Below are positions 1-41,138 of a stretch of 41,138 bases of DNA, one piece after another; position 1 is the stretch's first letter, and each line of letters opens with the position of its first letter. Below the pieces are notes generated by a model. It ran no database searches, was not told where the DNA came from, and saw only the letters and a program-made list of their open reading frames with translations. This stretch comes from Planctomycetota bacterium (GTDB taxonomy: Bacteria > Planctomycetota > Phycisphaerae > UBA1845), in contig JAJRSP010000052.1 in the NCBI GenBank assembly GCA_024278775.1, positions 1-41,138 of the forward strand, read 5' to 3'. A program made the translations under genes and the position numbers.

Positions 1-2
1 AT

Positions 3-432
3 GAGCGTTCCCGGCGTGTGTGGGCAGCCACTGAGGCACGCTCGCTGGGCCGCGGGGGTATTGCGGCGGTGGTGGCGGCCACGGGAATGTCGTCTGCGAC
101 GGTACACAAGGGGATCCGCGAAGTAGAAGCTGCGGCTGCGGCTGCGGGCGAAGACGTATTCTCGACTCCGCGTATTCGGAGCAGGGGCGGCGGCCGCAAG
201 CGTGCCCGTGACAGTCAACCGGGAGCAATCGAGGCATTGGATTTGCTTGTGGAACCAACGGCCCGCGGCGATCCGGAATCTGCCTTGCGTTGGGCATGCA
301 AGAGCACGTACAATCTGGCGGCGGCGTTGCAGCGCCAGGGTTTTCAGGTCGGCCCGCGAACCGTGGCGCGAGAACTGAAAGAGCAGAAGTTCCATCTGCA
401 GGGGAATCTGAAAACGCGCGAGGGCGAAAACC
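3..432 (+). pseudogene. ISAzo13-family transposase, N-terminal fragment truncated at its 3' end
   Basis: The frame is open from the left edge and reads ERSRRVWAATEARSLGRGG, then a helix-turn-helix-like segment (ATGMSSATVHKGIRE), then SALRWACKSTYNLAAALQ and FQVGPRTVARELKE, ending near KTREG. This is the N-terminal part of the ISAzo13 ('Rhodopirellula transposase') family, which normally continues for several hundred residues into a DDE catalytic domain. Here recognisable similarity stops around base 430. The frame then runs into the 3' end of the convergent peptidase gene, so the catalytic domain is missing. It is a dead remnant. The true start lies outside the window. The family call rests on remembered motifs and is fairly secure. 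Confidence 0.8.
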
Positions 433-451
433 GTCTCGTTACGGCACGCGA

Positions 452-2584
452 CTACTCAGCCGTCCACCGACCCAACCACTCCAAAACAGTCTCATGCCAC
501 TGCACACTATTCTCAGGCCTCAACACCCAGTGGTTCTCATCAGGAAAGTAAAGCAGCTTGCTCGGAATCCCCCGGCGCTGAAGCGCCGTAAACGTCGACA
601 ACCCCTGCGTATCCACCACGCGAAAATCCAACGCACCGTGAATCACCAGCATCGGCGTCTTCCAGTTCTTCACAAACCGCAATGGATTGTGCTTCTCGTA
701 ACCCTCGGGGTTATCCCACGGCGTCCCCAAATGATCCCATTCCGGAAACCAAAGCTCCTCAGTGTCAAAATACGCCAAACGCTCACACAGATTCCCGTCG
801 TGATTCACCAGGCACCGAAACCGATCAGACCAGTTCCCCGCGATCCAGTTAATCATAAACCCGCCGTAAGACGCACCCAGTGCAGCCGCCCGCTCACCAT
901 CAATCCACGGGTATTTGTTCAGAGCAGCCGCCAGCCCCTTCTGCAAATCCTCCAGTGGCTTGCCGCCCCAGTCCCCCCGAATCGAATCACAAAACGCCTG
1001 CCCATATCCCGTCGACCCGTGGAAATCGATAAAGACCGCCGCATACCCCGCCCCGGCATACGCCTGCGGATTCCATCGATAATGAAAATGATTCCCGAAC
1101 GACCCCTGAGGCCCACCGTGAATCAGAAACGCCACCGGATATTTCTTCGACGGATCGAAATCCACCGGCTTGACCACAAACCCATACACCGTCTCATCAT
1201 TCCAGCCGGAAAAACTGAACTGCTCAAAGTCGCCCATACGAACAGAGTCCAGTTGCTCCGCATTGATATGCGTAATTTGCGTCCGACCACTGCCATCCGA
1301 CTTCACCGAATACAATTCCGCCGGCGACTTCAGATGGTCCATACCGAAGATGATGCGACCGTCGTCAGCCTCACCCGCGATCATCGTCACCGTCCCCTCG
1401 CGCACCAGAAGCTTCGCTTCGCCGCTTTCAACATCAACGGAAAACAACGACCGCTGCCCCACATTGCTCGCCCGCACGTAGAGGCGCTTCCCGTCGCGCG
1501 ACCACGTCAGCGAACCCGGCGACCGATCCCAATCCTCCGTCAGCACACGGCGACTGCCCGACTGCAAATCCAGCAACACGATCCGACGCCGATCCGATTC
1601 GTACCCAGCCTGAACCATCGCTGTATACGCCAGCGTCCGCCCATCCGGAGAAAACACCGGCTCACTGTCCCATGCAGCGTTGGCCAGCGTGATGGACTTC
1701 CGGCGCGTCGGATCCTCGACCGACACCAGAAACAAATCAAAATTCGTCGACCACGCCTCCTCCACCCCAACATCGCGCGCCGAAAACACGACAAAATTCC
1801 CATCCGGCGTAAACGTGAAATCCTCCGGCCCGCCAAACGGCTTCGTCGGACAATCCGCGTCCATATCCTTCATCACATCAACGGCTGAACTTCCATCCGC
1901 CGGCACCACAAACAAATGCGCCCGCCGACCATCCTTCCACGTGTCCCAGTGACGCACGAACAACTTATCGTAAACCAGACCCGTCGTCTTCAACTGCGCC
2001 CGCTCATCGAGCATCGCCTGCGTCTCTTCGACACTCTTGCCCGGAAACACCTCCATCGACACCGCCAACCGGGTGCCATCACGTGACACTGCAAGCGACC
2101 CGACATCCAGCGAAAAATCCGTCACCTGCTCCGCCTCGCCGCCGTCCACCGCGATCTTCCACACCTGCGACGAATCCGACCGCGACGAAAGAAACCAGAC
2201 ATGCCTGCCGTCTGCCGACCAGCGCGGATTGTGCTCGCCCGCCGGATGCGAGGTCAATCGACGCAATCCCGTCCCATCAACGCCCACCGTCCACAGGTCC
2301 GACCGCCCCCGATTCGCCTCCATGTCCATCGAACGCTTCACGAACACAACACGCGACCCGTCCGGCGAAACGTGGGCATCACCAACCCGCTCCATCGCCA
2401 GCATATCCCGCACCGAAAACGGATGCGTCTCCCCGCCCCGCGCACCGTCAGCCGACACAAAACCAAACATCATCAAAGTCACACCCCACAGCGCGACCAA
2501 TGCACGGGCACGAAGGGAACAAGCTTCCCCCCCAAAACACGCCACACAGAAAACAGTCCGAAGAACACCAAACCCGCGCATCAT
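452..2584 (-). CDS. Secreted S9-family prolyl oligopeptidase / acylaminoacyl-peptidase-like serine peptidase
   Basis: A protein of about 710 residues starting at the tandem ATG codons at 2584/2581, with a hydrophobic export signal (LVALWGVTLMMFGFVSADG) inside the first 45 residues. The middle consists of WD40/TolB-like propeller blades (VSPDGSRVVFVKR, PRWSADGRHVWFLSSRSDS, FSPDGRTLAY, WSRDGKRLYV). The C-terminal third is an alpha/beta hydrolase: oxyanion region LIHGGPQG, nucleophile elbow GASYGG, catalytic Asp in HGALDFRVV and His in DENHW. Such enzymes trim peptides and are often exported in planctomycetes. An upstream TTG at 2662 would lengthen the frame but adds nothing conserved. It converges on the transposase remnant; no partner gene is evident. 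The exact substrate cannot be told. Confidence 0.9.
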   Translation of the reverse strand: MMRGFGVLRTVFCVACFGGEACSLRARALVALWGVTLMMFGFVSADGARGGETHPFSVRDMLAMERVGDAHVSPDGSRVVFVKRSMDMEANRGRSDLWTVGVDGTGLRRLTSHPAGEHNPRWSADGRHVWFLSSRSDSSQVWKIAVDGGEAEQVTDFSLDVGSLAVSRDGTRLAVSMEVFPGKSVEETQAMLDERAQLKTTGLVYDKLFVRHWDTWKDGRRAHLFVVPADGSSAVDVMKDMDADCPTKPFGGPEDFTFTPDGNFVVFSARDVGVEEAWSTNFDLFLVSVEDPTRRKSITLANAAWDSEPVFSPDGRTLAYTAMVQAGYESDRRRIVLLDLQSGSRRVLTEDWDRSPGSLTWSRDGKRLYVRASNVGQRSLFSVDVESGEAKLLVREGTVTMIAGEADDGRIIFGMDHLKSPAELYSVKSDGSGRTQITHINAEQLDSVRMGDFEQFSFSGWNDETVYGFVVKPVDFDPSKKYPVAFLIHGGPQGSFGNHFHYRWNPQAYAGAGYAAVFIDFHGSTGYGQAFCDSIRGDWGGKPLEDLQKGLAAALNKYPWIDGERAAALGASYGGFMINWIAGNWSDRFRCLVNHDGNLCERLAYFDTEELWFPEWDHLGTPWDNPEGYEKHNPLRFVKNWKTPMLVIHGALDFRVVDTQGLSTFTALQRRGIPSKLLYFPDENHWVLRPENSVQWHETVLEWLGRWTAE

Positions 2585-2671
2585 CTCAGCCGCCCTATCC
2601 AAAAGTACCTGTCGATAAATCACGTCCCAAACAACCCGATCAGGATACCACCCATACCCCAACCGCCCAAC

Positions 2672-2709
2672 CCCAACGAGCCGCGGACTTCAGTCCGCGC
2701 GGACGCCCC
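2672..2709. repeat. Dispersed palindromic repeat, family B, copy 1
   Basis: A 38-bp sequence built around the palindrome GGACTTCAGTCC, flanked by CCGC on the left and GCGCGG on the right. It is identical to 6278-6315 inside the phage-like operon, and its core recurs in reverse orientation at 28134-28159. It lies just upstream of the S9 peptidase gene. It behaves like a REP-type intergenic repeat. Confidence 0.85.
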
Positions 2710-2754
2710 AACAACGAACAACAGCCCGACAAGTAACAGGTGACACGCTTCGCC

Positions 2755-2788
2755 GGGTGGCATGTCCGCCTTCAAGGCGGGCATGTAG
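2755..2788. repeat. Dispersed palindromic repeat, family E, copy 1
   Basis: Contains GGGTGGCATGTCCGCC followed by TTCAAGGCGGGCATG, so TCCGCCTT pairs with AAGGCGGG. Related copies, in the opposite orientation, lie at 23412-23450 and 33631-33667. All three are between genes. Confidence 0.8.
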
Positions 2789-2829
2789 CCCCAGGAAGTC
2801 GCAATCCCCAATCAAGAAAACGCGAGGGC

Positions 2830-2871
2830 GGGTTTGTCGCAAGTCAGCGCATGAGACCATGCGACAAACCC
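2830..2871 (-). terminator. Long inverted repeat downstream of the sorting-tail protein gene, possible terminator
   Basis: Perfect 11-bp arms GGGTTTGTCGC (2830-2840) and GCGACAAACCC (2861-2871) enclose a 20-base loop that can form a further GCATG/CATGC stem. It lies about 40 bp past the stop of the 2910-4259 gene. Read on the minus strand a short T run (around 2816-2819) follows about 10 bases later, so termination is plausible but not textbook. It could equally be another dispersed palindrome. Confidence 0.45.
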
Positions 2872-2909
2872 AGTCCCTCGACTTAAGTCCTGTAGGTACC
2901 GCGTAAAAA

Positions 2910-4259
2910 CTACGCAGCCACCGCCGGTCGCCGCCCCCAAACAACCGTCGCCGCGATCAACATAGACAGGCACAAAATCACCATGCCCCAATCGCTCGCC
3001 GCCGGAACACCAACACCAGAATCGCACACATCCAGCACGCCGTTCCCGTCCGCATCCCCGGCGCTGCCCGGCAGCACGATGCACGCCGACGCCCCCGTCA
3101 GAACCACGTCATAACTGCTCGAATCCCCAAACACCGGATCGAAACTGTTGTTGATCCCGAATCCGGCTGACTCCAGATAAACAAAGGATGTCTTCTCAGT
3201 CGCGAGTGACGCTACCACGACACTGTCAAAGTACGCCCCAAGATCACCGCCGAAATCGCTCAGCAACAACCCCCCGTTGCCCGCCGCCGAAAACACATCC
3301 GACGCAGGCCCGTCCGCGATCGTCGCAGTCGGCGCCCCATGCGCCGCCGAAAACACATTGCCCACCTGCGACACATCCACCGCAGGCCAACCCGTCGATC
3401 CCAACCCCTCGCCCGCCATCACCGGAAAACTCCCCGACTGCGACCGAACCACAAGCCAACCCGACATCGTGCCCAGATACTGAAACGATCCCAGCACAGG
3501 CCCCGTGGACGGACTGTCCAACACCGAGTCCTGCCAAAACTCAAAACCGAGATTCTCAATCCGATACACACCCGCCAGCATTCCACTCGTACCCGAAAAC
3601 GCCGCCAACGAACCGGCCCGCGTATCGACCGTCGGATTGATCGCAGCCCCACCCATCCCATCCGTCGTGGTGCCGGCCAACACATTCACCAGCGTCGCAA
3701 TCTCAGGCCCAAACCCCGGACTGCCTTCATTATTCCCCGTCGCATCGAACCCCGTCAGCGTGATCGTCCCCGCACCGAAATCCGGCTCCAGCCTGATCGC
3801 ACTCGACGTACCCGGCAGCAGAACCGCGCTCGCACCAGTCACCGGCACCAGACTGCGCACCCCGTCGCCCGCATCACCGTCAAGGTCCAGCAACGGACCG
3901 CCCAGATAATCAATCGCCATCAAAGGAATAATGATCCCCGGACCAGCCGGTATGCTCCCTCTGCGAAAAAACATGCTCAATGAACCAAATTCGTTCGGCG
4001 CGAACATCGGCACACCATCGCCGAAATACGTCGCAATCCCGCCCGAATCAGACGTACCCGCCAAACGGTCGCCATCCGCAAAACTCCCCGGCGCCGTCGG
4101 CGGACCAGGGTTCGGAAACACCGTGCGCACAGTCCCCGGAAGCTGCATCACATCCACCCCCGTCACCAGTTCAAAGTCAGCCTCAAACCCAATCACAGAC
4201 CCCGCGAAACCCAACAACGCCAACGCAACCGCCACGTTCAAATTTCTCATAATGTCCAT
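2910..4259 (-). CDS. Secreted protein with IPTL-CTERM-like C-terminal sorting tail
   Basis: About 449 residues. The ATG at 4259 follows a strong ribosome site (GGAAGGAAAGGA). A signal peptide covers MRNLNVAVALALLGFAGSVIG. The body is low in Cys and rich in Gly, Thr and Asp and resembles no enzyme I recognise. Near the end, GDADGNGVLDVCDSG is a calcium-binding EF/thrombospondin-type loop. The last residues, VPAASDWGMVI followed by a hydrophobic stretch and WGRRP, match the layout of the IPTL-CTERM sorting signal (short P..S.WG motif, membrane helix, basic end). Proteins of this type are normally processed by an exosortase-like enzyme and exposed at the surface. No exosortase gene is visible in this window. 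The function of the body is unknown. Confidence 0.75.
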   Translation of the reverse strand: MDIMRNLNVAVALALLGFAGSVIGFEADFELVTGVDVMQLPGTVRTVFPNPGPPTAPGSFADGDRLAGTSDSGGIATYFGDGVPMFAPNEFGSLSMFFRRGSIPAGPGIIIPLMAIDYLGGPLLDLDGDAGDGVRSLVPVTGASAVLLPGTSSAIRLEPDFGAGTITLTGFDATGNNEGSPGFGPEIATLVNVLAGTTTDGMGGAAINPTVDTRAGSLAAFSGTSGMLAGVYRIENLGFEFWQDSVLDSPSTGPVLGSFQYLGTMSGWLVVRSQSGSFPVMAGEGLGSTGWPAVDVSQVGNVFSAAHGAPTATIADGPASDVFSAAGNGGLLLSDFGGDLGAYFDSVVVASLATEKTSFVYLESAGFGINNSFDPVFGDSSSYDVVLTGASACIVLPGSAGDADGNGVLDVCDSGVGVPAASDWGMVILCLSMLIAATVVWGRRPAVAA

Positions 4260-4435
4260 CAGTCCTTTCCTTCCACCTGTACGCAGCGCGCCCACCACGA
4301 CGCAGTCGTGAGGGAGCAAATGCGCGCAAAATCAAGTCACTTAATCCACCCGATGAAGGATCGGGCGTGCAGCATTCAAGCCGCGCCCAAACAGGAACGC
4401 GCACACAAACGCCAAAGAAAAGTCAACAGTGAAAT

Positions 4436-4954
4436 TCAGGCAGCAGAAGGAGGGCAGCGAGGCCAAGCATTCAACACGAAATAGCCACGCAAAACAGAGA
4501 AATCAAGATCACCGCGCACATAGGCGACCCGAAAAAGATGCGAAATCCCGGCACCACAACCCAGCGCCGCAACCGCAGCCGACAACAGCCGACCAAGAAC
4601 ACGAACCCAGCGCGAATCCAGGCACCACACAGAAAACGCCAACGGAACCATCCAAGGCCAAAGCAAAGAAACGTCCGCCTCAAACGATCGGTCAATCACG
4701 CCCGCATGCATCACGACGACGATCAACATCCCCGCCACAACAGCCCGACGACTACACCGAAACCGAAGCGCCGCAAGACCGACGCTTTTAAGCCCCAAAA
4801 AGACAACGGTAACCGCCAGCGCAATCTGACCGCCGATCGACGCCTCGCCCAGATACAACGACCGCGTCAGCAGCGCAACATGAAGCCCAAAGAGTGCCAC
4901 CCAAGCGATGCGCACCGCATATTTGCGAACAGGATTAACAACCCAAGCAATCAT
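4436..4954 (-). CDS. Small polytopic membrane protein of unknown function
   Basis: About 172 residues starting at the ATG at 4954, with a GGAGG 14 bases upstream. The frame extends to 5029 but the extra N-terminus is translated from the dispersed repeat at 4976-5005, so I reject it. I see four or five hydrophobic segments (KYAVRIAWVALFGLHVALL, QIALAVTVVFLGLKSVGL, AVVAGMLIVVVMHAG, LWPWMVPLAFSVWCL, LSAAVAALGCGAG). No catalytic motif is recognisable. It sits between the sorting-tail protein and the end of the phage-like operon and may be an unrelated chromosomal gene. Confidence 0.55.
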   Translation of the reverse strand: MIAWVVNPVRKYAVRIAWVALFGLHVALLTRSLYLGEASIGGQIALAVTVVFLGLKSVGLAALRFRCSRRAVVAGMLIVVVMHAGVIDRSFEADVSLLWPWMVPLAFSVWCLDSRWVRVLGRLLSAAVAALGCGAGISHLFRVAYVRGDLDFSVLRGYFVLNAWPRCPPSAA

Positions 4955-4975
4955 AAGAGCGCCCAACACCTCCAG

Positions 4976-5005
4976 CACCCGCTTAGCCGTGTCGCGTGCG
5001 ACACG
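4976..5005. repeat. 30-bp inverted repeat, left copy flanking the phage-like operon
   Basis: Consists of CACCCGCTTAGCC followed by the near-palindrome GTGTCGCGTGCGACAC and a final G. Its exact reverse complement occurs at 19713-19742, just beyond the other end of the phage-like operon. The match stops abruptly on both sides. It may be a mobile-element end or a dispersed palindromic repeat. Confidence 0.9.
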
Positions 5006-5151
5006 TTCCAAATCCCGAGTGCGACACAATCCAAAACCGCACCAACAGCTAGCGCGACATCGCCCGGTATGTCAACCCAAAAACCATGTAACAAAGAAAT
5101 GAAGGGGTGCATCCCCCAGTAGCAGGCGTGACCATCCCACCACGCACAAAG

Positions 5152-5508
5152 CTATTGCAGCTTCGACGCCAGCAGCGCACCGCGTGCGGGCAGCAGCTCG
5201 ACAAACTCGTTCACCGCATAGTCAGCCACAACGTGATTCGGCGTCGGATTGGCTCGCTGAATCGGTTTCGCGGCGTCCGACGCAAACGGCGGCGTCCCAG
5301 CAAACTCTTGAACCGCCACCGTCAGATGAGGCCCATACGTCGCATCAACAGTGACAACACCTGTCACTCGGCCCAGCGTCGCCACCGTCTCAACACCCGA
5401 CGAAACACCGCTCGCACCTGTCGCCGCCACCGCGGATCGCCGCGCACGATAGTCGTCCAAAATCGCCGACTGATTCACACGAAGTTGCTCGATTGATCGA
5501 ATGCTCAA
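5152..5508 (-). CDS. Phage-cluster hypothetical protein (last gene of the operon)
   Basis: A 118-residue protein starting MSIRSIEQLRVNQSAILDDY. Its start overlaps the stop of the upstream gene by four bases (ATGA, 5505-5508), which implies translational coupling and the same operon. The N-terminus looks helical; the C-terminal half has many beta-prone Val/Thr residues (VETVATLGRVTGVVTVDA). No family is recognised. Position suggests an accessory tail or fibre-associated protein. Confidence 0.7.
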   Translation of the reverse strand: MSIRSIEQLRVNQSAILDDYRARRSAVAATGASGVSSGVETVATLGRVTGVVTVDATYGPHLTVAVQEFAGTPPFASDAAKPIQRANPTPNHVVADYAVNEFVELLPARGALLASKLQ

Positions 5509-6245
5509 GGTTCCATCCCCTCACCGGCCTCAACGCTCGACGCCCGCACCGACGGATGCACCGGCGGCGCCGTCGCGTCAGCCCAACCAAACGCCGTCAC
5601 AACATTCCCATCCTCAACGCCCTCGTCCGTCACCGCCCGCACCGCCCACACCCGTCGCGAACCATGTGCGAACCCAGCCGACGCGTAAACAAAATGCGCC
5701 CGCCCGCGCACGTAAGGAACACTCGCCACCAGCGTGTTGTAATCCACCGTCCCCGTCCCGGCATCGTGATAAATCCGAAACGCAGAAGGAGCCGCCGCCT
5801 CAAGTCGCGACCCGTACAACCAGCGAAGCGCGAACGCTCCGCCCGCCGTCGCACGCACCGCAAGGCCCGTCGGCGCGTTAGGCCGCAACCCGATCAAGCC
5901 TCCCCCACCGTCAAACTCCGCCACCCGAGCCGGAAGCGACCCCTCGCTCTCAACCCCGCCGCCACCGATCGACTTCACCGCATAATAATAGCGCGTCGAC
6001 ACCGCATGAGGCCGCCACGCAAAATTGGAAATCCCCACAACATCACGCCCAGCCGCCCCCACCGGCGAAGTGAAATCAATCGCGTCAGCCGACCCCGAAC
6101 CGCGATACAGGTTGTACCCGCCCGCAACACGCGGCACGCCCCACCCGTTCATAGCCGACACCCCGTTCGCAATACCACGCACCGTCCAACCCCGATGAAT
6201 CGAATCGTAATGCGCCAGCCACTTGTCAAACAATTCAGATGCCAT
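5505..6245 (-). CDS. Phage-cluster protein with fibronectin type III-like repeats
   Basis: 246 residues starting MASELFDKWLAHYD at the ATG at 6245, which has GGAG nine bases upstream. The longer frame to 6326 is translated from the family B repeat and is rejected. The body has segments typical of fibronectin-like folds (GYNLYRGS, TRYYYAVKSIGGGGVESEG, NAPTGLAVRATAGGAFALRW, HFVYASAGFAHGSRRVWAVRAV). In phages such domains decorate tails or capsids and bind surfaces. It is coupled to the next gene by ATGA. The distal position in the operon fits a fibre or receptor-binding role, which is inferred. Confidence 0.7.
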   Translation of the reverse strand: MASELFDKWLAHYDSIHRGWTVRGIANGVSAMNGWGVPRVAGGYNLYRGSGSADAIDFTSPVGAAGRDVVGISNFAWRPHAVSTRYYYAVKSIGGGGVESEGSLPARVAEFDGGGGLIGLRPNAPTGLAVRATAGGAFALRWLYGSRLEAAAPSAFRIYHDAGTGTVDYNTLVASVPYVRGRAHFVYASAGFAHGSRRVWAVRAVTDEGVEDGNVVTAFGWADATAPPVHPSVRASSVEAGEGMEP

Positions 6246-6277
6246 ACCACGACACTCCAACGAAGCTCGGTTCCCCA

Positions 6278-6315
6278 CCCAACGAGCCGCGGACTTCAGT
6301 CCGCGCGGACGCCCC
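6278..6315. repeat. Dispersed palindromic repeat, family B, copy 2 (inside the phage-like operon)
   Basis: Identical over 38 bp to 2672-2709, centred on GGACTTCAGTCC. It lies in the gap between two phage-cluster genes. Since the same repeat occurs outside the cluster, it probably entered the cluster after its arrival in this chromosome. Confidence 0.85.
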
Positions 6316-6328
6316 GCACAACACAACG

Positions 6329-7126
6329 CTAACTCGGCACAACCTCAATAACGTCATTCCCACCGTCCGTCGGCGTCATCGTGCGCACCGGTGTCACACC
6401 ATCGTCACCCATTACAACATCCACACCCGTGGAAATCGTATGCACGCGCTTGTTGGCCAGCATCGCCTTGGCCAAACTGACCTCCGCACCCAGCGAACCA
6501 ACCGTCTGATGCTGCGCCGTCGGCTCATCCAGCACCGCGTCCGCCACCTGCGAAGCCGACGCATCGTTCAGCTCATCCAGCGTCTTCTTCACACCAGCCA
6601 GGTCGTACCCCGTCTTGTCCAGATTCGTCCCAACCGTCACGCGCCCCGTGGCCGCCGTGATCGCCAGATCAACAAAGTTCGCCGGAGCAGCCGCACTCGC
6701 CAACCGGCTCGAAACGCCCGCGTCCAGATTCCCAATATTGACTTCAAGCGCATCCGCAGCAGCCGCACTGCCCGAAACCTCCGCCGCATCCACCTGCAAA
6801 CGATCGGCCCCCACCATCGAATCGTACACCTGACCAGCCAGCACAAAGAACCGCGACTTGACGTACAACGCGCCCGCCACATGCACGTACAACTCCAGCT
6901 CACCCACCGTATCCGAGTCGGTGGCATCAAGCGTCAGCGCGTAAAACCCGCCCTCGTCATGCGTCGCACCCCCGCTCTGATTCGTCGATGCAAAGTCCCC
7001 CCCGTTCTTGCTCAACCGAATGTCAGCCTGACCGATCGTCAACCCCGTCTCCGCCGTGTTGCCATCCGTCGAATCCAGGAAAGGCCCCACTCGAACCACC
7101 CGCGCAGTCCCTTGTTTCAAAAACAT
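6329..7126 (-). CDS. Phage-cluster virion protein, putative tail fibre/appendage
   Basis: 265 residues starting MFLKQGTARVVRVGPFLDS at 7126, with AAGGGAG upstream. The opening block (VGPFLDSTDGNTAETGLTIG then ADIRLSKNGGDFA) is a motif I recall from tail-appendage proteins of many environmental phages. It is followed by an Ala-rich helical segment (NLDAGVSSRLASAAAPANFVDLAITAA, LAGVKKTLDELNDASASQVADAV) that could form a coiled-coil shaft. The upstream extension to 7177 lacks conservation. Its place among distal genes agrees with a fibre or appendage role. Confidence 0.7.
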   Translation of the reverse strand: MFLKQGTARVVRVGPFLDSTDGNTAETGLTIGQADIRLSKNGGDFASTNQSGGATHDEGGFYALTLDATDSDTVGELELYVHVAGALYVKSRFFVLAGQVYDSMVGADRLQVDAAEVSGSAAAADALEVNIGNLDAGVSSRLASAAAPANFVDLAITAATGRVTVGTNLDKTGYDLAGVKKTLDELNDASASQVADAVLDEPTAQHQTVGSLGAEVSLAKAMLANKRVHTISTGVDVVMGDDGVTPVRTMTPTDGGNDVIEVVPS

Positions 7127-7187
7127 TTTCGATCCACTCCCTTCAAGCTCAACACACCCACCAACCCAAAACACCAACCACGCCGCA

Positions 7188-8003
7188 TCACACGCGCTCC
7201 ATCATCCGGCGGTGATGCGCCACCACCGGCAGCGACCCGGCGCTCGACACCGTCTTGGCATACACCCGCCGCCCCCGTCGCAAAGGCCTCATCGGATCGT
7301 CGAACAATTCCACAATCGCCTGATCCGAAATGGCCCGCTCAAACAGCAGCACCGGACCCACGCAACCAGCCAGCGCCGAAGTACGCCACGGCGTGTCGTT
7401 GCCGATGTTGAGCGTATCCGTACTGAGCAATGCCGACGTCACCGTGGTCACCGACATCACCGAGCCACCATTGCCCAGCACGAGTTTCTCCGTCCCGCGC
7501 CGCCGGCACACAAGCTGATGCCAAGACCCGTCACCCAACGTCAAGAAGTCGCCGTACCCATCGCCGGACGTCTCGCGAATACCCGCACCCCAACTGTTCG
7601 CCGTCGATTGATTGCGTCCCATCCAAAAACCGAAATCGAAACGCTTGTCCACCACACGGCTGAACGCTTCGCCGGCCCCGGTCGCCAGGAACCACGCGAC
7701 GCACGTGAAATCACCCAGCGTCCGCGTGTAGGATGTCTCGACAACCTCATCAGCACCCGCCGACCCACTAAAACGCAGCACGCGCCCGAACGGATTTTCG
7801 GTGGACCATAAATCCGCAGCCGCAATGTTGGTGGCCAATCCATGACGCCCGCGCCCACCCACATCGCGAAGCACATTGCCCGTCGGCCCCAGCGTCGGAT
7901 ACCACGCAGCGTCAGGCCAAAGCTCAGGCCGAACCGACTCGCCCCGTGACCGGGCCGCATCGCCCCAGCCCAATGGTTGAAACCTGCTCAAGCGATGTCT
8001 CAT
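7188..8003 (-). CDS. Phage-cluster LamG / concanavalin A-like domain protein
   Basis: 271 residues. The core reads GRVLRFSGSAG, LGDFTCVAWFLATG, FDFGFWMGRNQS, GDGSWHQLVCRRRGTEKLVLG and LNIGNDTPWRTSALAGCVGPVLLFERAISDQAIVELF, the usual series of strands of a LamG/Laminin_G_3 jelly roll that binds glycans or proteins. The start overlaps the stop of the preceding gene (ATGA at 8000-8003). It is probably displayed on the particle surface or tail and helps attach to a cell envelope. Confidence 0.75.
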   Translation of the reverse strand: MRHRLSRFQPLGWGDAARSRGESVRPELWPDAAWYPTLGPTGNVLRDVGGRGRHGLATNIAAADLWSTENPFGRVLRFSGSAGADEVVETSYTRTLGDFTCVAWFLATGAGEAFSRVVDKRFDFGFWMGRNQSTANSWGAGIRETSGDGYGDFLTLGDGSWHQLVCRRRGTEKLVLGNGGSVMSVTTVTSALLSTDTLNIGNDTPWRTSALAGCVGPVLLFERAISDQAIVELFDDPMRPLRRGRRVYAKTVSSAGSLPVVAHHRRMMERV

Positions 8004-8509
8004 TGCAATTCCGCCGGGCTGGGAATCAATCGAACCTGCTGATCCGCATCAACCGCGCCCAGCGCGTCCGCCGTGTTGTTATGCACCACGAGCGAGACAT
8101 AACGCGACGCGATCCTGCACCGTCCGCCGGCCTTCATCGACTGCGTCGCGTCGGCCTTCTGCACCACCACCGATCCGAGGTAGTAAAGATTCTTAACCAC
8201 ATCCACCACCGCACCCCTGCCCAGCACGCCGTCAACATCCGCATCGGACGTGCCCAGGTCTCCGTCCTGAATCGATCCGTCCGACGGACTCAGGTAAAGA
8301 TCGATGGCTTCACCCACCACCGGCGTCGTCGCGAACGTGAATTTCGCCCGCCATTCAAACTCCTCGGCCCGCGCCCCGGCCCCCCGATCGAGCTGCGCCG
8401 AAACCCGCCCCGCACCGGCTGCGAGATTCTTGATCGTACACGTCACCGTGTCCGTGTTCGTTCCGAACGTGACCGCCGCTTCCTGATTCACATAAATCTT
8501 GTTCGCCAT
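8000..8509 (-). CDS. Phage-cluster hypothetical virion protein
   Basis: About 169 residues starting MANKIYVNQEAAVTFGTNTD at the ATG at 8509, with GGGGAG five bases upstream. The content is beta-rich (VTCTIKNLAAGAGRVSAQLDRG, AKFTFATTPVVGEAIDLYLSPSDG), ending IPSPAELQ. It looks like a small structural protein such as a head or tail decoration. The family is not recognised. It overlaps the next gene by four bases. Confidence 0.65.
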   Translation of the reverse strand: MANKIYVNQEAAVTFGTNTDTVTCTIKNLAAGAGRVSAQLDRGAGARAEEFEWRAKFTFATTPVVGEAIDLYLSPSDGSIQDGDLGTSDADVDGVLGRGAVVDVVKNLYYLGSVVVQKADATQSMKAGGRCRIASRYVSLVVHNNTADALGAVDADQQVRLIPSPAELQ

Positions 8510-8545
8510 CACCACTCCCCATCCATCTCAGGCCTCAGCCTCGTC

Positions 8546-8854
8546 CTATTCCTCGCCCGCGAACGTATCGACCAACGCATTCACCACGAACTGAACATCG
8601 CTGTCCGTCGCCGTGGTCGGTGCGGCCTGAATCGTCGCGTTCTCCAGAATCTTCCACACCATCCGCTCCGCCATCGCGGTCGGACCGGCGGGCTTGATCA
8701 CCAGACGCGCCCACTGCACGCGCTGCGCATGGTTGGCCATCGCGGGCGACTCATTCAAAATGTCCGCCGCCGCCTTCGCACACGCCACCGCAGCCTGCTT
8801 GCGCAACACATGAACCGCATCAGTCGCCGCATCATAAATCTCACCGTATCCCAT
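8546..8854 (-). CDS. Phage-cluster small helical protein
   Basis: 102 residues starting MGYGEIYDAATDAVHVLRKQ. AGGGGGA lies eight bases upstream. The protein is almost entirely alpha-helical and Ala-rich (AAVACAKAAADILNE, HAQRVQWARLVIKP), ending in the acidic tail FAGEE. No family is recognised. Similar short helical genes between tail genes can be chaperones or connector proteins, but there is no direct evidence for either. Confidence 0.65.
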   Translation of the reverse strand: MGYGEIYDAATDAVHVLRKQAAVACAKAAADILNESPAMANHAQRVQWARLVIKPAGPTAMAERMVWKILENATIQAAPTTATDSDVQFVVNALVDTFAGEE

Positions 8855-8954
8855 CGTTTGATTCCCCCTTTTGAATGAAAATGATTTCGCCCCAAGGTGT
8901 CGCGCCGCTTCATTGACGGCGCGTCACAGCTACCTCAACCAATCCAACTTCGCG

Positions 8955-9800
8955 CTACACGATGTCCGTCGAGCACAACCCGTTCAGCACGATCGTCAGA
9001 TCCGCACCCGGCGTCGTCGAGCCGATCTGCTCAACCTCAAACGTCAGCACCGAACCAGCCGTAACCAGCACATCCACCCGCGCCGACGTGTCCAGCGTCT
9101 GACCCGCCGCGATCACGATCATGTCCGACTGCTGTGCGAACACCGAAACCCCGTCCACGCGCACATCCGCAATCAGGCTCGCACCAACCGGCGCCGTGTT
9201 CACCAGGCCCGTCGCGTCGCGCAGCGTGAAATCCACCGGCGCGACCCAGCCGGCCTCATACACCTTCACACTCAGCGTCCCGGACAGGAACACGCTCGGT
9301 GCGAACGGAATCGTCGCGCCGGTAGTGCCAACTGGTGACACTTCCCACAGCACCGCAGGCCGCTCATCGACAATCGTCAGCAAACCGAGGTTGGCTGTCA
9401 CCGTCGCGAGCGGAAAGTGCGCGGTCAGGTCCGACGGAAACGTCGGCTGAATCCGCAACGTGTTGCCCGCGTCGAGATACACGCGCCGCGTCGTGCCGTC
9501 CGGCACGGATTGAGCCGTCGCACCGTCAAACGATTTCGTCAGCCCCCTCAGACGGTACGTGATCGGATACACGCCGATGCGCGTACTGCCCTCGTCCACC
9601 ACCATCCCCGCACGCAGCGCAGCCAGCACGTTGTTCTGCCGCTGCAAGCGACGGTTGTACTGAATCTCATACGACGGCGTGCTGTTAGGCCCCACGCCCT
9701 TGGCGATGTACGCCAACCCCGTACGCACATCGATCGTCGCATCCAACCCCTGAACCGCCGCCTCCAGCGGATAGGCTTCACTCGGATAAATCACCGCCAT
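8955..9800 (-). CDS. Phage-cluster virion protein, possible tail/baseplate component
   Basis: 281 residues. ATG at 9800 is preceded by AAGGGGGG seven bases upstream; the GTG at 9803 is less likely. The N-terminus (MAVIYPSEAYPLEAAVQGLDATIDVRTGLAY) is followed by YEIQYNRRLQRQNNVLAALRAGMVVDEG, then a long beta-rich stretch ending ADLTIVLNGLCSTDIV. The strand pattern resembles the appended beta domains of tail or fibre proteins. No named family recognised. Confidence 0.65.
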   Translation of the reverse strand: MAVIYPSEAYPLEAAVQGLDATIDVRTGLAYIAKGVGPNSTPSYEIQYNRRLQRQNNVLAALRAGMVVDEGSTRIGVYPITYRLRGLTKSFDGATAQSVPDGTTRRVYLDAGNTLRIQPTFPSDLTAHFPLATVTANLGLLTIVDERPAVLWEVSPVGTTGATIPFAPSVFLSGTLSVKVYEAGWVAPVDFTLRDATGLVNTAPVGASLIADVRVDGVSVFAQQSDMIVIAAGQTLDTSARVDVLVTAGSVLTFEVEQIGSTTPGADLTIVLNGLCSTDIV

Positions 9801-9824
9801 CACAAAACCCCCCTTAAACTCGCC

Positions 9825-10316
9825 CTACTTCCCCGCCACCGGATCAAACCGGCTTGGCACAAACGCGAAACTCACGCGGTCCGTCACAGCGTCGTAACCG
9901 CTCCGAGTGACACCCAATGGCACTGTCGGCGCACTGTTGACCGTCACGATCGCGAACGCCGACGGCGAGACATTCCCCGCGCCATCCGCCATGCGCACCA
10001 CATGCTGAAACCGGCCAAAGACGTACCCCGGCGTTTCGTACGCAACCACCGCCGCCGGATAGAGATGCTCCGCCCCCAAATGCTCGCCCTCCACATGCCC
10101 GTCCGGGTTGATCGCGTCCAGATGACGCACGACCAGGTGCCCGTCCAACACATGCCCCGCCCGCCGCTCAGCCTCAGGCCACAACCGCACAGGCCTCGGC
10201 GTGAGCGGACGGTCGAAATCAACCACGCCCGTCCCGAGATCACCAAACACCTCAAACGTCGCGTCCCCCGCATACGCCCGAATCCGCTCCACCTGCACAC
10301 GCACCCGCTGCATCAT
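9825..10316 (-). CDS. Phage-cluster protein with fibronectin-like C-terminus
   Basis: About 163 residues starting at ATG 10316 (MMQRVRVQVERIRAYAGD), with a G-rich ribosome site just upstream; a TTG at 10331 is the alternative. The stretch FGRFQHVVRMADGAGNVSPSAFAIVTVNSAPTVP has the strand pattern and linker of a fibronectin type III or Ig-like module. The gene follows the 707-residue tail protein after only 24 bp, so it is probably expressed with it. A role in the tail is inferred from position. Confidence 0.65.
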   Translation of the reverse strand: MMQRVRVQVERIRAYAGDATFEVFGDLGTGVVDFDRPLTPRPVRLWPEAERRAGHVLDGHLVVRHLDAINPDGHVEGEHLGAEHLYPAAVVAYETPGYVFGRFQHVVRMADGAGNVSPSAFAIVTVNSAPTVPLGVTRSGYDAVTDRVSFAFVPSRFDPVAGK

Positions 10317-10340
10317 TCCGCCCCCATCCAAAGAACCGCG

Positions 10341-12464
10341 TCAGACCAGGTCCAACTCCGTCTCCCATCGCCCGCCGTCGAACCGGTAGCGCTTGCCCAC
10401 AACGCACGGACCGCGCGTCGCACCGTCCGTCCGCGTCGCCAGCGACAATCCTCGCCCGCGAACAGCCGCCACCTCATCACCCACGTCGAATCGAGTGTCA
10501 AACCAAGGCACTACGGGCTTGGCTGTCACACGGCGATCCTCGTTGCGCTCGCGCAGCACGTCGGCCCGCAGCGCGATGGCTGTCGAGTCGTCACGCTCGA
10601 TGTCGTCGCCTCCGGGGTTCACGCTGGCCAATGCGTTCGTCGTGCCCAGGCGCGTCGCAAACCCGTACGTGTTCGGTGCGAAGTCGATACGCGACGTGGT
10701 CAACAGCGTCGGCGTCACGCGGGCGTCCGGGCCTGACTTGGCAATCAAGCGTTCGTCCCCTTCGATCACAGCCGTCACGCGTACGCGAAACGTCTGATCG
10801 ATAATCGCGTACCAGAGATTCTGCTCCAACGGATCGACGCCCGGCGGCGCGATCGTCGTCGTGTTGGCCGCCTCAAACACCACGCCCGTCGGGTCAGCCG
10901 CCACCGAAACATCACCCGACGCCCGCGCCCACGTCGCGCCCGAGTCGAAGCTGAATTCCACGTACACACCGAAACCCGCCCCCAGCGCCGTCTTCGTAAT
11001 CGCAGGCAGGAACCGCCGCGAACGACGCGACCAGTCACCGCGGCGCATAATGTCAAAGCCTGTCACTGTCCCGAAATCAAAAGGCCCATAGTTGTCGAAC
11101 GGGATGTTTCGGTTGTACGTCGCACCGTCGAATCGGCCATCTTCATTGAGCACCCATCGTCGGCCCACGTAGCGGTTCGCGGCGTACTCCGAGCCGTCCG
11201 CGTGGTACATGCGAAACCATGCGAGCAGCTCCGCCGACTTGCCCAGCACCGCCAGCAGCCCCGGCGTCAATGCCAGTGACTTCGCATTGTCACGATCCAC
11301 AGCCGCCACGTTGTCCAGGTTCGCCGTCGGAGGCCAACCGGGAACCAGCGGAACGGTCATCTCGTAGGCCTTCACCCCGCCGACCACGATGGGCGCGTTG
11401 ATGATCTTCCCATCGTCCCAGACGATGTTGGCCGACTGCACTTCGTTCGCCCGCAAAACGTCGGTGGCCGCCAAAGACGACACGTCGAATCGCTTCGTAC
11501 CGTCCGGGTGAAATCCGCCCCGAGCCAGGTTGAGGCTGCGTCGCGTCTGATCGCCGGCCGCCCACACACGAAAGCTCGAACGCACGCCCGCACCGTCGCG
11601 CTCGCTCTCGACCGTCAGATGAATACCCGCGTCGTCCGCCAGCAGCGTCAGCGCCTCGACCAGATTGGTGGCTTCACACACCAGCGACGCACAAGGCTGC
11701 AACAACCGCCGGATCAACATGCTCGATCCGCCCGCGTTCGGCAGCGATTCGATGAACGCATCCGTGCTCACGAACACGTTGCCCTCCAACACCGGGCCGC
11801 GACGCGGTGCGTGGAACCACACGAGATAGCGAACGGCTTGCAGATAAGTCCACGGTTGCCCGTTGGCGTCTTCGTCGTGCGTGAAGATATGCACGCGGCG
11901 CGTCGTACCGTCCGGCAGCGTGATGTTCAACGGTGTGACCGATCGATTGCCAACGCCGTCCGGATTGAACACGCACGTTTCGGCCGTCACCAGCACGCTG
12001 CGATCAGCCCACGCGCCGGGGTCGGTCGCAAGCCCGTCTTCGATGAGGCCGCTGCGCATGCGCCGGCCGTAGATTTGTGCGTCGATGTCGCGCGCCAGAC
12101 GCTCGTAGACGCCGGTGGCCACAAAGCCGAACGAATCTTCCGCATGACCCGGCCCGCCGAACCACCTCGCGGTGCTCATCGGCGCATGCCCGTCGAACAG
12201 CACGCGGTCGCCGGACTGCTCGTCGCTGCGCACGTTCGCGATCATGCGCAAGTCCGCCGCGTAGCGCGCCCGAGCAGCAGCGGTGTCGACCGCATCGTCC
12301 AGCCGCACCGTGAAGCGCGCCGTCGAGAGATCGCCGTCGCTCCCGATGCGCACCTCCTCGACACGCAGGCGGTCATCGATCTCGAACACCCCGCTCCCCG
12401 GCGACGTTTCCACCTCGGCTGTCACCAGCTCAACTTCTCGTTCGCGTCCCGCAATCGCCTGCAT
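10341..12464 (-). CDS. Large phage tail protein, putative hub/baseplate component
   Basis: 707 residues, the largest gene of the cluster. The N-terminal 120 residues (VEETSPGSG-like start, VEEVRIGSDGDLSTARFTVRL, DRVLFDGHA) resemble the opening domain of phage hub proteins such as gpD/gp27, in which a 'functional' is defined and built into the baseplate. The middle includes LRMIANVRSDEQSGDR, FVATGVYERLARDIDAQIYG and a helical VEALTLLADDAGIHLTVESE. The C-terminal part is beta-rich. No tape-measure features (very long helix, hydrophobic segments) are present. In the absence of any other tail backbone gene, this is the best candidate for the tail hub. Identity is inferred, not certain. Confidence 0.6.
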   Translation of the reverse strand: MQAIAGREREVELVTAEVETSPGSGVFEIDDRLRVEEVRIGSDGDLSTARFTVRLDDAVDTAAARARYAADLRMIANVRSDEQSGDRVLFDGHAPMSTARWFGGPGHAEDSFGFVATGVYERLARDIDAQIYGRRMRSGLIEDGLATDPGAWADRSVLVTAETCVFNPDGVGNRSVTPLNITLPDGTTRRVHIFTHDEDANGQPWTYLQAVRYLVWFHAPRRGPVLEGNVFVSTDAFIESLPNAGGSSMLIRRLLQPCASLVCEATNLVEALTLLADDAGIHLTVESERDGAGVRSSFRVWAAGDQTRRSLNLARGGFHPDGTKRFDVSSLAATDVLRANEVQSANIVWDDGKIINAPIVVGGVKAYEMTVPLVPGWPPTANLDNVAAVDRDNAKSLALTPGLLAVLGKSAELLAWFRMYHADGSEYAANRYVGRRWVLNEDGRFDGATYNRNIPFDNYGPFDFGTVTGFDIMRRGDWSRRSRRFLPAITKTALGAGFGVYVEFSFDSGATWARASGDVSVAADPTGVVFEAANTTTIAPPGVDPLEQNLWYAIIDQTFRVRVTAVIEGDERLIAKSGPDARVTPTLLTTSRIDFAPNTYGFATRLGTTNALASVNPGGDDIERDDSTAIALRADVLRERNEDRRVTAKPVVPWFDTRFDVGDEVAAVRGRGLSLATRTDGATRGPCVVGKRYRFDGGRWETELDLV

Positions 12465-12498
12465 GCTTCACCCGCTTCAAGAAAGGTCTTCCGTGTAG

Positions 12499-12548
12499 CA
12501 CCGGTTTGCAACCGGTGAGTCCTGTGTGGCACCGGTTTTCAACCGGTG
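12499..12548. repeat. Tandem pair of palindromic repeats, family A (inside the phage-like operon)
   Basis: Two 19-bp palindromes, CACCGGTTTGCAACCGGTG at 12499-12517 and CACCGGTTTTCAACCGGTG at 12530-12548, sit between two tail genes. The layout (paired palindromes in a gene gap) is that of REP/BIME elements. Confidence 0.9.
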
Positions 12549-12562
12549 AAGTCGACGCCCCA

Positions 12563-13399
12563 CTAAACAACCAGTTGCACAAACCGCAACTCGAACCCCT
12601 GCAACGCCATCCCGCTCACCGGGTGTCGTCGCCGAGGCCCCCTGCGCACGAACCGATCGCACACGCACTCGGCGAACGAACGGCTGAACGAATCCGTCAT
12701 GGTGAACGCACCGGCCCGCGCGACCGCAGCCTCAATGACGGATTCGATCGTGTTGAGTGCCGTGTCGTCGGCTGCACGCAGTTGGCCGGCCCAGTTGATT
12801 TCGCGCATGCGCGTGCCGAGGTGATTGCGAAAAACGCCGTCGATCCCCGGAAATGCGAACGATTGCACATCGACCGACGTCGCGCCGATGCCGACCTCGA
12901 CGATGCTCTCCGCACCGGCCAACGCCACGCCGTCAAACGTCGGCGGTGACAGGGTGTTGACACGATCAACGGCGTAGCGCTGTTCGTACACCACGCCGGT
13001 GGCGTCCGCGCTCGATGCCTGTTCATCCAGTGCGACGAGTCGGCGGTCCGTCTGCACGACGGCTCCGTCGAGTTCCGACATGGTTAACCCGAGCAGATCG
13101 AATCCGCCGAGCGTCGCACTGTCCCCGATGCGCGGGTCTTTTCCGCCACGCAGATTCACGGCTGACACAAAGACGCTGAGCTTGGGCAGCCCCACGATGG
13201 CGTCGGCTGCGTCGCCGCGCAGTCGCCCCGCGTAGGCCACCACCGCCGCCGGCTGATTCAGACTTCGTGCGAACGCGGAGGCCTTTCGCCGATCCGCATC
13301 CGAAAAGCCCGCCACCGACCGGAACGCCGCCTGCCCCCCGGACAGAATCCCCCCGATCAACGTCACCACCGCGTTTTCGATTCCCCCAAGCTCACTCAC
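12563..13399 (-). CDS. Mu gp37-like (DUF1834) N-domain fused to a tail-type C-domain
   Basis: 278 residues beginning at GTG 13399 with GGGGGG upstream. The first half (IENAVVTLIGGILSGG, VAGFSDADRRKASAFA, QPAAVVAYAGRLRG, LPKLSVFVSAVNLRGG) follows the pattern of Mu gp37-like proteins, which act at the head-tail interface. The second half (VDVQSFAFPGIDGVFRNHLG, MREINWAGQL, ALNTIESVIEAAVARAG, FTMTDSFSRSFAECVCDRF, GMALQGFELRFVQL) looks like a separate small tail-component fold. The position right after the gp36-like gene matches the Mu order gp36-gp37. The fusion call is an inference. Confidence 0.6.
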   Translation of the reverse strand: MSELGGIENAVVTLIGGILSGGQAAFRSVAGFSDADRRKASAFARSLNQPAAVVAYAGRLRGDAADAIVGLPKLSVFVSAVNLRGGKDPRIGDSATLGGFDLLGLTMSELDGAVVQTDRRLVALDEQASSADATGVVYEQRYAVDRVNTLSPPTFDGVALAGAESIVEVGIGATSVDVQSFAFPGIDGVFRNHLGTRMREINWAGQLRAADDTALNTIESVIEAAVARAGAFTMTDSFSRSFAECVCDRFVRRGPRRRHPVSGMALQGFELRFVQLVV

Positions 13400-13431
13400 A
13401 ACACACCCCCCAAGACCTCAACTGTCTGTTT

Positions 13432-13520
13432 TCGACTTTCTTCTTTCGACTTTCCTCTTTCGACTTTCCTCTTTCGACTTTCCTCTTTCGACTTTCCTCT
13501 TTCGACTTTCCTCTTTCGGT
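13432..13520. repeat. 14-bp tandem repeat (about six units)
   Basis: The unit CGACTTTCCTCTTT is repeated head to tail with few changes, then decays into CGGTTTTCGACTTTCG. The plus strand is pure pyrimidine apart from one GA per unit. It fills the gap between the gp36-like and gp37-like genes. No gene is supported here. The number of units is likely to vary between strains. Confidence 0.9.
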
Positions 13521-13547
13521 TTTCGACTTTCGATTTTCTGTTTTCCG

Positions 13548-13991
13548 CTAAAACCCTTCGAGTTCCTCGCGAGACAACACGCGCGCCGCACCCGTCGTCG
13601 TTGCCCGAAGCCCTGTGGCTGCGTTCGCGGGAAGCTCCGCCACCGAGGGCAGCGAAGCCTCACCGGCTGCGATGTTCCGCAACCAGGCCAGTGTCGCGTC
13701 GCGCTTGCCGATCACCCCGACCGGCACCTCGCGCCGCCGCGCGTGCAGCCGATACTCAGCCAGGTCGAGCACCGCACTCTTAATCGGCCCGGCGGTCTCG
13801 ACGTGCGTGACCAGATCGATCGGAACGGCGTAGCGTTGTGCGAGGTAGCTGTCGACTTCCCCCACAGCCCCAAGCCGCACTTCGTCCGCTACGGCTGTGT
13901 TGGCTGACCCCGTCCCGGCGTCGTCGGTCAACTGCACGTACCGCGCCGTGCCCAATCGTGTTTCGATGTCGCTGTTTGTGATGTAGCTCAT
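13548..13991 (-). CDS. Mu gp36-like head-tail connector protein (DUF1320)
   Basis: 147 residues. It begins MSYITNSDIETRLGTARYVQLTDD and continues with VADEVRLGAVGEVDSYLAQRYAVP, AVLDLAEYRLHARR and KRDATLAWLRNIAAGEASLP. These are the characteristic segments of DUF1320/Mu gp36, a helical protein of the head-completion or connector group. AGGGA six bases before the ATG is a good ribosome site. It follows the capsid gene as in Mu-type head modules, separated by a 177-bp gap that holds a dispersed repeat. Confidence 0.85.
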   Translation of the reverse strand: MSYITNSDIETRLGTARYVQLTDDAGTGSANTAVADEVRLGAVGEVDSYLAQRYAVPIDLVTHVETAGPIKSAVLDLAEYRLHARRREVPVGVIGKRDATLAWLRNIAAGEASLPSVAELPANAATGLRATTTGAARVLSREELEGF

Positions 13992-14049
13992 GAGCGTTCC
14001 CTGGTTCCTGTTAGCGCCTCGATTGCACGGAATCTCTGTCTCGCCATTA

Positions 14050-14076
14050 CCGCTCCCTTACGGTCGCGGCTCTGAT
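14050..14076. repeat. Dispersed repeat family C/D (CCGCTCCCTTACGGTCGCGG type)
   Basis: Matches the repeats at 16594-16622, 17964-17991, 23337-23366, 23517-23546 and 29049-29082 with few changes. The common pattern is CCGCT(C/T)C, then a short variable centre, then CGCGG(C/T)TCTG. Here it lies between the capsid and gp36-like genes. Confidence 0.8.
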
Positions 14077-14168
14077 GGTGTCGTTCGCATTTGACACAAG
14101 GGACATTCCCACCCACCCCACCGTCCCTCTGTGTCTCAGTCCCGACGTCTCGCGATCGCCTGTCGGGC

Positions 14169-15083
14169 TTAGACGAAGTCGGTGCGTACTGCGTACTGCC
14201 AGTAGCCGTAGGCGATGCGGTAGCGGGCGCGGACGCCGAAGAGGAGTTTTTCGCGTTTGAACGATTCCTCGCTGTCCTCCGCCAGCGCGTTGAACTCGAC
14301 CGGCTCGCGATCCTGGAAAATGAACGGGCGCACCACGCCGTCGGTCTTGAGCAGGTACCACGCGCTCGCGTCGGTCAGCCAGGGCATGGCGACGACCTTG
14401 GCGGCACCGCTCAGGACGTTGGTGGTGTTGTCCACCACGGTGGCGTTGATGGCTTCGAGGGCGCTGAAGAACATGGTCGGCGGCACGACGCACACGAAGC
14501 CGCCGGCGCCGATGGGCAGCGGCTCGCCCTGGTCGTCCGCGAAGGTCATCATGGTGGCGATGGCCTGTCGCAATGCCGTTTTGAATTCGGCCGTCGTGGG
14601 GTCGCCCGGTGCCAGCGCAGCGCTGGTCACGTCGTTGTCCTGACTCCCGCTTTGGCCTGAGACGTGGGCGTTGCTGAAGAAGGTCGCACCGTCGTAGCTG
14701 GTGAACCCGGCGGACGCGCCGCTGTTGAGCAGTTGGGCGATGAGGTAGTCCTTATGCGTGGCGGCGCGCTGGGCCAGCTCTCCGATGCGCACGCGGATTT
14801 GGCCGGTCTGATCGTCGGCGATCTCGTCGCGATCGACTGCGAGCGTCGATTCGTATTTGAGATTTTCGACGGAATAAGACTCGGTGCGCAGCCCCTTGGC
14901 CAACCGCCCGGTGCCCCACTCACGCATTCTGGGTACGGTCCCCAGCCAGCGGTAGGTTTCGCTGTCGGAGTTGCTGACGATGCGTGTGGCCAACTCCGTG
15001 AAGTGGGCCGGTGTGTTTTCCAGTCGGTTGAAGAATTCGCTGCGCAGCCCCTTGGTGAGCAGCCCGGTGTTGATGACAGCCAT
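14169..15083 (-). CDS. Major capsid protein, Mu gpT-like
   Basis: 304 residues, the usual size of Mu gpT (HK97-fold). Diagnostic segments: NTGLLTKGLRSEFFNRLE at the N-terminus, YRWLGTVPRMREWGTGRLAK, LKYESTLAVDRDEIADDQ, GATFFSNAHVSGQSGSQDN, FVCVVPPTMFFSALEAINA, WYLLKTDGVVRPFIFQDREP and LLFGVRARYRIAYGYWQYA. GGGGGA lies eight bases before ATG. It forms the shell of the particle. Flanked by the decoration protein and gp36-like gene, as expected. The plus-strand base skew changes sharply just beyond its 3' end. Confidence 0.93.
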   Translation of the reverse strand: MAVINTGLLTKGLRSEFFNRLENTPAHFTELATRIVSNSDSETYRWLGTVPRMREWGTGRLAKGLRTESYSVENLKYESTLAVDRDEIADDQTGQIRVRIGELAQRAATHKDYLIAQLLNSGASAGFTSYDGATFFSNAHVSGQSGSQDNDVTSAALAPGDPTTAEFKTALRQAIATMMTFADDQGEPLPIGAGGFVCVVPPTMFFSALEAINATVVDNTTNVLSGAAKVVAMPWLTDASAWYLLKTDGVVRPFIFQDREPVEFNALAEDSEESFKREKLLFGVRARYRIAYGYWQYAVRTDFV

Positions 15084-15145
15084 GAATCGGTTCCCCCAAA
15101 AATGTGTTCTTTGTCAATCCGTTTTACGTTGTGCGCGACGGTCTC

Positions 15146-15589
15146 CTAGGTCGCGTCTGCGTCGGCGACACCGTGCAGGCGGATGACGAATTCGCTGCCG
15201 CTGATCCAGTCCTGCACGCGGCCTATGAATACGAAGGCGCCGCTGGATGCGGTTAGTGCCAAAGTATTGTCACTGCTTGCGTAGACCTTTTTGCCGACGC
15301 TGGTGATTGTGCCGGCAGCGACGGGGTGTCCGAAGTCGCCTTGTGTGAAAACGCGGACGGAGATGTCTCCGTCACTTCCGTTGGTGTTGTCGGCCTCCTC
15401 GTAGGCGATGCCGACGAAGAAATTGGCTGTGCCCGCACCGGCGCCTGTGACGAAGGGTTGGGCGTAGCCGCTGGCCTCCTCGACGACGACGAAGGCGCCT
15501 TTGTAGATGTGGACGCCGCTCTTGACGAGTACGGAGCGCAGCTCCTGATCCACGTAATGATCCACGTCACGGTTTGCTGTCAGTGCCAT
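15146..15589 (-). CDS. Capsid decoration / head-stabilising protein (DUF2190-like)
   Basis: 147 residues starting MALTANRDVDHYVDQELRSV with AAGGGGTG upstream. Segments VHIYKGAFVVVEEASGYAQPF, FFVGIAYEEADNTNG, VRVFTQGDFGHPVAAG and FIGRVQDWISGSEFVIRLHG follow the layout of small beta-rich decoration proteins located directly before the capsid gene in Mu-like phages. It probably binds the outside of the capsid. Confidence 0.75.
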   Translation of the reverse strand: MALTANRDVDHYVDQELRSVLVKSGVHIYKGAFVVVEEASGYAQPFVTGAGAGTANFFVGIAYEEADNTNGSDGDISVRVFTQGDFGHPVAAGTITSVGKKVYASSDNTLALTASSGAFVFIGRVQDWISGSEFVIRLHGVADADAT

Positions 15590-15648
15590 GATTTGTCACC
15601 CCTTGCGTTTTGACTTTGCGTTGCAAGAAAAAAACTCATTTCCGATCA

Positions 15649-16563
15649 TCATCGCGACGCGTGGTTACGCAGAGCGTCGGCGATGTAGGCGTTTTCGTTC
15701 GTAATGGCGGCCAACTCCGGATGCGTGCGGAACTCGGCTGCGGCGCGGGCGGCGAGCGCCCGGCGTGGGCGTTCGAGGGCACCTGCGTCCGGCGGTGCGG
15801 TGTGGCCCAGGGGTACGACGACGGGGGCTGCGGCGATCCATTCGTCGAACATTTCCGGGTCTTTCAAGGCGAGTTTGAGTGCGAAATCCCGCTGTGCGGG
15901 GACGATTCTGCCGCTGCGGGTTGCGTCGGAAACCTTTTGCTCGGCGGCGGCGTGCGTGCGTTCGCGATCGAGTTCCTCCAATCGGGCGGCGGCGGCGACG
16001 AGCAGAGTTTCGGTGTCGCTGGTCGGGGCCAACTGGAGTCGATCACAGAGTGCCGCAATGGTGACACGCACCTGGCCGTCGCGGTTGACGATTGGGTCGG
16101 CCCCGACGATGGCGGGCTTGTTGGTGAGGGCGACCGAGTGCAGTCCGATGAGCTTTCGGTCGGTGCGGCGGACCAGTGCGACGGGCGAGAGGTAGCGGTA
16201 CTCGCGGTTGGCGAGCAGTTTTTTGGCGCGGTCGGTCCATCGGACGTCGGCAAAAAGCCCGACGCCCGGTTCGGCGACGATGGCGGTGATCCAGCCTGCG
16301 GCGGGTGCCTGTCCGTTGGGTGCGGCGAATTCGCCGCCGAGCGTTTGATGCTCGTAGTCCACGGGCAGGTCGGTGCCGTGTTCGGCGAATGCTTTTTGGG
16401 TGAGCGTGGCGGATTCGTCATCGACGACGAAGCGTCCGCGTGTGCTGTCGACCTGGCCCCAGGGTGCGATGCGGACGCGCTTGGGGACTTTGCCTTCGGT
16501 GAATCCGGCGGCGTCCAGCGGGGTGAGTTCGTGTTCATTTTGGATGTTTGGTTTTTGGTTCAT
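15649..16563 (-). CDS. Prohead protease/scaffold, Mu gpI-like
   Basis: 304 residues from ATG 16563, with GGAG nine bases upstream. The open frame runs on to 17667 but the extra part is in a wrong frame over the portal gene. The N-terminal domain (VPKRVRIAPWGQVDSTRGRF, LPVDYEHQTL, GWITAIVAEPGVGLFADVRWT, YRYLSPVALV, LIGLHSVALTNKPAIVG) is the Mu gpI type, a self-cleaving maturation protease. The C-terminal part (LLVAAAARLEELDRER, FALKLALKD) is the helical scaffold region. It would drive prohead assembly and then degrade the scaffold. Position between portal and decoration protein agrees. Confidence 0.9.
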   Translation of the reverse strand: MNQKPNIQNEHELTPLDAAGFTEGKVPKRVRIAPWGQVDSTRGRFVVDDESATLTQKAFAEHGTDLPVDYEHQTLGGEFAAPNGQAPAAGWITAIVAEPGVGLFADVRWTDRAKKLLANREYRYLSPVALVRRTDRKLIGLHSVALTNKPAIVGADPIVNRDGQVRVTIAALCDRLQLAPTSDTETLLVAAAARLEELDRERTHAAAEQKVSDATRSGRIVPAQRDFALKLALKDPEMFDEWIAAAPVVVPLGHTAPPDAGALERPRRALAARAAAEFRTHPELAAITNENAYIADALRNHASR

Positions 16564-16593
16564 TTTTTTTGCTCCGAGTACCAGTTTTGTTCC

Positions 16594-16622
16594 CCGCTTC
16601 CTTACGGGCGCGGCTCTGTTCG
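16594..16622. repeat. Dispersed repeat family C (between portal and protease genes)
   Basis: CCGCTTCCTTACGGGCGCGG followed by CTCTGTTCG, identical to the copies starting at 23337 and 23517 outside the phage-like operon. Confidence 0.88.
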
Positions 16623-16658
16623 TTTGTTTGGTCATTGCGATTGGTTGCGACATTTCGG

Positions 16659-18071
16659 TTACTCCGTGTTTCGTTTTCCGGGCAGGACTGTGGCGGTTTC
16701 GGCGGCGCGGGGGATGCCGAGGGATTCGTGTGCCCAGTCGGCGGGGACGCGGAAGCCGAGGTCGTTGACGGCGGTTCCGAGCAGGGCGGCCAGCTCGCCG
16801 GCGGTGTGGGTTCGGCGGACGCGGCGTACGAATTGGGGTACGGGGGCGTCGGCGCCGAAGCGGAAGCGGGTGAGCGGGGTCAGGAGGTCGCGCCTCAGGG
16901 TGCGGGCTTCCTTGCGGAGGTCGTCGGCCAGGACGTCGCGCCGGACCTGTTCGTGGACGTTGCTGGCTGCGAACGTGCCGCGTGCGCCGGAGGTGTCTGT
17001 TGTGAGTGTTTGGCCGAGCCAGGCTTTGCTGATTTCGCGGTTGATGAATTCGATGAGTCGTTCGTAGGGTGGGCCTGCGGTGCCGCGTTTGGTTTCGATG
17101 ATCTGGAGATCGACGGCGCGGCTGAAGACGCCGGCAGCGTTGGCACCGAGGGATTCGAGCATTTTGAGGAGTTCGCGTTTTTCTTCGGGGCTGGCTGACG
17201 GTTCGTAGCGGGCGATGCGGACGGGCATGCCGAAGACTTCCGCGAAGATCATCCAATCTTTCAATGCGAGGTTCTTGGCCAGGTAGACGAGGGCGGTGAC
17301 GCGGAGGAGTCCGCCTCGGGTGGGGTGGCCTGTGGCGCTTTGCGGGGTGTGGATGATGAATTTGGCGTGCGGTGGTTCGATGCCGTTGAGCGGTTCGTCG
17401 GCGGTGAGGATGCGCAGGTCGTCGAGGTCGTCGAAGGTGAGGCGGGTGAAGTCCACGGGGACGACGTCTGCGAGTGTCAGTCCTTCGGCACCCTCTTCCC
17501 AGACGAGTTCTGCGACGGCGATGTTTCGGCCTGTGGCGAGGGAGAGGTGCTGGAGCGCGTCGTCGAAGGAGTCGAGGGTGGTGAGCACTTTTCGGCAGTA
17601 GTCGGCGACCTGCCGGGCGAGGGCCATTGATTGGCCTTCGGCGTGCGGGTCGGGACGGACGGTCCATTCGAGGCCTGTGAGTGCGAGGCGGCGGGTGTTG
17701 GCGACGGCGTAGAGGTGTGGGTCTTTTTCCTCCATCTCTTCGTAAAGCTGCATGGCGGAGGCGAGTGAGCCTGCGTCTGCTTCGCGGAGGATGGCGAGGA
17801 GCCGTTTTGGGGTGAGGTTGGCGGATGGGTAGTCTCGCCAGGAGTCCTCTGGGCGCGGGGTGAGGGATAGGCCTGGTTTGGGGGTGGGGGTCGGAGAATC
17901 CGTATGTGGGATGGCGCTGTTTGCGCTGTGGTGCTTGTTTGCGTATTTGGCGCTACTCCTGTTCCGGCCGCTCCATGACTGTCGCGGTTCAGATTGATCG
18001 GTTTCGGTATCGTTGGCGCGGATTGCGAATCTGCCGTCCAATATTTTTTTGAGGTGGTGCATGATGGTCAT
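16659..18071 (-). CDS. Portal protein, Mu gp29-like (DUF935)
   Basis: 470 residues from ATG 18071, with AAGGA eight bases upstream. Typical DUF935 segments: LTPKRLLAILREADAG, AMQLYEEMEEKDPHLYAVAN, TRRLALTGLEWTVRPD, ALQHLSLATGRNIAVAELVW, KDWMIFAEVFGMPVRIARY, LQIIETKRGT, REISKAWLGQTLTTDTSGARG. It forms the ring through which DNA enters and leaves the capsid. Residues about 30-80 are a low-complexity linker (TPTPKPGLSLTPRP) that includes sequence translated from a dispersed repeat (17964-17991), so the repeat is read in frame without breaking the gene. Confidence 0.92.
   Translation of the reverse strand: MTIMHHLKKILDGRFAIRANDTETDQSEPRQSWSGRNRSSAKYANKHHSANSAIPHTDSPTPTPKPGLSLTPRPEDSWRDYPSANLTPKRLLAILREADAGSLASAMQLYEEMEEKDPHLYAVANTRRLALTGLEWTVRPDPHAEGQSMALARQVADYCRKVLTTLDSFDDALQHLSLATGRNIAVAELVWEEGAEGLTLADVVPVDFTRLTFDDLDDLRILTADEPLNGIEPPHAKFIIHTPQSATGHPTRGGLLRVTALVYLAKNLALKDWMIFAEVFGMPVRIARYEPSASPEEKRELLKMLESLGANAAGVFSRAVDLQIIETKRGTAGPPYERLIEFINREISKAWLGQTLTTDTSGARGTFAASNVHEQVRRDVLADDLRKEARTLRRDLLTPLTRFRFGADAPVPQFVRRVRRTHTAGELAALLGTAVNDLGFRVPADWAHESLGIPRAAETATVLPGKRNTE
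17964..17991. repeat. Dispersed repeat family D, located inside the portal coding region
   Basis: CCGGCCGCTCCATGACTGTC followed by GCGGTTCA. A near-identical copy lies at 29049-29082 between genes. Here it encodes part of the disordered N-terminal linker of the portal protein. Confidence 0.8.
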
Positions 18072-18094
18072 TGTTTTTTCCTTTTGTCGTTTTT

Positions 18095-18901
18095 TTACCA
18101 GGCGCCTTGTTGTGCGAATGCGAGGGGTTTGATGTTCAGGCAGTGTTTTGGGCCGGTGATTTTTCCGGCGGCGCGTAGGGCGAGGGCTGCGGCCCAGAAG
18201 CGGTCGGCGTGGCCTGCTTCTCCTCGGTCTGCTTCGAAGCGCATGAGGCCTCCGGATGTGACGGTGCGCCGGAGGCTGTGGAAGTCGTTGCGCAGTGCTT
18301 CGTCTGCGGGGATGCGGATGCGTCGTTCCTCGATGGCGGTGCGCAGACGTCCGGCGAGGTCGGTTTTTATGGTGTTGGTGAAGATGACGGGTTCGACCTT
18401 GTGGCGGCCGAAGTCTTCGACGGCGGATTCGGCTAACTGCATGCCGAGTCCGCCGGCGTCGATGCAGGCTGCGCGGACTCTGGGGAGGGAGAGGATGTGT
18501 GAGAACAGTTCGTATTGTGCGCGGAAGGGTAGGTTGCGTCGCACGAAGACGGCGCGTGTCGTAAGTGTCTCGTCCTGGCACTCGACCACCCAGAAGACGG
18601 TCAGATCGCGTTTTCGGCCTACGTCCACGCCGACGAAGAGGTCGCCTGTGAAGTCGTCGAGGCGGTCGAGGCCTGGTTCTTTTTCGAGGCTTGGGTCTTC
18701 GCAGGCGGCGATCTGTTCGTAGGTGATGAATGCGGTGGATTCGTCGAGGAATTCGCAGAGGAATTCCTGTCTGTACAGTTCGTCGTCGCCCATTGAGAGG
18801 CGGATTTCTTCGGCGTCGATGTCCAAGCCCTGCTCGATGGCGTCGGGCAGGGTGAGGTGCGAGCGTTCGAAGCATTCGTTTTGGCTGAGCTTGTAGAACA
18901 T
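18095..18901 (-). CDS. Terminase large subunit, nuclease half (same frame as the ATPase half, after an in-frame TGA)
   Basis: 268 residues beginning at an ATG seven codons past the stop of the ATPase half, in the same frame; the codons between read TPKGKSN. The opening (MFYKLSQNECFERSHL) is the coupling region of a terminase. Nuclease features follow: DLFVGVDVGRKRDLTVFWVVE (first catalytic Asp), ACIDAGGLGMQLAE (second) and HADRFWAAALALRA (third Asp), in the order of an RNase H-like domain. Only a weak AAGGG precedes the ATG. It may be translated by reading through, by internal start, or not at all. The downstream portal gene starts 23 bp beyond. Confidence 0.85.
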   Translation of the reverse strand: MFYKLSQNECFERSHLTLPDAIEQGLDIDAEEIRLSMGDDELYRQEFLCEFLDESTAFITYEQIAACEDPSLEKEPGLDRLDDFTGDLFVGVDVGRKRDLTVFWVVECQDETLTTRAVFVRRNLPFRAQYELFSHILSLPRVRAACIDAGGLGMQLAESAVEDFGRHKVEPVIFTNTIKTDLAGRLRTAIEERRIRIPADEALRNDFHSLRRTVTSGGLMRFEADRGEAGHADRFWAAALALRAAGKITGPKHCLNIKPLAFAQQGAW

Positions 18902-18922
18902 GTTGCTTTTGCCCTTGGGTGT

Positions 18923-19402
18923 TCAGGCGACGTCGAGTTCTCCGTCTCCGCGGAGGAGTGTGGGGAAGACGGCGGCCCAGATTTCGCGGTCGTCTGCGTG
19001 TACGGCGAACTCGTCGAGGAAGACGTCGCCGGTGAAGCCTCGGATTGTTTCGGGGTTGGCGGGCAGGCCTATGACGCGGACGCCGTTGGGCAGTCTTAGT
19101 TCCATGCGGCTGAAGGAGAGGTCGTCGAAGGCTCTTGAGTTGATCATTTGGGCGCCGACCTGGAGTACCTGGCAGTGCTGGCGTGCTTTTTCCATGAGTT
19201 CGCGACTCTGTCGTTCACTGCCGGAGAGGAAGATTTGATTTCTGCGGCGTCTGAGTCCTCGGATGATGCGGCGGAGGGACATGGTGAATGATTTTCCGGT
19301 TTGTCTGGACCAACATGACCAGCGGAATCGTGCTTCGGATGTGAGGGCCTGCTTCTGGTAGGGCAGGAGCGGGAAGATTGGTTCGTGTTGGTCGTTTGTC
19401 AC
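18923..19402 (-). CDS. Terminase large subunit, ATPase half (ends at an in-frame TGA)
   Basis: 159 residues from a GTG at 19402, chosen because AAAGGAG lies nine bases upstream; the ATG at 19447 has no such site. Walker A is SRQTGKS (residues 32-38) and Walker B is VFLDEF (Asp130-Glu131), the packaging-motor ATPase. The frame stops at TGA (18923-18925) right after GDGELDVA. The next codons, still in the same frame, encode TPKGKSN, and terminases usually have Ser-Thr-Pro-x-Gly at this point, so the TGA probably stands where a Ser codon (TCA) was. First gene of the virion operon. Confidence 0.85.
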   Translation of the reverse strand: MTNDQHEPIFPLLPYQKQALTSEARFRWSCWSRQTGKSFTMSLRRIIRGLRRRRNQIFLSGSERQSRELMEKARQHCQVLQVGAQMINSRAFDDLSFSRMELRLPNGVRVIGLPANPETIRGFTGDVFLDEFAVHADDREIWAAVFPTLLRGDGELDVA

Positions 19403-19879
19403 GATTCGCTTCTCCTTTGACGTGTGGCGAAATGCCCGCGTCGTCATGAATAGAACGTCGCGCTTGATTCGCGCGGTGCGCGCGCGGGGTGAACAGCTTG
19501 GCGAGGTGGCGGGAAAATCCGATCCGGGGAGGTCCGCGAAACCGCGAAAAGGTTGATTTTTAGCGATTGGGCCGGGTTTTTTGTGTGATTTGGGGATATT
19601 GTGCGGATTCGATGAAAGAAATGGGGGGTGGTGGGTGCATACTCGGTTGACGTGACTGGTTTGTGTTGTGACGGGTTGGGGGTGGGGGTTCGTGTCTGTA
19701 CGCTGGGTGGATCGTGTCGCACGCGACACGGCTAAGCGGGTGTGGGCGACGTGAGGGTGAGAATCGCGTGACTTGCGCGGTGTTTTTCTTGGACGTGCGG
19801 GGCGTTTCCTGAAAATTTTTTTTATTCCTTTTCTTTTTTTTGATTTTCGGTTTGGCGGTTTTTGAAAGGTTAAGAGCTG
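19403..19879. other. Divergent intergenic region between terminase and the FG-GAP/carboxypeptidase gene
   Basis: 477 bp with no supported gene. Promoters for the phage-like operon (minus) and the carboxypeptidase gene (plus) must lie here, but I could not pick convincing boxes. The plus strand is very rich in G and T. The right copy of the 30-bp inverted repeat is at 19713-19742. Confidence 0.6.
19713..19742. repeat. 30-bp inverted repeat, right copy flanking the phage-like operon
   Basis: Exact reverse complement of 4976-5005: near-palindrome GTGTCGCACGCGACAC then GGCTAAGCGGGTG. Located 311 bp upstream of the terminase start. Confidence 0.9.
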
Positions 19880-22800
19880 ATGAACGGTCGAGGGTATGCG
19901 TCGTTGTTTGCAGGCTTTGGGATGGTGATGTCGTTTTGTTCTGTGGCGTCTGCTCATCTAGCGATTGTTCGCCAAGGGCCTGAGAGTCGCGGGGTGCGGG
20001 AGTTTGAGGATCAGTATGGTCGGGTGTTGGCTGCGGGCGATTTTGATGGTGACGGGTATGAGGACTTGGCTGTCGGCGTGCCCTGGGAGGACATCGAGGG
20101 GCCTACTGGCACTGTTTTCAACTGCGGGGCTGTGGTTGTGAGCTACGGCAGTGAGACGGGGATCGTTCCTCAGGGAGCGCAGATTTTTACGCAGGACAAT
20201 CTTGGTTACACGAGCGAGGTTTTTGATCAGTTTGGTCTTACGCTCGCGGTTGGGAATTTCAACGGTGATGCTTATGACGACCTTGCGGTGGGTTCGCCGA
20301 CGGAGGACTTCAACGGGCTGAACAGTCCTGGAAACGTGATTGTGATCTATGGTTCGGCGGGCGGTTTGGATGCGTCGAACACTGCGTTGTTCAGCCAGGC
20401 GAATTCGGCGGGGAATCCTGAGAACGGTGACGAGTTCGGGGGAGCTTTGACGGCTGGGGATTTCAACAATGACAACCGAGATGATCTGGCGGTCGGTATT
20501 CCGGGTGAGGATCTGGAGATCGGTGCGACTCAGCTATTGGATGTCGGCGCTGTGCAAATCTTTTTCGGAAGTGCCACGGGTCTGACATCGAACGGCAGTT
20601 ACATTTTGACGGATGCCGATACGCCGGGTGGTGCGCAAGTCGGGGCGGGTTTTGGCTCGGCGCTTGCTTCGGGCAATTTCAACGGCAATGCCTATGACGA
20701 CTTGGCTGTGGGTGCTCCGGAGACGGACATCATCGGCACGCAGGATGGCGGGGCGGTCTACGTTTATGACGGTTCGGCCTCGGGGCCTTTGGCGGGCAGT
20801 GTTTTTCAGGTATTGGGTGAGCAGTTGAATAACAACGGTACGGTGGAGGACGGCCTGTTTGGTTTTTCGCTTGCGACGGGTCGGTTGGGCGATGATGTTT
20901 ATGAGGACTTGGCCATCGGGATGCCGGGCTTCACGACGGACCCCATGTTCCCGGAGTTTGGTGCGATGTTCGTGCTTTACGGGTCCGCGGGCGGATTGGA
21001 TACAAGCGATCGGTCTGTGCATTCGTTGGCGTCGATGCTGGGTGCGAACGGGAACGAGCGTATGGGCACGTCGATCGATTGCGGCGATTTCAATGGTGAC
21101 GGGATTGATGATCTGGCGGGCGGTGCACCGGGTGATGGTGTGATGGGGCTTAACGGCTTTGTGAACGCGGCGGGTCGGGTGTTTGTGATCGAGAGTAATG
21201 CGGGCGGCGTGCCGACGTTTCAGGCAACGATTACACAACTTGACCAGTCGAACCATTTCGAAACGCCTGAGCCGGGCGACGTGCATGGTGGGGCTATTGT
21301 GTTCGGTGCGTTTGCGGGCGGTTCGCGTAAGGCGTTGGCGGCTGGTGTGACGGGTGAGGATGCGAATCCTGCACCCGGGACCGGCGAGAGCGTGGTGGTG
21401 AACGCGGGTTCGGTTCATATTCACATGCCGTGGAAGCAGCCGGCGAACTTGTCTTGTCTGACATCGTTGGTGACGGACTGCGACTTGAACATTGTGTTTT
21501 CGGTGAAGCCTTTTGATCGGCATGCGATTGCGAGCGTGACGAAGATCATGACGGGTTTGTTGGCGGCTGAGGCGACACAGCCGGGATGCAGTCCTTGTTT
21601 GGATTATCAGAATGATATTTACCAGATGCCGAACGTGTTCGATGTTGGGGCTAACGGTGGGACGATCGGCGGATCGCTTGCGAATATGTGTACGGGTGAG
21701 TTTGGGAACATCGAGCTTCTGATGCACGGGTTGTTCCTGCGAAGTGGGAACGAGACGGCGTTCAGTCTTGCGGATTTTGTGGGGACGCCCGGGACGACGT
21801 GTTTGAATACGGGGTGTGCTGATCTTCCGACGTTTGTTGACATGATGAACGACCGTGCGGCTGAGCTGGGCATGACGCGTACGTCGTATACGAATCCGAG
21901 CGGTGGTATTCACGGCAATTTTTGGCCTTCGCCGAATTTGTCTACGGCGGAGGACTTGGCGATACTCGGGTACAATGCGATGCTGAACGATCGGGTTCGC
22001 GATATTACGAAGAAGCCTTCGGTGAACTTCATTCGGTCTAATGGCTGTGCGTCTCCGAACGGTGTGATGCAGACGTGGAATTCTGGAATCTTCGTGGTGC
22101 CGGGAGCGAGTTCGAATTCGTTTCCGAATGCGATCGGGATCAAGCCGGGTGGGAATTCTCTGGCGTCTTCGACGTTTGTGGCGGCGGTGGATCATCCGGA
22201 TGGGCGGTTGTTTGCGGTGGCGTTGGGCTCGGCCACCGGTGGTTCAAGATCGTGCGGTTCTTTCGGGAACGTGTCGAATCGTCGTTGTGATGTTCTGAGT
22301 TTGTTGCAGTTGGGGACTACAGAGTATTGCAATTTCCCGCTAGCCCCGACGCCCACGCCGGCTGGTTCGACGAACCGTTATGCCGTTGGGACAGGGTCGG
22401 GCGACGGGCAATCGGTTGGGTTCGGCATGGGAGACGTTGAGGATCAGGACATGGCTGTCCGTTTATCGCTGGGCGCGGGGACGGCGGCTGCGGCGGCGAC
22501 GTTGGTGGTCGATCACAGCGGCAACCTGGTGTTGAAGCCGGGGGAGACGGCTACGTGGAAAATGGATCGTTTTCGCAGGCATAATGGTATTACGGTGACG
22601 AATGTCAGTGCGATTACGGCGGTGATTCAACACACGTTCAGTCAGCCGACTCAGAGCGGGATCGAGACGCTGGCACCGGGGGCAGTGTTCCGTATTCCGC
22701 CGTACGATGCTGGTTCGCCACAGCCGGATGCGACGCTGGTGCTGACCAATCTGAATTCGGTTGAGACGGTTGATCTGGAGATCATGCGGGCTGGGTTTGA

Positions 22801-23122
22801 GCATGATGTGGTGCTGACGGCGGCTTCGAGCGAGTTTTTGTTGCGGGTGGAGTCGTCGCCGCGCAATGGTGAAGAAGGGATGAATGTGGCGTTGTTGGGC
22901 GAGGATGCCGCGCCGGGCGGGACGATCATGATGGATATCGTCAACACGTATGGGGCGGATCAGGATTTGGACGGCGATTTCGATATGCGGGAGTTCGTTG
23001 CGTTTCAGCGCTGCTTCGACACGACGGATGCCGATTGCCTGGGCTGGTTTGATTTTGACCACAACGGTGCGATCGACCTGTTGGACTTCAAGACGTTTGA
23101 TGAATTGCGAACTGGGCCTTAG
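19880..23122 (+). CDS. Secreted FG-GAP propeller fused to a D-Ala-D-Ala carboxypeptidase (peptidase S11) with C-terminal dockerin-like repeats
   Basis: 1080 residues. A signal peptide (FAGFGMVMSFCSVASAHL) leads into seven FG-GAP repeats, residues about 40-510 (AAGDFDGDGYEDLAVGVP, VGNFNGDAYDDLAVGSP, TAGDFNNDNRDDLAVGIP and so on), which build an integrin-like calcium-binding propeller. An S11 penicillin-binding-protein domain follows: SVTK with Ser552 and Lys555, SGN at 622-624, and KPG at 755 in place of the usual KTG. Next comes a beta domain, then two EF/dockerin-like loops (DQDLDGDFDMREF, DFDHNGAIDLLDF). It probably acts outside the cytoplasm on peptidoglycan peptides or a related substrate. 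AAAGG lies ten bases before ATG. The fusion itself appears unusual; an assembly error is unlikely because the frame is continuous. Confidence 0.88.
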   Translation: MNGRGYASLFAGFGMVMSFCSVASAHLAIVRQGPESRGVREFEDQYGRVLAAGDFDGDGYEDLAVGVPWEDIEGPTGTVFNCGAVVVSYGSETGIVPQGAQIFTQDNLGYTSEVFDQFGLTLAVGNFNGDAYDDLAVGSPTEDFNGLNSPGNVIVIYGSAGGLDASNTALFSQANSAGNPENGDEFGGALTAGDFNNDNRDDLAVGIPGEDLEIGATQLLDVGAVQIFFGSATGLTSNGSYILTDADTPGGAQVGAGFGSALASGNFNGNAYDDLAVGAPETDIIGTQDGGAVYVYDGSASGPLAGSVFQVLGEQLNNNGTVEDGLFGFSLATGRLGDDVYEDLAIGMPGFTTDPMFPEFGAMFVLYGSAGGLDTSDRSVHSLASMLGANGNERMGTSIDCGDFNGDGIDDLAGGAPGDGVMGLNGFVNAAGRVFVIESNAGGVPTFQATITQLDQSNHFETPEPGDVHGGAIVFGAFAGGSRKALAAGVTGEDANPAPGTGESVVVNAGSVHIHMPWKQPANLSCLTSLVTDCDLNIVFSVKPFDRHAIASVTKIMTGLLAAEATQPGCSPCLDYQNDIYQMPNVFDVGANGGTIGGSLANMCTGEFGNIELLMHGLFLRSGNETAFSLADFVGTPGTTCLNTGCADLPTFVDMMNDRAAELGMTRTSYTNPSGGIHGNFWPSPNLSTAEDLAILGYNAMLNDRVRDITKKPSVNFIRSNGCASPNGVMQTWNSGIFVVPGASSNSFPNAIGIKPGGNSLASSTFVAAVDHPDGRLFAVALGSATGGSRSCGSFGNVSNRRCDVLSLLQLGTTEYCNFPLAPTPTPAGSTNRYAVGTGSGDGQSVGFGMGDVEDQDMAVRLSLGAGTAAAAATLVVDHSGNLVLKPGETATWKMDRFRRHNGITVTNVSAITAVIQHTFSQPTQSGIETLAPGAVFRIPPYDAGSPQPDATLVLTNLNSVETVDLEIMRAGFEHDVVLTAASSEFLLRVESSPRNGEEGMNVALLGEDAAPGGTIMMDIVNTYGADQDLDGDFDMREFVAFQRCFDTTDADCLGWFDFDHNGAIDLLDFKTFDELRTGP

Positions 23123-23191
23123 GGCTGGGTTGATGGCGTGAATCTCTGAACTGATCTGCGCCTTTGAGCGCGACCTGTGCAAGAGCATGAA

Positions 23192-23230
23192 GGGGGCGGT
23201 TTTCCTGGGAAGGAAAGGCCGCTCCCTTTC
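23192..23230 (+). terminator. Rho-independent terminator-like hairpin after the FG-GAP/S11 gene
   Basis: GGGGGCGG-TTTTCCT pairs with AGGAAAGGCCGCTCCC across a four-base loop (GGGA), followed by TTTCTCATTCCTT. It lies about 70 bp past the stop codon. Confidence 0.7.
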
Positions 23231-23270
23231 TCATTCCTTCATCGGTTGTGTTCGGGGTCGCGTCTCTGGA

Positions 23271-23376
23271 TCGATGCGTAATTCGGAGCGTGGTGGGGGA
23301 AACGGAGTGGGCGTAATTGGCGGTTTTCGTGGTCCACCGCTTCCTTACGGGCGCGGCTCTGTTCGTCTTTTGACGT
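23271..23376. repeat. 106-bp direct repeat, copy 1
   Basis: Begins TCGATGCGTAATTCGGAGCG and ends GTTCGTCTTTTGACGT. It is the same as 23451-23556 except for two bases, at an offset of exactly 180 bp. The family C repeat (CCGCTTCCTTACGGG) forms its right third. Confidence 0.93.
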
Positions 23377-23411
23377 GGAACGACGGCTGGCAATGCACTG
23401 GTTACGCGGCA

Positions 23412-23450
23412 GGCGCAACATGCCCGCCTTGGAGACGGGCATGCCACCCG
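23412..23450. repeat. Dispersed palindromic repeat, family E, copy 2
   Basis: CAACATGCCCGCCTTGG then AGACGGGCATGCCACCC. It lies between the two 106-bp repeats. Confidence 0.75.
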
Positions 23451-23556
23451 TCGATGCGTAATTCGGAGCGTGGCGGGGGAAACTGAGTGGGCGTAATTGG
23501 CGGTTTTCGTGGTCCACCGCTTCCTTACGGGCGCGGCTCTGTTCGTCTTTTGACGT
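23451..23556. repeat. 106-bp direct repeat, copy 2
   Basis: Second copy of 23271-23376, differing at two positions (23474 and 23484). The sequences outside the pair are unrelated, so this is not a simple tandem array. Confidence 0.93.
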
Positions 23557-23617
23557 TGAGCGCGGGCTGACGAGGCGCCGCGGTTTACGGGACGGCTGGG
23601 GACTGCTTTCGCAGGGG

Positions 23618-23693
23618 ACGCTCTCTGATATCGCAGCGTCCGCTAAACGGCAAGCCACGGTTACACTTGCTGACCTCTTGGGGGGCTTGCCGG
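23618..23693. repeat. Dispersed two-hairpin repeat, family F, copy 1
   Basis: GGACGCT and AGCGTCC form a first stem, followed by CGCTAAACGGCAAGCCACGG. GGCAAGCC can also pair with GGCTTGCC about 25 bases further on. The block from AGCGTCC to CCACGGT recurs at 31409-31435. Confidence 0.75.
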
Positions 23694-23783
23694 TGGGTCG
23701 GTTCACGTGATTGTGCAGGTTTTGGTTCACCGCTCCGCCGGAAACACCTTCGATCCCGTGCTTCGTTTGCAACGACAGGCTGA

Positions 23784-25004
23784 CTATGCTGGGGCGCGTC
23801 GGAGGGGCATGGTCATGCATCTTGGGCCGCCCAGCCCGCGAACGAGTTCTGAATCGTCGATGCCGATGCAGGTCACGCCGTGCTCCTCCAGTGCGGCGGT
23901 CGTGCGTTCGTTGCGTTCGTAGGTGATGGCTACGCGCGGGGCAATGGCGAGTGTGTTTGTGCCGTCGGTGCGTTGTTCTCGTGCGGCGAATTGGCCTGTG
24001 CCGCCGGCGGTGTCGATTAAGGTCACGTCGGTTCCGAACTCGTCGCGCAGGATGTCCACGAAGGAGCGGTCTTCGGGGACGCGATTCACGCCGCCCTCGT
24101 CGCCCCCGTTCGACTCGTAACGGTGGATGTATTTGACCTGCTGCATGACCTCGGCGTACCAGACGATCATGCCGCGATCGACGACCGTGAACACGGTGTC
24201 GAGATGCATGAACGATCGCTCCGTGGGGATGGGGACTTCGTAAACGCGCTTCACTTGTCCTTTGGAAAAACACTTGCCGGCGAGCATTTCAATGGTCTCG
24301 CTTCGCGTGCGTTCGCTCGCACCGACCAGCACGGCGTCCGGTGACAGTATGATGACATCCCCGCCCTCGATCGTGTAAGGCCTGTCTTCGGTGGGTTCGT
24401 CCGTGCCGCCGTACACGATTGTGTTGGTCTTGAACTCGGGGTGGTTTTCCAGGACGGCGCGGGTCAGCACGGATTCGCGTACGCGGACGCGGTGGTGCAT
24501 TTTGGAAGAGATGGCTACGTCGCGCACGACGACGGCAGGGTCTCGGCTGAAATAAGCGTTCGGGATTGGGGGCAGCAGGTATTGCGGTTCGTTTTGAAGC
24601 GATGGGATGCGTCGCCCGATGCGTTCGGTGTACTCTTCCGAGGTCAGGCCGGCGAACAGGAGGTCGATTAGTTCGGTTTTGTCCCAGTGGTCCAATGATG
24701 TCATCTCGTCGGCGATGGCGGGTACGCCGGCGTTTTGGCAAACGGTGCGGAGCACAGCGGCTCGCGTGTTGTCGTTGCTCAGGATGTCGGCCAGCAGGTT
24801 TTCGAGGTAGACGACCTCGACGTCCTGTTCGCGCATTTCCCCGACGAAGGCGTCGTGTTCCTCCTGCATGCGTCGCAGGAAAGGTATGTCCTCGAAGAGG
24901 AATTGACGCATGTTGTCATGCATCAGGCGGTCGATTTCGCGGCCCGGGCGGTGGACCAGGACAGCTTCAAGCTTTCCGTACTCGTTATCAATCTGGAATT
25001 TCAC
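23784..25004 (-). CDS. arcA: Arginine deiminase
   Basis: 406 residues, the normal length for the family. It hydrolyses arginine to citrulline and ammonia in the cytoplasm. Motifs: LVHRPGREIDRLMHDN near the N-terminus, YFSRDPAVVVRD, IEGGDV, SFMHLDTVFTVVDRG (catalytic His), TGQFAAREQRTDGTNTLAIAP, and the C-terminal GPRCMTMP with the nucleophilic Cys at about 396. The start is a GTG at 25004 with AGGTGG close upstream. No carbamate kinase or ornithine carbamoyltransferase gene is adjacent, so the usual energy-yielding arc operon is not present here. It is transcribed divergently from the FG-GAP gene to its right. Confidence 0.95.
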   Translation of the reverse strand: MKFQIDNEYGKLEAVLVHRPGREIDRLMHDNMRQFLFEDIPFLRRMQEEHDAFVGEMREQDVEVVYLENLLADILSNDNTRAAVLRTVCQNAGVPAIADEMTSLDHWDKTELIDLLFAGLTSEEYTERIGRRIPSLQNEPQYLLPPIPNAYFSRDPAVVVRDVAISSKMHHRVRVRESVLTRAVLENHPEFKTNTIVYGGTDEPTEDRPYTIEGGDVIILSPDAVLVGASERTRSETIEMLAGKCFSKGQVKRVYEVPIPTERSFMHLDTVFTVVDRGMIVWYAEVMQQVKYIHRYESNGGDEGGVNRVPEDRSFVDILRDEFGTDVTLIDTAGGTGQFAAREQRTDGTNTLAIAPRVAITYERNERTTAALEEHGVTCIGIDDSELVRGLGGPRCMTMPLRRAPA

Positions 25005-25258
25005 ATGCCACCTGTAACATTCACGATTTCAGACAAAGCCGTATCATAACGTCGGTCTGCCCGACGGCACAGCCGTGGGCTTTGGGTGTTCTATCGGCGG
25101 GTAATTCGTATCGTTTTGGGTAATGTTCTCGGGAATCGCGATCCGACGACGAGATTTTCGCTTTCGGACTCTTGGCTTGTGATAGGATAGTCAGCGTGTG
25201 CGGAGAATTCTTGCGAGTCATTCAGTTTGCGATCAGGCGAAAAGTGGAGGCGATTACG

Positions 25259-28075
25259 ATGCGTGTGGATTCTGTGTTGGGGCTGGTTGTGGTCGTTTTG
25301 TTTGCGGTACCGGCGATGGTCGTGGCGGGTGGTCTGCCGGGGGATTTTGACGGGGACAGTGACGTTGATCTCGCGGATTTCGAGGCGTTCAGCGCGTGCG
25401 TCGGGGGCGTGGCTGTTCCTGTCGGCGATCCGGCTTGTTTCGTTTTCGATTTCGACGCCGACAATGACGTGGACCTGTTGGACTGGTGCGTTTTTCAGGG
25501 CGTTTTCACCGGCAGCCACGCGCCGCTCATCGTCGATGCGGGTGTTCTCGAGGCTGCACACGCTGATCTGGACGGTTATTTCGGCAACGGCAACGACCTG
25601 TCCGGCACGGTCATGCAGGAGGGATTCGACACCGTTGATTTCGATATTGAATGGATTGTGGAATCGCAGCCGCCGGGCAGCGGTGTCGTACAAGTTTTCG
25701 ACTCTGGGGCGACGGAGAGCGGTTTTGTCGTTTCGCCGCCCGCACGCGAAGGCGAATACGTGTTTCGCCTCTCGGCTGTAAATACGATTACGCAGCAGGC
25801 TGCTTCCGACACGGTAACTTTGTTTCTGGAAGACTGCCGCCCCATCGCGTTCGCCGGTGTGGATCGCACGGTTAGTGTTCTCTTCCAACAGGCTGGCACG
25901 ATTGTGTTCAGCACCGCCGGCGTGCCGCTGCTCGAAGCGGATGCGTTCGATCCCTGTGGGGACGGCTCTGGTTTGCAGTACCAATGGTCCGTGCTCGTCA
26001 CGCCTGATCCGGAAAGGCAACCGAACGATACGGTAGAGTTAATGCACCCGTTTTCTCCGGGCGACGGTGTTCATTCGGGCGACGTGCTCATCAGCCCGCC
26101 CGGGTTCGATGTCGAACTTACTCTGCTCAGGAGCGACGGCAGCACGACGACGCAGTCCAACACCATTCTTCCCGGGCCTTACGTGTTTGAGGTAACGGTC
26201 ACTTGTCCGGTGTGCGGCCAATCGGATTCCGACTTTGTTATACGGACCATCACGCCAACGTGGACCGCGCAGGCTGCAACGTTTGGAAGTTTGGCTGGGC
26301 TGGCGCCTGCGGGTGGGATTCGGAATCAAGTCATCGCGCCGGATGCGATCGAGACAGCCAACTTTTTGTCTCTTTCAAGAGTTAATGGCTTGATTGCGTT
26401 CCTGTTGTCCGACAACGACGACGCGTTGGGCATGTTTGGCCCTTTCGTTCAGCCGGTTGTCGCCGATGACGGCATAGAGGAATTGATGATCCCCAACCCG
26501 GCGGTCCAAGCCGGTACTTACACGTTCAGAGCGAGTTTGGCTGCGGGCAAGGCGGGCACGAGTTATGGCGACACCGGTGTGAATCTGCTTGTTGGAACCG
26601 ATCTGGAAGCTGGCATACCGTTCACGCAGCTTGACATCACAGCCGCTCAAATCGGTGCGCCGCAGTCGAGTGCCGGTGGGCGTCTGTACGCCGGACGTGC
26701 GTATGACGACCTTGGCAGTGCTGCGAACTCCACCGCCAACAGTGAGGCGCTTCGTGGTCAGAACATCCTGTTCGCTGACATCAAGAACAACGGTGACCTG
26801 CACCTGATTGTGTGGGGTGGTGACGATGCGAACAACAACTACGACGCTCAGGACGTTCGCATTTACGGGCCGGTGAACAATCAGGTCGGCAATGCGAACA
26901 CGCTGGACATCGAGCGCGAGAACTTCGTTTTCCTCGAACAAATCGATACTGGATGCACGGTGAGCGATGTGGCCATCGGGCCGCTTCGTGGGAACGCGGC
27001 CCGGCCGGAAATCGTCGTCGTCTGCCACGCGGCCGATCCGCTCGTGAAGATTTACCATAACAACGGTACCACTGGTTTGACCGACAAGGTTTATTCGGTG
27101 ACGGCCAATCAGACGGCTGCTGCAACACCAACAACCATTACGCTCGATTATTTGAACTCGAATGTTGCAAGCCTGCCTCCACGCCTCAAATTAGCGCCCT
27201 TCACCAGCACGTTGTACTACGACTTGATCCTCGGCGATCCGGGCTTTGACGCGAGTGCTGACGGGTTTATCGAGGGCTTGGTGGCGGTGTTGCAGGGTGG
27301 GCCAAGCGGCGCAATACCGGTGCCCGGTTTTTCAGTAGCCACCGGGGTCTTGTTCGACAGTCTTCCAGTTGGCACGTGGAAAATCTTTACTGGTTCCGCC
27401 ACCGACGCGGATGACGAGGAGTTCTTTGGTTTTTCGCTGGCTTCCGGCAGCTTTACCGATGCACTCCTGCATGACATTTACGTCGGAGCACCGGGTAACG
27501 ACGCTGCAACAAGCAACAATGCTGACATCCCAGGTTCCGTGTACCGCATACCGGCGGGAACGGCCTTGGATGGTGTAGAAACTCCCGCTACACAATTGGG
27601 AGTTGCGTGGGCTGGCGAAGCGGATGGCGATCAGTTCGGCTTCAACGTCGCAACGACGGCTTCGGGGCAGGTTTGCGTTGCCGCGACCCAGAATGGTCAC
27701 ACGGCGAACACCGCCAATGGTAACGGCAAGGTCTACGTTTATCCGGCGGCCACTGCCAACGCGGCGGGCGCGGGTACGATTCCGGGTCTCGCAGGTGAGC
27801 AGGCCAGTGACTTCTTCGGTCAGCGATTGGCCACCGGGATGTTTGAGGGTGGTCCTGTTCTGCTGGCTGCTTCGCCGGGGGGCAACTATTTCAAGATCAT
27901 TCGGACGGGCGGAACGCTGACGAATCCGATCGTGGCGATGACCAAGGTGACCATTGCCGACGTCGATACCACGCAGATCCTTGTCATCGGCGACATCAAC
28001 GGTGACGGCAAGAACGATGTCCTGACTTCCGAGCAGGACCGCGATCTTGTTACGGTATTATGGGGTCGGGAATAG
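25259..28075 (+). CDS. Secreted dockerin-like / FG-GAP repeat protein
   Basis: 938 residues from ATG 25259 (GGAGG eight bases upstream). A signal peptide (SVLGLVVVVLFAVPAMVVAGG) is followed at once by two EF/dockerin-like loops (GDFDGDSDVDLADFEAF and DFDADNDVDLLDWCVF), each followed by a cysteine. The middle contains Ig/PKD-like beta domains. The last 400 residues hold FG-GAP-type units (LASGSFTDALLHDIYVGAPGND, FNVATTASGQVCVAATQNG, LATGMFEGGPVLLAASPGG, VIGDINGDGKNDVLTSEQD). It is probably a large cell-surface or exported adhesin-like protein. It shares loops and propeller units with the 19880-23122 protein but has no enzyme domain. Confidence 0.8.
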   Translation: MRVDSVLGLVVVVLFAVPAMVVAGGLPGDFDGDSDVDLADFEAFSACVGGVAVPVGDPACFVFDFDADNDVDLLDWCVFQGVFTGSHAPLIVDAGVLEAAHADLDGYFGNGNDLSGTVMQEGFDTVDFDIEWIVESQPPGSGVVQVFDSGATESGFVVSPPAREGEYVFRLSAVNTITQQAASDTVTLFLEDCRPIAFAGVDRTVSVLFQQAGTIVFSTAGVPLLEADAFDPCGDGSGLQYQWSVLVTPDPERQPNDTVELMHPFSPGDGVHSGDVLISPPGFDVELTLLRSDGSTTTQSNTILPGPYVFEVTVTCPVCGQSDSDFVIRTITPTWTAQAATFGSLAGLAPAGGIRNQVIAPDAIETANFLSLSRVNGLIAFLLSDNDDALGMFGPFVQPVVADDGIEELMIPNPAVQAGTYTFRASLAAGKAGTSYGDTGVNLLVGTDLEAGIPFTQLDITAAQIGAPQSSAGGRLYAGRAYDDLGSAANSTANSEALRGQNILFADIKNNGDLHLIVWGGDDANNNYDAQDVRIYGPVNNQVGNANTLDIERENFVFLEQIDTGCTVSDVAIGPLRGNAARPEIVVVCHAADPLVKIYHNNGTTGLTDKVYSVTANQTAAATPTTITLDYLNSNVASLPPRLKLAPFTSTLYYDLILGDPGFDASADGFIEGLVAVLQGGPSGAIPVPGFSVATGVLFDSLPVGTWKIFTGSATDADDEEFFGFSLASGSFTDALLHDIYVGAPGNDAATSNNADIPGSVYRIPAGTALDGVETPATQLGVAWAGEADGDQFGFNVATTASGQVCVAATQNGHTANTANGNGKVYVYPAATANAAGAGTIPGLAGEQASDFFGQRLATGMFEGGPVLLAASPGGNYFKIIRTGGTLTNPIVAMTKVTIADVDTTQILVIGDINGDGKNDVLTSEQDRDLVTVLWGRE

Positions 28076-28133
28076 ACGCGTTTGAGTGCATTCGACGGGT
28101 TCGAGGTGACGTTCGCTGGTGTTGCTCGAAAAA

Positions 28134-28159
28134 CCGCGCGGACTGAAGTCCGCGGCTCG
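28134..28159. repeat. Dispersed palindromic repeat, family B, copy 3 (reverse orientation)
   Basis: CCGCGCGGACTGAAGTCCGC followed by GGCTCG, the reverse complement of the core of 2672-2709 and 6278-6315. It sits between two convergent genes. Confidence 0.85.
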
Positions 28160-28168
28160 CTTCGTGTG

Positions 28169-28804
28169 TCAATGATCTGCGCGCGTCAGCATGCCGGCTT
28201 CGTGATCGTTTGCGCTGTCCGGATTCCACACGCGTACGTCGCTGATTTCGTAGCGCAGTTGCAGATCGTCGAGTGAGGCTGTCTTTCCGGTAAGCCAGCG
28301 GTGTGTCGAGAAAATACGGGTGGAACCGGGAAGCAGCGGCCCGCGCCAATCCCGATCCGCTGCGATCGGGGTGGCTGCCCATTCGTTCGACTCAGCCACA
28401 GGATCGCCGTTCGCGTCCGTGACGACGATGCGCATGGACAAGAGTGACACGACCTCGTCACCCATGTTGTGTACTTCGATCACCGGGCGATAGCCGTGTC
28501 GGCCGTCCGCGAAACGCACATCCACGCTGATCTCGCGTGCGTAGTCGGGCCTGCGTTCGTCGTTGAGCATGTCCGCCATTGCGGGGGGGAGGGCGTCGAT
28601 CACTTCCGGCAGCCCGCGTACGATGGCTTCGCCAAGCTCGAACAGATTGCCCGTCTTGCGATCCACGACGTCGAGGCTATAGAGCCCGATGGTTGTGACG
28701 CTCAGAATCACCGTCGTGACCACGACCGTCGTTCCGAGTGCGGCCATTCCGAAAAAGGACATGCGTTTTTGTGCCACTTCCTGACCTTGTCGATTACCAA
28801 ACAT
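28169..28804 (-). CDS. Membrane-anchored protein of unknown function
   Basis: 211 residues. One transmembrane helix near the N-terminus (FGMAALGTTVVVTTVILSVT) anchors a soluble domain outside the cytoplasm. That domain has beta-rich segments (REISVDVRFADGRHGYRPVI, EVHNMGDEVVSLLSMRIVV, YEISDVRVWNPDSAND), resembling FxLYD or similar Ig-like folds. No catalytic residues are apparent. It converges on the FG-GAP gene and is divergent from the pseudopilin gene. Function unknown. Confidence 0.7.
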   Translation of the reverse strand: MFGNRQGQEVAQKRMSFFGMAALGTTVVVTTVILSVTTIGLYSLDVVDRKTGNLFELGEAIVRGLPEVIDALPPAMADMLNDERRPDYAREISVDVRFADGRHGYRPVIEVHNMGDEVVSLLSMRIVVTDANGDPVAESNEWAATPIAADRDWRGPLLPGSTRIFSTHRWLTGKTASLDDLQLRYEISDVRVWNPDSANDHEAGMLTRADH

Positions 28805-29236
28805 GACTCGTTCTCCAGCCGGTGCGAAAACACTCTGACAGCATTACTGGGGACTTATTCGCTGGCCGCCGGGAATTATTTGCGCGGGCTGGAAATGCGT
28901 GTTCCGCAGGTCACCCGCTTCGGCTGAATGCCCTGTAACGTTTTATCGGACAAGGGATTACAGCTATAACCTTCGATGTTGGTTTGGTTATGCCGGGTTG
29001 CGCGGCTTTCGCCGCCGGCTTGGCCGTGTTGAGTTGCGCACATTACACTCCGGCCGCTCCATTACTGTCGCGGTTCTGATGGGGTCGCTCCCTTCGTGCT
29101 TCCGCATTGGTCGCTCTCAGTGTCGCGGTTCTGATAAACCGCAATCGCCCCGCTGGAAGTGTTATGCGTCGCCCCGGTTCCTGTTTCGATATCGTATCCT
29201 CGAATCGTAGCAGTGCATCGAGCGGAGCAGCCTGGC
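28805..29236. other. Divergent intergenic region with a family D repeat
   Basis: 432 bp without a supported gene. It must hold the promoters of the membrane protein and pseudopilin genes, but no clear boxes were identified. A copy of the family D repeat (CCGGCCGCTCCATTACTGTC) is at 29049-29082 and a partial copy (GTGTCGCGGTTCTGAT) begins near 29120. Confidence 0.55.
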
Positions 29237-29830
29237 ATGGAATGCCGCAACCGAAAACTCGTCAACCACTCACGACACAGACGCGGGTTCAGTCTCGTCG
29301 AGCTGGTGCTGGTCATACTGATTATCGGAATCATCGGTGCGATCGCCGTGCCGCGCGTCTCCCGCTCGGGGCGGAGGGCGGCAGTCGCGGCTGTCAAAGC
29401 CAACGTCTCCAACGTCCGCAAAGCGATCGAATGCTACTACGCCGAGCACAGGGCGTATCCCGGTTACGCGTCGGGCGGAGGCGCTGACAACGCGATGTTC
29501 ATCGAGCAGTTGACCAAGTATTCAGACGCCAAGGGTAACACGAGCGACACACGCGGTGGGCAATTCGTCTATGGCCCGTATCTGCGCCCGCCGTTTCCTG
29601 CCAATCCGATCAACGGGCTGAGCAACGTGCAGGTCAAGACCAATCCGGGTGACGCGAACCCAGCCTTGAGTGCCGCGGGTTGGGTGGCGGTTCTGAGTAC
29701 CGGGAAATTTCGCGTGAACGCTTCGACGGAACAACTCGTGGATCGTGGTGGCAAGGCTGAGGAAGTCGCCGACATGCTGAATAAAGCCGTTGGAGACGTG
29801 CAAACGATCATCACCGGGATGGGCGGATGA
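29237..29830 (+). CDS. Type II secretion/type IV pilus-like pseudopilin (GspG-like)
   Basis: 197 residues from ATG 29237, with GGAG nine bases upstream. A basic leader ends at RRG, then FSLVELVLVILIIGIIG, the standard prepilin cleavage site with Glu at +5 and a hydrophobic helix. The rest (AVAAVKANVSNVRKAIECYYAEHRAYPGY) is the long helix and start of the globular head as in GspG. The protein would be cleaved by prepilin peptidase and assembled into a pseudopilus. No other type II secretion gene is next to it; isolated pseudopilin genes are common in planctomycetes. Confidence 0.88.
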   Translation: MECRNRKLVNHSRHRRGFSLVELVLVILIIGIIGAIAVPRVSRSGRRAAVAAVKANVSNVRKAIECYYAEHRAYPGYASGGGADNAMFIEQLTKYSDAKGNTSDTRGGQFVYGPYLRPPFPANPINGLSNVQVKTNPGDANPALSAAGWVAVLSTGKFRVNASTEQLVDRGGKAEEVADMLNKAVGDVQTIITGMGG

Positions 29831-29849
29831 TTGTTCCCGTGTGTCGCGT

Positions 29850-30683
29850 TTATTCAAGAGTGAGTTGGACGTCACCGTGTCGAACCCGGTGCCGGCCGTT
29901 TTCGGCGGCCGCGTAAAGGCGAAGCACGCTTTCCGCCGCAAGCGATTTTCCGAACTGGGCGGCTACCGTGTCCGCGTCGCCGTCACTGCCTTTGGGGCAG
30001 TCCCACGAGACGATGCATGGTTTGGTCGCCGTGGTCTCGGACGCAGCCCGTCGCAGGAGATAGACGCACGCTCCTTCGGACCAGACATCTCCGTTGTCCG
30101 GCCCGTGCCGCGAGCCGCCCATCCCGGACACCAATGCGTCGGACAAAACCTCGAACCCGCCCGCGACGGCTAGGTCCGCTTCATGGTTCGCGAGCAAAGC
30201 GCACGCTTTCGCGATCGCGCTCATCCCGGATGACGCTCCCGAAGCCAGCGTGAGGTTGGGGCCTCGGATTCCGAACGCGCGGGCCATCGCCCCAGAGACG
30301 AAGTTTCCCACGGTTTGCGGAAAGTGAATCGGGCTGACAAATCGGGCGCTCTGCTCGCGCACCTCCTCGGCGAACTGTATCATTCCGGCTTGGCCTGCGA
30401 ACGCGCTCCCCAGCACAAGCGCGGTCCGATCCGAGGCCAACTCGGCAGCGTCGATTCCCGCGTCGGCGCAGGCGTGGCGGATCGCGAGGGCTGTGATCCA
30501 GGCGGATCGATCCTGCTTCACCTCGTTTGGGGCATCGGCCAAGTCTTCGAGAAGCGTATCGGGCACAGCCCAATAGAGCGCGCCGGCTGGGCAGAGCGCT
30601 TTCGGGGCGGCAAACACGTCACCGGCTGGACCGGCTGCGAACGGTGCGACGACCCCTGTTCCTTCGATGGTGATTTTCGACAC
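29850..30683 (-). CDS. Short ketoacyl-synthase-like protein lacking the active-site Cys
   Basis: 277 residues from GTG 30683, with GGAG seven bases upstream; the ATG at 30716 lies in an inserted element. The sequence follows the thiolase fold of beta-ketoacyl synthases (ITIEGTGVVAPFA, RHACADAGIDAAEL, ALVLGSAFAG, GNFVSGAMARAFGIRGPNLTLASGASSG, AGGFEVLSDALV, EGACVYLLRR). Where active enzymes have T-A-C-x-S-G, this one has S-G-A-S-S-G, so the nucleophile is replaced. The usual C-terminal half with two His is much reduced. It resembles the short ketoacyl-synthase-like partners (chain-length-factor type) and probably acts as a non-catalytic partner or is decaying. Confidence 0.75.
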   Translation of the reverse strand: MSKITIEGTGVVAPFAAGPAGDVFAAPKALCPAGALYWAVPDTLLEDLADAPNEVKQDRSAWITALAIRHACADAGIDAAELASDRTALVLGSAFAGQAGMIQFAEEVREQSARFVSPIHFPQTVGNFVSGAMARAFGIRGPNLTLASGASSGMSAIAKACALLANHEADLAVAGGFEVLSDALVSGMGGSRHGPDNGDVWSEGACVYLLRRAASETTATKPCIVSWDCPKGSDGDADTVAAQFGKSLAAESVLRLYAAAENGRHRVRHGDVQLTLE

Positions 30684-30697
30684 GTGAGTTCTCCGGT

Positions 30698-30955
30698 GGT
30701 AACAGGTCAGCCGCATGCAATGTCATATGACGATAAACACCGCAGGGACGAGACTTTTTCGTGCAGACGCAACGATTGCCCTCTTCCTCCCCTCCTTGCG
30801 AAGGAGGGGCTGGGGGAGGTTCTTTTTGCAAAGCGACGCGTTGCTCTGGTCCAAACCCCCCTGTATCCCCCCTTTTTAAGGGGGGAAAAGATTGTTCCCT
30901 GTCGCAAGGAAAGGACAAAAAATATGCACACATTGCACATGGCTGACCTGTTACC
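30698..30955. mobile_element. 258-bp MITE-like element with terminal inverted repeats and 6-bp target duplication
   Basis: Left end GGTAACAGGTCAGCC (30698-30712) and right end GGCTGACCTGTTACC (30941-30955) are perfect inverted repeats of 15 bp, extendable to 26 bp with three mismatches (TGCAATGT at the inner side). TCCGGT flanks the element at both ends (30692-30697 and 30956-30961), which fits target-site duplication. Inside are two strong palindromes: CCCCTCCTT/AAGGAGGGG (30789-30809) and CCCCCC/GGGGGG around TTTTTAA (30867-30885). No transposase is encoded. It sits about nine bases upstream of the ribosome site of the ketoacyl-synthase-like gene and may control or disrupt its expression. 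Confidence 0.85.
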
Positions 30956-31140
30956 TCCGGTGATGGTGAAGCTGCGAATCTAACGGTTCGCCGCCCGATT
31001 GGCCACCGAAGTCGAAAATCCTGCCGTCGATCGCCCTTTCGGGACGGTTTTGGCAATTCACGTAAACGCTTTGGGCAGCGTGGTTTGCCTGACTGTTAGC
31101 CTTGGATTTTCCGCTTTTCTCTATTATCGGAAGAAGTTTC

Positions 31141-31171
31141 TTGACACAGGATGCCCTTCGGCGCATACTAT
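31141..31171 (+). promoter_or_regulatory. Sigma70-type promoter of the small RNA candidate
   Basis: A perfect -35 box TTGACA at 31141-31146. The -10 is CATACT (31164-31169, 17-bp spacer) or TACTAT (31166-31171, 19-bp spacer). Predicted start of transcription is near 31176-31178. Confidence 0.65.
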
Positions 31172-31177
31172 TGTTGT

Positions 31178-31257
31178 GTTCCGGAAGCCACCTCCTCCGG
31201 CTAAAGGAACCGTTCACAAGGCACCTCGGGAGAGAGAGTCTCGCGGGGTGTTTTTTT
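31178..31257 (+). ncRNA. Candidate small RNA with an anti-Shine-Dalgarno loop (about 80 nt)
   Basis: The predicted start coincides with a 5' hairpin. The outer stem is GTTCC (31178-31182) with GGAAC (31206-31210). The inner stem AGCC/GGCT closes a nine-base loop ACCTCCTCC (31190-31198); an alternative stem CCGGA/TCCGG also leaves CCACCTCC in the loop. The loop is complementary to GGAGG-type ribosome sites and resembles the 3' end of 16S rRNA. A short linker then leads to a strong intrinsic terminator. No start codon with an open frame is present. Neighbouring genes are more than 300 bp away on the downstream side. The RNA is predicted, not observed. Confidence 0.65.
31222..31257 (+). terminator. 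Intrinsic terminator of the small RNA candidate
   Basis: CACCTCG pairs with CGGGGTG (one T-G pair), followed inward by one mismatch and GAGA/TCTC with a five-base loop; then TTTTTTT at 31251-31257. Confidence 0.82.
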
Positions 31258-31373
31258 GCGCACACCGCGGCGACGCGATTTCACCTGTTCATTTTGAGTT
31301 TCCGGGCGGGTCGGTGCCGGTTCAGCGGGCGGTTTTTTCGGGGGTCGTCGTGGTTATTGTGGTCGTCTGACGG

Positions 31374-31440
31374 ACGCTGCTTCCACAGAGAATGCCCTCT
31401 GACATCTTAGCGTCCGCTAAACGGCAAGCCACGGTCACGC
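31374..31440. repeat. Dispersed repeat, family F, copy 2
   Basis: GGACGCT (31374-31380) and AGCGTCC form a stem as in copy 1. They are followed by CGCTAAACGGCAAGCCACGG, identical to 23618-23693 in this part. The second hairpin arm of copy 1 is missing. Confidence 0.75.
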
Positions 31441-31588
31441 ACACTGACCCTTTCGGGGCTGACCAAACCGTACCACGAAAAATGGGCGCACCCATCAGCG
31501 TGGTGCTTCGCTTGCTTGAACTTGTTGCTCCACAGGATTGCTTCTAACATGCGCCGCTGGTGAGCGCCTTTAGGTCGGGAGCATCGTT

Positions 31589-32353
31589 TTGTTCAATGTG
31601 AAGCGAATTCGGTTGGTTGCGATGGTCGTCGGTGTTGCGGTTTTGGCTTGCGGATTGGGGATTGCGCGGGCGGACGGTCCGGAAGAAACGGTGGAGCAAA
31701 TCCTGGACCGTATCGAGGCGCGCGGGGATTCGATTGAGGATATTCGCTGTCGCGTCGTGTTTTCGGAAGAGGATCGCATCACCGAAGACACCACGCTGCG
31801 CACGGGGACGATCGCGTTCAAACGCCGGAAGCCGTACCCGATTTTTCTGATCACGTTCGACAAGGTGGTGCAGGACGGGCGCGTCAGCCGTACGCGAAGC
31901 TGGTATTACTTTGACGGTCGCTACTTTTTCGAAGCCAAGGAGCGGTCGAAGTCGATCATCAAGCGCGACTTGGCACCGCCGGGGACGGAACTGGATTTGT
32001 TCAGCATCGACAAGGCGCCGTTCCCCATCCCGTTCGGCCAGAAAAAGGCTGAAATACTGGCTAACTTCGATGTTGTGCTGGGGTCGCCGGCGGAGGATAT
32101 GCCCACGGCGAAGCATCTTATCTGCACGCCGAAGCCAACGAGTCGATTCGTGAGACAGTATGAACGCGTTGAGTTCTTCGTAGCGCCGGGATTGAATCTT
32201 CCTCGGCGGATCATCATCACAGCCAACCCGGCGGACAAGGTGATGACGGCTGACTTTCCCGACCTTTCGACCGGATCGATCAATGCCGGCTTGCGCGACA
32301 AGGACCTTCACCTGCCGCGCGATACATCAACGTACACTGTGGCTGAGGAGTGA
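31589..32353 (+). CDS. LolA-like secreted outer-membrane lipoprotein carrier family protein
   Basis: 254 residues starting at TTG 31589, which has GGGAG seven bases upstream; the next start codon (GTG 31598) is too far from it. A signal peptide (VAMVVGVAVLACGLGIARADG) is followed by a LolA-type repeat of strands: VEQILDRIEARGDSIEDIRC, GTIAFKRRKPYPIFLITFDK, SWYYFDGRYFFEAKERSKSI, RDLAPPGTELDLFSI. This half-open beta-barrel fold binds lipids or lipoprotein tails in the periplasm. No lolB or lolCDE gene is near, so it may be one of the many uncharacterised LolA-like proteins of planctomycetes. tdh follows 45 bp downstream on the same strand. Confidence 0.7.
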   Translation: MFNVKRIRLVAMVVGVAVLACGLGIARADGPEETVEQILDRIEARGDSIEDIRCRVVFSEEDRITEDTTLRTGTIAFKRRKPYPIFLITFDKVVQDGRVSRTRSWYYFDGRYFFEAKERSKSIIKRDLAPPGTELDLFSIDKAPFPIPFGQKKAEILANFDVVLGSPAEDMPTAKHLICTPKPTSRFVRQYERVEFFVAPGLNLPRRIIITANPADKVMTADFPDLSTGSINAGLRDKDLHLPRDTSTYTVAEE

Positions 32354-32398
32354 CAGGTTGCGGCACTTCTTTGATCGCTCATCGCGGCGCGTGCATTT

Positions 32399-33544
32399 AT
32401 GACTGATACGATGAAAGCAGTTCGCAAGGTTTCCGCCGAGCCGGGCTTGGTCGTTGAGGACATTCCCATTCCGACGATCGGTGCGGAGGACGTGCTGGTG
32501 CAGGTGGAGGCTGCTGGCATCTGCGGAACGGACCTGCATATCTGGAGCTGGGACCGGTGGTCGTCGCGCCGCATCAAGCCGCCGCTCACGCTGGGTCACG
32601 AATTCGCGGGGACGGTTGTGGAGGTCGGCGGTCGCGTTTCGACCGTGCGGGTCGGCGATTACGTTTCGGCTGAGTCGCACATTACGTGCGGCATGTGCTA
32701 TCAATGTCGCACGGGGCAGGCACACATGTGCCCGAACACGCAGATTATCGGCGTGGATCGTGAGGGCGGGTTCGCGGAATTCGTCGCCGTGCCGGAGAAG
32801 GTTATTTGGCGAAACGACCGCAGCAAAATACCGCCGGAAATCGCCTGCCTGCAAGAGCCGTTCGGCAACGCGGTGTTTTCGACGATGAATCAGGACATCA
32901 CCGGAAAATCGGTCTGCGTTCTGGGGTGTGGACCGATCGGGTTGTTCAGTGTCGGCATCGCGAAGGCGTCCGGGGCTGCGCAAGTTTTGGCGTCGGATGT
33001 CAATCCGTTTCGCCTTGACCTGGCCAAGACGATGGGGGCGTCGCGCGTGTTCAATCCGACCGAGTACGCAGCCGACGGTGACGGGACGGTGGTGGATGCC
33101 ATTGTCGAGGCCAACGGCGGATTCGGTGTGGACATCATGCTCGAGATGAGCGGTGCGCCGTCGGCTATCACGACCGCGTTTCGCGCGGTGCGCAACGGTG
33201 GGATCGTCGTGCTGTTCGGTATCCCGTCGAAGCCGGTCGAGATCGATGTGGCTGAGAACATGATTTTCAAGAACCTCACGGTTCACTCGCTCAACGGTCG
33301 GCGTATTTTCGACACGTGGTACAAGACGCGATGGCTGCTCGGCGAGGGCGTGGTGGATCTTCGGCCGCTCATCACGCGAACCATCACACTCGACGAAATC
33401 GACGCATCGATGCCGCTGTTGCAGGAAGGCAAAGCCTGCAAGCTCGTCGTGATTCCCGAGCACAAGCAGCCACCGGCGACGACCGGTCCGGCGGCGGAGC
33501 GCGTACGCGATCCTAACATTCGCGGCACGATCACTCATCGATAG
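32399..33544 (+). CDS. tdh: L-threonine 3-dehydrogenase
   Basis: 381 residues, zinc-dependent medium-chain dehydrogenase. It oxidises L-threonine to 2-amino-3-ketobutyrate with NAD. Catalytic zinc ligands: Cys42 in GICGTDLHIW and His67-Glu68 in LGHEFAG. Structural zinc ligands: Cys97, 100, 103 and 111 in CGMCYQCRTGQAHMC. The NAD-binding motif GCGPIGLFSVGIAKASGA is in the middle. DLHIWSWDRW is characteristic of Tdh. The usual partner, 2-amino-3-ketobutyrate CoA ligase (kbl), is not in the window. The C-terminus has about 25 extra residues compared with typical Tdh. The ribosome site is weak; an ATG at 32411 is an alternative start. Confidence 0.93.
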   Translation: MTDTMKAVRKVSAEPGLVVEDIPIPTIGAEDVLVQVEAAGICGTDLHIWSWDRWSSRRIKPPLTLGHEFAGTVVEVGGRVSTVRVGDYVSAESHITCGMCYQCRTGQAHMCPNTQIIGVDREGGFAEFVAVPEKVIWRNDRSKIPPEIACLQEPFGNAVFSTMNQDITGKSVCVLGCGPIGLFSVGIAKASGAAQVLASDVNPFRLDLAKTMGASRVFNPTEYAADGDGTVVDAIVEANGGFGVDIMLEMSGAPSAITTAFRAVRNGGIVVLFGIPSKPVEIDVAENMIFKNLTVHSLNGRRIFDTWYKTRWLLGEGVVDLRPLITRTITLDEIDASMPLLQEGKACKLVVIPEHKQPPATTGPAAERVRDPNIRGTITHR

Positions 33545-33630
33545 CGCTGGTGACTGCCATTTGGCACTCGGATTGACGCATTTGGCGAATCCGTGCGTCG
33601 GGCGCAGCGTAGCTGCGGGTGCGTTTTGGG

Positions 33631-33667
33631 CGCAACATGCCCGCCTTCAAGGCGGACATGCCACCCA
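33631..33667. repeat. Dispersed palindromic repeat, family E, copy 3
   Basis: GCAACATGCCCGCCTTCAAG followed by GCGGACATGCCACCC. It lies between the convergent tdh and TPR genes. Confidence 0.82.
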
Positions 33668-33689
33668 CTGAATAACACGTGTCAACGCG

Positions 33690-34976
33690 CTAATTCTTGG
33701 CGCGCAGGTAGGCTTTTTTGTATTTTTTGAAGGTGGGTTTCAGCTTGTGGGCGCGCTCGAATTGAATCAGGGCGTCGTCGTCCCGGTTCATCAGTTCGTA
33801 GGTTCGCCCCAGCGAGTAGGCTGCGTTGGCGCTGTCGGGGTGTTCCTCGATTCGTTTGAGATTGATTCGCAGCGATTCGTCCAGATGCCGCTCCGCGGCG
33901 GCGGTGTCGCCCATCAAGCGGTACGTTCTCACCAAAGAGCGGTGCGTCGAGGCGGCGTTCGGATCCGCTTCGAGCTTACGCTTGTCGAATCGAAGCGCGT
34001 CGCGCAGGCATTTTTCCGCCTCTTCCATTTGCCCCGCTTTGGCCAGGACTTTGGCCAGCTTTCTCAACGTGGAGCGGCTTGACGGTTTGGTCTTTTGCAA
34101 GCGGCGAAGGAGTTCCGCGGACGTGTCCCATTGTTCGTAGCGCGCGTAGCGATCGGCGAATTTTTCGATTCCATTGTTGATGCGTTTGTCGATGCGTTGC
34201 CGGCCTCGCGGCGTGGCGTAGATGGCCAGGGTGGTGTTGGCGGCAACTGAAATGACCACAAACGACGTCAACGCCAGACGCACGGCAAGGCTCCGGCGGT
34301 CCTCGATGGTCCAGGCTGCGTCGCCGTGCGGTAAAAGTCCGCGTTTGGTCAGGAAGGCGTAATGGATCGACATGATGGCGACGGCAAAGCCGACGAGTAG
34401 CTCGGCTATTTCGGCTTCGTTGAAGCTGAAAGGCCCAGCCTCCAGAATGCCCGCGGCGACAAAGAACGGAATCGATGCAAGAGGCGGCGGTGCGAGGCCG
34501 CGTGCATCCAGCCAGACAGCCGGTCGCCACTTGCTGCGAACCAACAATGGGTAGAAGAGTCCGTACGCAATCATGCCGCTCGCGAGGATGTAGGTGAGGG
34601 ACGCTTTCAAGGTCGTGCTGAACGGGCCGGTCAGGAAATTGTGGAGATTCGTCTCGCTCTGGAGGTTGTTGGCTTTGAAAAAATCGGGGGAGGCGAAATT
34701 GAACACGCGCTGCCCCCACGAAATCTCCTCCATCGCGACGTAGAGACAACTGACAGCCAACAGGGCGAACGTGACGCGGTAACGGGTCCGAAGAAACAGC
34801 AGCCGAAACGAGACCACGAACGACACGACGAACAGCCAGAACTGAGTCCATTCGCCGAACAAATCTTCGTACGTCGCCCAGATGTAGGACATCGGATAGT
34901 TGACAGCGGCGACGGTGTAGCCGCCGATCACCGCGGCGAAGACGATCAACGATGTGAAAAGATCAGGGCGTTTCAT
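33690..34976 (-). CDS. Polytopic membrane protein with C-terminal TPR repeats
   Basis: About 428 residues from ATG 34976; a GTG at 34991 with AGGGA upstream is also possible. Seven or eight hydrophobic segments fill the first 270 residues (SLIVFAAVIGGYTVAAV, WLFVVSFVVSFRLLFL, LTYILASGMIAYGLFYPLL, and others). The motif YVAMEEISWGQRVF and NLQSETNLHNF recalls a conserved but uncharacterised membrane family. The C-terminal 180 residues are TPR repeats (ELLRRLQKT, AEKCLRDALRFDKRKLEAD, AYSLGRTYELMNRDDDALIQFERAHKL), which suggest a protein-binding scaffold. It lies just downstream of the Ser-Asp-repeat protein gene on the same strand, separated by a terminator. Confidence 0.8.
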   Translation of the reverse strand: MKRPDLFTSLIVFAAVIGGYTVAAVNYPMSYIWATYEDLFGEWTQFWLFVVSFVVSFRLLFLRTRYRVTFALLAVSCLYVAMEEISWGQRVFNFASPDFFKANNLQSETNLHNFLTGPFSTTLKASLTYILASGMIAYGLFYPLLVRSKWRPAVWLDARGLAPPPLASIPFFVAAGILEAGPFSFNEAEIAELLVGFAVAIMSIHYAFLTKRGLLPHGDAAWTIEDRRSLAVRLALTSFVVISVAANTTLAIYATPRGRQRIDKRINNGIEKFADRYARYEQWDTSAELLRRLQKTKPSSRSTLRKLAKVLAKAGQMEEAEKCLRDALRFDKRKLEADPNAASTHRSLVRTYRLMGDTAAAERHLDESLRINLKRIEEHPDSANAAYSLGRTYELMNRDDDALIQFERAHKLKPTFKKYKKAYLRAKN

Positions 34977-35032
34977 TACGAGTCGGGTCACCTCAGTCCC
35001 TATATCGGCACCTCTGCGTTCCACGCATACGC

Positions 35033-35065
35033 AAAAAACGAGGAGACCCGAAAGGGGCCTCCTCG
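35033..35065 (-). terminator. Intrinsic terminator of the Ser-Asp-repeat protein gene
   Basis: Stem CGAGGAG/CTCCTCG plus CCC/GGG with loop GAAAG (35039-35065), followed on the minus strand by TTTTTT (35038-35033). It is about 50 bp past the stop codon. Confidence 0.92.
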
Positions 35066-35115
35066 TCAAGAATATGACAACTTAATTGAAGCTCGCGGAC
35101 CAAGCCGCGTGCGGC

Positions 35116-35985
35116 TTAGTCAGAATCGCTGTCGGAATCGGAATCGCTGTCCGAATCAGAGTCGCTGTCCGAATCTGAGTCGGAATCCGAGTCACTATCC
35201 GAGTCGGAATCGCTGTCCCCGAAGTCGAAGTAGCAATCTCCGTTTCCGGAATCGGAGTCTGAATCGCTGTCGGCACCCGAATCGCTATCCGAGTCGCTAT
35301 CAGAATCCGAATCGCTGTCGGAATCGGAGTCTGAGTCAGAATCCGAATCGCTGTCGGAGTCTGAATCGCTGTCGGAATCCGAGTCGGAGTCGGAGTCGGC
35401 TCCGTCGTCGCATTGCAGGTCGACGAGCTGGCCGTTGGTAACCTCGATCAGTTCACAACCGATGTCGATGACGGCTACGACATCGTCGCAATCGCCCTCG
35501 ATTTCGTATCCGACCATCAGGAGGCCACCGCCATCGGAACCTGAATCTGAATCGCTGTCTGAGTCCGAGTCACTATCAGAATCGGAATCGGAATCGCTGT
35601 CCGAATCTGAGTCGGAATCTGAGTCGGAATCTGAGTCGGAATCTGAGTCACTATCCGAGTCGGAATCGCTGTCTGAATCCGAATCGCTGTCCGAATCCGA
35701 ACTTCCGCCACCGGCGTTGATTTCGCAGAGATCGATTTCGCAACTCGCGTTTCCGGAGGTCACCACAAGTATGGCCATATCGGAACGTATTTTCAGGATA
35801 CCGGAGTCGGAGTCCGAATCACTGTCCGAGTCTGAATCCGAGTCAGAGTCAGTGTCCCAGCCCGAGTCTGAATCCGAATCGCTATCGCTGTCGGAATCGC
35901 TGTCCGAGTAAGAGTCCGAATCGCTATCCGAGTCTGAATCGGAGTCACTGTCCGAATCCGAATCGCCGACCGCTTCAGCCACGCA
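35116..35985. repeat. Ser-Asp coding DNA repeat tract
   Basis: Degenerate 6-bp units (GAATCG, GAGTCT, GAATCC and others on the plus strand) encode Ser-Asp over most of this stretch, interrupted by three non-repetitive islands. Such a tract can change length by slippage or recombination. Confidence 0.92.
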
Positions 35986-37557
35986 CACGACAACACAATC
36001 GTCGGGCAACGTGCAATCGTTTCGGCAGCCGTCGTCATCGGCAGTGTTGCCGTCGTCGCACGCTTCGCCGCTATCGAGTATGCCGTCGCCGCAGACCGGC
36101 ACGGTGCAATCGTTTCGACAGCCGTCGTCATCGACAGTGTTGCCGTCGTCACACGCTTCACCACTGTCAACGATGCCGTCGCCGCAAGTCGGCACGGTGC
36201 AATCGTTTCGACAGCCGTCGTCATCGACAGTGTTGCCGTCGTCACACGCCTCACCACTGTCAACGATACCGTCGCCGCAAGTCGGCACGGTGCAATCGTT
36301 TCGGCAGCCGTCGTCATCGACGGTGTTGCCGTCGTCACACGCCTCACCACTGTCAACGATGCCGTCGCCGCAGACCGGCACGGTGCAATCGTTTCGGCAG
36401 CCATCGTCATCGACAGTGTTGCCGTCGTCACACGCCTCACCACTGTCAACGATGCCGTCGCCGCAAGTCGGCACGGTGCAGTCGTTCCGGCAACTGTCGT
36501 CATCAACGGTGTTGCCGTCGTCGCACGCTTCGCCGCTGTCGAGGATGCCGTCGCCGCAGACCGGAACGGTGCAATCGTTTCGGCAGCCGTCATTATCAAC
36601 GGTGTTGCCGTCGTCGCAGGTCTCACCGTCGTTGATCTCACCGTCGCCACATACAGGCACCTGTATGCGTACCAGGCCCAGCGCCCACAACAGAGAATCG
36701 GACGCACCGTTAAATTCGGGCGGTGACACGAGCTGCAACGTCGTGGAACCAACGCCGGCTGGTACGTCGATCAGAAAAACCGGAGAGTCCCAAGCAGCTC
36801 CGTCGGTGCCTCCCAACTCGTTTTCGCGGTTTGGGTTATCTGAGATCAAGACCCGATCAGGACGATTGAGATCGCCATCACCGGAGAAAATCAAGACTTC
36901 AGCCGTACGGGCGAAACTCACTGGATCGTAAGAAAGCACTGCCGGCTGAGTGACTTCGCCCTCCGGGAATGGATCTGTGCTGAATGCGAAATCAAGTCCG
37001 TCGGCTCCGATGATGCGGTACGTACGTTGGTCACCGGTGTCTTCGTAGATCACGATCAAGCCGGCACCGTTCAAGCGTGCCAAGCTGTTGGCCAGGTCAC
37101 CGTTCGCAAACGAAAACGTGGTCAACCCAAATCCGTCGACAGCGACCTTATCGCTGACGATCGAGGTGACGTCGGAGCGATAACCGATGTTGTTCGTCAA
37201 GCCGGCACGCGGGAGATTCACTTCGGAACCGATGATGTCACCGGTGAGCGAATTGCCCTCGAACAAAACGACTTGATCTTTATTGGGAGAACCAACTACG
37301 CACCCGCCAAGCCCGTCTTCGACGCAGGGCAGGTCTCGCCCAGCCCAATACAAGAACGCCTGCAACACCGGGCCGTCAATGCCGACCTCAAATGTCGCCG
37401 TCGCGCCGCCCAAATTCTCTGCACCGATTCCGTCATTCGCAATCGACAGTCCCTGTCCCTGAAATTCAAGGTCAGGACTGACGGTTAGCGGTGTGGCCAA
37501 ACCTGCCGAAGCGATGACTGACAAACATGCTGCAACCCACGATTTCCGAAACATCAT
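35116..37557 (-). CDS. Secreted surface protein with Cys-rich repeats and long Ser-Asp repeats
   Basis: 813 residues from ATG 37557 (GGAGGGGG seven bases upstream; a second ATG follows). A signal peptide ([19 protein letters not shown]) leads into a beta-rich domain of about 280 residues with [14 protein letters not shown] and [14 protein letters not shown]. Then seven copies of a 31-residue unit, [20 protein letters not shown] ending in CRNDC, match the 'myxococcus cysteine-rich repeat' (DUF4215) pattern. The rest is (Ser-Asp)n, broken by three short islands that contain Cys. The protein ends in SD repeats without LPxTG, hydrophobic tail or sorting motif. It is probably a calcium-binding, highly acidic surface stalk or adhesin. 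How it is attached is unknown. Confidence 0.88.
36010..36660. repeat. Seven 93-bp tandem repeats encoding the CGDG...CRNDC units
   Basis: Seven units of 93 bp lie in frame within the Ser-Asp-repeat protein gene. The central units are almost identical in DNA, which indicates recent duplication or gene conversion. Confidence 0.9.
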
Positions 37558-37958
37558 ATTATTGCCCCCTCCATAGAAGCGTTGAACCAACTGCGCACGA
37601 AGCGCGAACTTTCCGTATGTCTGTAGCGATGTTTGTGGCCGAACCTTGCACAGTCAACGTCCGTTGCCGCAAACTGAATTTTTTCGCTCAAAACACTATA
37701 TAGATACAAGTTTCGGCCAGGGTATCGATCAGCACGCGCAGGGTCAACCAAACCGACCGGATCATGTCGAACTGCGTGAGTCACTCTATTATCGGATTGA
37801 TCGATACAATCGGCACAAATGGTGTGGCAAGATGGTCTTGGTCTTTGAGAGAGTTGCGTAACAGTCGTAGTTCGATAATGTGGGCAAATTTGTGCGCGCG
37901 GCTCGCCGGATAATCGCTGAAACCGTTGGGGGCGGTGATCGCCCTGTGAAACGGTCCC
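37558..37958. other. Intergenic region upstream of the Ser-Asp-repeat gene and downstream of yidC
   Basis: 401 bp with no supported gene. A T/A-rich patch (around 37678-37705) could hold the promoter of the Ser-Asp-repeat gene on the minus strand, but no clear -35/-10 pair was found. No terminator hairpin is visible just after yidC. Confidence 0.5.
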
Positions 37959-40010
37959 CTATTTACTGGGCTTTCTGGACTTCTTGATCTTCTCAGCCTC
38001 TGCGGCCGCTTTTTGAAGACGCTCAAACAGTCCCGGCCCCTTGGACGTCGCTTTCTTTTTCTTGACTTCCATCGCGACTTTATCCGGACCAGCGGCTTTG
38101 AGGGCCTCGATGTGCTTGCGAATCAGCTTTTGCTCCATCATGCCGAAGAAGCTGCTCGCAAAAATATACAGGTTCAACCCGCTGGGCATGTTGTAGAAGA
38201 ACAGGCCGAACATGAGCGTCATGTAGGGCATCATCTTCTGCATCTGGGCGGCCTGGTCTGCCTGGGCGCCGGACTTTCCGGGCGGAGGGGTCGGCTTGGG
38301 CATGAGCTTCTGCTGAAGGAACATGAATATGGAGACCAGGATCGGCAGAAGGTTGAAGCTGGCGATTGGGCCGGTCATGTTGGACAGCAGCGGAATGGTT
38401 ATGGGACTGTCAAACTTGATCATCGCGTCCGGAGCGGTCAGATCCTGAATCCACCAGAAGAACGATTCGTGTCGCATGTCGATGTTGAAGTTGAGCGCCG
38501 TGAACAGGGAGACCCAGATCGGCATTTGCAGCAACATGGGCAGGCAGGATGACAGCATGCCCGTAGCCGGGTTGATGCCGGACTCCTGGTAGACCTTCAT
38601 GGTCTCCTGGCTTTGCTTCTGCTTGTCGTTTGGGAAACGCTTCTTGATGTCCTCGATCTTGGGGGCGACGGTGGCCATGCTCTGCTGCATGCGCAGCATG
38701 TTGATCTGCCCCTTTTTCGTAATGGGGTGCAGGGTCGTGCGCACCATGAGCACGAGGACGATGATCGCGACACCATAGTTGCGGAAGATGCTTTCGAGCA
38801 TACCAAGCATCCAGATCATGAAGAGAATGAAGGCCTTCGGCACCATGAAAGCGCAGGCACCCATGTTGAAGCTGGCTATGACTTGCTCGTCGTAACCCAG
38901 CGTCACGTACTCCTCGGTATTCTGAAATGCTTCGCGGTTTTTCGGGCCTGCGTAGACAGCAACAATGCGGCGGGTGGTGGAATGCGGTTCGACGGCGATC
39001 GAATCGGTGATGGTGCGTACGGTGCTGATCGGATGGTCGGCTGCGTCTTTGGCGATGGGTTCGGCGATCACGGAGCGCACCCACTTGGCGTGCGTATTGC
39101 CAGCCGCGGGGCGTGGGGTTTCAAAGACGACGAAATACTTGTTCGACACCGCCGTCCACAAGAGGGGTTCAACCGTGTTGTCGCAATTGAACATTTCCGT
39201 TTCCAGGTCGGCCTGCATGGTGAACTGTGTGGCGGAGACGCCATCGCCGCGTTGTTGCCCGACGAACAGGATGCGATCGTTGAAGCGCAAGTCCTCCTGC
39301 TTGAATCCGATCGGGCCTCGGTGTGTGATGACTGCGCTGATGCGTTCGTCGGTCAGGTTTTCCAATTCGTAGACAATGTCGAAATCGTGACGGTTGGAGT
39401 CTGAACGCTGCTCGGGCAACACAAAGGTTTTTCGAATGGCGAGGAGGGGCTGGTCTTCGCGCATGATGGTCGTCTTAAAAACGACTTCGCCCGCGGATTC
39501 GGACTCGATATCCCAGTCGACATTGTCGAGTCTCACGGTCGAATCGATGGATTGCAGGTAGATTTGCTCAGTCGCGAACGATCCGGGGCTGGATTCGCCC
39601 TCGGGTACATCGATCGCCCTCAGAAGGGGATAACGCGGCTCGGGCGGATCGACGAACTCGGAGAAATCGCTGAGATCGAGATTGAGGACGCCCGCTCCGC
39701 GCGTGGTCAGCTCCAGCTCCATGCGGTAAGGGCTGTCCGTGAACCCTTCGATGCTGCCGAGCGTGAGCGTCCGGGCTGGTCCAGCCTCGGCGAAAACACC
39801 AGTGGCCGAGACGGTTGGTAGACGCGAAGCCGCTGCCGTATCCGTGGACGTGTTGGTTGTACTCGGCGGCTGCCTGTCGGGCGTCGTCTGTTCAGCCACG
39901 TCGCCGGTTGGGGCGGGCGGGGTCGGCCAGATTCGCGCTGCGATGAGGCTCCAGCCAATATATGCAACGGCGGCCCAGAGGAACGCGCGTGCTAAGTCTT
40001 TACCTTCCAT
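37959..40010 (-). CDS. yidC: Membrane protein insertase YidC
   Basis: 683 residues. An N-terminal helix (FLWAAVAYIGWSLIAA) is followed by the large periplasmic beta-sandwich typical of Gram-negative YidC (residues about 80-370). The conserved insertase core comes next: YGVAIIVLVLMVRTTLHPITKK with the groove Arg, then MATVAPKIEDIKKRFPNDKQ, INPATGMLSSCLPMLLQMPIW, FNLLPILVSIFMFLQQKLMP, and a final pair of helices with YNMPSGLNLYIFASSFFGMMEQ. The C-terminus is basic (KKKKATSK). It inserts proteins into the cytoplasmic membrane with or without SecYEG. The usual neighbours rpmH/rnpA/mnmE are not beside it here; upstream is a phosphoesterase gene. Confidence 0.96.
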   Translation of the reverse strand: MEGKDLARAFLWAAVAYIGWSLIAARIWPTPPAPTGDVAEQTTPDRQPPSTTNTSTDTAAASRLPTVSATGVFAEAGPARTLTLGSIEGFTDSPYRMELELTTRGAGVLNLDLSDFSEFVDPPEPRYPLLRAIDVPEGESSPGSFATEQIYLQSIDSTVRLDNVDWDIESESAGEVVFKTTIMREDQPLLAIRKTFVLPEQRSDSNRHDFDIVYELENLTDERISAVITHRGPIGFKQEDLRFNDRILFVGQQRGDGVSATQFTMQADLETEMFNCDNTVEPLLWTAVSNKYFVVFETPRPAAGNTHAKWVRSVIAEPIAKDAADHPISTVRTITDSIAVEPHSTTRRIVAVYAGPKNREAFQNTEEYVTLGYDEQVIASFNMGACAFMVPKAFILFMIWMLGMLESIFRNYGVAIIVLVLMVRTTLHPITKKGQINMLRMQQSMATVAPKIEDIKKRFPNDKQKQSQETMKVYQESGINPATGMLSSCLPMLLQMPIWVSLFTALNFNIDMRHESFFWWIQDLTAPDAMIKFDSPITIPLLSNMTGPIASFNLLPILVSIFMFLQQKLMPKPTPPPGKSGAQADQAAQMQKMMPYMTLMFGLFFYNMPSGLNLYIFASSFFGMMEQKLIRKHIEALKAAGPDKVAMEVKKKKATSKGPGLFERLQKAAAEAEKIKKSRKPSK

Positions 40011-40096
40011 GAAACGTCGGTCCTGTTTGTGTGTGTCGATCGGGATGCGGAAAGCGTTGGATGATCTCGCGGCGCGCGGGTCGCGACCGTGTCGTG

Positions 40097-40906
40097 TTAC
40101 CGTCCATCGAGAAGTCGCGTTCCCAGAAAATCGTCAAGATCGGGCACGGCGAAGACTTTCTTCACCGCCTTCTCAATGTCGTATTCCAAGCGAATAAACT
40201 CGACATCCGCCCGGTACTCCTGCCCGTTGCTTCCGTCGGAATGCTGCGTGACGACGACGTAGCTGGCCCGTGTATCGCGGTCGCGCGGTTGGCCTACGCT
40301 GCCGATGTTGATGATCGCTTTTTCTTCCTCGGTAATCGTGTAGAGATTGGCTTCGGGCAGCTCAGCCGGCGGCTCGAAGTAGGGATCGTCAAGAAAGACA
40401 CCCGGTACATGCGTATGTCCGACGAGGCAGGTCATGTGTTGCGATTCCAGACGCTCGAAATTCGCCAGAATCTTGGACGGGTTCGTGTAGCAATCTTCGG
40501 CGAACAAATATTCGTTCACCGGCCGGCGAGGGGATGCGTGAACCATGAGCAGCCCGTGGGCCTCGAACTTGTACGGAAGCCGCCCAAGCACCTGCCACCG
40601 CTTGTTACGCAAAGCGGCGTTGCTCTCCTCCTCGAAGACACGCCGCGTCCAATAGGCCGCCCGCTCCGCGCTGATGTTGAAGCTGCACGGTTCGTAAAAG
40701 ACGGCTTGATCGTGGTTACCGCATAGAATGGCGGCACAGCGCTCGCTGACCAGATCGAGGCACTCCTTGGGGCTGGCACCGTAACCGACCACATCGCCGA
40801 GGCAATAAATGTCCGTAATGCTCCGCCGGTCGATGTCCGCCAGAACACTTTCCAATGCCTCGAGATTCGAGTGGATATCTGAGATGACCGCGAAGGTCTT
40901 GGCCAT
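40097..40906 (-). CDS. Metallophosphoesterase of the YfcE/calcineurin-like superfamily
   Basis: 269 residues from ATG 40906, which places the first metal motif close to the N-terminus as usual; an ATG at 40933 is possible. Metal-binding motifs are complete: VISDIHSN, YCLGDVVGYGASP, CGNHDQA, MVHASPR, GHTHVPG. Two metal ions would be bound by these Asp, Asn and His residues. Substrates in this family include phosphodiesters, nucleotides and phosphoproteins, so none can be named. It lies 86 bp upstream of yidC in the same direction and may share its transcript. Confidence 0.9.
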   Translation of the reverse strand: MAKTFAVISDIHSNLEALESVLADIDRRSITDIYCLGDVVGYGASPKECLDLVSERCAAILCGNHDQAVFYEPCSFNISAERAAYWTRRVFEEESNAALRNKRWQVLGRLPYKFEAHGLLMVHASPRRPVNEYLFAEDCYTNPSKILANFERLESQHMTCLVGHTHVPGVFLDDPYFEPPAELPEANLYTITEEEKAIINIGSVGQPRDRDTRASYVVVTQHSDGSNGQEYRADVEFIRLEYDIEKAVKKVFAVPDLDDFLGTRLLDGR

Positions 40907-41020
40907 GAATTCGGAGTCCGTCGCGGGATGCAAGCCGCCGCCAGTGTCAAAACCCCGATGCTAGGCCGATCCTGCATCTGCGTCAAACCTGAGGATGGGG
41001 TCTGGCTAGATATTTTGGCA

Positions 41021-41138
41021 CTACGCCGCTTGTCGTTTCCGGGTGGTCCAATACTGATCCCACTGGCCGCTTTCCTGGAGGGCGACGAGGTTCATCATGC
41101 CGGCGGCGTTGGCGTGATCCCACTTCATGCCTGTACGC
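41021..41138 (-). CDS. Transposase, C-terminal part (runs off the window)
   Basis: The minus-strand frame is open at the right edge and ends at TAG (41021-41023). It reads RTGMKWDHANAAGMMNLVAL then QESGQWDQYWTTRKRQAA. A tail of the type 'G-M-x-W ... A ... L-x-x-L ... G-x-W-D-x-Y-W' closes transposases such as those of the ISKra4 group. The family is a tentative call because only 38 residues are visible. Whether the rest is intact cannot be seen. Confidence 0.6.
   Translation of the reverse strand, partial: RTGMKWDHANAAGMMNLVALQESGQWDQYWTTRKRQAA

Follow-up and report, generated by a model that had tools for sequence, protein, structure and literature searches.

What might be regulated by a small RNA whose hairpin loop mimics the anti-Shine-Dalgarno (anti-SD) sequence, in a phylum where little has been learned about gene regulation? 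The question is raised by a locus in a 41,138-nucleotide stretch of planctomycete DNA, the whole of which is called the window below. It is quite likely that the locus encodes an independently transcribed, trans-acting small RNA of ~82 nt, predicted to block translation of a subset of PEP-CTERM mRNAs through two seeds. The features on which this reading is built are the following.

31141..31169, + strand: promoter, with -35 TTGACA at 31141-31146 and -10 CATACT at 31164-31169, 17-bp spacer
31176..31257, + strand: small RNA of ~82 nt (folding, conservation, start-codon check)
31178..31210, + strand: 5' hairpin with a nine-base loop (folding)
31178-31182 and 31206-31210, + strand: outer stem, GTTCC/GGAAC (folding)
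31186-31189 and 31199-31202, + strand: inner stem, AGCC/GGCT (folding)
31190..31198, + strand: anti-SD loop ACCTCCTCC, seed 1, complement of GGAGGAGG
31211..31221, + strand: single-stranded linker CGTTCACAAGG, proposed seed 2, complement of GUGAACG
31222..31257, + strand: intrinsic terminator, hairpin at 31222-31250 and then seven T
31230..31238, + strand: GAGAGAGAG within the terminator, its sole copy in the window
29850..30683, - strand: ketosynthase-like gene (PF00109), a conserved divergent neighbour rather than a demonstrated target

Promoter and hairpins lie where the original prediction, made from the DNA of the window, had put them. TTGACA and CATACT stand 17 bp apart and match the consensus at 10 of 12 positions (1 such site in the 1 kb covered by a promoter scan, against 0.3 expected), and the 5' hairpin, its loop and the seven-T terminator are all present. 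The start of transcription, placed originally near 31178, is more probably at about 31176, and the expected length of about 80 nt becomes ~82 nt. Folding of 31176-31257 gives an MFE of -34.9 kcal/mol (z -2.42), and 4 of 200 shuffles do as well. The only starts within the RNA are GTG at 31176, which reads through without a stop, and GTG at 31248; with these two alone and no stop-bounded ORF, the RNA looks non-coding, as had been proposed. It also appears to belong to no named family: Rfam gave 0 matches in the window at gathering thresholds and, at E up to 10, weak matches only, alpha-r14 among them. The RNA's terminator was missing from the output of a simple terminator scan of the window. Directly 3' of its T-run, GCGC at 31258-31261 is kept in six aligned sequences; GCGCAC also stands 3' of an unrelated terminator in locus L006.

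The RNA recurs in relatives. A DNA search found it in 4 of 60 relatives and in 5 of 51 family genomes, and a covariance model run on 114 genomes of the order found it in at least seven, with one strong match per carrier; as this search scored only 39 candidates in each genome, it may have passed over distant members. The seven carriers, all Phycisphaerae of the same family, were equated with Phycisphaerae OFTM258 (G001, the genome nearest to the window), OFTM321 (G016), OFTM285 (G030) and OFTM5 (G072), and with Planctomycetota Dive96_bin4.107 (G015), IP29b_bin.25 (G004) and OFTM371 (G034); with the window RNA they make eight members. A pattern scan of genome contigs gave 34 matches, the same seven carriers among them. 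The remaining 27 were judged to be chance; the covariance model was silent at those sites, its sole match in these loci (L060, 21 bits) lying elsewhere in the locus. In genomes other than these seven, the weak matches to the model lacked the loop on reading and were terminators or coding DNA.

The RNA of G001 equals that of the window except for one T, and in three other genera identity is 84-90% over the entire RNA or the greater part of it. In six aligned sequences the proposed pairing holds in 100% of cells (114/114) versus 33-49% with the pairing slid, and this complete pairing, together with the cross-genus identity, places the RNA beyond chance. The segments CUCCUCC and CGUUCAC and the terminator's GAGAGAGAG are invariant in all eight members. 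Conservation of stem and loop in relatives, which had been suggested as a check, thus holds across the seven carriers; for the loop it is the core CUCCUCC that is constant, not the full ACCTCCTCC, which is replaced by ACUCUCCUCC or AGUCUCCUCC in two of the eight. The outer stem is longer in G004 and G034, and in G004 (GTTCTCG/CGAGAAT) its fifth pair changes by eye from C-G to U-A; the inner stem of G015 (GGUACC/GGUGCC) likewise keeps its pairing by eye. One terminator pair is altered on both sides, from C-G to U-A, in the six sequences. Such covariation is modest (both sides changed in 1 of 19 pairs, which 297 of 500 shuffles equal), and support for the RNA rests on conservation and not on covariation, which in the stems is weak. 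Among seven members, the near-identical G001 being excluded, the spacing of 17 between -35 and -10 is common to all and mean pairwise identity is 0.92 for the -35, 0.67 for the -10 and 0.30 for the spacer; judging from these values, promoter hexamers and RNA have been kept while the spacer diverged.

In all seven carriers the RNA adjoins the ketosynthase-like gene divergently, while the genes 3' of the RNA vary between genera according to a rough ORF list. This constant neighbour beside a varying downstream side argues that the RNA is not a leader, and it is most likely a stand-alone locus. The ketosynthase-like protein (277 aa) matches the N-terminal ketosynthase domain only. Its gene was found at E below 1e-30 in 27 of 51 family genomes, 20 of them further genomes without the adjacent RNA, and no CCTCC-bearing small RNA was seen within 700 nt of the gene in these 20, some of which are cut by contig ends. 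The gene was considered as a target and set aside, its upstream region having no conserved ribosome-binding site. Between it and the small RNA, at 30698-30965 of the window, inverted repeats GGTAACAGGTCAGCC and GGCTGACCTGTTACC, ~240 bases apart, flank a block that by eye looks inserted; the corresponding interval in G001 is shorter.

Candidate targets were sought among the genes of relatives rather than those of the window's own genome. In the seven carriers, GGAGGAGG-N2-9-ATG occurs 195 times versus 70 for the reversed pattern. Some of these sites, when read, turned out to precede orthologous secreted proteins of ~180 residues with a PEP-CTERM C-terminal signal, two of them in G001 and others in G016, G004, G034 and G030, where a contig end truncates the gene. 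Each of these orthologues has TGAACG 9-13 bases 5' of GGAGGAG. TGAACG is the complement of the invariant linker, and the two elements follow the antiparallel order of the RNA with a spacing near its 12-base gap between seeds. In G015, also a carrier, the homologous PEP-CTERM gene has GGAGGAGG without GTGAAC. The pattern TGAACG-N5-17-GGAGGAG-N3-10-ATG, searched over 51 family genomes, gave 28 matches in 20 genomes. PEP-CTERM genes make up 9 of the 12 matches in the seven carriers (the C-terminus is seen in eight, and the ninth is an orthologue cut by a contig end) versus 0 of 16 in the 44 non-carriers, where for about three of the 16 the C-terminus seems to lie beyond the DNA read; by our own arithmetic the chance of this split is ~3e-5. 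By eye the nine represent at least three dissimilar proteins. The same two elements without a start codon were rejected as a target pattern, being unspecific and present in 45 of 51 genomes. Two PEP-CTERM proteins, G030:C332 (L253) and G072:C496 (L250), carry a CxxCH haem-like motif (NCSDCH and DCSDCH), and both seed complements are present at their genes. Rfam found no leader family at five target loci and only a group II intron; this intron domain (RF01999, 101.5 bits) lies 3' of the G016 PEP-CTERM target gene, at 1833-1952 of L175.

Tests independent of the motif gave a similar picture. PEP-CTERM genes were gathered by protein family alone (PF07589) in four of the seven carriers and in four non-carriers, with starts set by a home-made signal-peptide rule. 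In the four carriers 151 matches were obtained at E up to 1, from which chiefly those that passed the cut-off were taken; of 92 genes recognised, 86 were kept after dropping those with a start score <8 and adding L180 (genes kept per PF07589 matches: G001 26/40, G004 25/36, G034 19/30, G030 16/45). From the non-carriers, 34 of 54 matches at E up to 0.005 were kept. Between -80 and -14 of the 86 carrier genes the top hexamer is GTGAAC (19) and the top heptamer GTGAACG (13), so the second seed complement occurs in only 13 to 19 of 86 genes, often 5' of GGAGGAG. GTGAAC remains the hexamer with the highest enrichment when the sister genome G034 is left out (14/67 genes, 1.4 expected), with TGTGAAC (9 against 0.33) and GTGAACG as top heptamers. 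Carriers and non-carriers differ in GGAGGAG (21/86 versus 1/34, p 0.007) and in TGAACG together with GGAGG (13/86 versus 0/34, p 0.019); neither TGAACG alone (13/86 versus 3/34, p 0.55) nor GTGAACG alone (13/86 versus 1/34, p 0.11) clearly separates them. Within G001, GTGAAC followed by GGAGG is found at 6 of 26 PEP-CTERM genes. Among other genes it occurs at 0 of the 133 that have 100 nt of free DNA 5' of them (p 1e-5), and at 2 of 321 when all are counted.

By predicted duplex energy, which ignores accessibility, PEP-CTERM leaders come out ahead of other genes (p 2e-4), though in G001 four non-PEP genes outscore the best PEP gene, and only 1 of 26 PEP genes falls in the best 1% of the background and 6 of 26 in the best 5%. 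In telling PEP-CTERM mRNAs from others, the real 37-nt segment reaches an AUC of 0.710, above all 100 shuffles (mean 0.589, maximum 0.706, close to the real value); the loop alone gives 0.619 and the linker alone 0.626. Linker duplexes reach 11-12 perfect Watson-Crick pairs at L293 (G001), L283 (G004) and L180 (G030), with 12 at L293 and L180, and several targets have 11-15 contiguous linker pairs when G-U is allowed. Some sites also track the local linker variant, with CACAGG facing CCUGUG in G004 (L262, L283) and CACAAG facing CUUGUG in G030 (L180); at G001 C67:38166 and G030 C330 the complementarity does not extend to the variant.

These observations suggest how the RNA may act. Its partners would be the 5' untranslated regions of some of the mRNAs for PEP-CTERM proteins, which are surface or secreted proteins sorted by exosortase. 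The loop CUCCUCC would pair with the GGAGGAG ribosome-binding site and the linker CGUUCAC(AAGG) with the GUGAAC(G) element 5' of it, the order of elements in the mRNA mirroring CUCCUCC...CGUUCAC of the RNA, so that the two seeds are collinear. The linker would guide the RNA to the right mRNAs, and covering of the ribosome-binding site would repress their translation jointly. Since two stretches of the RNA match PEP-CTERM ribosome-binding regions in order and spacing, it probably lowers these genes as a set. The sequences show that the RNA gene is there and is conserved, that it complements the candidate leaders with its seeds in matching order, and that the complementary sites are enriched at PEP-CTERM genes; that the RNA is expressed, forms these duplexes in the cell and represses in answer to a controlling signal, we infer. 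The original prediction, in which a C-rich loop faces GGAGG sites of other mRNAs in a planctomycete, agrees with these matches. Its loop-only reading captured half of the picture: it overlooked CGUUCAC in the linker as a second seed, the shared GAGAGAGAG and the probable targets among PEP-CTERM genes. If true, the two-seed reading would provide a regulator, a target list and a directly testable two-seed rule, and would tie PEP-CTERM/exosortase surface-protein display to an RNA switch.

The shared element deserves separate treatment. GAGAGAGAG is common to the RNA's terminator and many target leaders: GAGAGA lies within 300 nt upstream of 52/86 carrier PEP-CTERM genes, 1/34 non-carrier PEP-CTERM genes and 10/321 other G001 genes, part of the 52 being purine-rich ribosome-binding sites near the start. 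GAGAGAGAG accompanies GTGAAC, being found at 16 of 19 genes with that hexamer versus 10 of 67 without (p 3e-8, counting orthologues of both G004 and G034). A hairpin of the form GAGAG..CTCT(C/T)TTTT occurs within 300 nt upstream of 11/86 carrier PEP-CTERM genes, and several leader hairpins lie by eye 3' of promoter-like TTGAAA/TAGACT pairs. Family-wide, 23 of 26 such sites were read (10 of 12 in carriers), and 18 of the 23 precede PEP-CTERM genes (16 by pattern, 2 by eye): 10/10 in carriers, one an orthologue cut by a contig end, and 8/13 in non-carriers. The latter proportion implies that the leader element either predates the small RNA or is more widespread; no small RNA was detected in G023, G063, G036, G009, G073 and G005, genomes that have the element at PEP-CTERM genes. 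The hairpin is likely an unnamed attenuator, present also in genomes lacking the small RNA. A GAGAGAGAG hairpin of this kind, which ends in CTCTCTTTTTTT and sits between the promoter-like pair and the start codon, is frequent in the family's PEP-CTERM leaders (L172, L175, L177, L178, L179, L180 and L344-L373).

Given this element, the leader might consist of a GAGAGAGAG terminator-attenuator, GUGAACG and GGAGGAGG, with the small RNA as a three-segment collinear antisense (CCUCCUCC, CGUUCAC, GAGAGAGAG) acting on both leader termination and ribosome binding; we regard this extension as unlikely. That the RNA is instead an activator, whose pairing would open the leader terminator, with a rise rather than a fall in PEP-CTERM expression, is quite improbable. 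It would contact GUGAACG just 3' of the leader U-run, and perhaps pair its GAGAGAGAG with the leader's CUCUCUUUU arm. Such anti-termination would suit the ten carrier hairpins, all preceding PEP-CTERM genes, the one GTGAACG directly 3' of a T-run in both G004 and G034, and the collinearity of CCUCCUCC-CGUUCAC-GAGAGAGAG with the leader's GGAGGAGG-GUGAACG-CUCUCU. However, the same pairing would also hide the ribosome-binding site, and the RNA's GAGAGAGAG sits inside its own terminator hairpin; moreover, 15 of 26 genes with GAGAGAGAG fail the leader-hairpin pattern, and the target at G001 C67:39132 has no GAGAGAG in 200 nt.

It is very improbable that the RNA serves chiefly as a decoy, titrating some protein that recognises the GAGAGAGAG of PEP-CTERM leaders. 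The skewed distribution of GAGAGA and the retention of GAGAGAGAG in 8/8 RNAs would fit this role, but it leaves the invariant loop and linker and their target complements unexplained, no result pointed to such a protein, and the leader element is also found in the six genomes mentioned above. Nor is the RNA at all plausibly a general anti-SD inhibitor, with a loop that pairs any GGAGG site and a linker that is structural only: the loop does contain ACCUCCU of the 16S 3' end GGAUCACCUCCUUUCU (this end was seen in 5/7 carriers), and the 195 sites against 70 suit a broad inhibitor, but the linker varies no more than the loop does, and the enrichment of the linker's complement is confined to particular genes. 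Least credible, and disfavoured already, is that the locus is an attenuator acting in cis on the gene downstream, a coding mini-gene or a hairpin that arose by chance, since, although promoter and terminator do lie 5' of an ORF at 31589, downstream genes vary between genera on a rough ORF list, the RNA lacks a stop-bounded ORF and it is kept in eight genomes.

Returning to the two-seed repressor, anti-SD hairpin small RNAs are already known in alphaproteobacteria. As expected of that trans-acting class, the planctomycete RNA has its own predicted promoter and intrinsic terminator and a loop, unpaired in the predicted fold, that complements the ribosome-binding sites of conserved candidate targets. 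In the rhizobial alpha-r14 RNAs (RF02344), the hairpins' unpaired CCUCCUCC motif pairs with translation initiation regions, and one member, NfeR1, silences ntrB by covering its ribosome-binding site (PMC10746234). Those RNAs have three hairpins, each with the motif, and are alphaproteobacterial with nitrogen targets (PMC10746234), whereas the planctomycete RNA has one hairpin and a separate linker seed; the different layout, the second seed and the predicted PEP-CTERM regulon would be what is new. Against the Rfam alpha-r14 model the RNA scores 11.6 bits (E 3.9), below the cut-off of 58.8, and in place of three hairpins with CCUCCUCCC it has a single one, with loop ACCUCCUCC or A(C/G)UCUCCUCC. 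The Cuckoo RNAs (CcsR1-4) of Rhodobacter, whose loops presumably carry CCUCCUCC, belong to the same C-rich-loop class. The CcsR RNAs occur in four copies and are matured from the transcript of an operon that includes the DUF1127 gene ccaF1 (PMC10253847), in contrast to the planctomycete RNA, a single own-promoter gene adjoining the ketosynthase-like gene, with one strong match per carrier rather than multiple copies co-transcribed with a DUF1127 gene. A limited search of open-licence literature, chiefly of titles, found no small RNA for PEP-CTERM genes and no planctomycete small-RNA regulon, and in the open-licence papers found to name PEP-CTERM the word sRNA was absent. The nearest parallel in PEP-CTERM control is the Sigma-54/PrsK-PrsR system, where a shared upstream signal likewise groups genes; there the signal lies in a DNA motif, reported from Proteobacteria only (PMC1569441), while the planctomycete case would combine an RNA-level signal with a small RNA.
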